Positions 1 through 64,000 of a DNA stretch of 64,000 nt are shown here, piece after piece. Made by a program: the position numbers and the translations under genes. The notes below the pieces were generated by a model. The model did not search any database, had not been told where the DNA came from, and was given only the letters and a program-made list of their open reading frames with translations. Location: positions 107,329,611-107,393,610 of the forward strand of contig NC_089595.1 in NCBI RefSeq assembly GCF_019320115.1, written 5' to 3'. How positions within the stretch are numbered: position 1 is the first letter of the stretch; each line of letters opens with the position of its first letter. This DNA comes from Miscanthus floridulus. Its lineage: Eukaryota; Streptophyta; Magnoliopsida; Poales; Poaceae.

Positions 1-1109
1 TTTGCGACGCCGAAGTCTTGAGTTCGAAGGTCCACTCCTCTAATAAGTCACACACAGCCGAGACGCATATATACAAGGGTTGTCAACCATGATCACGTTC
101 TTTAATGAGGGTTTCTAAGACTTAAAAAAAGGTGCCAACTCGTCTAATGATTGCACCGAAATCGAATCTTCCATGATTGAGCTCGGTACCATTGTTCGTT
201 CCACTGCACATTCCGTGGCTTGATCCTTTTCCGCGCCAATGGCAGCCAGGGTATCAGGCTGCAAGGCCAACGAATGGATCCTTTTCGCTGGACCAGCTCC
301 AGTTGCGAAGGCTGTACGCAGCTGGTCAGCCATTTTGACGCCTCTCGATTGTTCTCTGTCCCAGGAAAAGAAAGTGCCGATGTGCTTGTAGAGCTTGCCG
401 GAAATAACGCTGATGTGCGAGCATGAAGGCGATACGGTTGACGAGCAACGAACGAACAAGGCGATACGGGATCGGAGGTCGTGCGTCCGGTCTGATCTCG
501 CCGGACCGAGGAGATCTCCGTGCAGATAAGAGAGTGACGCCCACGAAGCCGGACAAAAGCGCGCGTACGGAGGTTATGGCTGAGTTGCCTGAAGCCTACC
601 GCGAGACGTCGTAGTGCTCGCGGAGTGCCATTTCATTTCAGTCGACTCATCCATCCATGTCGTTTGACTTGCACCCAGCACCCAAGCTGAAGCGAGCCTC
701 TTCGCGCGGTCTGCACTGCTCTCTTTTTTTTTCCTGAAGAAGTCTGCACTGCTCACTGGTCTCTTAGTTGCTTGCAGAGCACAGGTTCAGTGGATCCATC
801 CTTGCCGTTCGATGTTTCACTGGAGTATTGAACCCAGCATCAGTCTGCTGTTCGCTGCACCTGTGGTCAATCTCCTAGTTGCTTGCAAGAATTCATGCAT
901 CCATTTGAGCTCAGATGTGGTTCTTTTTCCCTTGTTTTGTGTGGCTTTTCAGCAACAGAGAGTGTAAAGATTGTGCTGCACTCCAGTACTAGCCAAAGGT
1001 GAGCTGAGCTGACTGGTTATGCCTTTGAGGAATGTCAACGCTGTTGCTTGTCAATGGTGCAGGCAGTCGACGAAAAATGTCTGCGCGCTTTGCTTTATGT
1101 TTTGGATAG
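1..1109. other. Host intergenic DNA, no supported gene
   Basis: Apart from the weak frame at 115-459, I see only unique-looking sequence of mixed base composition. No repeat pair, tRNA, or splice-flanked coding exon could be supported here. Confidence 0.4.
115..459 (-). pseudogene. Possible coding exon fragment, unrecognised
   Basis: An open frame of 114 codons on the minus strand ends at a TAG at 115. The part from the internal Met near 333 to the end reads like normal protein, with mixed composition, a charged stretch and a C-terminus LDELAPFFKS. I do not recognise a family or a catalytic motif. No partner exon, TATA box or convincing splice site was seen next to it. It could be the last exon of a host gene lying mostly outside the window, a captured gene fragment, or a chance frame. 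A weak overlapping frame on the other strand (220-426) makes chance plausible. Confidence 0.2.
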
Positions 1110-1250
1110 TTTACCCGTTTGGCTCGATGAATTTTGGCCGAAACTGGCTAAAAAACACTGTTCTGACTGAATTGTTGTGAGAGAAAAATATTGTTCCGGT
1201 TGAAAAAAGAAGCCGAACAAACCGGCTTCTGGGTAAGCCGAACGAGGCCT
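1110..1250 (+). mobile_element. Short MITE, copy 1
   Basis: This stretch of about 140 bp matches a second copy at 1790-1926 in the same orientation. Shared landmarks, in order, are TTTGGCT, GAATTTTGGC, AAAACACTGTTCT, GAATTATTGTGAGA-like, TGTTCCGG and AAAAGAAGCCGAACAA, and it ends TAAGCCGAACGAGGCC. The right end is the inverted complement of the left end of copy 2 (GGCC..GTTCGGCT), as expected of a terminal-inverted-repeat element. It has no coding capacity, so it must move in trans. The left end of this copy is eroded and the target duplication is not clear. Confidence 0.65.
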
Positions 1251-1789
1251 AGCTGGGTCAGCGCCCAAATTATTCTCATGAGTGTAGTGGAGTCAATGTC
1301 CTTGCAAAAGTACCGAGGGACACTGACAAGGGAGACTCGACTTTAGGAATGAACTCAGCCACGGATGTTGTTGACTTGCAAAGGCTTGACAAACCCTGTA
1401 GTAGTTTATTCGATGCAGAAGTTGACGAACTGACAAGGATGGGATTTGTTTATTAATCCATCGTCCCCTTTTTAGGGTCGAGCGCTGTCTCGTCATATAT
1501 CGATAAGATGAAGGGTATTATCTTATTGTTCCTGAAATGGATGGACTTGAGACTGAGAAGCACACACACTGCCTTTTGGGCTGGCCAACTCCACCAGATC
1601 ACATCAAGTCCAGTCTGAACTCTGAATTTGATTCCTGCAATTGGCAGCTTGCCACTGGCCTTTGGCCTCGGCGAACTGGTGTGTAGGATAAGGCTGTTAG
1701 TTGGCTAACCACTCGGTATCTGAACCTCTCGAGTGATCAAATAATGTGGACTCGGCAGATGAGGACTAAGCACCGCACCAAGATGCATC
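1251..1789. other. Host intergenic DNA between two MITE copies
   Basis: No coding frame with plausible composition, no repeat pair and no RNA gene was recognised here. Confidence 0.4.
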
Positions 1790-1926
1790 GGCCCTGTTCG
1801 GCTGGTAGAATTTTGGCTGAAACTGACTGAAAACACTGTTCTAGCTGAATTATTGTGAGAAAAAATACTGTTCCGGCTGAAAAAAGAAGCCGAACAAATT
1901 AAATATGGGGTAAGCCAAACGAGGCC
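1790..1926 (+). mobile_element. Short MITE, copy 2, with terminal inverted repeats
   Basis: The element of 137 bp starts GGCCCTGTTCGGCT and ends AAGCCAAACGAGGCC, giving imperfect inverted ends of about 14 bp. The interior matches copy 1 at 1110-1250 at most positions. It is AT-rich and non-coding. Such GGCC..TTCGGCT elements are common in Andropogoneae grasses, which is one reason for the organism call. The superfamily is not certain, because the flanking target duplication cannot be read with confidence. Confidence 0.7.
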
Positions 1927-2821
1927 ATCATTGGTGGATGCAGTTATTGTCTGCACTGCACGGTTCTGGTCGATGCTCCAATGCTCCATAGATTGTCAAT
2001 ATAGTAGTAGTAGCTGAGAAACTATGGACAAATCGACAAAAGGGCTCCTGCATCAATGTGTCCATGGAATTTCTACGAACACAATCTTCTTTATTTTACG
2101 AATCTCAATCTTCTTTATTTTGAAAGAACACACCATGATTATACTTTTTTTTAGCAACATATCTTTCTTTTCTCTGGGTTAACACCAGCATCCCATAACT
2201 GCAACCCACACCATCGGACTTCGTCAAACAGAACCGAAATGGCCCAATGAGTACTGGTCCAATGTAAAGCCCAGTAATGAATTGACCAGATCTTGGCTCG
2301 CCGAAAGGCCCAAAACGATCCAAGTTGGGTTTTCCGCTGATCACTAAGCCTTACCTGTGCCGCGGAGTTGGCCCATTTCTCCATCGTTGCGATAGTGGAT
2401 GCCGGGGTTTTTAATTTATTTTACTTTTTCTCTGCGAGGACGGAAGCCGGGTAATTCTGCAATTCAAGCACGTTCTCAGTCTGCATCCACCATATGCAAT
2501 TGCATTCGTCTGTACAAGCACTGCAGTACATGCAGCTAGACAAACACACTCCTCAAACAGCTTTATACGGCTACAATGCAGGCTGAGCAGAGCAAGGCAA
2601 CCAAATAGGTCCAAAGTTGATCCTTTGCCATTGCTGTTTTTAGGATGGAGGGAGTATTATACACAACAAAATATACCTTTGATTCGTGCACGACTCATCG
2701 CTGGGTTGATGATGACCTTTGTGAGAAAACTGGATTGATGACCTTTGTGAGAAAGCTAAATCGACCGGTGGCGGTGAAGGCCTACCAGGCAAATGCATCC
2801 TAGTACCGAGTGTGGGAAGTA
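1927..2821. other. Host intergenic DNA, no supported gene
   Basis: A few short frames on the minus strand (around 2105-2384 and 2411-2614) have no recognisable domain and overlap one another, so I treat them as chance. The stretch near 2640 (AGGATGGAGGGAGTATTATA) resembles the end of a Stowaway-type MITE, but a second end was not found. Confidence 0.35.
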
Positions 2822-3414
2822 GGGCCGGATAACGAGCCTAACTCGGCTGGGCTCAGAATACCGGCTCGGCTCGGCTCGTTTACGAGCTCGAACTGGCTCG
2901 TTAAGCTCATGAGCCAGGTATAAAAAGTACACAAAATATAATATTTGTATTTATCTAAAGCTTGAGAATAGTAATATTACAAAATTAACATATCTAACCG
3001 CCTTAAATCAAACAAAATATTCATATGTCCTAATATATACAAGTATAATAATATACTATAGTATTACACCATGCATCCATGGTCCATACTCCATACCATA
3101 CATAATACGTCCATGAGTATCCATACTTCCATTAAAAACAAAATGATAAAGTCATAATAGTCTTAAGTTTATAGAGTCTAGATTAGTTATCAATCAATTG
3201 TAAAGTGCAAGACATGAAGTAATACAAAACTAATATAAGTTTTTTTTTTCTGGAAGCGTGGCTCGTTTGGCTCGTGAGCGACTCGCGAGCTGGCACGAGT
3301 TTTTTATGAAAAATATAGCTGGCTCGTGTTGGTTCGTTGTAGCTAACGAGCTAAAACCTTGGCTCAGCCATGAGCCGAGCGAGCTAACGAGCTTCGAGTT
3401 TTTTTGTCCAGCCT
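2822..3414. mobile_element. GAGCC-rich inverted-repeat element, non-autonomous
   Basis: The left end reads GGGCCGGATAACGAGCC. The right end, read on the other strand, starts AGGCTGGACAA and runs into GCTCGTTAGCTCGCTCGGC. Both subterminal zones are packed with GAGCC, GGCTC and CGAGCT words, and the middle (about 2925-3240) is strongly AT-rich. The structure is that of a DNA transposon derivative with inverted ends and many subterminal binding-site-like repeats. There is no transposase frame. A degenerate relative may lie near 5300-5510, where ACGAGCC, CGAGCCACC and TTTTTTTGTCCAGC recur. Superfamily not assigned. Confidence 0.6.
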
Positions 3415-3805
3415 CAGTGGGAAGGATGCCTGGACAACGATTGTCAGCTTCAATCTAAACAAGCCCTGAGTGCTACGTACAATCGAGGCCTTTTGTATAA
3501 CTGGCAGGAGTAAGCAAACTGAGCTATTTTTCAGAGTATATGAGCGCTTGCGTTTGTACTGTGATTTAAAAGAAAACTAGCAGGAGTATGTAGTATATCT
3601 GCTGAAAAGACCTACTTATTCGGTTTTAAATTGTAAGTCATTTTGTTTTCTTTCTAAATGTCTAGTTTTTATTAGATAGATAGTAAAAAATATGTAGCAA
3701 GTACTCTCTCCATCTAAAAAAAGAATAGAATTCTAGATATGAAACTAGGCAAATGCTTGTGTAAATTTATATCCAGAATTGTTTTATTTTATTGACTATG
3801 ATCCG
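3415..3805. other. AT-rich host spacer
   Basis: The stretch holds no plausible frame. A piece near 3705-3790 (CTCTCTCCATCTAAAAAAAG) resembles a Stowaway-like end, but its partner end was not found, so it is not called as an element. Confidence 0.3.
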
Positions 3806-4010
3806 GGAGCATGATTGGTTGGGCTCCAAAATCTGCCCAACCAAAACTAAGGCAGTCATTTGGTTGAGCTCCAAAATTTACCCAGTCAAAACTAATGCAG
3901 TCCCAATACTAAATTTCTTGTCTAGGTTTTGACGACCAGAATTTGGCATGCCCTTATTTTGGCTAGCCATAATTTTGGCAGAGCAAATTTTGAGGCCTAA
4001 CCCCCTAGTA
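3806..4010. mobile_element. MITE with about 40-bp imperfect inverted ends
   Basis: The left end (GGTTGGGCTCCAAAATCTGC, then CCAACCAAAACTAAGGC) pairs with the reverse complement of the right end (GGTTAGGCCTCAAAATTTGC, then TCTGCCAAAATTATGGC). An internal partial repeat of the left end occurs near 3858-3895. The element is about 205 bp, non-coding, and lies about 460 bp upstream of the small secreted-protein gene, so it could sit in that gene's distal promoter. Superfamily uncertain. Confidence 0.55.
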
Positions 4011-4357
4011 ACCTGAAGTTCTCGTTATGAGCGATATTTGTCGCTTCTCCTGTGTGAATGCACGGCTGCAACCTCGCAGAGTCGCAGTTGCTCCAACAAC
4101 TTGAGTGCTTTGAAAATAGTAGAAGTGTAGAACGACTCGATGATTGGCCGTTAGCTGCTAATGCATGTGTCTGTACACGGTACACCACTACTTAAGTAAG
4201 AGTAGTCCTTGTCTTCTTGCAGCCCTGGTCGTCCATTGTCCCAGTCCCGAACCGAACCAGTCGAGAGCGCTTAGGAACGAAGAGTTGACTTGCCCCGGCC
4301 CGTCCACACACGCATGACACAACCGCTAATCCAGCAGTACTCCTCAGATCGATCGAG

Positions 4358-4363
4358 TATATA
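4358..4363 (+). promoter_or_regulatory. TATA box of the small secreted-protein gene
   Basis: TATATA in the context GAGTATATAGGCAA lies 114 bp upstream of the ATG at 4472, a normal distance for a plant TATA box plus a short leader. The call rests on position and sequence only. Confidence 0.55.
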
Positions 4364-4471
4364 GGCAATCCAGACCACACAACCACGACTCCTGAGCAGC
4401 TGAACTCCAACTCCACAGGTCCACAACCACACAAGAGAGACCCAGCCAGTCGCCTCGCACGGCCAGTCGCC

Positions 4472-5028
4472 ATGGAGAGCTCAGTTTTTCCAAAGCTTCT
4501 TCTCCTGGCGCTCCTCCTGCTGCTTTTGGCTCCAGTGCAGCAACTCCAAGCACGAGAGCTCGGTGCGCTTACGCTGCACGCGTCTGTTTGTTTCTTCTAT
4601 TGACGCCTTCCGATAACTGACTGACCATAAACTTCTATTGATCATCAGGTGGTTCGACGCAAGAGCAGCACGTCGGCGTCTTGCCATCGGTGTTAGTGTT
4701 ACCAAGCGGCGGCGGCGACGACGGTGCGGTCGTCGTCTCTCCGAAGCTCAACGTGCTGCCCGGCGTGAGCAGGCCGGGAGGGCTCGCGCCGCCGGCGCCG
4801 AAGCCTGGTTACAGGCCGCAACCGGGGCACGAGCCATCGCATGACGTCGACTCGTCTCCCGGTGTGACCGGGAATCACAAGCTCGCGCCGCCGCCTCCCG
4901 CGGGAAACCCGCCGCCTCACTACCGCCGCCTGGGTCCGGCGGCGGACTTGCTCCGCGTGTTCCGGGACACCCTCGCCCATGTTATGTGGTTGCTGCCTGA
5001 ACTGCTCAACAGAAGTCTGAAGACATGA
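4472..5028 (+). CDS. Small secreted proline-rich protein, two exons
   Basis: Exon 1 (4472-4562) starts at an ATG and encodes a classic signal peptide: MESSVFPK, then a run of Leu and Ala, ending near APVQQLQA. A GT-AG intron spans 4563-4648 (donor CTCG|GTGCG, acceptor CATCAG|GTGG). Exon 2 (4649-5028) continues in frame to a TGA at 5026-5028, giving about 156 residues. The mature part is rich in Pro and Gly, with KPGYRPQPGH, SPGVTGNHK and APPPPAGNPPP, and ends in an amphipathic stretch with RVFRDTL and LPELLNRSLKT. The YRP..PG...SPGV..NHK layout loosely recalls CEP-type signalling peptide precursors, but the match is too weak to assign. It could equally be a cell-wall proline-rich protein. Signal peptide, intron and TATA box together make this the one convincing host gene here. 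Confidence 0.75.
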
Positions 5029-5133
5029 GTTATGATCGAGTAGAATCCTGCTTGCATATAGTTGCATGCAGGCGGTGGCCGGTGTACCGGAGCGAGCTCG
5101 CTACGTGCGTGCGTGGCAGCAGGAGTTTGTACT

Positions 5134-5276
5134 GGGACATGTTTGGTTGTACGTGTATTCACTTCAATCCATATGTGTGGGAGTGGAATGAAATGTAACT
5201 TAATTTAATTTCACTTCAATCCACTTCAACACATATAAATTGAGATGAATACACGTGCATCCAAACCAGCCCCTTA
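5134..5276. mobile_element. MITE just downstream of the secreted-protein gene
   Basis: The left end (TGTTTGGTTGTACGTGTATT, then CACTTCAATCCATATGTG) is repeated as the reverse complement of the right end (GGTTTGGATGCACGTGTATT, then CATCTCAATTTATATGTG). The whole 143-bp element can fold into one long hairpin. It starts 106 bp after the stop codon and may lie in the 3' untranslated region. It is non-coding. The GGTTTGG-type end is typical of Tourist-like or hAT-like grass MITEs, and I cannot separate these by eye. Confidence 0.65.
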
Positions 5277-6046
5277 AGTAGGTCTGGATATCGAGGCAAC
5301 TACAGTTTTTTTCGAGCTTTTTTAGAAATTGGCATAATATTATTTATCATGATCTCCTGAATTATTTGAGACCCAAGCTTAACGAGCCGTCGAAAGTCAT
5401 TTCCAATCAATTCATTTTCATTTTAAAAGAAAAACGAGTCCAATAAGAGCACTTTTGTACCGAGCCACCTAGCCAGCTCAACGGGTTTTTTTGTCCAGCT
5501 CATGGCTGCTCCGGCTTCGGCAGTATGGGCGTATATGGCGCACTGCAGTGTTTTTGTTTTGTTTTGTTAGGTGGCTCCCGGCTACAACACGTATGCCCGT
5601 GATAAATGAGGCTTTACTTGTTATACAACAAGTATTATATTGCTAGCGCTGTATATCTTATGTTGTTTGATATTGTGTTGTTCAAAATAGTATGATATTG
5701 TGTTTTCCAGATAAAACAAGATGTTCAATTGATGGCATGATGTTAGCTTAAAGCCCATATTCGCAGGCTAACTATTAGCTAAGGATTTTTAACATTTGTC
5801 CCGTATGAATAAGCTAGTTCGATAGCTCGACGATGACGTCGATCCCATTGAGGGTGGGCGGATGTAAGACCTAGCTCATGGACCGAACTGCGGCCGAGCC
5901 GAACTACTGTAGATGTAGCGTTGAATCGGGCTAGGCTAAATTCGGTTACTGTAGCTGTAGAAAACACCGTGCAACAAGAAGTTTAGTACATACCGTAAAT
6001 TCTAGATTCGTCGGGCCAGCTTAAATAGCCAGGCCAAGGACGCGTA
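5277..6046. other. Host intergenic DNA with a degenerate GAGCC-type fragment
   Basis: Between the MITE and element A no gene is supported. Words shared with the 2822-3414 element (AACGAGCC, TTTTTTTGTCCAGC) recur between about 5300 and 5510, suggesting an old decayed relative. Confidence 0.35.
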
Positions 6047-6701
6047 TGTTGGTATTTATTAACGCAAATAGAATATGAAGGATTTCGCAAGCGCACATAA
6101 TACCAATATAGCATTTGACCAGAAGCATTCCAGATATCATTATTTATATTTTACCACAGGAAAACAATAGAGTAAAGATTTATTAGATAACAAAAAAGTA
6201 TCTATTAACATACCAACATAGCTAGAGCAGGGGATAAATGTAATGATAGGAGTAATGCTTAATGACACTCAGGGGATAGATCACTTAGATAGGGTAAACT
6301 AGTTAACTCAGAAGAACAACGTGTGAGGTAGATTTCTATGATATTCCTATTACATAGCCTAAGTATATATATACACCCAACTATAGCTAAGACTAACTCT
6401 ACTCTTATACACTTTGGGACGCCGCTTAGACAGTAGAGCATCCACAATAGATAACTCTACTGACGCGACTACGGTCGTACAATTTAAAAACCTACTCAAA
6501 TCGGAGTGGACTACAAAGGATAGACGGGGTTGTTACCTCCCGCTACTACCACTCAACCAGAGAACAGGGTGCACTCACAGGCAGAGCATCGTATAAGCAC
6601 CATGCTTACATGAGACTCGGCTACGTAGCCTAACTAGTAAACTAGCAGGCTAAGCACTTTATGAACCCGCACACAAAAGTAATGATAACCATAACTAAGC
6701 A

Positions 6702-6703
<2 letters not shown>

Positions 6704-6784
<81 letters not shown>
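6704..6784. repeat. (TA)n microsatellite, about 81 bp
   Basis: An uninterrupted run of TA occurs in element A's left LTR. The same point in the right LTR (17778-17790) has only a few TA units followed by TTCAAAG, so the run expanded after insertion or shrank in the other copy. The long Ile-Tyr frame across it is an artefact. Confidence 0.95.
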
Positions 6785-6788
<4 letters not shown>

Positions 6789-8350
6789 AAGCATAGCTAT
6801 GTAGATAAGAATATGATAAATTGATAATAAGTCTTATAAGATGTAGAAGTGAAGATATAAGACTTTGCCTAGCCTCCAAGACTAGACCCGGAACTTGAGT
6901 GTAACACCCTCGGTGTTACATTGTACAACTTTTCGCTAACACATTGCATAAGCATCATATTTGTGTATACATGTTGGTATTATAGGGTATAAAGCAATTT
7001 TCGAAACTTGAAGCGTTCATTTGAAACAGGAAACGAGATTACATTTCATGCCGCATGGTGTTACTTAGGGTTCTTAATGAATTTTTATTGAACGGAAATG
7101 CTATAGGATGCGTATGTGAACTTTAATAAAGTTGGTAGTATAAACTTCATAGGTGACGCCGTGACGATGAAATACTTGCGGTCGGAAATAGGGTTCGCTA
7201 GCTAATGTGTCAGGTAGTTTGGGAAAGGAATGCGACGCGAAACCGTCCGAAGTTTAAGTCATTTCGTGTAAGTTTGAAAATGGGTCGACGAAGCCATGTT
7301 CGACAATTTTTGTAGAGCGATCGGGTTAAGAAATGGCGAGATGTTTTGGCACGATTGGCTAGCCCTTGGTACCCTTTTGAGTGTAGAACAACTGGTTTGG
7401 CGTTTGGAGCATCGGGTTTGAGTTTTGGGATGCTTTAAAAAGCGTGCAAGTCATATCTGTGAACGGTGCCAGCGCTGGCCGCGGTCACCCTGCTCGGCTC
7501 TCGGTGTGCTGCGCCAGCGCTCATCGTCGCCGCATCGGCTGCCCTGCGAGCACGCCACGCGCGGACCACTGCACCGGCCATCCTCGCCACTGGCACAGCC
7601 TTACTGACCACGCCACGCAAAGCTCTTGCTCGCGCCCTGCCACGCAGTCCCACATCGCCGCGCTGCGCTGTACCGCCATCGCGCCCGCACACACCGCCCA
7701 CGCGCATGGCCGTGCTACTGGCCAGGGTTCCTGCTGCTACGCCCTGGCACACGCTCGCGCACGCACGTGCACTGCACCGATGGGCCCTACTGCTCTACCC
7801 GCCGTCGTGTCTGCTTGCGTCGTTCTGGTGTCGCCGTTCGCCAGGCGTGCTCACGAGCACCACCTGCACGTCACTATTGCTGTTGACGCAGCGCAGCTGC
7901 ACGCATGTGGGACGGTAGCCTAATTTCGCCAGCACACCCGTGTCCGCTGCCATGTTTCGTCGCTACCTTCCTGGACCTGCCATCCTCTACGGCGATCAGT
8001 GCCAAGTCACCGTCAGCACGCGTGCGGTGCAGTGTGGCGACGTCTTGTGCACGCCTCGCTGCTCCCCATCGCCCGTGCGCACTTGTACCTTGCATTAACA
8101 GCCACGACAGTGTCGAGCTAGGCCGTGCCTAACTCCCCTGTCTCCGTTGTCACCATGGCCGGCGAGGCCGTTTCTTTCGATTCGCCATGATGGCAGCACC
8201 TTAATCCAATTAGTCGCATCCTCAGCTTCGCTGGGTAGCTAGCCGCACAACCGACCCCACCTCGCTGCTTGTACCGTTGCACAGTGCCTCAATTTGGAAT
8301 CGCCGCTCCACCAGGTCCTTAAGACCGGACGGGCACGCGCCGTCGGCATG

Positions 8351-8724
8351 CCACCTATCCAAAGCACCCTGTGGCGATTCCTTACACCACCGGCCTGGTC
8401 TCCCCCTCCTAAGTACCTTACGTACCTCGGCCGCAATGCTACAGCAGCCTAGCTTTCTCTGACGCGGCCGTGCCATCACCGTGCGCCGCCACACCATCCT
8501 GCGCGCACGCGGCCAGCTCGGCTCGGGCCATCTCAAGCCACCTATCCAAAGCACCCCGTGGTGATTCCTTACACCACCGGCCTGGTCTCCCCCTCCTAAG
8601 TACCCTGCGCACCTCGGTCGCAACGCTACCGCAACCTAGCTTTCCCTGACGTGGTCGTGCCATCGTCGTGCACCGCCGCACCATCCTGCGCGCACGCGGC
8701 CAGCTCGGCTCGGGCCATCTCTGA
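8351..8724 (+). repeat. Tandem duplication of about 187 bp inside the solo LTR
   Basis: CCACCTATCCAAAGCACC starts at 8351 and again at 8538, and both copies continue through ACACCACCGGCCTGGTCTCC to GGCCAGCTCGGCTCGGGCC. The copies differ by scattered transitions, so the duplication is not recent. Confidence 0.85.
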
Positions 8725-10914
8725 ACGAATCACCATCTCGAAGGGTTCCGTGGTGAGTCACTAGAGCTCGCTAGCTACCTATTTTGCCCTGGCCTTGCTG
8801 ACATTCACCGGAACGGCACCGCCATGACTGTAGGACCTCCACCACCGTGGTCAGACCGTGCTGCTACATCCTGGCTCGCGTTTCCTTCGCCCGACACTTC
8901 ACGTTCGCTCCTAGGTAAGGGTCGGCTTGGTTGTTGGGGAGGGTAAGGTCTGCTGTGGCCGACGTATGCTGCCGGTGCCAGTGCCACAGCGCCGGAGCGT
9001 GCGCGCGGGTGTCGGAGATGTAGCTCTTGTGAAGGTAGGGTTTTTCGAGGGTGTAGCTGTAAAATGGAAGACTAGCGAAACAGTGCATTTAGCGCTCGCG
9101 GAAATACAGGGTAGTCCGAGGGTGTTTCTGCTTATTGCCTGGTGCGCGCGGGTCTTTCCCTCCGCGGGCCATCGTCCGGCTGGGCTGCGCTGCGCTTGCG
9201 CGCGCGTCATGCCGTTGTGGGCCGAGCCACACGTGTTGGGCCGCAAGTTAGAAATTGGTTTCTTCAATTTCCAGTATAGTAGAAATGCTTATTTAATTTA
9301 GTTATGAGCTGAATTTTGATAAATTATAGTAAATTGTGTAGTTGTCCAAAAATAGTAAAACCAATTTTATTAGATTCATAAAATTACCATCTACTTGTTA
9401 GTACAGTTAGATTACACTTAGCTATGACGATGGTAGGGTCATAATTCAAACTAGATGGCTTAGGATTATGTGGATTAATACTTGTAGGATTTTTCGGGGT
9501 AGATTGACGATGGATATAGCTATAAAAATTTTACAGTAGGCTCGCTAGATTATTATGTACTTGCTGTAAATTTTGTAGCCTTAGAATGGGTTACGAAATA
9601 GAATAGCTATTACCCTTGCTTTATCGTATATAGCGTAGATTAGCGTTAGGAGTAAGAATACATGTAGTTGTTATAATATTGTATGCCATACGTCAAATTT
9701 GTTATCGGCAATGATAGATAGCTTAATACTATGGTCAGTAGCACTAGCTTAGTGGTTAAATAGGTGTACCTTTATTTTAAGAATTGTTGTTGCTATGTTA
9801 CTAAGCATTGCATCATCATTTCATGCATGTAGATCATGAGCTGGTAGATTTTGTGCCCGTCGATGAGCAGGAGTACGACTAGGTGATTGAGGAGTACGAG
9901 GAGGAGATCCTCGTGCAGTAGGGAACCCCAGAGCCTGTTGGTGCTGACCTTACTGACCCGTCGCCTACCCAAGGCAAGCCCCGGTGCATAACCCCTATTT
10001 TAATGATCACGAAATATATATATGCGATGTGCATTTAAGTTATAGGCATTTTATGGAAACTACATGCATAAATATATCTACCTATGAGTCCTACTAGTAC
10101 AGGTCGAGTAGCTGCTATGCTTAGGATATCGATAGCGTGAATAACCTATCGTTACTCGCAAATAGGTGATAAAATATGATCACTCATGATAAAATAGTGG
10201 AAAAGAAAATGGTGACCGGGCAGGGATATGGTTTGGGTATTGGTGGGTGTAAGGGGTTGTGTCCTGTGGCCAACAGGGTATGACTTGGTTACACTTTTTC
10301 CCTATCTATGTCAATTGAGGATCGGTCATTGCAATGGACGCTAGGCAAGTCATAGATCTATTGTCCCGAGCGCATACTTGGGTATGGGTGTAGGGAAGAC
10401 TTGTTGCTCTCTTGTCGTGGATCTGGCTCTTTTCGGACCGACTGGTTGAAGGTGGAGATGGTGGTGGTCCTTGCACCACACTGAGTCCAGGACTCAGGAG
10501 TGGGGGCTTGGAGTCCAAGTTTGGACAGGGACCTGGACACCTGGGATAGGAGAGTGATGGGTTAGTCCTGCTTGTGCCTAGGGTACAAGCAGGGCGTGTG
10601 TTTTCAGGGCACTCAGCTGGGCACATTGGTTCGTGAATCGCAGCCGAGTCGGTATGACTTGTCTTAACTCTAGCATCGTAGTAAGAACTAAAAGATGGAA
10701 GGTGATGAAATGGAACTGATTGCTCAACTCTTGCTTGAAAGTAGAACAAGTGCTTATATAGACTGGATAGATAATAACTTAATGCAGCCAATAATAATAA
10801 CCAAAATAAAGACTCACTATTAGTATTGCTTTTTGCTAAAATAAACCAGCAAACCATAAAGCTTCTCATGTTCTTTGGAGTCGAGAAATTATTCCCACTA
10901 GTTGGATAAGTCTT

Positions 10915-10931
10915 GCGAGTACATTGTGTAC
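10915..10931 (+). other. Conserved LTR hairpin GAGTAC..GTACTC
   Basis: GAGTAC-ATTGT-GTACTC is followed by AAGGTTTATTTACC. The same inverted repeat and flank recur in the LTRs of elements C and B on their coding strand, with different loops. Its position suggests the transcribed R region or leader, but the function is unknown. Confidence 0.5.
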
Positions 10932-11885
10932 TCAAGGTTTATTTACCCCTATTGTAGGTGATGCATGAGAAGTACCTTGGTGTGGAGGATTCTTCTGGTG
11001 GGCTCAAACAGATCCTCGTTCTTATCGCTAGATGTTCATTTTAAATTCCGCTGTTTATCATTCCGCACTCTGACGTTTGGTATTATAATAATGTACTTTT
11101 TAAGAAACTCTGATGTATGAAATGGACAAGTATTGTAACTCGTTCTCATTATTGGATCCTTGAGAAAAATATGGATCTTTTGGGTTCTCCCTTGAGGTGT
11201 GCCCGACGGATACCGCCCGTTGTAGCTTGCTTTCAGGGTGCTTAGTGTCTGGTGGAAGGCGAGCACCTCTGTAAGTGTGTTATTTTGGGCGGTTCTACTA
11301 CATTGAGCATGAGCCCAACTCCACTCTCACTCCCGAGCTATGAATCTACTACATTGGAGAGCTCTAGACCTAATCCTTCTGATGTGCGTTGATCTGAATG
11401 AGGGATATAAATTAGGGTTTTAGGGATGCCTCTAGGGAGGGGGTAGGGGATGCTATGTATAGGCCAAAGCATCAATTCTGGACCCTCGGATCAAACTGAC
11501 TTGAAAGAATGGTGGAGATGCAATCCTTAAGGAGGTGGAGAACTGGCATAACAATGGGGGACTGACAGGTGGCCCCAAGGGTCAGCCAACCTATAGGTGG
11601 GGCCAGCCAGTGCCACCTGGCGATGCCTCACCCTCTACTTCAGTGTGGTGTCTTTTCGAGTCTTCTAGAACCTTCTGGTGTTGTTTTTGCTGTGGATAAG
11701 CGCGATTAAATCTGACGTCTAGGTCCACCTTGATGGTTTTCTGGATAAACCCTGCAGAAATCATAGATTCATCAAAACTCATGAAATTTGTTAGTTTAAA
11801 CTCCTAGACCTATGTTTGGTGATGGAATTAAGTATATATGCAGGATATATGGATGGTTTATAATTGATGTTAATGACCGTCAACA

Positions 11886-11900
11886 AGCTTCCCCACACTT
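11886..11900 (-). promoter_or_regulatory. Element A polypurine tract
   Basis: Read on the minus strand, AAGTGTGGGGAAGCT lies directly before the TGTTGACGG start of the 3' LTR. GTTAAGTGTGGGGA-type tracts, preceded by a GAACAAGCAAAGG motif as here, are typical of Athila-type elements. Confidence 0.75.
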
Positions 11901-14900
11901 AACCTTTGCTTGTTCCTGAGCAAAGCTAAATTCAGCAATAGATCAAGAGTTGCTACAATGTTTTCACTCCTCAAAAATACACATGCGTTCAATTAGAAAT
12001 TCTCCTCCGAATTAGAACAAACTGTTCTAACTTTCGAACTTACCCATATTACCTTCAACCATGAGGCTTCTTAGCCTTCACTTGGATCTTGAGCAATTGA
12101 AAGATAGAACAATCAAGTCAAGCACTATGTCTCAAGTTCTTTGTTCCACCATTGTTCCGTTGTTTTTATAAATTTTCAAAATAAAACTCAGAGATTCTAT
12201 TGTATGACACTCTCAAGTTTCTTAATATATGTGGTATTTGTGGCTCCTCACCAAGACAATAAAGATGTTATGCCTTTTGTCTTCCTACTACTAAGGCTTA
12301 TGTGGAGTTCTTGGGTAGGGAGAAAGCTAGAGCATACTTGCAATGCATATATTGTAAAGTCAAACAACGGATTCAAAGAGAGTTAAGTCATACAATCAAA
12401 TCAAGATGTGTATGTGTGTGGACGTATGGTGAATATATATGGTGGCTAACCTAATTCTACTTTGCTCCTTTAAAACATATCTTTCTTTTAAAACTTAAAA
12501 ACATTTGCTAGAAAACAAGGGCTATCTTATTCATCTCTCTTTCTCTTTTTTTTCAGGCGAGCATCTAAGTATCCATTGTTTTCAATATCTTGGACACTTG
12601 TCCATTTTTTCTTTCTTATTTTTTTTATGAATAACTTTTGCATAGCCCCATGTCTCTTTTCTGCAACAAAACTTTGAGAGAGATAGCAATAAAAACTTGG
12701 AGCATTTATTTGATGGATGAAAAACCTATCAAACATGGTTTTGTTGTTCACTCCCAGTGTAGGAATAGAACATTTTTGGGTGGATTTAGATGAAAGGCAT
12801 GTTTTTATGTACTCCCAGTGTAGGAGCAGCAGGTATATGTGATGTGTATGTGATGTTGATTTTAAGAGCATGACAAACCTCTCATAAGGGTCAACAAAGC
12901 TTCACAAAACTCAATGCAAAACAAGCAGCATATATGTGGAAATTTTCCTAGCGTAAATAACATGTATGGCTCTAGTGGGAATTCAAGCTTTGTCATACAG
13001 GAACTCATCATGTCATTTTTATGTTCTCCAAAAGATAAATCTTCAGAGCTTTAGTGTCACTTAGAACAAGATAAAAAATAGTTCAGACCTTCTCATATCA
13101 TATCCGTCAATTACCTAGACTTAGATCAAGCATATGCTACCCACGAGTTTTAAGTTTAGAGTAAATCCTTATATCAAAACAATCTTATCTAAAACTCGGA
13201 AGAATTCAATGCTGAAAACTAGATACTTAAAAGGAATTACAACAGAGTAACTATTCATCATTTCTATTTTAAGAGATTATCTTAAGAGTCCCTTATTATT
13301 TATTTAGCTCTTAAAAGAAATTAAAGCAAACTAGACACACTCTTTTTATTTTGTTTTTATTTTTTAGATCACACATTATAACTATATATATTTCTACAAA
13401 GATAACTTTTTATTTCATTTTTAGTTATTCATTTTTTTCTAATATATATAAAGTAAACTAAGAATAATAAAAGGAAAATAAATACTTATCTATATACAAG
13501 GGGATGCCTTTTCTCCTAAGCTGGTTGTTGTCGTGGTTGCTTAATGAGGTGGCCGGATGTGGAGGTGCTAGAACAGAGCCTCCCAATTTTGATTTTGTTG
13601 TTGCTGTTGTTGTTGGAGGCTAGCCGTCTAGTGCCCCATGCTTACCTGCCATTGTGCATGATTATGTAACGTACCTTGTATGGCAGCTGTCCTCTCATCA
13701 ATGGTTGTGAGCCTATTGTCGATTCAGAACTTCCACTTATAGAATTTGGAGGATCGATTCACCACACTTTGCTCAAAGTGTGTTCTGCTCATAAAGACAA
13801 GGTAACGATCAAGTGCATGGGCTCTATTGGTGGAAAAATACCAATAGAACCAAAACCTTATTTATTCTTCTCCAGCCTTAGGCACATGAAATTATGATAA
13901 GATTGATATTGTGTGCATTGTTCATTTATAACATGGGTGATAAGATCAGAAGGATGAGCATAAATGTAGCATTTTGACTGTGACAAAAAGAGTGGAGTTG
14001 CTTAACTTATGGAAGGATTGTTCATCTTTATATAATGTATCAAACTTTTCATGACTATGACTATCATCTTACAAAGATAAGATATGCAATATTTTAGCTC
14101 ATTTGGTTAAGACCGAGATCAAGAAAGTGGTGCTATGAACAAACTTAAGAAACAAAACATGTTGAGTTAATCAGGTTAAATCAAGCAAAGTTGTAACTCA
14201 AACATGTTTGTTTCTTTATTTATGTGAATACCAAGATCAAAGGGAAGATTTTTAAATAATGACCATATTATCTTAGAATGTTACCTTCATCATTGGAGCG
14301 TGATGATACCATGTGATGAAGGCTAGACAACTTTTGGTGGTCCTTTCCTTCCTTGTATCTTAGAGTTGTTCATGAGCATCTTGTCTCATATGTTGCACTC
14401 CTTTCTCACTCTTCCATCATGCTGTCTTTTGTTCTTTCTTGGTATTTTGATCGAACCTTCTGCTCCTCTCATTATTTCTTCTCTGCAAGGGATTAGTAGA
14501 CATCATATATCCGAAGGAGTATACAAATGATTCAAAGCAAGGATAGTGTTGTCATAGAGCTGAAGGTCATCTGTATCCCATGTTTTAAATAATGTGCCTT
14601 TTTGTTCACCACTACATCAAATTTTCAACAAGGTTAAGACAAAGATGTGTGAGATTGTTCTGAAGAATACCTCTAACCTTGATTTGTTTCTATGAATGAT
14701 CTCCAAACATTTCCAACAAATTTTGAATATTTTCCTACAAGGGTTAGTCCATATATACAACCGAATTCTATACAAGTATGTTTGGATTCAATAATCATGT
14801 TTGAATAATATTCTGAAGCATACTTACAACAGAATAAGGGAGGTTCAAAGGCTCAAGAGATTTAAGTAGAAACAAGAATATGTATAGTGAACCAAAGGAG

Positions 14901-17093
14901 TATGATTATTTAAATTTTTACTTGTTAGAGATTTAACAATTGAGCTAATCATAAAGGTAGGGATGACCAAGACAAATTAGCAATATGACATGAGATGATT
15001 TGAAGAACTCCATCCCCCATACTTAAATTTTGCAGAATGCAGAATCAAGTTGGATGATAGAATTCTCCCATGAATGTGATTTTATGTTGCATATTGCTTG
15101 GCTAGATATACCCTATGTTTTCCTTTGTTTTATTGAAGTGATTAATGACAAACATACCTAAAGGAGGCTTATCTGATTTACCTATTGGCGAGAGCTCATA
15201 GTCCATTGAGCAGGACCTTTCCTTACATTAAGCTTTGTCTTTGCACCATCTGATGAGGATACAGACAATTGCATGCTCTTCTTCCATCAACCTTTCTTGA
15301 TTTTCGTTAATTCTTGGTTGACGAGTTGGAGTCCATTGGAGATGTAAACTCAAGTTCATCCTTGGTTGTCTTTATCCTCTAATGGCTTGGCAGAGAGTTC
15401 TTCTTCTTTGTTTGTTAGTGATACGCCAGCCATCTTGATAGTTGAGGAAGGAACCCCATTAGAATTTGCATGAAAGCTTCATCTCTGATGACTTAGGGAT
15501 GTCTTCTTGTGCCCATGGTTGTTCATGATTCCACGAGACACCATCGACAGACCACCACTGATCGATGATATTTTGTTGACATGAGATTACATGCCATGAT
15601 GTAGTGGCATCTCATTGTCCTGGTTCTTGCTATCGACGTGCGAGTTAGTGTCTCCGAATATGATGGGAGCAAACGTATTCTGGATAATACACGGTGGGTT
15701 ACATCCTGCTTCTTATCAGCATCTAAGCTTGAGTCTTGGGAAAGCTTAATGCTAGGTTGTCGTTTGATGTTGCTCTTAGCTTGTTGATTTGTTCATCTAG
15801 TTCCATAGCTGTAGTGGTGGTTTGGTAGGTTCATACCAAACCTTGAACATGCTTAGCTTATATTCATTCTTCCTGTAAAATGTTAATGTACACATACCTG
15901 AGGGAATACAATGAATTTGAAACACGGGTTGTTGTCCATAAATTTTGTAATTTTCCTCTATGCTAATGAAAGGATGGTTTTAGGATTACTTTAGCATAGA
16001 TTTTGTTCTTGTAGCAAATTTTATGTGGTTGCTGTATTCTAACAAAGTTCAAGGCACGGGTAATTTGCAACAAAAGATAAGTAAATAAACTTTTGATACT
16101 CATAGTTCTTCCTTCCATGAAGAATGAGCTATGTCTTCTTTTACGCAGAGTTGTTGGAGTTCATCGCATGCCTTGATTTATCTTTGATGTGAATTCATCT
16201 TTTTGACTTACCCAGATTGATTTTTAGAGTTTTCTGCAGGGCTTAGTCTAACAAAATAACTAGTATCTACTACAACATATTCTTGGTTCAAAAATTAAAC
16301 TAGACATCATGCCTAATTTAATTTAGAAAAGCATTTTAACCTATGCACCATGCTTAATTTAAAAAGCCTTTGGTAGTAAGATCAACACTCCTAAACTAAG
16401 CACCATGCTTAATTTAAAAGATGTATGAGCACACTCCAAACCTTAAGCATACTATAGTAAACAAAGGTAGCATAAAAACACTATAGAGATGTATTCAATT
16501 TAGAGATGAAAGAGCATAATCATGGTGAGATATTATTTTTTTAAAGATGCAAGTGGGATAGATATATGAATGGAACTAAACATGTTGTGGATTTGATATG
16601 AGAAAATTTAAACTAAATGAGATGGATGCATGGATTATTTAAGGTAAACATGCAATGGAATACAAAAATTAAAAGATAACTACTCATTAAGTTTAAAGTC
16701 CATGAGCAAGACTATCTCACCGTCCATGAGCAAGACTATCTCACCTTTCTTGATCGTACTTACCATGACTCACATGATGGAATTTGTGAGTAGTGCAACA
16801 TCTATTTCCATCACCTGAGATGTGATTTGAATTCTTGTGACGTTGACCTTTTTCTCCAATCTACACTTGGTTAGAGAATATATATATGTCCATACAAACC
16901 TGTGAGATGGTAGGGTTCTAATATTGATGGATCTTGAATGTTCAGGTACCATGGGTTCTTCATTTCTTGTGAAAGCTTGCTGGAAGGTCAAAACAGCATC
17001 TGATGTCCTATCTTATTCCATAATTCAATAGGACAGGGGTAATCCTACTAAAGCTAGTGGTATGTTAATGATCTAAATCTTTACGCCAATTGT
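11901..17093 (-). other. Element A interior, non-coding or decayed
   Basis: Over 5 kb of AT-rich DNA holds only short unrelated frames. The motif ACTCCCAGTGTAGGA occurs twice (near 12750 and 12812), as in the non-coding part of Athila elements. Near 13520-13620 the minus strand encodes a Gln-rich stretch followed by NWEALF and HLHIRPPH separated by a stop, which could be the end of an old gag. No protease, RT, RNase H or integrase signature was found on either strand. Confidence 0.55.
16698..16745. repeat. Two exact tandem copies of a 24-bp unit
   Basis: GTCCATGAGCAAGACTATCT plus CACC occurs twice head to tail with no mismatch, so it is a recent small duplication in element A's interior. Confidence 0.9.
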
Positions 17094-17112
17094 TTTTCCA
17101 GCAACGGCGCCA
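17094..17112 (-). other. Element A primer-binding site
   Basis: On the minus strand TGGCGCCGTTGCTGGAAAA follows the end of the right (5') LTR after a short spacer. TGGCGCCGTTG-type sites are used across the Athila and Tat branches of Ty3/gypsy. The site fixes the element's orientation. Confidence 0.75.
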
Positions 17113-17120
17113 AAAATGCT

Positions 17121-17800
17121 TGATGGTATTTATTAACGCAAATAGAATATGAAGGCTTCCGCAAGCGCACAGAATACCATTGTAGCATTTTACCAGGAGT
17201 ATTTTAGGTATCGTTATTTATATTTTACCATAAGAAAACAATGGAGTAAAGATTTATTGGGTAACAAAGGAGTATCTATTAACATACCAACATAGCTAGA
17301 GCAGGGGATAAATGTAATGATAGGAGTAATGCTTAATGACACTCAGGGAATAGATCACTAAGATAGTGTAAACTAGTTAACTCAGGAGAACAACGGGTGA
17401 GGTAGATTCCTATGATATTCCTATTACATGGTCAAAGTATATATATACACCGAACTATAGCTAAGACTAACTCTACTCTTGTGTACTTCGGGACGACGTT
17501 TAGACAATAGAGCATCCACAATAGATAACTCTACTGACGCGACTATGGTCATACAATTTAAGAACCTACTCAATTTGGAGTGAACTACAAAGGATAGACG
17601 GGGCTGTCACCTCCCGCTGCTACCACCCAACCAGAGAACAGGGTGCACTCACAGGCAGAGCATCGTATAAGCACCATTCTTACATGAGACTTGGTTACAT
17701 AGCCTAACCGGTAAACTAGCAGGCTAAGCGCTCTATGAACCCACACATAAAAGTAATGATAACAATAATTAGGCAAGATATATATTCAAAGTAAGCATAG
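17121..17800 (-). repeat. Element A, 5' LTR (truncated by insertion of D)
   Basis: It matches 6047-6800 closely from TGATGGTATTTATTAACGC to GTAAGCATAG, where element D's LTR begins. The remainder must lie beyond position 64000, because D's far end is not in the window. Confidence 0.85.
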
Positions 17801-17935
17801 TGTCGGGGACCAATATTAGGGTACCCAAAGAGGAGGATCTAATGACCGTCAACGTTGATTCATCCACGCGATCAAGAGCACGACTACACCACTTGCCTGG
17901 TCACTCCTCGTCCATCCATCGAGACCATGGGCCCT

Positions 17936-18425
17936 GCCTCAAGCTGACTCCCAAGGGCTGACTCCACCTTGCCCAATGTCTAAGGGCAGACTTCGTCTCG
18001 CCTGACTCCCGGGGGGCTGGCTCCGCCTCACCCGATGTCTGAGGGCAGACTCCGCCTCACCCGACGTCTAGGGGTTGGCTTCGCCTCGCCCCATGTCCAG
18101 TGGCTAGCTCCACCTCGCCCAACATCTGAGGGTAGACTTTGCCTCGCCCAACCCCCAGGAGCTGGCTCCACCTCGCCCGACATTTGAGGCTGGCTCCACT
18201 TCGCCCGACATATGGGGGCTGGCTCCACCTCACCCGACATCTGTGGGTAGACTCTGCCTTGCCCGACATCTAAGGGCTGGCTCCGCCTCACTTGACATCT
18301 GTGGGCAGACTCTGCCTCGCTCAATGTTCGGAGGCTAGCTCCGCCTCGCCCGACATCCAGGGGCTGGCACTGCCTCGCCCCATGTCTGGGCAGACTTCGC
18401 CTCGCCCAACATCTGAGAGCTACTC
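17936..18425 (+). repeat. GC-rich tandem array in D's LTR
   Basis: Diverged units of the form GGGCTGGCTCCGCCTCGCCC plus GACATCTGAGGGCAGACTC repeat about ten times with length variation. The long frame on the minus strand across it (18028-18459) is a by-product of the repeat. The last 65 bp of the window carry the same words. Confidence 0.85.
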
Positions 18426-19021
18426 CTTCATAACTACGCACGCAGATAAGGCAGGGCACTCAAGTCAACCATAATACCGAGGACCATACTCTGCGCGCCT
18501 ACAGGAAAGTACCATCAGGATATGACAAGACCAATGCTTTAAAGCCCTTTTGAGCATGTCAGAGCCCAAACAGTGTTGTAGGCGCCAACATTTGTCTTAT
18601 AGTGTTATGGGCGCCGCCATTTGCCCTCGGGCGAGGATCTTGACGGAAGCATACGACAACCACTGTGGTCTAGGATGAGACTCGCATCCTCTATAGTGAT
18701 GGGCGTGTGGTCACTGCGATGTCTACTCCCCGTAGGGTTACGGATCAACACCCTGGTCCATCACGTCACCCGCTAGGGCGGGATGGGATGTGACCACTTG
18801 ATGACAAAGCTAGAACATGGCATCATCAGCGGATAGACGCCCAGTGCGGCCATATCTGGGTCAGCGGACATGCGTCTAGCATGGAGTTATCCCTGACATC
18901 ATCTGTCATGTCAGGGAGGGACCACTCAGAGGAAAAGGAAGACCCGGCATCTTTGAAGGACCTCCTTGGTCTCTGGGTTTTTCTTCTTTCTCCCATCTAT
19001 AACCCCTCCTTTCCCTTGGTC

Positions 19022-19030
19022 TATAAAAGG
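19022..19030 (+). promoter_or_regulatory. TATA box of D's LTR
   Basis: TATAAAAGG lies about 320 bp before the LTR end, inside GGTCTATAAAAGGGAAGG. The second Tat LTR has the same box at 61831. Confidence 0.75.
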
Positions 19031-19348
19031 GAAGGCAGGATACCCCACTAAGAGAGAGGGATCGATTCAACACACCACGCATCTCATCACACATAGCTGA
19101 GCAACAACCAAGCTCTCGGCATCCATTTGACCTTCCCATCAGAGGCTTGAGATCTGTCCCTCTCTCACCCATTTGTAACCCCTACTACAAACTTTTCAGT
19201 GCTAATAACACAAGCAATAGCTGCAAACTAGATGTAGAGACACTCTGCCCGAACCAGTATAAACCTTGTGTCTTTTTAGTACACTATCCGGGTCAGACAC
19301 ACAATAACACAAATTTACTCATTGGTGTTTACTCAAAACACCAACAGT

Positions 19349-19367
19349 TGGTACGCTAGGTAGGGGA
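19349..19367 (+). other. Element D primer-binding site
   Basis: TGGTACGCTAGGTAGGGGA begins two bases after the LTR end. It is a decayed form of the TGGCGCGCCAGGTAGGGG site typical of RIRE2-like Tat elements. Confidence 0.7.
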
Positions 19368-19450
19368 CCTTTGCGCATTCCAACATTAACATTAGGCCAC
19401 AGAATGTTAGCCACGATATCAGCTGGGCCTCGGGCGCACACGTGTGCTTC

Positions 19451-21560
19451 ATGGACCTAGACTTCATCATCACGATGGGAGGAGAGTTGGCATTTGCTCA
19501 CACCGCCATCCAACCTCTCCCCTCCATCGGCCTCGACTACGGGAGGCTTGAGCGTCAGCACGGTGTCTCCCTAGGACCCCAGCCATCTAGGGAGGGCTGG
19601 TGCTGCCTCGCTTTCTCTGATGCCAATGGCATGGCGTGGCTCGCCGAAGGGGAACCCCTCTCTCTACAACACCTCATATGGAGCATCCCGACAGTGCTTC
19701 CGTTCGGTCTCTGCAATGCCACGACGACCGTTAGCCACCTTGTGGCACAACACATGGTCCCACCTCCCACAAACGATGAATTCATGGGGGTGATCGAACA
19801 CATTGTGGAATCTTTCCATGACCTCATGGCAGAGGAGCCATAGTCACCCTCTGACTCTGACTCCAGCAGGGGAAGCCATCATCCCTCCCATGAATGTTTC
19901 ATGGTGGGTATCCCTGAGGGACACATCGAAAGCATTCGCGAGGAGGAGGCTACCCTAGTGAACAACCTCGATGATGAGGCCAAGGGGGAGACAATGACCC
20001 CACCTCACATGCGGGTGGAGTAGCTAAAAGCCTAACACCGAGACATAGAGGAAGCACGGCTCTAGCGTGAGCAGGAATGCGCAGAGCTCGATCGGGAAAT
20101 CGAGCGCCACGGAGACGGCGGGCGCACACGCGCCATGGCCCACGACGTGAACCGAAGGATCATCGCCGATGATGAAGCCCTTCCTCACTTCGCTCGGGCA
20201 AGCCAGAACATCGCCGCTGCTGTGGCCTTGCTCCATGGTCTTCCAGAGGCCACGACGTCTGAGGATCGTTGAGCCCACCATGAGATTTGCACGCTGCTCG
20301 AGCATGCGGTGATGCAGCAGGCCAAAGCTAATTGTCTCAGTGATGCGAGCTCACTGCCAGCTAGCGCATGCCCTCGGAGCACCCTGACAGGGACGCCTTG
20401 GTCCACCATGAGCCACAAGGAAGTAGGTAGCGCTCCACGGCCCCGGTGCGTCAGCGTCTCTGCCACAACCGTGATGTACGCAACACCCTTGACGCCCACA
20501 GACATGCCTACGACAAGCTGAGAGAGGGAGCCAGCCATGGCTACCACCCTTATTGTGGCAGATGCTACGACAGTGGCGAGGACCAAAGCCTGAGTCCTAA
20601 ACTGCATAGGCCTTAGGCCTTCGACCGACACATCCTCAACACTGCCTTCCCGCCAAGGTATCGACCACCAACCAATATCCCAAAGTACTATGGGGAAACA
20701 AACCCTAGACTATGGCTCAAAGACTATCAGCTTGCCTGTCAAGCCGGTGGTGCAAATAATGATGATTTCATTATCCGCAACCTTCCACTGTTCTTGGTCG
20801 ATTCGGCACGAGCGTGGTTGGAACACCTGTCGTCCAATAGAATCCAGAGTTGGGTGGACCTAAAGGAGATCTTTGTGGGGAACTTCCAGGGCACATACAA
20901 GCGCCCTAGGAACCCATGGGACCTCAAGAACTGTCGACAGAAGGCTAGTGAAACCCTCCATGGTTACATCTGGCACTTCTCCTGGTAGTGCAACGAGCTG
21001 CCTAACGTCGCCGACACCGACGTTATAGGAGCTTTCCTATCTAGAACCACCTATGAGCCTTTGGTTCACAAGCTAGGACGCAAGGGCCCACGAACCACCA
21101 AGGAACACCTAGACATCACCACCAGCCATGCCTCTAGAGAAGAAGCAGTCAGAGCGATGTTTGATCGTCTCGATGGCAAGGCAAGGCAGGACGAGGATGC
21201 CAACAAAGGCACCTCCAATCGTTCTGCCAAAAGGAAGAACAAGAAGCAACAGCGTGAGGGCTTGCTCGTGGCCGTCGCTGACCACAGGAGTGGTTGGAAA
21301 CCCATGGAGGGCACTCCGAACCATTTCAAAAAACTACTCAAGGGGCCATGCCTAAACCATGCCTTCCTGGTCAAGCATCTGTACAATGACTGCAGCCTCA
21401 TGAGGTGGTTCTTGTCTAGAGGCTCCAACAAAGGAGAGCATGGGAAGGACCCTGACCCCACCATGGACAACACCGAAGGGAAGGATGGTGGCTTTCCAAC
21501 ATCGGATGGCTGCCTCATGATCTTCAGAGGATCAGCGGCCTACGACTCCAAACGTCATCA
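19451..21560 (+). pseudogene. gag: Element D gag, broken
   Basis: The frame opens at an ATG at 19451. The first part (to about 20521) has stops at TAG 19841, then TAG, TAA, TAG and TGA, and is acidic and charged (REQECAELDREIERH). A frameshift near 20520 leads into the retrotransposon gag core, recognised by PPRYRPPTNIPKYYGETNPR, LWLKDYQLACQAGG and WVDLKEIFVGNFQGTY. TAG also interrupts the HFSW-CNELP junction (20986). The C-terminal part contains CLNHAFLVKHLYNDCSL, the unusual Cys-His region of Tat gag proteins. The product would build the particle in the cytoplasm, but this copy cannot make it. Confidence 0.75.
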
Positions 21561-22290
21561 GAAGGTCATGCGTCGTGAGGTCTATATGACCGAACCGGCC
21601 ACACCTGCCTTCCTCTGGTGGTCAGAGTCCACCATAACTGTCGATCAAACCGACCACATGGACAACATCCTGCATCCGAGGAGATACCCGCTCATGGTTG
21701 ACCTAATCGTTGGCACAAAGTGGCTTACCAAAGTATTGATGGATGGAGGCAGCTGCCTCAACATCATGTATGCCAAGACGCTCAATGAAATGGGCATCGA
21801 CTGGACATGCATCCACCCAACCGGAGCACCTTTCCATGATGCCATGCCTAGAAAATAGGCTGTGCCACTTGGGCAGATCAATCTACCCATTACCTTCGGG
21901 GATCCATCCAATTATAGGACAAAAAGCCTCACCTTTGAGGTGGTCTAGTTTCCTAGAACCTACCACGCCATCCTGGGATGTCTATGCTACACAAAGTTCA
22001 TGGCTATCCCCAACTATACCTACCTCAAACTAAAGATATCGGGCCTCGGCGGGGTCATCACCGTCGGCACCTCCTTCTAGCACACCTATGAGTGCGAGGT
22101 CGAGTGCTGCGATCACACCGTGGCAATCGTCGCCTCCAGAAAGCTCGCCACCATCAAGAAGGAGGTCACCAAAGAAGCACCCGACCCCAAGAAGTCGACC
22201 GGATCTTTTGAGACTACAGAGGGCTCCAAAGAGGTCCTCATAGATCCCGGCAGCCCTAACGAGAGGTGGTACGCATTGGCACCACACTTT
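21561..22290 (+). pseudogene. pol: Element D protease region, broken
   Basis: In the same frame as the gag core, LMVDLIVGTKWLTKVLMDGG followed by SCLNIMYAKTL carries the Asp-Gly-Gly active-site form seen in Tat elements instead of the usual DTG/DSG. Stops occur after PRK (TAG 21856), after EVV (TAG 21946) and after TSF (TAG 22078), each where Gln is expected. A frameshift before about 22290 separates this from the RT. Confidence 0.7.
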
Positions 22291-23200
22291 CCTCTAAATA
22301 GGAAAGCACGCTCGTCGACTTCCTCCACGCCAACAAAGACATCTTTACGTGGAAAACCTCAGACATGCCAAGCATCCCAAGGGAAGTGGCCAAGCATGCC
22401 TTAAAGATCCATCCAGGCTCCAAGTCAATGAAACAACGCCTACGTCGCTTCGACGAGGGGAAACGTAGGACCATCAATGAAGAGATCACAAAGCTTTTGG
22501 CAACCAAGTTCATCATGGAAGTATACGACCCAAAGTGGTTAGCCAATCCCATCCTTGTACAAAAGAAGAATGGGAAATGGAGGATGTGTGTTGACTACAC
22601 GGGTCTTAACAAGGCGTGTCCAAAGGATCCATTTCCTTTGCCACGCATTGACCAAATAGTCGACTCTACCTCAGGGTGTGAAACCCTCTGCTTCCTTGAT
22701 GTGTACTCCGGGTGCCATCAGATCACAATGAAAGAGTCTGAATGGCTCGCGACATCGTTCATCACCACCTTCGAATCGTTCTGCTACGTCACAATGCTAT
22801 TCGGTCTGAAGAACGCTGGGGCCACGTACCAGCATTGTATGCTCAAGTGTTTTCGGGACCTCATTGGGTGGACCATTGAGGCCTATGTTGATGACATCCT
22901 GGTCAAATTCAAATAGGCTGACCACCTCATAGCCAACCTTGAGCAGACCATTGTAAAAATCCGAGCAAACGACATCAAACTCAATTCCGAGAAGTGCGTT
23001 TTTGGGGTCCCGAAGGGCATGCTGCTTGGTTTCATCGTCTCTGAGCATGGCATCAAAGCCAACCCAGAGAAGATCTCAGCTATCACAAGGATGAGCCCGA
23101 TTCAGAATATAAAGGGGGTACAACGAGTTATAGGGTGCCTCGCCGTGCTCGGTCGCTTCATCTCACGCCTCGGCGAATGAGGTCTCCCCCTTTATCGACT
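22291..23200 (+). pseudogene. pol: Element D reverse transcriptase, broken
   Basis: The frame carries VDFLHANKDIFTWK, the entry MKQRLRRFDEGKRRTINEEI, NGKWRMCVDYTGLNKACPKD, FPLPRIDQIVDSTSGCETLC and the catalytic YVDDILVK. It breaks at TAG 22915 (after VKFK), continues through KCVFGVPKGMLLGFIVSEHG and ends in the connection region PEKISAITRMSPIQNIKGVQ. A TGA follows RLGE near 23178, where Arg is expected. The YVDD motif and the KACPKD loop fit Tat-type RTs. Confidence 0.8.
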
Positions 23201-23580
23201 TCTGAAGAAGGCCAATCACTTTGAATGGACATCCAAGGCCCAGGAAGCACTTGACATGGTTAAGCAGCTCCTGACGAAGGCCCTGATCCTGGTTCCTCCT
23301 ACCGAGGGAGAACACCTTCTGCTCTACATCATGGCCACCATGCAAGTGGTCAGCGTCGCCCTAGTAGTGGAGCGAGAAGAAGAGGGGCACACCCTCAAAG
23401 TATAGTGCCATGTGTGCTTCATCAGCGAGGTCATATCCGACTCAAAGACCCATACCCCCAAATCTAGAAGCTTATGTATGCCATCCTTATCACCAAAAGG
23501 AAGCTATGTCACTATTTCAAGTCACATCCGGTGACAGTCGTGACATCCTCCCACCTTGGCGAGGTTGTCCAGAACCAGGA
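23201..23580 (+). pseudogene. pol: Element D RNase H, first part, cut by element C
   Basis: FEWTSKAQEALDMVKQLLTK and LLLYIMATMQVVSVALVVER are the start of the Tat RNase H. A TAG follows TLKV, a frameshift follows, and the DNA stops at HLGEVVQNQD, where element C begins. The domain resumes at 52091 with SIGRTTKWTFELMGQG. Confidence 0.75.
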
Positions 23581-25004
23581 TGTGTGGCAGAACCACCCGG
23601 AATAGCGTACTTATGGAGGTGCTCGTCTTCCACCAGACACTAAGCACCCCGAAAGCCACTACCACGAGCGGTATCCGTCGGACACACCCCGAGGGAGAGC
23701 CCGAAAGATCCACATTTTTCCCCAAGGATCCAATAATGAAAACGAGTTACAACACCGGTCCATTTCATACATTAGAGTTTTCTGAAAGTACATTATTACA
23801 ATACCAAATACAGAGTTTGGAATGAAAAACAGCGGAATATTAAAAGATACATCTAGCGATAAGATAACGAGGATTCCGTCTGAGCCCACCAGATGGATCC
23901 TCCACTCAAGACACTCCTCAAGCATCACCTGCAATAGGGGTAAATAAACCCTAAGTACACAATGTACTCGCAAGACTTATCTGATAGTGGGAATACTTTC
24001 CCGACTCCAAGGAATATGCTAGGCTTTATGGTTGCTGGTTCTCTTTTAGCCAAAAGCAGTACTAATAGTGAGTCCTTATTGATATATTGTTATCATCAGC
24101 TGGATTAAGTTTTTATCTAATCAATCTATATAAGCACCTATGCTACTTTCAAGCAAGAGTTGAGCAATCGATACTGTTCCTTCTCCTTTTCCACTTCCAG
24201 TTCTTACTACGGTGCTAAACCGCAGACAAGCCGTATCGGGTAACCCGGCGATTCGCGAATCAATGTGCCCAGCTGGGTGCCCCGAAGACACATGCCCCGC
24301 TTGTACCCCAGGCACAAGCAGGACTAACCCACCACTCTCCTGTCCCAGGTGTCCAGGTCCCCGTCCAAACTTGGACTCCAAGCCCCCGCATCTGAATCCC
24401 AGACTCAGTGCGGCGCAAGGACCTCCACCACCTCCTCTTCCCATCAGTCGGTCCAGAAAGAGCCAGATCCGCGACAAGAGAGCAGCAAGTCTTCCCTGCG
24501 CCCATACCCAAGTATGTGCTCAGGACAATAGTCTATGACTTGCCTAGAGTCATATGCAACGACCGGTCCTTAATCGACACAGACAGGGAAAAAAGTGTAA
24601 CCGGGCTATGCCCTATTGGCCGCAGGACACAACCCCTCACACCCACCAGTACCAAATCCACATCCCTGTCCGGTCACCATTTTTCCTTTCCATTATTTCA
24701 TCATGATATCATAGTGTAATCACCTATTTGCGAGTAACGGCAGGTTACTCACGCTACTGACATCCTGAGCATAGCAGCTACTCGACCTGCACTAGTAGGA
24801 CTCATGGTGGATATATCTATGCATGTAGTTTCCATAAAATGCCTGTAACGTAAATGCATATCATATAAATATATTCAGGGATGATTTAAAAATAGGGGTT
24901 ATGCACCGGGGCTTGCCTTGGGCAGGTGCCGAGTCAGCAAAGTCAGTACTAACAGGCTCCTGGGCTCCCTCCTGTGTGAAAAGCTCCTCCTCGTACTCCT
25001 CGAT
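23581..25004 (-). repeat. Element C 3' LTR, distal part
   Basis: It starts TGTGGCAGAACCACC, as does the right copy at 48051. It matches 48051-49471 until element B begins at 25005. It ends at TCGAT (25000-25004), one copy of B's target duplication. The LTR resumes at 40313. Confidence 0.9.
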
Positions 25005-28000
25005 TGTCGCGGAACCGACCAATTTATAAGAATACAAGTATAATGGCACTCCGCAAGCGGTCGCACTGTCATACTTGAACCCATATAAACCCGGTAGTCC
25101 GTCGAGTACCACGATGGGTCTCGATAAACGATTTACAACAACCAAGATCGTACACAACATACATGCCACATATTACATAAAGTTCATAGATACTTTTCAT
25201 CATCAGAGTATGAATAAAAAGTTATTACAAACCGAGTTTGATAATTAAAGCGGAAGCAAATAAGTTCGAAGATAAGTTTCCAACGTAGCTTGATACAGTG
25301 CCAAACCAGATCACGGTCCACAAAAGCAAAGATAGGAATTACTAAGGAAGCCTGCCCAAGGCTTACTCCTCATCCACAGCGGGATAGAAGCAACTCTTGC
25401 AATAACCATGATACACAGTGCCAGCTGCAACAATGGGAAAATAAACCCTGAGTACGAGAAGGTACTCAGCTAGACTTACCCGTCATGAACCAGAAATAAA
25501 ATGACTCCAAGGATTATGCAAGGCTGTATAAGTGGACGTAACTTGGCAACATTTTGCGAAAAAGGCAACTTACCCGTTGAACAATTATAATTCCTTTATC
25601 AAGTTAATTATAACTATTCCTCTCTAGATTAGCAACTATCCTGTGCCAAACATGTGGTATATCATTTAGAAGCATACAATAGTAACCATAGCCGGTATTG
25701 AAATTCCAATTTTTATCCGAACCATCATGTTTCATAACACAGTTACTACGATGTTGGAGCTAGCCAAGTTTCTCACTATCCGGGAGAGACGGCGATTCAA
25801 ATCGATTTCAACCAGCTGGGAGTTTATTCCTAACACAAACCCAGGTCTACCAGCCACGATAGCCTTAGGTCACCTTTGATACAACTCAGGTACACATTTC
25901 GCGGGTCCGTACCGCGCCGCACAATCTGGAACACCAGATGCCAGGATGCTCAGGCCAAGCCTGCCCTTGGGCTCAGTCTGATCGTTCCCCGGAAGGAGCG
26001 CACAACAGAACGGTTCCCGGCCTGAGTTGAATTACTCGGCTTCGCGGTCGGAACGAATTATCCGGCCAGCTAAGTGAGAGGCATGCGTTCAATCTTGTCA
26101 GAAGTTCCAACAACGGTACGGTCCTTGATCGACACAGACGGGGATAGATCCACACCCAAGACCTCCATGCCTTGTTGCTTTTCTATCGCTATCCCGCCCG
26201 GTCTCCATTTACATTAACCATGGTTCTTTTCCACGATAACAATTATAACCAACCGTGCTCCGGTATCCACCTATATCTCGCAGGTGACAGGAAATCACCC
26301 GACTTCTACCGGTCTAAGCATGGCTAAGCATATATTCGATCCTGGACCTATACCGGTTAAAGGTGTAATTTCTGGACAAGGAATGTACATGCATCAAGTG
26401 GTTTCATTCAACTCTTATAACCTAATGCATCAATCATAAATACGTAATTAAACATTTGTAAATTACTGGGAGACTTATAATGCTCCGGGGCTTGCCTCGC
26501 AGAAAAGAAGTAGGACGGTGGTCAGGGCACTCCGGAAGCTCTTTAGGGTTCTGCTCCACGCCTTCAGGAGCTGCGGCTTGCAGATCCTCCTGCGGGTTCC
26601 CTTCCTCCGCTTCTTCGAATTCCAGCAACGTGATCTCTTCCTCCGATCCTAGATGCATGAGTATGGTATGAGTATCATGAATGCATATATGTTAACAAGT
26701 GCATCACGTTGTTTGAGTAGGTGCATATCTCTTCTTGATTACTACTTAACTACTTTTACAATGCATCGACTATGCCATACAGTAGCTACTTGTTTCACTC
26801 ATAACTGGAGTTCTACAAATCCAAAAATAGTGATCCTGGACTTTCTGGAAAGCTTATCAAATTCTCTACAACTTTGTTATTAACCATTTTTACAGTCTAC
26901 ATCAGTTTCAACATGTAACTCCTCACACTCTAGAATCAGTCCGGAAATGATTTAACATGCAATATAAAGTAAGAATACTCCTACTTTATGTAATCATTCA
27001 ACATTTGACAAACTAGAACCTACCAACAGTGTAAGCATACCAAATACAGTTAAGATGATATAATGGTGAAGCCCAAACTATTTATTAAATTGCCTTTATT
27101 ATTTTATTTAGATATCTAGGTTAAATAATAATTATATATCAGATGTGCTTAATAAATTCTCAAAAATTTACAGAGTCTTACTAATGCTATCAAAGGACTA
27201 CTATAAAAATTTCATGTCATTTTACTAAGTAGAACATCCTATACAAAAATGATAAGGAAGCAAGGCTTGAAATAACATAAATGGAAAATCCTATTGAAAA
27301 GTGTCAAGCAACAGATTTCTTATTTTTCTTAACATCCATATGGTACTAGTATTACCTCCAATAAATTTCATGAATTTTGGACTCATAATTAATTTATAAA
27401 AATTCATGCAAGGATTAACTATTTATAAAAGAAAAATCTATAACTATAGATCTACACATGCACTGGTCCTCAAATTTTTACCAGAGTTCACATATGCTAA
27501 GACTAGCTTACCACAAAAATTTCATAATTTTTGGAGCACAGGAACTCTAGATATAAAATAAACAAATTTGAATGCATTCAAAAGCACATTTGAAATCCCT
27601 ATTTAAATCTCCAGAAATTTCTACTGTTGAAGCCAAGAACATATTTTTTTTAAATACTACACTTCCTAAGGAACACAACCATATTTATTTCACAATTTTA
27701 GGAGCTACCAAATTAAAGATACAAAAATATCAAAACACATGAAATTAGGGTTTAAATCTGAAAAGAATGAACTAGCTTTCTAATACCAGTCACTGGCAAC
27801 CGGGGCCCACCGGTCAGCCGGGCCCGCTTGTCAGCGACTGAAAACAGGGGAGGCGGTGCCGTTCGACGCGGCACGGCCCTAGCTCGTCGCCGGTGAACTT
27901 GCCGGTGGTATCGACTACGCCTACATGGTCTACTCATCCACCCGCACCCGATGGTGGCCTTTGCACGGCTAGAAGGAGCATCGAAGCTCATAACCGGCGA

Positions 28001-29402
28001 CCATGGCGGGCGGCTACGATGGCACGGTGGGCGGAACGACGGCAAGGTGCCGGAGTTGGCCGTGAAGGCACGAAATGAGGTCCGGCCAAGTACATACGAG
28101 CTACGGCGAAACCATTTTACCCACTAACTCGGCGAATGGCGGTCAGAGTCGATGCGGCTACGACGACGGTTGCGGCGGCGAGGCACCGGCGAGGACTGCA
28201 CGTGGCACGGGAGCTTACCGTGCTTCTTCGGCTAGCAATGCAGGCACGGTGGGACTGAGGGGGCACTACATGGCTGCTATGGTGCCAGAGGGGCGACGAG
28301 GGCGAGCTGGCATCGGCAATGGCGTCGGCGGCGCTCCTGAGCTACGGTGGCGGCTGCGGGTGAGCGAAGGAGGCCACAAAAGTGAAATGCAAGCGCAGGG
28401 ACGGAGCAGGCGACTTCGGGGCGCTATGTAGGGCGTTGCGGCTCGACGTGGCTGGGCTGATCAGAGCAAAGGCGACGCGCGGCCTCCATCGGCTCCACGC
28501 GGCGGCCAGACTCTGGCGCGGTCGGCCATAGACGAACGGCGAGTTCAGTTCGTCAGTCGCCCGAGCAGTGCCTGACAGCGTGTTTTGGCGACACTTTTCC
28601 AGCTAATCCGTCGCTCCTTAGTATGAACCTCCTGAATAAATTTCGTAGACCTAAGTACCAGCTACAAATGTTGTTCAATGATCTCGTGCTAATTCGCAAC
28701 CGAAACTGAGAAAAATCATCCCCAAAGTGAGCCTGTCAGTCGGTCAATGAACCTAGACTTAGAAAAACTGCTTAAGTGTTGAAATCATGATTTTGCTGGT
28801 TTTCGTGGGACCCATTCAAGCATGTTAGAAGCTAAATCAGTCCATGACCCAAAAATAAAAGTTGTTCCTTATGTCAAACACTACAACTTTTCTTTAGTGA
28901 ACTCCTCCATGCAAGGTCCCTAACACCTAGTTCAACTTTAGTCAAACATGTCACTTTGAAATCATGATACATACACAAACCATGGCTAAATGACCAAACT
29001 AGCCTTAGCACTAAATACCAAAGTTGTTCCTAATGATATTCTAAGCATGTTTAAACAATTTGCAAGGTCATTTAAGCATTTCATGTAGTAGTCACTCATA
29101 TAGCTATCCAGGTCAACACATGTGATATTACTTAAGTGCTTGATCATGAAAGGTGACCTTCATGAACAAGGTTCCTTTTGTTAACCTAAGTGTAGCTAAG
29201 GTGTTTTAGTGACCAACATTACCCACTTGCATCCATTTGCACATGATCATATGCATATGTTCCAAGAAACACGAGATAACAAGCAATGTTTCATATGTTT
29301 CGATCAAATGTTTCAATGGTAAATGATGATTTATGAATGCTTGATGCTCATGCTCATGTTATGCAAGTCAAGTTATGCAAGGCTAACACCCGAGGTGTTA
29401 TA
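25005..29402 (-). repeat. Element B 3' LTR
   Basis: The plus strand starts TGTCGCGGAACCGACC and ends CACCCGAGGTGTTATA, where the terminal CA has become TA. It matches 35905-40307 almost perfectly. Much of it is AT-rich, with a GC-rich island at about 27790-28560. Frames in that island on both strands lack domains and are not called as genes. Confidence 0.95.
25450..25467 (-). other. LTR hairpin GAGTAC..GTACTC in element B
   Basis: GAGTAC and GTACTC flank a 6-nt loop, next to AATAAACCCT. The copy in the other LTR is at about 36355-36372. The same arms with another loop occur in C (48420-48436) and the solo LTR. Confidence 0.5.
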
Positions 29403-29414
29403 GCCCCTCCCCCT
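29403..29414 (-). promoter_or_regulatory. Element B polypurine tract
   Basis: On the minus strand AAGGGGGAGGGGC directly precedes the 3' LTR. It primes plus-strand synthesis in this retrotransposon class. Confidence 0.8.
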
Positions 29415-29419
29415 TATAA

Positions 29420-29438
29420 AAATCTCGTCCCGAGATTT
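29420..29438 (-). other. Hairpin beside element B's polypurine tract
   Basis: AAATCTCG-TCC-CGAGATTT has 8-bp perfect arms with a 3-nt loop. It lies between the gag-pol stop and the polypurine tract. Element C has the same arms at the same place (42951-42969). Confidence 0.75.
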
Positions 29439-29445
29439 GCAAGAC

Positions 29446-30747
29446 CTACCATTCTTGGAAAAAGGCGGGATAAACTTCTCGCAGATAATCTTCTCTTTCC
29501 CACATAGCATCTTGTTCACTATGATTGTTCCACACCACCTTATAGAACTTAATAATCTTACTCCTTGTTACTCTCTCCATCTCTTCTAATACTTGAATTG
29601 GCTTTTCTTCATAGGTCAAATCCGATTGAAGTTGCACATTGGTGGGTGCAATAGCTTCTTCCGGTACTCGAAGACATTTCTTTAGCTGAGAAACATGGAA
29701 CACAGCAAAGATTGCACTCATCTCTGGTGGTAGTTGTAGCTTATACGCAACATTTCCTTTTCGTTCCAAAATTTTGTATGGCCCTACATATCTTGGTGAA
29801 AGCTTCTTTTTCATCCCAAATCTCTTCACACCTTTCATGGGTGATACTCTCAAGTATACATAGTCACCCACTTCAAAAGTTAGTGGTCTTCTTCTTCTAT
29901 CGGCATAACTCTTCTGTCTTGATTGAGCTGCCTTCATGTGTTGTTGGATGATATGTACTTGTTCTTCGGCTTCATTGACAAAATCAATACCAAAATATCT
30001 CCTTTCACCGGGCTCAATCCAATTCAATGGAGTTCTGCACTTTCTGCCATACAAGGCTTCAAATGGAGCCATTTTGATACTCGCTTGATAACTGTTGTTA
30101 TAGGAGAATTCAGCTAAAGGTAACCATTTCTCCCATGAACCTTTTGAAGATATAACACAAGCCCTAAGTAAATCTTCTAGGATTTGGTTCACCCGCTCTG
30201 TCTGTCCTGAAGTTTGCGGATGATAAGCTGAACTTCTGATTAGCTTGGTTACCAAAGCTTGGTGTAAGTGCTCCCAAAAACGAGCTATGAACTGTGGTCC
30301 TCTATCTGAGATTATGGTCCTGGGTACTCCATGCAATTTCACGATCTGGGAAACATATAACTCAGAGTATTTCCCCGCGTGATATGTTGTGTGAACTGGT
30401 ACAAAATGTGCTGACTTGGTGAGACTATCAATAATGACCCAAATTGAATCGTGACCTTGGGGCGTTGTTGGAAGGCCTGTGATAAAGTCCATACTGATCT
30501 CCTCCCATTTCCATCCTGGAATAGGCAGTGGCTGAAGTAATCCAGTGGTTTTCATATGGACGGCTTTCACTCTACTGCAGTTATCACACCTAGCCACATA
30601 GGCTGCGATCTCTTTCTTCATCTTAGTCCACCAAAAATGGTTTCTTAGATCTTGATACATTTTACTACTACCCGGATGGATAGACAATTTGGACAAGTGA
30701 GCTTCTTCTAAAATTTGATTCCTTAGCTCACGGTCTTTCGGTACCAC
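29446..30747 (-). pseudogene. pol: Element B integrase with chromodomain (end of gag-pol)
   Basis: This is the last part of one gag-pol frame, cut from the RT part only by a TAG at 30751-30753. It has the zinc-binding HHCC module (HLSKLSIHPG to CDNCSRVKAVH), the DDE core (MDFITGLP, ISDRGPQF, SGQTERVNQILEDLL), the GPY/F region YVGPYKILERKGNVAYKLQL and a C-terminal chromodomain (PIQVLEEMERVTRSKIIKFY, then VVWNNH and AMWERE). The chromodomain keeps two aromatic positions, but where canonical HP1-type domains have the first cage aromatic it reads PIQVLEE. That is the plant group II pattern. The product joins cDNA into chromatin. About 433 residues, intact after the stop. Confidence 0.9.
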
Positions 30748-30750
30748 TAG

Positions 30751-32808
30751 CTAGTCCTCAAACCATAATACACCTCTTTCGTCCAATCTAAAATGTTTGG
30801 TCTCTTGCTCTTGCATTTTTCTCTTAATGTGACTTATTCCCACATCAGTCTGCTGTAGCTCTATGATTTTGCCTTCAAGCGAACAACTGATTGTGATATT
30901 GTGCAGTACAGCAGGATGTAGCAAGTTGAATCCATCTTCCAACAAGGCTTCCACAGTGTTGCAATGGGACTTCCGACTAAGTGCATCGGCTACTACATTT
31001 GCTTTACCTGGATGGTAATGCACTACCAAATTATAGTCCTTAATCAATTCCAACCATCTGCGTTGTCTCATGTTCAGTTCTGGCTGGGTAAAGATATACT
31101 TGAGGCTTTTGTGGTCAGTATAGATATGACATACATTGCCCAATAAGTAATGTCTCCATATCTTTAATGCATGGACAACGGCTGCAAGTTCCAAATCATG
31201 TGTAGGGTAGTTGACTTCATGTTTTCTCAGTTGCCGAGAGGCATATGCAATTACTCTCCCTTCTTGCATAAGTACACATCCCAAGCCTATTCCTGATGCA
31301 TCACAAAATACATCAAAAGGCTTTTCAATGTCTGGTTGGGCTAGCACTGGTGCTGTAGTCAACAAAGTTCTAAGGGTGTGAAAAGCTATTTCACATTCTG
31401 GTGTCCACTTGTATTTCTCATCTTTCTGAAGTAGTCTGGTCATAGGCTTAGCTATCTTTGAGAAATCTGGAATAAATCGGCGATAGTATCCTGCTAACCC
31501 TAGAAAACTCCGAACTTCATGCACCGAAGTTGGGGCTTTCCAATCCATGACCTCTTGTACTTTTGATGGGTCTACTAAGATTCCATCTCTCGATAAAATG
31601 TGACCTAAAAATGGTACTTTGCTCATCCAAAATTCACATTTGCTAAACTTGGCATATAGCTTATGCTCCCTCAGTCTGGATAGGACAATCCTCAGATGCT
31701 CTTCATGATCTGACTCAATTTCTGAATAAATCAATATGTCATCGATAAACACGACCACGAACTTATCAAGTTCGGGCATGAATACCGAGTTCATCAGGTA
31801 CATGAAATTGGCTAGAGCATTTGTTAGTCCGAAAGACATAACCAAATACTCGTATAAGCCGTACCTAGTAGAGAAAGCAGTCTTAGGTATATCCTTCGGT
31901 CTAATCTTTATCTGATGGTAACCTGACCTCAAGTCAATTTTGGAGAATACCTTTGCCTTCGCTAGCTGATCGAACAAGATGTCGATGCGGGGTAACGGAC
32001 ATTTGTTCTTGATGGTTACAGCATTGAGTGGTCTGTAATCTACACACATCCTCAGTGACTTATCCTTCTTTTTCACAAACAGTGCTGGACATCCCCACGG
32101 AGATGAGCTAGGTTGGATAAGACCTTTGTCCAATAGATCTTGCAATTGAACCTTAAGTTCTGCTAACTCATTGGGTGGCATTCTATATGGCCTTCTGGAT
32201 ATGGGTGCGGTACCTGGCACTAATTCAATCTTAAATTCCACGTCCCTATCTGGTGGTAGACCTGGTAATTCCTCTGGAAATACATCCGGAAACTCACAAA
32301 CCACTGGAATATCACACATGGTGGTGGCTTGGATAGCATAGGCTAAATGTTGGGGTTCGAATTCGCGGGAGAGTGGAACTAGAAAAGCATTCCCTCCCGT
32401 GGGTTCTCTCAACATAATGGTATGGGTGCTAGTGTCAATAAGAACACCATGATCCTTCATCCAATTCATGCCTAAGATTACACTTATCGACAATCCCGGC
32501 AATATTATCAAATCTGTTGTGTACTCCCTCCCTTGTATCAAGATGAGTACATTTTTGACTATCTTTTTGGTAGTAACAGTTCCCCCTGCTGAACTTATGT
32601 TAAAACCCCCTTTACTTACTTCTATTATTTCTTGATCATGTCTAGATGCAAATGCTTGACTCATAAATGAATGAGAAGCTCCCGAATCAAATAAAACAAC
32701 AGCGGGATGCTTGTTGACAAGAAACATACCAGCCGTGACAACTTCTCCGGCGGGCACTTCCTCTACAGCGGTATAATGCACTTGTCCCTGACGTGCCTTG
32801 GCATTCAC
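30751..32808 (-). CDS. pol: Element B protease, reverse transcriptase and RNase H
   Basis: The open frame of 685 codons contains the protease active site ([12 protein letters not shown]), the hinge [22 protein letters not shown] with [40 protein letters not shown] and the catalytic [10 protein letters not shown], and RNase H with [40 protein letters not shown] and [10 protein letters not shown]. It is colinear with gag upstream and integrase downstream in one frame, so translation as a single polyprotein is expected of the family. A TAG ends it at 30751 after WFED, where family members continue with a Gln or similar residue. All catalytic residues that I can see are intact. Confidence 0.9.
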
Positions 32809-33858
32809 CTGCCTCTGATTGTTCTGATTTGGGTTGCCATTCCTCTTGGGGTGGGGGCACTCCTTGGACCAATGACCCAGTTGGTTGCAGTTGAAACATG
32901 GTTGATTACTTTTGAATCCTGTGGAGCTGTCCTGATTGCCATTTCCTTTTGGTAAGGCAATAGTGAACGCCTTACGAAATGGTTTCTGTGGCCTATTATT
33001 CTGAGCTTTTGGTGGTGGAGGCCTGAACTTGGGTGCAGGTGGACGGAATTGTGGCCTAGCTGTGATAGGCGCTTTCGACTAGAAAGATCCGGATGCACCG
33101 GTCTCATATGCCCTCTTACGACCTTTAGCAACTGCATGCATGTTGTTGTGGTTTTCTTGGGTCAAGGCATCACTAATAAACTCATTGTACGTGGCACATC
33201 GAGAATTTGCCATAGTCTTCATCAGTTTGGTACCCAAACCTCGCTTGAAACTCTCAATCTTTTTCTCTTCAGTATCCACAAAACTTGGAGCATATCTTGA
33301 CAAGTTGTTGAATGCGTGCATATATTCTGTGAGTGACTTGGTTCCCTGAGTGAGCCTCATAAATTCTGCTGCTTTCATGCGCATTAGGCCCGGGGGAATA
33401 TGGTGTCCCCTAAAAGCCAGCTTGAATTGATCCTAGGTCACTCTCGCATTAGTAGGCAGAGACGACAGAAAGTGCGTCCACCAGATTCCTGCTGGTCCTT
33501 GCAATTGATGAGAAGCATATTCTGCTTTCAGGTGCTCTGTGACCCTTAGCAGACGAAATTTCTACTCGATGGTATTCAGCCACTCATCGGCCTACAGTGG
33601 TTCCTCAGCCACCTTGAAGATCGGAGGCTTCGTGTCCAGAAACTCCTTGAATGAACTGTGCTGATTTGGCTCGGCCCCTGGTTGCTGTGGGTGGCCACGA
33701 GCAGTGTTTTGCGCGATAAGGCGCAAAGCTTCTTCCATTGTCCTCTGGCTCCCTAGGAACTAGGCAAAGAATTCCTGAGCAGACGGCGGCGGTGGGGGTG
33801 GCAAGTCATCGTGGTTGCCATCCTGGCTGCTACTAGCTCCTGCACGGGTGCGCGTCAT
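32809..33858 (-). pseudogene. gag: Element B gag with zinc knuckle, five TAG stops
   Basis: The frame begins at ATG 33858 (MTRTRAGASSSQ) and continues in register into the protease. It has a Pro-rich N-terminus, the gag core FKEFLDTKPPIFKVAEEPL, then HQLQGPAGIWWTHFLSSLPT and FMRLTQGTKSLTEYMHAFNN, and a CX2CX4HX4C knuckle ([14 protein letters not shown]) near 32915-32880. TAG codons fall at 33760, 33592, 33562, 33433 and 33079 (lowest plus-strand base). Four replace an expected Gln (CAG) and 33433 an expected Trp. There is no frameshift. The product would form the particle and bind RNA. Confidence 0.85.
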
Positions 33859-34211
33859 CTGCGAAGTTGCAACAATAAGCGATTATTGGTTGAGGTCAAG
33901 AGATTGCAGAGGAATTTTGTACTCATGCCAAACTGAAATTACTGGAGAAAATTCTCAAAATCACAATAAAAACAGAGGCATAATAATTCTTTCTCGCAAC
34001 ATGACATCACCAATTTGACCACTTATCGTGCTCATAACGCATGCAAATTTAAAGCGTGATTACCGACAAAGAACTAGAATTGCATTGACATTCAACCAAA
34101 CGGGCGATTTAACATTACATGATAGTCTGGTTACTAATGCCAACTTCAAACTACATGTCCATTACATAAATAGAGGTGATACATTAGTCCTTCCACTAAA
34201 TGCGAAGCGAT
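33859..34211 (-). other. Spacer between extra ORF and gag in element B
   Basis: About 350 bp of AT-rich DNA with no coding signal. It may act as the leader for gag translation or hold a splice acceptor for a gag message. Nothing specific was seen. Confidence 0.4.
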
Positions 34212-35138
34212 CTAATCCTCATTATGATCACTATCGAGGTCAGACGCAGAATCATTTCCTTCCTCAGGTTCTACTTCTTCTTCAGGTGCCACTTCTTCTT
34301 CACCTTCCTCGTATCCTTCTAGATCCATTTCTGCGGCTCCAGGTGGGACATAAGGGTGGAGCTGATTGTGCAGTAGATGAACCTCTTCATGCAGATTATC
34401 GTTGTATTCTTCTGCATTGGCCAGCTGCTGTCCCAGCTCAAACTGTCGAGCTCTCAAGACATCTTCCCTGGACCAGGCTGCATTCCGCTGGTGAGTTAAC
34501 CAAGTCATCTCTTCAGTGAGCCTCTCAATCTCGGCGTCGTGCTCCCTCTGAAGCTGACGTCGATCCTCGTGGGCATGACCAAGTGCACCAGACACACGTC
34601 TGAGGCTACCCTCAACTCCATCTAACACTCTCATCATTGCGAACATGGCGCTCATGGCAGGGTTATCGCTGTTCTGCCCTTCTGCTGCACCAATCTCCAA
34701 AGATCTTCCTCTTGCCTGCTGCCATGAGTCAGTGGATGGGTTACCTCTTGGAAAGACTCCAACCAAAGCGGCTGCTAGCTCCTGAGGAAAACGATCCATG
34801 ATATTCCTCAAGATCCCAAAGGCTGCCCTGCCAGCTGCTTCTTCAGCAGTCCTACCAGTTGACTCATAACACCAGCCTGTCCACTTAGAATCGTCACCTC
34901 AGGGACGGACAACGGCCTCCACAGTAACTAAGAGACCTTCTCCCAACCGCTCATTCGCCCAGAAGTAGCGGGGCTCCATTCCATCATGATAACCTACATA
35001 GCTGAGCACTCTCCACAAGAGTGTAGGCATCCCAAACTCTCCAAGGAACATGTGACGTTGACGGGTACGTGGAGCAAGCTGACGGCTAGGAGCTCTGCCT
35101 CTGGTGGACTTGCGAGCAGTCTGCTTGGTGCGTGCCAT
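34212..35138 (-). pseudogene. Element B extra ORF with histone H3-tail-like N-terminus
   Basis: From ATG 35138 the protein begins M-ARTKQTARKST, identical to the first 11 residues of mature histone H3. It continues RGRAPSRQLAPR, where H3 has GGKAPRKQLATK. It then leaves H3 entirely. Residues about 31-125 form a globular region with helix-strand-strand-strand-helix character (TLLWRVLSYVGY; EPRYFWANERL; LLVTVEAVVRP; WTGWCYESTGRTAEEAAGRA). A coiled coil follows (about 155-240: QREHDAEIERLTEEMTWL, NDNLHEEVHLLHNQL), then a very acidic tail (EGEEEVAPEEEVEPEEGN). A TGA is codon 80 (34899-34901), probably from CGA. The rest stays in frame to 34212, about 308 residues in all. It lies between the primer site and gag, where most chromoviruses have only leader. 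Inference: a chromatin-directed accessory protein. It is not a histone, as no histone fold is present. Confidence 0.85.
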
Positions 35139-35883
35139 CTGCACCATTAACATGTACCCCTTGGTGAGACAATGCCATAATGGATAAGAGTTACATAACC
35201 GAGTAAGAATTTTATAAGGGGAGGAACAATGTAATTATGTGAATGGTAATTTAACATGATGCATGCTCATGCCGTACGTCCTTACAAACTTAGGAAAAAT
35301 TTGTTTCTAACGGTAGACACGGTGGCATACATACGTTCTCTCATAAAAGCGTAACTAGTCGAGCTACATGTTTCGTTGTTAGTGTACCTGCATAAAAATT
35401 TCATTTCAGCCCTAAACCCATAATGAAATATGCAGAATGTAATTGTAAATACTTTCATATATGTATACCCATACATATACTTCCGTATCAATCTACCCGA
35501 CAAGAATTTAAACCCACAATTAAATACGTACCATATACACATGCAAGCATGCATACACAGCCGTACCAAAGCTAACTCTTCCCGACCGCACGCTCACATC
35601 TTGCGGTCATACACTCATCTTACCTTGGCGTAGAGGCATTTGATCCATACATTACCACTCAAGTGAATGGCATCCATACTATAGCACGCCGTATGGACGA
35701 CGAAGTAAAAACCCCCATGTTAGTACTTAAATAGCCACCTAATAGTCCTTAATTTGGGCATAAGGAAAGTGATCATTGGTACACTTTAGATTTCAAATAC
35801 CTATTATATAACTAATAGTTGCTAGAGAAGGGTTTTTGGAAAACAAAACTTTTGTTTTAAATACACTTGTAACAATTAACGTT
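35139..35883 (-). other. Element B 5' untranslated leader
   Basis: Between the primer site and the extra ORF there is about 740 bp without a supported gene. The last part contains two in-frame ATGs (35153 and 35147) just before the ATG at 35138. The bases before 35138 on the minus strand are GGTGCAG, which could also be a splice acceptor. Confidence 0.45.
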
Positions 35884-35902
35884 GAATCTTGCTCTGATGC
35901 CA
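35884..35902 (-). other. Element B primer-binding site
   Basis: On the minus strand TGGCATCAGAGCAAGATTC begins two bases after the 5' LTR end. It differs by one base from the TGGTATCAGAGC core complementary to initiator methionine tRNA. Confidence 0.85.
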
Positions 35903-35904
35903 GC

Positions 35905-38900
35905 TGTCGCAGAACCGACCAATTTATAAGAATACAAGTATAATGGCACTCCGCAAGCGGTCGCACTGTCATACTTGAACCCATATAAACCCGGTAGTCC
36001 GTCGAGTACCACGATGGGTCTCGATAAACGATTTACAACAACCAAGATCGTACAGGATTCAACATACATGCCACATATTACATAAAGTTCACAGATACTT
36101 TTCATCATCAGAGTACGAATAAAAAGTTATTACAAACCGAGTTTGATAATTAAAGCGGAAGCAAATAAGTTCGAAGATAAGTTTCCAACGTAGCTTGATA
36201 CAGTGCCAAACCAGATCACGGTCCACAAAAGCAAAGATAGGAATTACTAAGGAAGCCTGCCCAAGGCTTACTCCTCATCCACAGCGGGATAGAAGCAACT
36301 CTTGCAATAACCATGATACACAGTGCCAGCTGCAACAATGGGAAAATAAACCCTGAGTACGAGAAGGTACTCAGCTAGACTTACCCGTCATGAACCAGAA
36401 ATAAAATGACTCCAAGGATTATGCAAGGCTGTATAAGTGGACGTAACTTGGCAACATTTTGCGAAAAAGGCAACTTACCCGTTGAACAATTATAATTCCT
36501 TTATCAAGTTAATTATAACTATTCCTCTCTAGATTAGCAACTATCCTGTGCCAAACATGTGGTATATCATTTAGAAGCATACAATAGTAACCATAGCCGG
36601 TATTGAAATTCCAATTTTTATCCGAACCATCATGTTTCATAACACAGTTACTACGATGTTGGAGCTAGCCAAGTTTCTCACTATCCGGGAGAGACGGCGA
36701 TTCAAATCGATTTCAACCAGCTGGGAGTTTATTCCTAACACAAACCCAGGTCTACCAGCCACGATAGCCTTAGGTCACCTTTGATACAACTCAGGTACAC
36801 ATTTCGCGGGTCCGTACCGCGCCGCACAATCTGGAACACCAGATGCCAGGATGCTCAGGCCAAGCCTGCCCTTGGGCTCAGTCTGATCGTTCCCCGGAAG
36901 GAGCGCACAACAGAACGGTTCCCGGCCTGAGTTGAATTACTCGGCTTCGCGGTCGGAACGAATTATCCGGCCAGCTAAGTGAGAGGCATGCGTTCAATCT
37001 TGTCAGAAGTTCCAACAACGGTACGGTCCTTGATCGACACAGACGGGGATAGATCCACACCCAAGACCTCCATGCCTTGTTGCTTTTCTATCGCTATCCC
37101 GCCCGGTCTCCATTTACATTAACCATGGTTCTTTTCCACGATAACAATTATAACCAACCGTGCTCCGGTATCCACCTATATCTCGCAGGTGACAGGAAAT
37201 CACCCGACTTCTACCGGTCTAAGCATGGCTAAGCATATATTCGATCCTGGACCTATACCGGTTAAAGGTGTAATTTCTGGACAAGGAATGTACATGCATC
37301 AAGTGGTTTCATTCAACTCTTATAACCTAATGCATCAATCATAAATACGTAATTAAACATTTGTAAATTACTGGGAGACTTATAATGCTCCGGGGCTTGC
37401 CTCGCAGAAAAGAAGTAGGACGGTGGTCAGGGCACTCCGGAAGCTCTTCAGGGTTCTGCTCCACGCCTTCAGGAGCTGCGGCTTGCAGATCCTCCTGCGG
37501 GTTCCCTTCCTCCGCTTCTTCGAATTCCAGCAACGTGATCTCTTCCTCCGATCCTAGATGCATGAGTATGGTATGAGTATCATGAATGCATATATGTTAA
37601 CAAGTGCATCACGTTGTTTGAGTAGGTGCATATCTCTTCTTGATTACTACTTAACTACTTTTACAATGCATCGACTATGCCATACAGTAGCTACTTGTTT
37701 CACTCATAACTGGAGTTCTACAAATCCAAAAATAGTGATCCTGGACTTTCTGGAAAGCTTATCAAATTCTCTACAACTTTGTTATTAACCATTTTTACAG
37801 TCTACATCAGTTTCAACATGTAACTCCTCACACTCTAGAATCAGTCCGGAAATGATTTAACATGCAATATAAAGTAAGAATACTCCTACTTTATGTAATC
37901 ATTCAACATTTGACAAACTAGAACCTACCAACAGTGTAAGCATACCAAATACAGTTAAGATGATATAATGGTGAAGCCCAAACTATTTATTAAATTGCCT
38001 TTATTATTTTATTTAGATATCTAGGTTAAATAATAATTATATATCAGATGTGCTTAATAAATTCTCAAAAATTTACAGAGTCTTACTAATGCTATCAAAG
38101 GACTACTATAAAAATTTCATGTCATTTTACTAAGTAGAACATCCTATACAAAAATGATAAGGAAGCAAGGCTTGAAATAACATAAATGGAAAATCCTATT
38201 GAAAAGTGTCAAGCAACAGATTTCTTATTTTTCTTAACATCCATATGGTACTAGTATTACCTCCAATAAATTTCATGAATTTTGGACTCATAATTAATTT
38301 ATAAAAATTCATGCAAGGATTAACTATTTATAAAAGAAAAATCTATAACTATAGATCTACACATGCACTGGTCCTCAAATTTTTACCAGAGTTCACATAT
38401 GCTAAGACTAGCTTACCACAAAAATTTCATAATTTTTGGAGCACAGGAACTCTAGATATAAAATAAACAAATTTGAATGCATTCAAAAGCACATTTGAAA
38501 TCCCTATTTAAATCTCCAGAAATTTCTACTGTTGAAGCCAAGAACATATTTTTTTTAAATACTACACTTCCTAAGGAACACAACCATATTTATTTCACAA
38601 TTTTAGGAGCTACCAAATTAAAGATACAAAAATATCAAAACACATGAAATTAGGGTTTAAATCTGAAAAGAATGAACTAGCTTTCTAATACCAGTCACTG
38701 GCAACCGGGGCCCACCGGTCAGCCGGGCCCGCTTGTCAGCGACTGAAAACAGGGGAGGCGGTGCCGTTCGACGCGGCACGGCCCTAGCTCGTCGCCGGTG
38801 AACTTGCCGGTGGTATCGACTACGCCTACATGGTCTACTCATCCACCCGCACCCGATGGTGGCCTTTGCACGGCTAGAAGGAGCACCGAAGCTCATAACC

Positions 38901-40307
38901 GGCGACCATGGCGGGCGGCTACGATGGCACGGTGGGCGGAACGACGGCAAGGTGCCGGAGTTGGCCGTGAAGGCACGAAATGAGGTCCGGCCAAGTACAT
39001 ACGAGCTACGGCGAAACCATTTTACCCACTAACTCGGCGAATGGCGGTCAGAGTCAATGCGGCTACGACGACGGTTGCGGCGGCGAGGCACCGGCGAGGA
39101 CTGCACGTGGCACGGGAGCTTACCGTGCTTCTTCGGCTAGCAATGCAGGCACGGTGGGACTGAGGGGGCACTACATGGCTGCTATGGTGCCAGAGGGGCG
39201 ACGAGGGCGAGCTGGCATCGGCAATGGCGTCGGCGGCGCTCCTGAGCTACGGTGGCGGCTGCGGGTGAGCGAAGGAGGCCACAAAAGTGAAATGCAAGCG
39301 CAGGGACGGAGCAGGCGACTTCGGGGCGCTATGTAGGGCGTTGCGGCTCGACGTGGCTGGGCTGATCAGAGCAAAGGCGACGCGCGGCCTCCATCGGCTC
39401 CACGCGGCGGCCAGACTCTGGCGCGGTCGGCCATAGACGAACGGCGAGTTCAGTTCGTCAGTCGCCCGAGCAGTGCCTGACAGCGTGTTTTGGCGACACT
39501 TTTCCAGCTAATCCGTCGCTCCTTAGTATGAACCTCCTGAATAAATTTCGTAGACCTAAGTACCAGCTACAAATGTTGTTCAATGATCTCGTGCTAATTC
39601 GCAACCGAAACTGAGAAAAATCATCCCCAAAGTGAGCCTGTCAGTCGGTCAATGAACCTAGACTTAGAAAAACTGCTTAAGTGTTGAAATCATGATTTTG
39701 CTGGTTTTCGTGGGACCCATTCAAGCATGTTAGAAGCTAAATCAATCCATGACCCAAAAATAAAAGTTGTTCCTTATGTCAAACACTACAACTTTGCTTT
39801 AGTGAACTCCTCCATGCAAGGTCCCTAACACCTAGTTCAACTTTAGTCAAACATGTCACTTTGAAATCATGATACATACACAAACCATGGCTAAATGACC
39901 AAACTAGCCTTAGCACTAAATACCAAAGTTGTTCCTAATGATATTCTAAGCATGTTTAAACAATTTGCAAGGTCATTTAAGCATTTTATGTAGTAGTCAC
40001 TCATATAGCTATCCAGGTCAACACATGTGATATTACTTAAGTGCTTGATCATGAAAGGTGACCTTCATGAACAAGGTTCCTTTTGTTAACCTAAGTGTAG
40101 CTAAGGTGTTTTAGTGACCAACATTACCCACTTGCATCCATTTGCACATGATCATATGCATATGTTCCAAGAAACACGAGATAACAAGCAATGTTTCATA
40201 TGTTTCGATCAAATGTTTCAATGGTAAATGATGATTTATGAATGCTTGATGCTCATGCTCATGTTATGCAAGTCAAGTTATGCAAGGCTAACACCCGAGG
40301 TGTTACA
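35905..40307 (-). repeat. Element B 5' LTR
   Basis: TGTCGCAGAACCGACC to CACCCGAGGTGTTACA, 4403 bp. It differs from 25005-29402 by about ten substitutions, mostly transitions, and an extra GGATT near 36055. It is followed by TCAAT, the right copy of the target duplication. Confidence 0.95.
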
Positions 40308-40312
40308 TCAAT

Positions 40313-42931
40313 CACCTCGTCGTACTCCGGATCACCGACGGTTACGAAGTCTACCTGTTCATGATCTACATGAAATGACGATGCAATGATTACACTATGG
40401 CAACAGCAATTCTCAATGCAAAAGTACCTCTATTACATTACTAAGCGAGGTCTTCCTACTAAAGTCTAAGCTATGTACCAGTACTACTAACATGTATGTC
40501 CGTGTCCTACATTCTTACGATGACTACGTATATTCATACTCCTAATGCCAGTTTACGATAAAGCAAGGATAATAACTACGTCATTAAATGACTCGTTCCA
40601 TGGTTACCATTTTTACAGCAAGTATATAAATGCCTAAGGAACCTACGGTAACGATTTCAAAGCTAAAGTTATCGTCGGTTTACCACAACAAATCTTGCAA
40701 TTTAATATCAATGTACCGCTAAGCTTTCTACTTCAAGCTTATGAGCCTACCATCCTAACCGCTAATGGTGAACTAACTGTACTAACAGGTAGACGACATT
40801 TTTGCGAACCTAACAAACTTAGTTTCGCTATTTTTGGACAACCATGCAATTTACTACAATTTATCGAAGTTGTATTCATAACAGGAAATAATAAGCATTT
40901 CAAATTCTAGGAATTAATGAAAATCGAATCCTCTTTCGCCGGCCCACCACGTGCAGCCCAGTCCAGCGCGTTATCCCGCCCGCGCGCGACAGCAGTCCAG
41001 CGCGCGGCCCACGCGGAGGTGCGGCCTAGATGGCCAACGGCCCACGAAGGGGAAGGCCTGCGCTTGTCGGCAAAAATGCACGAACACCCCCGATGAACTC
41101 AGCATTTGCTATGAGCTCTACGGTACTGTTTCGCTAGTCTACCGTTTTACATCAGCACCCTCCCACTTCTTCTTCTTCACCGCGAGGAGGTCCCTGGCCC
41201 CCAGGGCGCGCACCGGCGCGACGGCACGGCACCGGGCGACCATGCCGACATCACCTGAACCCATACAGCCTACCTAAGGGGTCGATAGGTACCTGGATAG
41301 CACGTAGAAGCTACTGGAGGCGACACGACGAGCAGAGATGCAGGCACAAACTCCCTCCCCGATGGTGGCTCCTGACCTGCAAGAGCGAGCGTGTTCCCAT
41401 GAGCAACAGCGAAGGCGAGGCCAGCGCACGAGCTAGCGAGCACCAGGGAGTACTCACCGACACCCTTGCGTTGATGGTTAGGTTGGAGGCGGTCTGAGCA
41501 AGGCTGGCCACGTGAGCTCGTGGCGGTGCGGTGAAGACCGATGGGGGCACTACCGCGATGGTGGGACTGGCCTACTGCGATGCTACGACTAAGGCACGTG
41601 GGGTGCTCAGTAGGAGAAGGCGAGACTGTGGGTGCATTGAATCGATACGAGATGCACTGCGGGGCTGGCTCGCCGTTGGAGGATGTCGGTTCGGTCTTAT
41701 GGAGCCGGTGCCGCGGAATTAAGAAATTCCGATCATGTGCAAGGACACCCACAGCAAGGTGGGGACGGGGTGCAGCCAGACGCCTAACAGAGCCGTGCCT
41801 AAGGCGAACTGAGACCTACGGCTATGGTTAAAGCGAATTGGGGAAAATTGCTTCGGCGGCAAGGAGATAGTGGAGACAGAGGAACACACGGGTCGGCATG
41901 GCTTGACTGCGGGCGTCAACGCAAGGTACCGCTGTGCCTGGCCATGGGGAACCAGTAGGGCGTGGCTCCAGGCGCCAGCCAGCAAGGTGTGGCAGCAAGC
42001 CGACGAATCAACGATACGGCAACGCAGCGGGCAGCATCCGACAAGATCCACAGTGCGAGTGCGACACGAGGTGACGGCGGGTAGACCATCGTCCAACGCA
42101 CAAACAGCCAAGGCGATGTCAACGGCGTAGAACCGCCGTGGTGACAGGCGATGTGCAGCGCGGGACCGGCGCGCTCCCGGCCAAAGTAGAGCAGAGCAAG
42201 ACGCGTGCGTCACGTCTCGGCGGCAAGGAAAACGTGGCGGCAGGCGAGCAGCAGCGGGGCAGAGCGCGTAGGCGGGCAGCAGCGAGCAGATGGCCAGGAC
42301 GCGCGGGGCGTGTGTGTGAACGGCATCGTGAGCGTAGTCGAGCGCGGCAGTGGCTCAGGCCCGTGCAGCACAGCGCACTGGCAAGCCAATCGGGGTGGTG
42401 ACCACGCCTAGCGCTCAGTCAGGTGGCGTGCATGATTTTTAAAGCAGCTAGAAATTGCGTACGCCATGTTCCAAACGCTAATCTAATTTCTCAATGTGAA
42501 TAGGAGTACACCTAACCATCACCATCAGCCACGACATTGCTCTACTTCTTAGGCCAATTGTTCTACAACTAATGCCGAAGATGGCCTCGTCGACCACTTC
42601 AAAGACTTACGCGGAGAACGTCGATCTGAATGGTTTTGCGACGAACCCCAAACCCGATCCCCGAGACGTACTCGCTAGCCATCCATGTCATCGGCCGCAA
42701 CCTTTTTATCGTCATTCACAAAATGTTTTATAACATTTAGCGTTAACAATAATTCGATTAAGGCAATAAACGCGTTATGTGACATGAAACGTAACCTTTT
42801 TCTTTCCCATTTCGTAAAAATGTTTCAATGCCAAACATTGATTAAAGAGCCTATCATACACAAATGCACATAAATCCGATGCTTACGAAATGTTTCAGCA
42901 AAACATTACAATGTAACACTAGGGTGTTACA
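40313..42931 (-). repeat. Element C 3' LTR, proximal part
   Basis: It continues the C LTR after element B and matches 49472-52090. It ends AACACTAGGGTGTTACA next to the purine tract. The GC-rich stretch 40940-42430 has frames on both strands with no recognisable domain. Confidence 0.9.
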
Positions 42932-42946
42932 AATCTACCCCCCTAA
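42932..42946 (-). promoter_or_regulatory. Element C polypurine tract
   Basis: On the minus strand TTTTAGGGGGGTAGATT runs directly into the TGTAACAC start of the 3' LTR. Confidence 0.75.
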
Positions 42947-42950
42947 AACA

Positions 42951-42969
42951 AAATCTCGACCCGAGATTT
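42951..42969 (-). other. Hairpin beside element C's polypurine tract
   Basis: AAATCTCG-ACC-CGAGATTT has the same arms as in element B (29420-29438) with one loop base changed, at the same place between gag-pol and the purine tract. Confidence 0.75.
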
Positions 42970-43015
42970 GATGTGCCTAGTGTGAGAAAGGGTATGGAGT
43001 ACATTTTGCGCAAAA

Positions 43016-46000
43016 CTAACCATCCGACCCAGAGAGGAGATGGGGGTAATGCTTTGATAAGTAACTCTCTTGCTCCCAAGTGGCTTCGTCCTCTGCATGG
43101 TTTTGCCATTGTACCTTATAAAACTTTATCACCCTGTTCCTAGTCACTCTCTCCTTCTCATCCAAGATTTTTATAGGATGCTCCACATAGGACAGATCAG
43201 GTTGTAGCAGAAGTCCTTCTATTTCCATAGATTCTTTAGGGACTCGTAGGCATTTCTTCAGTTGTGAGACGTGAAATACATTGTGAACTGCCGAGAGAAT
43301 TTCAGGGAGTTGGAGACGATAAGCAATAGGGCCACACTGTTGCAACACCTTGTATGGACCCACATACCGAGGGGCTAACTTGCCATGGACACCAAACCGA
43401 TGTACTCCTCTCATAGGAGATACTTTGAGATACACATAATCCCCATCTATAAATTCCAAAGGCCTTCTTCGCTTGTCTGTGTAAGCCTTCTATCGACTAT
43501 AAGCTGACTTCAAGTGTTCATGAATTATATTTACTTTCTCTCGAGCCTCCTTTATGAAATCAGGCCTGAAGTACCCATGGTCTCCTACTTCAACCCAGTT
43601 TAGTGGTGTCCTACACTTTTGTCCATATAAAGCTTCAAATGGTGCCATGCGGATACTCTCTTGATAGCTGTTATTATATGAAAATTCTGCCAGCTTCAAA
43701 CAATGATCCCACTTCTCAGGAAAAGAGATGGTACAAGCCCGCAGCATATCCTCGAGCACCTGGTTCACCCTCTCAGTTTGACCATCCATCTATGGGTGGT
43801 ATGCCGAGCTCCTAAGAAGACGAGTACCCAAACACTCCTGGAGTTTCTCCCAGAAACGAGAGACAAAAACTGACCCTCTATCAGAGATGATGGTGAGAGG
43901 AACTCCATGTAGGGTCACAATCCGATCGAAGTATAACTCCGCATACTTCTTGGCATTGTATCTAGTGTCCACCAGAAGGAAGTGGGCAGACTTGGTGAGA
44001 CGGTCCACGATGACCCAAATAGAATCAAAACCAGAGGAGGTGCGGGGTAAACCCACAATGAAATCTAGGGAAATATCCTCCCATTTCCAAATAGGAATGG
44101 GCAAGGGCTGCAGATATCCAGGAGTACGCATATGATCTGCCTTGACTCTGCCACAAGTGTCACATTCCGCAACAAACTGGGTGATATCTTGCTTCATGTA
44201 TGACCACCAGTACAGCTTGCGCAGATCATGATACATCTTGTTGCTACCAGGGTGGATAGATAGCTTGGAATGATGGGCTTCGTGCAAAATCTTTCTTTTC
44301 AGCTCTTCAGTGGATGGAACTACCAGTCTATCCTTGTATCTTACGACTCCTTGCTTATCAATGCTAAAATGAGGTCCACGCCCTTCTGCTAGCAACTTCT
44401 TGATGTGAGGAATCTCTTCGTGATCTCCTTTCTGTTCCTGAATAATTTGCTCCAGCAATTCTGAGGTCAAAGCAATCTGAGCTAGCACCTCAGTGTGGTG
44501 GAGTGACAAGGGTAATTCCTCAACCTGATGCGACTTATGACTCAAAGCATCAGCCACCACATTGGCTTTTCCTGGATGATAGTAGACTTCCAAATCATAA
44601 TCCTTGATCAACTCTAACCATCTCCTTTGTCTCATGTTCAACTCAGACTGAGTGAAAATATACTTAAGGCTCTTGTGGTCAGTGAAGATATGCACTTTGT
44701 TGCCCAACAAATAATGCCTCCAAATCTTCAGAGAGTGAACTACCGTAGCTAGCTCTAAATCATGGGTAGGGTAGTTCACCTCGTGCTTCTTCAGTTGGCG
44801 CGAAGCATAAGCTATCACACGCCCTTCTTGCATAAGCACACACCCCAATCCCGTCTTCGAGGCATCACAGTAAACATCAAAGGGCCTCTCAATATTAGGT
44901 TGAGCCAACACAGGAGCAGTGGTCAGAAAAGTCTTCAGGGACTGAAAAGCTTCTTCACAAGCTGGACTCCAAACAAACTTAGCTTCTTTCTGGAGCAGCT
45001 TAGTCATGGGCTGGGCTATCTTGGAGAAATCAGGGATGAAACGTTGATAGTATCTAGCTAGCCCAAGGAACTGACGGATCTGGTGCATAGACCTTGGAGA
45101 CTTCCAATCTAATACATCTTGCACCTTGCTGGGATCCACAGAAACGCCCTCAGGTGTCAACACATGTCCCAAAAACTACACTCGATCAAGCCAAAACTCG
45201 CACTTGCTGAATTTAGCATACAGCTGGTGCTCCCTTAGCTGAGTCAGTATTATCCGGAGGTGATGGGCATGCTCTTCCTCATTCTTGGAATAGATTAAGA
45301 TGTCATCAATGAAAACTACCACAAACTTATCTAGCTCTGGCATAAAAACTGAGTTCATCAGGTACATGAAGAAGGCCGGGGCATTGGTGAGGCCAAAAGA
45401 CATCACTAGGTATTCATATAACCCATACCTAGTAGAGAAAGCTGTCCTTGGTATATCCTGTGGCCTGATCTTGATCTGATGGTAGCCTGACCAGAGGTCT
45501 ATCTTTGAGAACACCATGGCACCAGCTAACTGATCAAACAAAGTATCAATGCGGGGCAAGGGATACTTGTTCTTAACTGTTACCGCATTGAGGGGGCGGT
45601 AATCCACACACATCCGCAGTGTACCATCCTTATTCTTCATGAAAATTGCTGGGCAACCCCATGGTGAAGAACTTAGGCGGATGAAACCCTTGTCCATCAA
45701 CTCCTCCAGTTGCTTCTTCATTTCTGCTAGTTCTCTTGGGGCCATGCGGTACGGACGTCTGGAGATAGGAGCAGTACCAGGCTCAAGTTTAATGGAGAAT
45801 TCTACCTCATGGTCTGGTGGCAATCCAGGAAGATCCTCAGGGAAAACATCTGGGAACTCACATACTACTGGAATGGAGGTAAGATCAGGAACGGCTTTAG
45901 CATGGGCAGCAACAGGTAAGACCGGTTCTGAGGGTATGATGAGAGACATCCTATCCTCAGAAGATGGAAGCCGTAACTCTACACTTCTTCTCTTCATATC

Positions 46001-46495
46001 CAATACTACCCCATACACCTGCAACCAGTTCATCCCAAGAATAACATCAATACCTTGCCCAGGCATTATCATGAACTATAGACGGTAAGTGTGGGTGGCT
46101 AATACCAAACTTACTGTATCCGTGCGGGTGTTGATGAACATCTGAGAACCCACAGTATAGATCTTATAGGCATACGGTATAGCCACAAGTGATAAGTTGT
46201 GCCGTTCTACAAACCCCATGCTCATAAAGGAATGCGATGCACCAGAATCAAATAACACCAAAGCTGGATGGGATTCGATGGTAAACATACCAGCCATAAC
46301 TGTCTCCTGATGCACAACCTGCTGAGCATCCGTGAAGTGCACCTGACCAGATCTACTGGGCACCTTCCTCTTGATGAAAGTCCTCTTAACCAGCCTGGAA
46401 TTTGCAGATGGCTGAGACGGCTGAGCTGTCTGCTGCTGAGGACACTCCCTGGCATAGTGGCCCTCCTTGCCACACTTGAAACAAGCACCAGGCAT
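43016..46495 (-). pseudogene. pol: Element C pol: protease, RT, RNase H, integrase, chromodomain
   Basis: One frame runs from the zinc knuckle (CFKCGKEGHYAREC, start of the 46495 segment) through the protease ([14 protein letters not shown]), RT ([20 protein letters not shown], catalytic [10 protein letters not shown] near 45300), RNase H ([32 protein letters not shown]), integrase HHCC (HHSKLSIHPG to CDTCGRVKADH), DDE core (LDFIVGLP, ISDRGSVF, GQTERVNQVLEDML), YVGPYKVL and a chromodomain (PIKILDEKERVTRNRVIKFY, VQWQNH, ATWEQE). TAG stops lie at 46076, 45176, 43790 and 43490, each at a Gln position. There is no frameshift. The domain order and group II-type chromodomain fit Tekay/Del elements. 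Confidence 0.9.
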
Positions 46496-46497
46496 GT

Positions 46498-47605
46498 TCC
46501 TGAATCCCTAACGAGGTGGGACCTGCTGTCCCTGAGTTTGCTGGGGCTACACCTGCTGCTGAGGTGCCTTGTACTGGGTAGCAGAAGTTTGTGAGGTCTG
46601 CTGGGGTGACTGGAATGGAGGCCCGCCGGATGGTTGATAGGACCCCTGCCTCATAATTTGCACCTTCTGAGTATGAGGGTGGCTGGAGGATCCAGCTGCC
46701 ACCCTCCTCCGCTTCCAATCCGCCTGAGATGCCCACTGAAAACCCTCAAGAGCAATGGCGGCGTTCATCAGAGCCCTAAAGGTCTAATAGTTCCCCAGGT
46801 ATAGTTTCTCCTGAAGAACAGGAGTGAGACCACGAAAGAAGCGATCCTTCTTCTTGTCATCCGTGTCCACCTGACTACCAGCATACTGAGCCAAGTGGTT
46901 GAACTGATTCACATACTCCATTACCGTCCTGCCCCCCTGACGCAACTCCATGAACTCGGTCACCTTCTGGTGGATAACGCTAGCAGGTATGAAGAACTCA
47001 CGGAAGGCGATGGAGAACTCCTGCCACGTTGCCGGATGATCCAGTAGCTCTGCGGCCAGGAAAGTCTCCCACCAGGCACCTACGGACCCCAAAAGCTACT
47101 GGGACACAAAGTGCACCTTCTGCTCGTTGGCCACTCCGAGCAGCCGAAACTTCTGCTCCAGCGTGCGAAGCCAGTGCTCCGCCTCCAACAGATCGTCCGA
47201 CGGCTTGAACGTGGGCGAATGGGTCTTGAGGAAGTCCTAATAAGAGGATTGTCCCTCAGGATGGTGAGCACCACCCCCATTCCCACCGTTGCCTCTGGGG
47301 CCTCCACGGGCGAGACCCGCGACGGCCTGTGCCATAATCTCCAAGGCACGAGCAGTCTCCTGTCGAGCCACGGCTGACTCCCGACGAGCAGCCAACAACT
47401 CCACCATGACCTCCGTGGCGGACAGCGGCGGAGGCGGTGGTGGCGGCGGGAAAGGATGAGGAACCAAAGGTGGAACCTCCCGAGCTCCCTCGTTGTCACG
47501 CTCAAAGGCCCGAGAACTGTCACCATGGCCCTCGTTGGCCGCTCCTGAACTGGTGCTCCCACGTCCGGACCTCAGATTCATCTGTAAGAGAGACGAACCA
47601 TCCAT
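46498..47605 (-). pseudogene. gag: Element C gag, five TAG stops
   Basis: The frame opens at ATG 47605 (MDGSSLLQMNLRSGRGSTSS). It has a proline run, an Ala/Arg-rich helix (ELLAARRESAVARQETARAL), the gag core (FKPSDDLLEAEHWLRTLEQK, AWWETFLAAELLDHPATWQE, FMELRQGGRTVMEYVNQFNH), and a Gln-rich linker before the zinc knuckle. TAG codons at 47237, 47096, 46784, 46547 and 46508 (lowest base) replace expected Gln codons. It is in register with pol, with no frameshift. The product would be the particle protein. Confidence 0.85.
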
Positions 47606-48030
47606 TAGGACACCTTCTCGATTAGAATCTAGGGATAAAGAGATGGCAGCACATTTATTAAAGTATTCATTAAGTTAGTCCTACCCATTTACTACTTTCA
47701 TTATACGTGAAGGGGGATTCCTAGTTCAAAAGATGCTATTATATGATGCATGCTTCGACCTATACGTTCACTCAAGCCGGAATATAGCGGCGTTCGTAAC
47801 ATTTTTGGCACATCGCACACTCACTTTCCATATACTAAGTGATTTCTTACGCAACGTAAGTCAGTGTACCTGCAGAAAACTGATTAGGTAAAACCAGTGC
47901 CACTATCCTAGATATACCATATAGCTAGGGCTTATACTTATATAACTTAACTTAATCGCATCCTACTTTTCACAAAACTTTTGTTGGTCAAACTTTTAGT
48001 TTTGTAAAAGAGTGAGGAACTCGTGACCAT
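47606..48030 (-). other. Element C short leader
   Basis: Only about 425 bp separate the primer site from gag, and no extra ORF is present, in contrast with element B. Confidence 0.6.
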
Positions 48031-48048
48031 TATTGGCTCTGGTACCAA
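48031..48048 (-). other. Element C primer-binding site
   Basis: On the minus strand TGGTACCAGAGCCAATAA starts two bases after the 5' LTR end. It is one base away from the initiator-tRNA-type TGGTATCAGAGC. Confidence 0.85.
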
Positions 48049-48050
48049 CT

Positions 48051-51000
48051 GTGGCAGAACCACCTGGAATAGCGTACTTACGGAGGCGCTCGTCTTCCAC
48101 CAGACACTAAGCACCCCGAAAGCCACTACCACGAGCGGTATCCCTCGGACACACCCCGAGGGAGAGCCTGAAAGATCCACATTTTTCCCCAAGGATCCAA
48201 TAATGAAAACAAGTTACAACACCAGTCCATTTCATACATTAGGGTTTTCTGAAAGTACATTATTACAATACCAAATACAGAGTTCAGAATGATAAACAAT
48301 GGAATATTAAAAGATACATCTAGCGATAAGATAACGAGGATTCCGTCTGAGCCCACCAGATGGATCCTCCACTCAAGACACTCCTCAAGCGTCACCTACA
48401 ATAGGGGTAAATAAACCCTGAGTACACAATGTACTCGCAAGACTTATCCGATAGTGGGAATACTTTCCCGACTCCAAGGAATATGCTAGGCTTTATGGTT
48501 GCTGGTTCTCTTTTAGCCAAAAGCAGTACTAATAGTGAGTCCTTATTGATATATTGTTATCATCAGCCGGATTAAGTTTTTATCTAGTCAATCTATATAA
48601 GCACCTATGCTACTTTCAAGCAAGAGTTGAGCAATCGATACTGTTCCTTCTCCTTTTCCACTTCCAGTTCTTACTATGGTGCTAAACCGCAGACAAGCTG
48701 TACCGGGTAACCCGGCGATTCGCGAATCAATGTGCCCAGCTGGGTGCCCTAAAGACACACGCCCCGCTTGTACCCCAGGCACGAGCAGGACTAACCCACC
48801 ACTCTCCTGTCCTGGGTGTCTAGGTCCCCATCCAAACTTGGACTCCAAGCCCCCGCATCTGAATCCCGGACTCAGTGCGGCGCAAGGACCTCCACCACCT
48901 CCTCTTCTCATCAGTCGGTCCGGAAAGAGCCGGATCCGCGACAAGAGAGCAGCAAGTTTTCCCTGCGCCCATACCCAAGTATGTGCTCGGGACAATAGTC
49001 TGTGACTTGCCTAGAGTCATATGCAACGACCGGTCCTTAATTGACACAGACAGGGAAAAAAGTGTAACCGGGCTATGCCCTGTTGGCCGTAGGACACAAC
49101 CCCTCACACCCACCAGTACCAAATCCACATCCCTGTCCGGTCACCATTTTTCCTTTCCATTATTTCATCATGATATCATAGTGTAATCACCTATTTGCGA
49201 GTAACGGTAGGTTACTCACGCTACCGACATCCTGAGCATAGCAGCTACTCGACCTGCACTAGTAGGACTCATGGTGGATATATCTATCCATGTAGTTTCC
49301 ATAAAATGCCTGTAACATAAATGCATATCATATAAATATATTCAGGGATCATTTAAAAATAGGGGTTATGCACCGGGGCTTGCCTTGGGCAGGTGCCGAG
49401 TCAGCAAAGTCAGTACCAATAGGCTCCTGGGCTCCCTCCTATGTGAAAAGCTCCTCCTCGTACTCCTCGATCACCTCATCGTACTCCGGATCACCGATGG
49501 TTATGAAGTCTACCTGTTCATGATCTACATGAAATGACGATGCAATGATTACACTATGGCAATAGCAATTCTCAATGCAAAAGTACCTCTATTACATTAC
49601 TAAGCGAGGTCTTCCTACTAAAGTCTAAGCTATGTACCAGTACTACTAACATGTATGTCCATGTCCTACATTCTTACGATGACTGCGGATATTCATACTC
49701 CTAATGCCAGTTTACGATAAAGCAAGGATAATAACTACATCATTAAACGACTCGTTCCATGGTTACCATTTTTACAGCAAGTATATAAATGCCTAAGGAA
49801 CCTACAGTAACGATTTCAAAGCTAAAGTTATCGTTGGTTTACCACAACAAATCTTGCAATTTAATATCAATGTACCGCTAAGCTTTCTACTTCAAGCTTA
49901 TGAGCCTACCATCCTAACCGCTAATGGTGAACTAACTGTACTAACAGGTAGACGACATTTTTGTGAACCTAACAAACTTAGTTTCACTATTTTTGGACAA
50001 CCATGCAATTTACTACAATTTATCGAAGTTGTATTCATAACAGGAAATAATAAGCATTTCAAATTCCAGGAATTAATGAAAATCGAATCCTCTTTCGCCG
50101 GCCCACCATGCGCAGCCCAGTCCAGCGCGTTATCCCGCCCGCGCGCAACAGTAGTCCAGCGCGCGGCCCACGCGGAGGTGTGGCCCAGATGGCCAACGGC
50201 CCGCGAAGGGGAAGGCCTGCGCTTGTCGGCAAAAATGCATGAACACCCCCGACGAACTTAGCATTTGCTACGAGCTCTACGGTACTGTTTCGCTAGTCTA
50301 CCATTTTACATCAGCACCCTCCCACTTCTTCTTCTTCACGGCGAGGAGGTCCCTGGCCCCCAGGGCGCGCACCAGCGCGACGGCACGGCACCAGGCGACC
50401 ACGCTGACATCACCTGAACCCCTACAGCCTACCTAAGGGGTCGATAGGTACCTGGATAGCACATAGAAGCTACTGGAGGCGACACGACGAGCAGAGATGC
50501 AGGCACAAACTCCCTCCCCAGCGGTGGCTCCTAACCTGCAAGAGCGAGCGCGTTCCCATGAGCAACAACGAAGGCGAGGCCAGCGCACGAGCTAGCGAGC
50601 ACCAGGGAGTACTCACCGACACCCTTGCATTGACGGTTAGGTCGGAGGCGGTCTGAGCAAGGCTGGCCACGTGAGCTCGCGGTGGTGCGGTGAAGATTGA
50701 CGGGGGCACTACCGCGGTGGTGGGACTGGCCTGCTGCGATGCTACGACTGAGGTGCGTGGGGTTCTCAGGAGGAGAAGGCGAGACTGTGGGTGCATTGAA
50801 TCGATACGAGATGCATTGCGGGGCTGGCTCACCGTTGGAGGACGTCGGTTCGGTCTTATGGAGCCGGTGCCACGGAATTAAGAAATTCCGATCATGTGCA
50901 AGGACACCCACAGCAAGGTGGGGATGGGGCGCAGCCAAACGCCTAACGGAGCCGTGCCTAAGGCGAACTAAGACCTACGGCTATGGTTAAAGCAAATTGG

Positions 51001-52090
51001 GGAAAATTGCTTCGGCGACAAGGAGACAGTGGAGACAGAGGAACACACGGGTCAGCATGGCTCGACTGCGGGCGTCAACACAAGGTACCACCATGCCTGG
51101 CCATGGGGAACCAGTAGGGCGTGGCTCCAGGCGCCAGCCAGCAAGGTGTGGCAGCAAGCCGACGAATCAATGATACGGCGACGCAGCGGGCAGCATCCGA
51201 CAAGATCCACAGTGCGAGTGCGACACGAGGTGACGGCGGGCAGACCGTCGTCCAACGCACAAACAGCCAAGGCGATGTCAACAGCGCAGAACCACCGTGG
51301 CGACAGGCGACGTGCAGCGCGGGACCGGCGTGCTCCCGGCCAAAGCAGAGCATAGCAAGACGCGCACGTCACGTCTCGGCGGCAAGGAAAACGTGGCGGT
51401 AGGCGAGCAGCAGCGGGGCAGAGCGCGTAGGCGGGCAGCAGCGAGCAGATGGCCAGGACACGCGGGGCATGCGCATGAATGGCGTCGTGAGCACAGCCGA
51501 GCGTGGCAGTGGCTCAGGCCCGCGTGGCACAGCGCACTGGCAAGCCAACCGGGGTGGTGACCACGCCCAGCGCTCAGTCAGGTGGCGTGCACGATTTTTA
51601 AAGCAGCTAGAAATTACGTATGCCATGTTCCAAACGCTAATCTAATTTCTCGATGCGAATAGGAGTACACCTAACCATCACCATCGGCCACGACATTGCT
51701 CTACTTCTTAGGCCAATTGTTCTACAACTAATGCCGAAGATGGCCTCGTCGACCACTTCAAAGACTTATGCAGAGAACATCGATCTGAATGGTTTCGCGA
51801 CGAACCCCAAACCCCATCCCCAAGACATACTCGCTAGCCATCCATGTCATCGGCCGCAACCTTTTTATCGTCATTCACAAAATGTTTTATAACATTTAGC
51901 GTTAACAATAATTCGATTAAGGCAATAAACGCGTTATGTGACATGAAACGTAACCTTTTTCTTTCCCGTTTCGTAAAAATGTTTCAATGCCAAACATTGA
52001 TTAAAGAGCCTATCATACACAAATGCACATAAATCCGATGCTTACGAAATGTTTCAGCAAAACATTACAATGTAACACCAGGGTGTTACA
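48051..52090 (-). repeat. Element C 5' LTR
   Basis: TGTGGCAGAACCACCTGG to AACACCAGGGTGTTACA, 4040 bp, uninterrupted. It pairs with 23581-25004 plus 40313-42931. Differences are mostly transitions, a few percent by eye. The sequence after it (GGATTCC) rejoins element D's coding frame. Confidence 0.92.
48420..48436 (-). other. LTR hairpin GAGTAC..GTACTC in element C
   Basis: GAGTAC-ACAAT-GTACTC sits beside AATAAACCCT. In the other LTR (23953-23969) the left arm has decayed to AAGTAC. Confidence 0.45.
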
Positions 52091-52900
52091 GGATTCCATA
52101 GGAAGAACCACGAAATGGACGTTCGAGCTGATGGGTCAAGGCATTATGTATGCCTCCCAGACGGCCATCAAGTCCTAGGTGTTGGCTAATTTCGTCACGG
52201 AATGGACCGAGGTCCAAATGCCACCAGCGGTCATCGATCAAGAGTACTAGACAATGTACTTTGATGGATCGCTAATGAAGAAGGGCACCAACGTAGGACT
52301 AGTCTTCGTGTCACCCCTCGGGGTATGCATGAGGTACATGGCCTGTCTCCATTTCCCCTCCTCCAACAACATGGCTGAATATGAGGCGCTCATCAACGGC
52401 CTACGTGTGGCCATTGAGTTAGGCATCCGATGCCTCGATGTTCGAGGAGATTCCTAGCTGGTCATTGACTAGGTCATAAAGGAGTCAAGTTGCCATGACG
52501 CCAAGATGACCGTGTACTACTGAGAAGTCCACCAGTTGGAGGACAAGTTTGACGGCCTCGAGCTCAATCATATCCTGAGGCATCTCAATGAGGCGGCTGA
52601 TGCGCTTGCGAAAGCAGCATCCGGCCGAGAGCCGATGCCAACAGGTGTCTTCGCCAGCGACCAGCATAAGCCCTCGGTTCGCTACAAGGAGTTAGAACAA
52701 GGTGGTGACGGTCCATCCAATCCTAGCCTAGGGGCTGACCAACCATCGGCTACATCTGGCTCTGAGGTCATGGAGCTCGAAGAGGACCCAGCGATAGAGC
52801 TCGACCCTCTGGTCGACTATAGGACACTCTACACCGACTACCTCCTCCGTGACACACTACCGATGGACAGGATGGAGGCTCGATGGCTCGCACATCGCGC
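52091..52900 (+). pseudogene. pol: Element D RNase H end and archaeal-type RNase H
   Basis: The first RNase H resumes with SIGRTTKWTFELMGQG. TAG codons (52175 in AIKS-VLANF, 52248 in EY-TMYFDGS) interrupt it. Next comes a second RNase H of the archaeal type described for Tat elements: MYFDGSLMKKGTNVGLVFVS, FPSSNNMAEYEALINGLRVA, IELGIRCLDVRGDS and HLNEAADALAKAAS. Further stops follow RGDS (TAG), VID (TAG) and VYY (TGA, Arg expected). The second domain is thought to add RNA-removal capacity during reverse transcription. Confidence 0.75.
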
Positions 52901-54053
52901 CAAATCCTTTGTTCTTGTGGAGGGCAAACTCTACAAGCGAAGCCACACTAGGATCCTATAGTGCTGCGTCCCCTTCGAATAGGGGAAGCGTTTGTTGAGC
53001 GATATCCACGGTGGGGTCTGTGGTCACCATGCCATGCCTAGAACCCTGGTCAGAAACACATTTCGATAGGGCTTCTACTGGCCTACCGCGGTAGCCGATG
53101 CCGAGCAAATCGTACGCACCTGCAAAGGGTGCCAGTACTATGCTCGGTAGACTCACCTACTAGCCCAAGCACTCCAGATGATCCCCATCACCTGGCCATT
53201 CACTGTTTGGGGACTCGATCTGGTTGGACCACTCAAAAAGGCGCCCGGGGGCTACGCCCACTTGCTTGTCACCATAGACAAGTTTACAAAGTGGATAGAA
53301 GCTCGACCGATTTCCATGATCAAATTCGAGCAGGCCGTACTGTTCTTCCTCGACATCATCTATCGCTTTGGAGTCCCGAACTCCATCATCACGGACAATG
53401 GCATGCAGTTCACTGGCAAGAAATTCCTCTGATTTTGTGATGAACAGCACATTCGCGTCGACTAGGCCTCCATAGCGCACCCCTAGACGAACGGGCATGT
53501 AGAACACACAAACGACATGATCCTATAGGGCCTTAAGCCTAGGATCTTTAGCCGGTTGAACTAATTCAGCGCACACTGGGTCACCGAACTTCCTTCAGTA
53601 CTCTGGAGCCTGAGGACAACCCCCAGTTGAGCCACCAGCTACACACCGTTCTTCATGGTCTATGGTTCTAAGGTCGTCCTCCCAACTGACCTTGACTACG
53701 GAGCACCAAGGATAAGGGCATACGATGAATAGGGAGCCGAGGCATCCCACGAGGATGCCATGGACCAGCTAGACGAAGCTCGCGATGTTGCCCTCCTTTG
53801 CTCGGCCAAATACCAGTAGGCATTGCGATGATACCACAACCGACGAGTGTGAGGTCGGGCCTTCAACATCGGGGACCTGGTCCTCTGCCTCGTTTAGAGC
53901 AACAGGGACCACCACAAGCTCTCCCCGCCATGGGAGGGACCATACGTCATTGTGGAGGTACTCCGGCCAGGCGCCTACAAGCTGAAAACCATCAACGACA
54001 AGGTCTTCACCAATGCCTAGAACATCGAGCAGCTATGTCGCTTTTACCCCTAA
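52901..54053 (+). pseudogene. pol: Element D integrase, broken
   Basis: It keeps one reading frame without shifts but has about fifteen stops. Recognisable parts are the HHCC module (DIHGGVCGHHAMPRTLV to CKGCQYYAR), the catalytic core (GLDLVGPLKKAPGGYAHLLV, IITDNGMQFTGKKF, NGHVEHTND), TPFFMVYGSKVVLPTDLDYG, and the C-terminus LSPPWEGPYVIVEVLRPGAY to NIEQLCRFYP-TAA at 54051. Stops are TAG at expected Gln or Trp codons and TGA at expected Arg codons, plus one TAA. Confidence 0.8.
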
Positions 54054-54844
54054 TAAATGCACACTTTTTACTTATTAGTTTCGCTATCAAAACTCCCCAA
54101 TCCTTCATGACATCCGATCCTAGCAAACACCAGGGGGTCGGGCCTCACTCGGGGGCTAATATAAGTACATTTGTCCTGCAAAAATTCTCTATGCCTGCCC
54201 TCTTTACGTTAAGTCCTAGGATCTAGGTTTTCGGGAACAAGCTCTGAGTAAAACTAGGTGGACTGTGAGAAACCTATGCCCCAGCGGCTAAGGCGCCTTT
54301 TCTCACCAGCATGATCAGAGATAGCTCACCCACACTCTGAGCTTTTATGACCCTAACTGTGGGAAGGGTCGGAATGCACTAAACCACTTTTACAAAAAGA
54401 GGGAGAAGAGCTAAAAAGCTATTTACTATAACGAAGAGCTCATCCATTTTGCACAAATTTGATGCTTAGCTCAGGGCCAAAAGCCCATCTCAGGGCCAGA
54501 AGGCTGGTAGAGTCACACCCTCTAGTACACTCTGACAAATCAGTTGCGAAAAACCCAAGGACCAAAAGCCCGTCTCAGGGCCAGAAGGCCGGTAGAGTCG
54601 CGAGATGGCCTAAGCCTCTGGGCTACGGCGCTCCCTCACCACCTTCTGCCCGAGGGATGGCTTAGGCTCCAAGAGGGTTTTTTGCAAAGAAATCAGATCA
54701 GAGACAACAAGAGGGCAGAGGCTCGGAAATACAAGACAAACGATTAAAGAAACACGAATACTTCCAAAGAAAGGCCTCCACGGCCACAAACGTTACGATA
54801 CATAGTTAATTCCTATCCTATTTACATGGCCGCTTGGGCCCAGG
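54054..54844 (+). other. Post-pol spacer of the Tat-type region
   Basis: It begins with the GGGTCGGGCCTCACTCGGGG motif common after Tat pol genes. It contains two copies of a CTCAGGGCCAGAAGGC-GGTAGAGTC phrase (near 54492 and 54575), and otherwise no coding signal. A junction between two different Tat elements may lie here or further right, but I cannot place it. Confidence 0.5.
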
Positions 54845-57800
54845 TCAAGGCTTAGGACCTCCGGCATCAGCAGACGGCAGGGGAGGGACCACCTCCTCTT
54901 CAAACAACGTTGCCAGCGCCGTGCCAGGGCCTTCCGCCGCCTCCAACAGCTTCATCACCACCTCGTCGGCCTCATCGTCATCATCAGGCAAGACGTAGCC
55001 ATCGTTGATGGCTTGGAGGTCAACACCGACGTAGTGCAAGGCGATGACGGCCAGTGCGTGTTTGATGCCCATATGCAGCGCTCCTTGGAGCCGCTCACGC
55101 ACTTGACCACTCAGTGCAATCAGACGGCTCCCAAGGGAGCTGCCTGACTGAACCCCCTCGACCACCAGGGCCTCGCAGGCGGCACGGGCGGCACCCTTCA
55201 GTGCGTCGTGCTCCCTGATCTCAGTCTCGAGCACCGTCTGCACCGTGACAAAAGCCTCGGTGGTCCGGGTGACTTCCGCCTCCGACTCTGCACCACGGAA
55301 AACGGAATGGGGTTGAGCGAGAGAAAAAACAAGCTAAATAGGGACGGAAGCCTACAGAACTCACCCTTGGCCTTAAGCTCCCAGTGTCGGGCCTCGACCT
55401 GAAAGGCCTCGGCTTTCTCCTTCAGGCGTTGAGCCTTGACCCGAGAAGCCTCGGCCACCCTGGAAGCTTCACTCCCCAGCTCTGCATCACACTAGGAAGT
55501 TAGGGAACGAACATAAGAAAAAGCGAATAAAACGAAGGGACTAGGACTCACCCTCGGCCTTCCCCTCCAAACCATAGCCTCGGTTCGTGAGGCCTCAGCC
55601 ACTGCAAGGGCCTCATCCAAAGCGCCTTTCATCAGCTGGTGCGCATTCTGTTCTGCCCCTAGCTACCTAGCAAGAGCCTTGCCCGAGGCTGTAGCTTCTT
55701 CGGCTCGAGACCTAAAGGCATCTCGATCACTGGCCACGCAGGTGAGCTCTTCCTCCAACTCCAGACCCACACCACCAGAGGGGCGAGCTGCTCCTGAGCC
55801 GTGGCCACCTCGACCTTCGCGTCGGCACAACGAAGGCAGAGGTCCTCCACCTCTACGCTCCGTGCCGACAGGAGCTCGTTGGCGCCTGCAAGAAGGCCCT
55901 TCTGCCGCTGAAGCTGGTCCCAGACATCTCTCTCCCGCTGGAGAAAGACCGACTTCCCAAGAGACCGGGTCTCGAGCTCCTAGGGGGAAACAGAGCAGGG
56001 GTCAATCCCTACAAAGAAAACTCGAAAAAGACCACCGTATGAGAAAAGAAAGCATGAACCTGGGCGACTCCGGGCAGATCGTTGGCCACCACGGACAGCG
56101 CCGTTCGTAATGACTGCTCCGCCAGCTGGCGGTACTACTCGAACGTGTCCCAGCGACCGCCTTCGGCCGTGTCCTTGAGGGCAAATAGGGGCTCCACCCC
56201 AGGGTCATCCCGGCTCTGCCACAGGACACACGGGTGATCCCACCCGTGGGGCTCAGGTCGTACTCACGCGAGGGCCAAACTTCCCTCGCCCGGGGTTGGA
56301 GCCGGCTGTTCCACGACACCGGCCACCTCGACGCCGGCCATCTCCTACGCCCGGGAAGTATCGTCGGAGGAGATCGGAAGGACCTCCACCTCCCGGGCGC
56401 TTTCCCGCAACAACGGCAGGCCTTGAACCAAGGGTGCCACCGAGGCCTCCGCCGCCTTCATCTCCACTTCCTGGGCTGGCAGCCCCGCCATGATCACGTC
56501 AGCCTCAGTGGTCTCGAGGGCTCCGGCCTCCGCCATCGTGGCCTCGGTGGTCGCGAGGGCTTCGGTACCCGCCGCAGCGGCCTCGATGGTCCTAGACGCC
56601 GCAGCCTCTGTCGCCCCGGCATATGGAACCTTGGGGACCTCAATCCCGATGGCCTCGGCAGCCAAAGGAACCTCGGCCGCATCTGACCCACAGGCCTCGC
56701 CATCATGGGGCGGAGGCGCTCCCTCCCCCTCCTGTGTTAGGGCTGCCTTGGTAGCCCCTCCTTGGGTGGCTGGCTCCTTCGGGTCGGCCCTTGCTAACGC
56801 CGTGCCACATTGTAGGGCGGCTTACGCCTCCGCCACCCAGTGGGCGGTGGAGCTGGGGTTAACCTTGAGCGCTTTAAGGGGTGCCAAGGTAGGCACCTCC
56901 ACAGGTCGCTTCTGGCTAAGGACAAGACGTTCACAGGGTCAGCACAAGACAAAAGAACAAACGGAAAGCACTGCGACCCCACCAAAAATACACCTACCTC
57001 AAGCGGGGTGGCAACCGCTTCGCCATGGCGACCCTTGTCCGCAAAGGCGGTGGCGGCGACATAGGCATGGCCTCCGTGTCCATCGGCGCCGGTTGGTCCT
57101 CAACGGACCCCGGTGCCCCCTCGGTCCTCTGCGGGGGCAGTTGCGTCGCCTCCGCCGCCACTTGCTCCACCGCCGCTGCCGAGCCCACCGGGCTGATGGC
57201 GTGTTTGCCCAACGCCCACGCCTCGGGCGTGTCGGCCTCGGCCCCAGAGTGGGCAATTGTCGACCCCGGGTCAGCTCCTCCTCCTCCTCCCGGGAGTGCC
57301 GGGCTACTAGCCAACACCCCGGGCACCACCTCCCCTACGTCAGGGAGATGGTCCAGGGGACCTCGCCCCATCTTGTCCTCGTCATCCCTGTCCGAGGCAT
57401 CCGTCGATATCGATGGCGATAGGGATTCCTCCAATGGGAGGCCATCCTTCCTTTGCTGCCGGCGGCGCTTATCCAGTTCCTCGCACGCGAGGATCTTCTT
57501 CGTGCGCTTTGCCACCTTGGCGTCTTTTTGCTTTTTCTGCGCCTCGGTGTGCGCGGTTGATCGCCCGCCGCCTCGCGTCCTCGGGAACGGGCGGCGGAGA
57601 GGCACGCACGTCCCTCATCCCCTGCAGGAACGGTGAATGCGCATAAGGGAACGAGAAGTAAGGAGAAACGGAGGAGGCTCGGGGGCTACAGCGGCGCACA
57701 ACTTACCAGCGAGAGGAACCCCCGCGACAGGCGCATCGTGATGGGGGTCAGGTTTCCGCCCCTCAGCTTTGCCTCCACTGTCTCCCCCACCCGACGAAGA

Positions 57801-58624
57801 ATTTCCTCGTCGGAAAGGGTGGAGGAGGACATCCGAATGCCCTCATTGGGCTCACCCGGCCTCATCTCGAACAGGCGCCGCCGCCGAGCCATCAGCGGCA
57901 GCACCCTCCGGTGGTGGAAGGCAGCCACGACCACAGCCGTGGTAAGGCCACGGCCCCATAGCCTCTCCAGCCCCTCTAGAAGCGGCTGCAGCTTGGGCTG
58001 ATCCTCCCTCGGGACACCGTACTTCCACCTCTCTGGGTAGCTCCCCACAATCCGCCCAGTGTAGGGGGGAAGTCCTTCATCGTCGTTGCGAAGATAGAAC
58101 CAGCTCGTGTACCATCGATGATTGGATGACGCGAGCTGGGCCGAGATGTAGAGGTGCTGGCGGTCCTAGCGCACTTGGAGAGTGCAGCCGCCAGCCCTCG
58201 TCGCTTTCCTCGTGCCCGATGTGCCTGTCGGCTTAGTGGTATGCCCCGCCCGGAAGAGATGGAGCCACAACTCCCAATGGGGAGCAATCCCCAAGTACCC
58301 CTCATAGATAGCAACGAAGATGGCCGCCTATGCGATGGAGTTGGGGTTGAAGTTGTGGAGCTCCACGCCATAGTAGTGCGGGAGCGCCCGATTGAACCGA
58401 TCTGTTGGGACGCCGAGGCCACGCTCGTGAAAGGAGACGAAGCTCACGACGTAACCGTCGTGCGGCCTCGGCTCCGGCTCGCCTGACGGAGCGATCCACT
58501 CTGGCCTGTTGGGGTCCGTCACCGGACAAAGGAGTCCGCCATCGACGAGCGACTGAAGCATCTCCGCGGTGACATCAGATGGATCCCAAGGGTCCGCCTC
58601 GATGACAACGATGTCGCCGGCCAT
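54845..58624 (-). pseudogene. Tat antisense gene: putative gypsy-type transposon protein, multi-exon
   Basis: It reads against the retrotransposon. Exon 1 (58624-57707) encodes MAGDIVVIEADPWDPSDVTA, then GYVVSFVSFHERGLGVPTDR, FNRALPHYYGVELHNFNPNS and WYTSWFYLRNDDEGLPPYTG, the Pfam Transposase_28 / putative gypsy type transposon domain (PF04195). Two TAG stops interrupt it. The donor GTAAGT is at 57706-57701 and an acceptor TGCAG at 57622, followed by a Lys/Arg-rich segment with a frameshift (AQKKQKDAKVAKRTKK), Ala/Pro/Glu-rich exons (57500-56150), a coiled coil (SVFLQRERDVWDQLQRQKGL; ASRVKAQRLKEKAEAFQVEA; 55990-55370) and a C-terminus with INDGYVLPDDDDEADEVVMK, ending at TGA 54845. At least five introns are implied. 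Function is unknown; antisense ORFs are established for Tat elements. Confidence 0.8.
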
Positions 58625-58796
58625 GGATGTGGTGGAGGGATCGAATGCAGCGGTGAGTTTTTCTCTCTCTCTCTCTTTCTCGCTCTCTCCCTGGCTCGCT
58701 CTTCTCCCTTCTTCCCGGCACCCGCTGCTCTAGCAATGGCTCGATGGGGGCAGAGCTAACGCAGGCAAGGTAAGGTGAGGAGGGGTGAGGCTCTTT

Positions 58797-58808
58797 GCGT
58801 ATTTATGC
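58797..58808 (-). promoter_or_regulatory. TATA-like box of the antisense gene
   Basis: On the minus strand GCATAAATACGC lies about 175 bp upstream of ATG 58624, followed by a GA-repeat leader (58655-58680). This suggests the antisense gene has its own promoter, separate from the LTR. Confidence 0.45.
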
Positions 58809-59101
58809 AGGGTGAAGGCGAAACGGACGGGCGATGAAATCAGGGAAGTTTCCCCTAGATCCGGCACGGTTAACCCCGATCCGATTTTACCGCCCATGCG
58901 CCCATCTTTTTCTCATTAATTGCAGGAACAGTTGCGTCCCATCCACTGACACCACGTCGCGCCCGACCACTGCGGTAGCAGGCGTCATTCCGCCTCCCTA
59001 GAAAACCACCTCAAAAGGCGCGCCAGCCATTGCCGAGCCAATGGGGAAGATATTCCCCCCCCCCCCCGCCCCATTCCTTTTAGATGAAGGAACCGGGCTC
59101 T
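58809..59101. other. Spacer between antisense promoter and minisatellite
   Basis: No gene was seen. It contains a C homopolymer with one G (59055-59071). Confidence 0.4.
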
Positions 59102-60660
59102 GAGCCTATTACGGTCTAGGGGTTCGAAGGCTAGGCCCCTAGGGGTTTCGACAGCCGCCCCAGGACAATAGAGTTAGGGACAACCGTGAGCGAGCCCACA
59201 TGGGGCCAAGGCCCAAGCAAGCGAAACGCTTGGGACGCCCTAAGTCGTGTCCGAGACCGGCGGGGAGGTCTCCAAATGGGATCCCACCATAGGGAGGCGC
59301 CAAGCCACCGAGGCCCAGCGAACGGCCTTGCACCCACTAGAGGAACCCTCCGGTACTCTTGGAGTGCGTCTCTGGACCGCTAGCTGTCCCCTAGTGAATG
59401 GGGCACGGGCCTCCACTCGGACTTACCCGATAACAGCTCACCGGAAGTGCCAACGCTCGTGCCCACCGAGGGTAGCCTGGCACATTCCACCCCTCCTTCC
59501 GAGCAAAAAGGAAGCGTGAGGGTCATACAAAAAGCCAGGGGAACCCCTGACGGACCTCTTGCTCCGTGCAGAGGCAAGGGGGCCCTTCCAGCAACCTTGC
59601 TGAGACCTAGCGACCCCAGCTCGCACTCGAGGGGGCTCGGCAAAACAACCCCTCCTTTTGAGCGAAAAGGAAGCGCGAGGGTCGTACAAAAAGCCAGGGG
59701 AGCTCCTGATGGCCCTCTTGCTCCATGTAGAGGCTAGGGAGCCCTTCCTACAGATATGCCGAGACCCTGTGACCCAGGCTCGCACCCAAAGGGGCCTCGG
59801 CAGACAAACCCTCACGCGCGAGGGGCGTACAAAAAGCCAGGGGAACTCCCGATGGCCCTCTCGCTCCGTGCAGAGGCTAGGGGGCTCTTCCTACAACCTT
59901 GCCAAGACCCAGCGGCTCTGGCTCGCACCCGAATGGGCTCAGCAAACAACCCCTCCGTCCAAACGAAAAGGATATGTGAGGGTTGAACAAAAAAGCCAGG
60001 GGACCCCTGACCGCCCTCTCGCTCCGAGCGGAGGCTTGGGGGCTCCTCCTACACCCAAGATAAAGACAAACGACCTAAGCCCGCGCTATAAGTTTCGTTA
60101 CAAATACGATAAAGGGCACCGAGCCCGTTACGGTCCAGGGGTTCGAAGGCTGGGCCCCCTGAGGTTTCGACAGCCACCCTAGGGCAACAGAGTCAGGGAT
60201 GACTATGGGTGAGCCCACGAATGGCCGAGGCCCGAGCAAACAATCGCTCGGGGCATCCTAAGTCGTGTCCGAGACCGGTAGGGAGGTCTCCGAATGGGAT
60301 CCCACCGTAGGGAGGCACCGAGCCACCGGGGCCCAGCGAACGGCCTCAGCACCCACTAGAGAAACCCTCTGGTACTCTTGGAGCACGTCTCTGGACCACT
60401 AGCCATCCCCTAGCGAACGGGGCACGGGCCTCCACTCGGACTTACCCGATAACAGCTCACCAGAAGTGCCACCGCTCGTGCCCACCGAGGGTAGCCTAGC
60501 ACATTCCACCCCTCCTTCCGAGCGAAAAGGAAGCATGAGGGTCGCGCAAAAAGTCAGGGGCACCCCTGATCGCCCTCTTGCTTGATGCAGGGGCTCGGGG
60601 GCTCTCCCTGCAACCTTGCCGAAACCCCGTGACCTGAACTCGCACTTGTGGGCTCGGCAA
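59102..60660 (+). repeat. Compound minisatellite: 1019-bp unit with about 155-bp subrepeats
   Basis: GAGCC(T/C)(A/G)TTACGGTC at 59102 recurs at 60121, and about 540 bp of the second copy follow. Inside, a unit starting CCCCTCC, with AAAAAGCCAGGGG, CTCTTGCTCC and GAGACC further in, begins at 59490, 59649, 59809, 59950 (partial) and 60509. Unit length is 110 to 160 bp. Frames across it on both strands are repeat artefacts. Arrays of this kind before the 3' LTR are common in Tat elements. Confidence 0.85.
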
Positions 60661-60877
60661 ATACGATAAAAACTCCTCACTCAAACACAAAAAAAGCCCC
60701 TGGAGGAGTAAAATCCACTCCTCTAGGGCCTCGGGGGCTACACCCAGTGGGTGCGCTCACGCGCACCCACCGAAACCTCAAGAAGCGAAACATAATCCCT
60801 ACAGGAGACGCTGTAAGCCAAATCTCGACAAACCCTTAGGGAGAGTGCACGCACTCCCCCTAAGGCTCGAGGGCTAC
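60661..60877 (+). other. Region before the Tat 3' LTR, with purine-rich end
   Basis: It contains CTCGGGGGCTACACCC (near 60730) and ends GGCTCGAGGGCTAC directly before the LTR. This is the usual CTCGGGGGCTAC|TGTCGG junction of RIRE2-like elements. Confidence 0.6.
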
Positions 60878-62182
60878 TGTCGGGTACCATAAAACAGGGT
60901 ACCCCGAGCGTATACCAAAAGAGTCACTTAAATCCCATCAACAACAAAGCTAGAAGGTAAGCCATGGGTTCACCACCAGCCCCGACCAAGCCCACCGGCT
61001 CTCCACCTCGCCTGAGGCCTTGCATGGGAGGTCTCAACGCCCTGACAGAATCTTCGCCTCACGCGAGGCCTCTCACGAGAGGCCTCGGCAGAGAGCCTAA
61101 TCTCTGTCTCGCCCGAGGCCTCGTGCGTCTAGCCTCGAGCAAGACAGCTATTCTCCGTATCGCTCGAGGCTGGCTTGTCAACAACCCATCGCTCCCACCT
61201 TGACCAGTCTTCCCGATAGCATGTCACGTCCTATTAATGCATCAACCACTCCCGCAATCTCAGCTGGACGACGGCTCAACACCATGGAGTGGCCGACGGG
61301 ACAAGAAGTCGCATCAGCGCCATACCGGCTGAGACAGGGCACGGCGGGGATTACCGGCCACTGTATTCTGGCGTTGTGCCCACGATCAGCGCCCACACTA
61401 CACTGTGCCCCACGATCCCTACCCTGAAGACAACGCGGCATGGGAAGCCTGGCCCGAGTCATCATCGCCTCCGAACCAGCGTACCAGAACGACCGCTCCC
61501 TCCGAGCCTCGGCACCCTACGTCAGGGCCTCGGCCATCTCGAGATTCATGTCTGTCGAGACCCCCACTGCGGTTCGGCCTCGGCGCCAACCGAGCCTCGG
61601 CCTCGCGCGCAGTCAATCCACAGCGACCTGCACGCTGACCGCCGCGCCCGCTCCGAGGTAGCCCTGGAGCTCCCATGACGCACAGGATCGGATGTGACCA
61701 GCATGTCGCCCCACTGCTCCAAGGACGACCACACTACCACAGGAATAGGCTACAGGGCTCTGACACACCGCCTCTGTTCGCACGACACCGTATAGTTAGC
61801 ACATGTACTACCCTTGTCCTCCCTTCAAACTATAAAAGGAAAGGACTTGGGCCATTTCTAAAGGGGGGAGACAGGCACTCATGAAGAACAACACCCTGTA
61901 ACACGCACACTTCCCTACCGCCTGAGAGCAACGTCTCAAGTAGCCCACATCACTCCCCGCCGAGACCTGGGACTAGCTCTCTCTCTCTCTCCTGGCTTGT
62001 AACCCCCTACTACAAGCACTTCGGTGCAAGGAATACGAGATCGATCTCTTAGACTAGACGTAGGGCACCAATTGCCTGAACCAGTATAAGCCTTGTGTCT
62101 CTGTGTATCACCATCTGGGATTGGGAACACGTAGCACAAATTCACTGGTTAGTTGAGGATCCCCTAGTCCAAAACACCGACA
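60878..62182 (+). repeat. Element E: 3' LTR of a second Tat family
   Basis: It starts TGTCGGGTACCATAAAACAG and ends CCAAAACACCGACA, 1305 bp. It has GAGGCCTCG palindromic words (61005-61175), a TATA box (61831), a CT repeat (61976-61993) and GAACCAGTATAAGCCTTGTG. Architecture and a few blocks match D's LTR, but most of the sequence does not, so it belongs to a different subfamily. No 5' partner is in the window. Confidence 0.8.
61831..61839 (+). promoter_or_regulatory. TATA box of element E's LTR
   Basis: TATAAAAGG in CAAACTATAAAAGGAAAGG lies about 350 bp before the LTR end, at the same relative place as in D's LTR. Confidence 0.7.
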
Positions 62183-64000
62183 TCCTCTACTGTGCCTTGT
62201 CACGCTCTTAAATGACCTGGTCGTGCTCTCTGTGAGTCATGCCGCGCTCCGAGCGGAGCCTCTCCATAGTCTGGTGTAGCTCGTCTCGCTCCTTGTGTAG
62301 CGAGTAGCCGCCTTGGTGTCCAGGTTCACCCTCTGCTGTAGGTCCGCGGACCTCTCCTCGGCTCCCAGCTTGAGCTCCCACTCCTTCTCCACCTTGGCCA
62401 GGAGGTCGAGGATCCACTGGTGGGCCTCGTCACCCCTCTGGAGCAGCTCGTCTCGCTCCTTATGAACTTTGGCGGCCTCCTCCTCATCCTACCACGCCCT
62501 CGCCAATAGTTCCTCAAACGCCTTCTCGGTCTCTCCTGCATCTCGACGGGCCTCGGCCCCTCGCAGCCAGAGACTGGCCACCTCCTCGGCTTGGGGATTT
62601 AGCTCGGTCACCCTCTGTTGGGCGACAACAAGCTGGGCGCTCACATCCCTACGCAGCCGGGCCTCTTCGGCGACGTGGTCCCATTTCTCCTTCTGCTCGC
62701 TAAGTTACCGGGATTTCTCCCAGCTACAAGCAATAAGGGACTGAAAGAAGATCAATGTTAGAACACAAAAATACATGAAGAAAGAAGAAAGCAAGATGAG
62801 AGATTAAGTGAATACCCAGCCGGTAGGAACGACGACATCGCGCAGGGCGCCCCTGGCCTAGTTTAGAGCTTCCAGCACAGTCGAGATCCCTTCATTGAGA
62901 CTCTTCCGCTCTATGCTCTCAGTAGCATCGTTGAGCGAGAAGAGTATTGATGTCGGGTCTCATGGATCCACCCACTAGAGCAGTGGCTTGCCCCACACGA
63001 GCGAATGGCTGCCCCCCGACGTCAGGGCCAAGGGTGACCCCTCACTGGCCCTCTCCACCACTGCCACAACGCCTGAGGACCCCTCGGCCGTGTCCCCCTC
63101 CGTTTGGCTCATGTCGGGCGCCATCACTTGGGCCGCCGGTGACACGGATCGTGTCGCATCCTCGGGCACCACCGCGGTTGCGTACGGCTATGCCTGGCTT
63201 GTCATGGTCGTGGCCACCTCCCCTTGCATCGGCGGGACCTCGACCGGTGGCGACGCACCCACCACAATCGGTGCCACAAGCGTGAGCGGCAGCTCCATTC
63301 GTTCCAACGTTGGCAACAGAATCACTTCTGTCGCCAGTTCCTCGATGATTGCCGAGGGTGCTCCTTCAGCCCTGGCGTTCGCTTGACCCACCGAGGGCAC
63401 AGGCACAACCACTTGCGGCGCTTGAACGACCGACGAGGCTCTGACGCCGGCTCTGCTTCCGCTCGAAACGAGAGCGACATCGGGCGATGGCCGCCGTCTC
63501 ACCTAACTGGCGACGCTCTTCTTGGGTGTCAGCGCCAAAGAAGTACCCCGTCTCAGGACGCTGCAAGAAATGAAAGGTGTTAGTCACGCTGAAAACAGAA
63601 AAAAACAGAGGAGTCAATGACTTACATCGACGCTGTCAGGCGGAGGATACGTTTGGGGGACGAACCCCCAAGTCCTTGCTCCACCTCGTTGGGGGTGGGG
63701 CCATTTTGAGCCCGCCCCTTGCTCCCGGGTAGAGGGGATCACCTCCCTTGCGTCCAGGGGTGCGACAGCGGACCCATCCCCCCTCCCCCCCATCGGTACC
63801 TCAGGCACGGCGGCAAATCCACCTACCCCTGCTGTCTCTTGAGGCGCAGCGGCGAGGCCACTCCCCTCCGCTAGCACCTCAAGCACAGCGATAGATCCGC
63901 CCGCCCTTGCTGGTTCTAAGGACGGGCCAATGATCCGGCCTGCCTCAAGCTGAGACCCGAGGGCTAACTCCGCCTCGACCGATGTCTTAGGGCAGACTCC
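62183..64000 (-). pseudogene. Second Tat antisense gene, middle part, interrupted by element E's LTR
   Basis: Read on the minus strand, an Ala/Pro/Val-rich region (64000-62960) leads into a coiled-coil exon that starts after a TTTCAG acceptor near 62741: SEQKEKWDHVAEEARLRRDV, LVVAQQRVTELNPQAEEVAS, VHKERDELLQRGDEAHQWIL and KERDELHQTMERLRSERG. TAA and TAG codons and a frameshift near 62310 break it. It runs straight into the end of element E's LTR at 62182, so E inserted into it or was joined to it. The N-terminal PF04195-type exon would lie beyond the window. The final frame (63614-64000) is open at the edge. Confidence 0.6.
63936..64000. repeat. Stretch resembling the tandem words of D's LTR
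   Basis: CCTGCCTCAAGCTGA, then GGGCTAACTCCGCCTCG and ACCGATGTCTTAGGGCAGAC, match 17935-18000 of D's LTR with several differences. The window ends before it can be seen whether this is D's 3' LTR or a related coding repeat. Confidence 0.45.

What the first reader, a model, noticed from the sequence alone, without database searches (positions are those of the whole stretch)
35070..35138. Retrotransposon ORF begins with a copy of the histone H3 tail
Seen directly: from ATG 35138 (minus) the product after Met is ARTKQTARKST, identical to residues 1-11 of mature H3, then a similar stretch to about residue 23 (17 of 23 identical by my count), then no H3 similarity. The codons also resemble those of plant H3 genes, so the segment may have been captured from a host H3 gene. 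A protein with this free N-terminus could be methylated, read or bound by H3-tail enzymes and readers. I know of no described plant LTR element with such an ORF.
Basis: partly seen in the sequence, partly recalled or inferred. Interest (0 to 1): 0.95.

Follow-up and report, generated by a model that had tools for sequence, protein, structure and literature searches.

The report
Grass jumping gene carries histone tail
A family of jumping genes, probably from grasses, encodes an extra protein whose front end is an inherited copy of the histone H3 tail, followed by a domain predicted to be shaped like those of RNA-silencing proteins, which makes it a candidate decoy against the machinery that silences jumping genes.

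Summary
Window 35138 (minus) encodes M-ARTKQTARKST..., 17 of 23 residues identical to the H3 tail. It starts an extra ORF ("ORF0") ahead of gag in a 15.3-kb chromovirus with 4.4-kb LTRs.

The tail is not one copy's accident. Of 163 related proteins held, 87 carry it; of 70 long-form ones reaching far enough upstream, 69 do. K9 is present in 88 of 88 (window included), K4 in 62. Between lineages the tail is 82-89% identical, the next eight residues 25-35%. Capture from an H3 gene is the best origin.

Behind the tail, models of two relatives show a dsRBD-like fold; one ranks plant DRB7.2 and DCL4 dsRBD2 first. No sequence profile confirms it. A coiled coil and acidic end follow.

Best reading: a histone mimic centred on K9, probably opposing or exploiting H3K9/siRNA silencing. 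Function is inferred; a free N-terminus is not shown. ORF0 itself is in print; I found no mention of the tail.

The parts
25005..40307 (-). whole LTR retrotransposon (chromovirus), 15.3 kb; gag, pol and ORF0 all interrupted
   Evidence: LTR pair by blastn and end inspection; pol domains
35905..40307 (-). 5' LTR, 4.4 kb, starts TG, ends CA
   Evidence: 99.68% identical to the other LTR over 4401 columns, 9 mismatches; ends read
25005..29402 (-). 3' LTR, 4.4 kb (starts TA, not TG); flanking 5-bp target repeat agrees at 4 of 5 bases
   Evidence: polypurine tract just before it
35891..35902 (-). primer-binding-site-like stretch TGGCATCAGAGC just inside the 5' LTR (resemblance to the initiator tRNA-Met site is recalled)
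   Evidence: sequence
35139..35904 (-). leader between 5' LTR and ORF0: 32 ATGs; ends TGCAG directly before the ATG of the tail (acceptor-like)
   Evidence: Gln before the Met in 18 of 19 relatives with upstream residues
34212..35138 (-). ORF0 reading frame, 308 codons, interrupted by a stop at codon 80 (34901-34899)
   Evidence: homologues
35067..35138 (-). Met plus H3-tail segment (23 residues)
34755..35048 (-). region matching the dsRBD-like domain of intact relatives (approximate limits; modelled on relatives only)
   Evidence: models of P0015 and P0065, fold comparison, alignment of relatives to the window
34212..34640 (-). coiled-coil region and acidic C-terminus (approximate limits)
   Evidence: model helix in P0015 residues 159-296; P0038 coil aligned here; 14-22 D/E in the last 45 residues of six relatives
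32810..33890 (-). gag region with CCHC-like motif by eye, at least five in-frame stops (limits approximate, no profile run)
   Evidence: three-frame reading
30751..32808 (-). pol: protease, reverse transcriptase, RNase H
   Evidence: Pfam RVP_2, RVT_1, RT_RNaseH
29446..30747 (-). pol continued after an in-frame stop: integrase and chromodomain
   Evidence: Pfam Integrase_H2C2 and SH3_Tf2-1 above cut-off, rve and Chromo (E 0.0082) below it; chromodomain match to PDB 2m2l, E 5.3e-05

Best explanation
ORF0 is an accessory protein of a Tekay-like chromovirus lineage, captured in part from a host histone H3 gene. Its order is H3 tail (about 23-28 residues), linker, a dsRBD-like domain, a coiled coil and an acidic C-terminus.

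I think it works as a histone mimic centred on lysine 9. The T-A-R-K-S core would be methylated by host H3K9 methyltransferases (SUVH4/KYP type) and bound by H3K9me readers (CMT3/ZMET2, ADCP1, LHP1, SHH1 type; names recalled). Coiled-coil oligomers would present many copies, so the protein titrates or recruits silencing factors. The dsRBD-like domain seems to lack the usual RNA-contact lysines and, in the better model, looks most like plant dsRBDs seen in complexes with other proteins, so it would engage DRB/DCL proteins. The net effect would be weaker silencing of the element or its relatives.

Shown by sequence: the tail, its spread and protein-level conservation, the ORF's position. Shown by model: the dsRBD-like fold. 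Inferred: methylation, readers, DRB/DCL contact, anti-silencing effect.
Confidence: 0.42

Rival explanations
1. The tail serves integration, not anti-silencing: ORF0 travels with the element's particle or integrase and uses its H3-like tail to bind heterochromatin readers, or the element's own type II chromodomain, steering or regulating insertion.
For: The element has an integrase chromodomain. Type II chromodomains lack the full aromatic cage and their partner is unidentified (PMC6317226 and PMC3350952, passages). In the window one of the three cage positions is aromatic by my reading of the alignment.
Against: A chromodomain without a cage is not expected to read methyl-lysine. The neighbouring chromovirus gave no ORF0 match. 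No binding data.
Confidence: 0.2
2. The tail is a captured nuclear-import or nucleic-acid-binding peptide: the basic H3 tail simply brings ORF0 into the nucleus or coats nucleic acid; K9 methylation plays no part.
For: The tail is basic, and H3 tails are known import signals (recalled). Positions 14, 18 and 23 changed mostly to arginine or histidine.
Against: A generic basic peptide would not need K9 in 88 of 88, or A1, T6, A7, S10, G13, P16 and L20 in 82 or more of 88, while the next eight residues diverge.
Confidence: 0.18
3. A captured H3 gene fragment that is a passenger: it supplies a start codon and perhaps a splice acceptor to ORF0 and has no function as a tail.
For: TGCAG directly precedes the ATG here, and Gln precedes Met in 18 of 19 relatives with upstream residues, so DNA-level constraint at the junction is plausible. 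Transposon capture of an H3 gene is known in fungi (PMC6710886, abstract).
Against: Residues 1-21 stay far more alike between lineages than the linker. Proteins without the middle domain still have the tail.
Confidence: 0.17
4. Chance or convergence: the stretch merely looks like H3.
For: The match is short, and E-values against solved structures are moderate.
Against: Eleven identical residues in register with the Met, E down to 1.4e-06 in a relative, and one relative alike at 19 of H3's first 28 residues.
Confidence: 0.01

Closest known systems
ORF0 of Retrosat2, RIRE3 and RIRE8 and grass homologues (PMC3485330; abstract and passages seen)
   Same: Extra ORF ahead of gag-pol in Ty3 elements with LTRs of about 3 kb or more; ORF0 evolves faster than ORF1; no established function.
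   Different: That paper's main text never mentions histone; it predicts mainly hydrolase- or transferase-like roles. Whether its ORF0 proteins are homologous to this one or carry the tail was not testable.
Viral histone mimics (influenza NS1, recalled; SARS-CoV-2 ORF8, seen only as a search listing)
   Same: A viral protein carries an H3-like stretch able to engage chromatin factors.
   Different: Those are short motifs (recalled); here about 23-28 residues, in register with a start codon, are homologous to H3, and the carrier is a plant-type retrotransposon.
VANC anti-silencing proteins of Arabidopsis VANDAL transposons (PMC10398659, PMC5735166; search listing only)
   Same: Transposon-encoded accessory protein that opposes silencing (there reported, here only proposed).
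   Different: VANCs are sequence-specific anti-silencing proteins; no H3 tail is mentioned in the listing text I saw.
Plant dsRBD proteins DRB7.2 and DCL4 with DRB4 (PDB 8igd, 9k9p)
   Different: No sequence-level match; K/R rare at the columns matched to KKxxK.
hAT transposon that captured a histone H3 gene in Pseudocercospora fijiensis (PMC6710886; abstract seen)
   Same: H3 coding sequence captured and amplified by a transposon.
   Different: There hundreds of copies were inactivated by RIP in a DNA transposon; here only the tail is present, fused to another protein and conserved.

Membership tests
Histone H3 family | N-terminal tail homologous to H3 | tested here: met
Histone H3 family | histone-fold domain after the tail | tested here: not met
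   No Pfam histone match at E 1 in six ORF0 relatives; models show a dsRBD-like fold and a coiled coil instead. It is not a histone.
dsRBD (double-stranded RNA-binding domain) | alpha-beta-beta-beta-alpha fold | tested here: met
dsRBD (double-stranded RNA-binding domain) | sequence recognised by a dsRBD profile | tested here: inconclusive
   No dsRBD family among the 25 of 68 families shown for the 48 members of A5, none at all for P0065; no dsRBD chain named with profiles A2 or A5 at E 10
dsRBD (double-stranded RNA-binding domain) | KKxxK RNA-contact lysines at the start of helix 2 (motif recalled) | tested here: not met
   K/R in 0 of 48, 7 of 48 and 0 of 47 at the three columns, matched by eye; other basic residues are nearby
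Tekay chromoviruses | Ty3 order protease, RT, RNase H, integrase, then chromodomain | tested here: met
   Chromo and rve score below Pfam's cut-offs
Tekay chromoviruses | type II chromodomain, incomplete aromatic cage | tested here: met
   My reading of the alignment to 2m2l; definition from PMC6317226
Tekay chromoviruses | placement in the Tekay clade by RT/INT tree | not tested
   No reference plant elements at hand; hence 'Tekay-like'
Retrosat2/RIRE3/RIRE8-type ORF0 | extra ORF between 5' LTR and gag, long LTRs | tested here: met
Retrosat2/RIRE3/RIRE8-type ORF0 | sequence homology of ORF0 | not testable with these tools
   Those sequences were not obtained
Histone mimics (working definition) | H3-like modifiable motif in a non-histone protein | tested here: met
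   T-A-R-K-S core, K9 in 88 of 88
Histone mimics (working definition) | modified or bound by histone enzymes or readers | not testable with these tools
   Needs biochemistry

The most novel reading that the evidence does not exclude
A transposon-encoded two-armed silencing antagonist: a methylatable H3 tail that jams or hijacks H3K9 methylation, joined to a DRB-like dsRBD-fold domain that ties up Dicer-like partners, so one small protein hits both halves of the siRNA-H3K9me loop. The tail would come from a host H3 gene and have been kept by selection across many element lineages.
Probability: 0.27. Interest if true: 0.96.

Novelty: new variant of a known kind. Interest (0 to 1): 0.87.

Why it matters
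Plants silence retrotransposons through siRNAs and H3K9 methylation, yet plant genomes are rich in chromoviruses. If ORF0 is a histone mimic, it gives a function to an ORF that was noted in 2012 without an established one (PMC3485330), a candidate answer to how these elements persist, and a natural probe of plant H3K9 writers and readers. It also offers a testable partner for type II chromodomains, whose partner was unidentified in the survey I read (PMC6317226). To my knowledge a histone tail kept at the start of a transposon protein across many lineages has not been described; the searches behind this were made, of which I saw the listed rows only.

Tried and rejected
Chance resemblance: rejected. 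A true histone: rejected, no histone fold seen. A single odd copy: rejected.

DNA of relatives for dN/dS: one pattern and four protein scans of viral contigs and one protein scan of genome contigs gave no confirmed relative. A second H3-like tail in the window: only the known site matched my pattern in six frames. ORF0 in the neighbouring chromovirus: no match at E 1e-3. Sequence evidence for the dsRBD: none. Codon resemblance to plant H3 genes: not tested. Gag was not scanned against Pfam. Single-linkage clustering merged nearly all long proteins into one group, so I used average linkage at four cut-offs. One search stopped with a script error and its frame flags were wrong; redone. Only the best 120 of 413 hits were listed. 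The tail count rests on a cut-off of 9 of 23 identities that I chose.

Full report
What is there. On the minus strand, 25005-40307 is one LTR retrotransposon. Its LTRs (35905-40307 and 25005-29402) are 4.4 kb and 99.68% identical, with 9 mismatches in 4401 columns (ends read). Inside lie a primer-site-like stretch, a leader, the ORF of the finding, a gag region, protease-RT-RNase H (30751-32808) and integrase plus chromodomain (29446-30747). The gag region has at least five in-frame stops, pol one, and the ORF one.

The finding. From ATG 35138 the frame reads MARTKQTARKSTRGRAPSRQLAPR, 17 of 23 identical to H3. Against the sequences of solved structures the best match is an H3 peptide, E = 4.1e-05; most full-length H3 chains are near 4e-04. 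The frame is 308 codons, but codon 80 is a stop, so this copy makes at most 79 residues from that ATG. Relatives are open there.

Relatives. Three protein searches gave 54, 11 and 413 hits (the last at E up to 1, the others 1e-3; only about 8000 candidates were scored). I hold 163 proteins; 293 hits of the last search were not listed. Of the 163, 87 carry the tail by my cut-off of 9 of 23 identities and 76 do not. Nearly all of the 76 begin downstream of it, at an internal start or a contig edge; P0049 is a chimera and P0119 has a decayed tail (7 of 23). Of 70 proteins with at least 20 residues ahead of the FLxEFGMP-like motif, 69 pass the cut-off and P0119 does not. For the first search alone, whose query was the whole frame, it is 5 of 5. 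In another 16 the tail is joined to the coiled coil with no middle domain.

Which residues are kept. With the window counted, n = 88: K9 88, L20 87, G13 86, P16 86, A1 84, T6 82, A7 82, S10 82, R2 76, T3 75, R8 75, K4 62 (25 are R). Position 14 is R in 75, position 18 H in 72, position 23 R in 71. So K9 is the most constant lysine and K4 less so, while positions 14, 18 and 23, acetylation sites in H3 (recalled), changed. Much of the variation at Arg (to H, C, Q, W) looks like decay of methylated CpG, which I infer without DNA. Between lineage majorities, residues 1-21 are 82-89% identical, linker 22-29 25-35%, 30-44 87-89%, 45-74 43-51% (3 to 5 lineages, values shift with the cut-off). The tail is thus as constant as the best part of the next domain and far more so than the linker between them. 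This argues for constraint, but it is protein-level only and members were partly chosen by tail.

Origin. Relatives are closer to H3 than the window: P0077 19 of 23, E = 1.4e-06. P0067 has 19 of H3's first 28 residues; its best match, E = 4.1e-06, is a chain with Cys near residue 27, and ordinary H3 chains give 1.2e-05 to about 6e-05 over residues 1-29. P0151 has a LATKAPRCKS stretch. So resemblance goes to about residue 28 in that lineage. Capture from an H3 gene is the only reasonable origin. Whether from an H3.3-type gene with a 5' UTR intron (recalled) is open; TGCAG stands directly before the ATG, and Gln precedes the Met in 18 of 19 relatives with upstream residues, which fits a kept splice acceptor.

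Function. My choice is a K9-centred histone mimic that opposes or exploits H3K9 silencing, with the dsRBD-like domain as a protein contact. Shown: homology, spread, protein-level conservation, architecture by model. Inferred: methylation, readers, partners, effect. K4-type readers need a free Ala1 (recalled), which is uncertain here: 32 ATGs lie upstream in the leader, two of them in the same open frame. K9-type enzymes and chromodomains do not strictly need it (recalled), which fits K9 being the most constant lysine.

Literature. An ORF0 ahead of gag-pol is reported for Retrosat2, RIRE3 and RIRE8 and grass homologues, with predicted mainly hydrolase-like roles and no mention of histone in the main text (PMC3485330, abstract and passages). 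Neumann et al. (PMC6317226, passages) place Retrosat-2 in Tekay, raise the question whether some extra ORFs have any function, and say the partner of type II chromodomains is unidentified; PMC3350952 (passages) agrees on the last point. A search for the tail peptide with 'retrotransposon' found 0 papers, and nine other searches showed no such report in the rows they listed. The library lacks most subscription papers.

Host. Not named. One chimeric hit is annotated Miscanthus floridulus (P0049), and PMC3485330 found ORF0 only in grasses, so a grass is likely.

Noticed in passing
window 25005-40307: The LTRs are 99.68% identical, so the insertion looks young, yet gag, pol and ORF0 together have at least seven in-frame stops; the copy was probably already defective and mobilised in trans by intact relatives.
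   Followed up: partly
window 35139-35904: The leader holds 32 ATGs ahead of the tail's ATG, two in the same open frame, and ends in TGCAG; seven donor-like sites could remove 7 to 24 of them by splicing.
   Followed up: partly
relatives P0034-P0039, P0041-P0048, P0050, P0051: A short ORF0 form (16 proteins) joins the H3 tail directly to the coiled coil and acidic end, with no dsRBD-like domain.
   Followed up: partly
window 43016-47605: A second chromovirus-like element on the minus strand, 64% identical in pol, with gag-like frames by eye and no ORF0 match.
   Followed up: partly
relatives P0067, P0151: These two are closest to H3 beyond residue 20; P0067 keeps K14. Both have Ala at the S10 position.
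   Followed up: partly
relative P0049: A protein annotated in Miscanthus floridulus fuses an integrase C-terminal part to the end of ORF0; probably a gene-model chimera or rearranged element.
   Followed up: no
window 22338-23300 and 53061-53987: Distant pol-like matches, 27% and 25% identity, from other retroelements.
   Followed up: no
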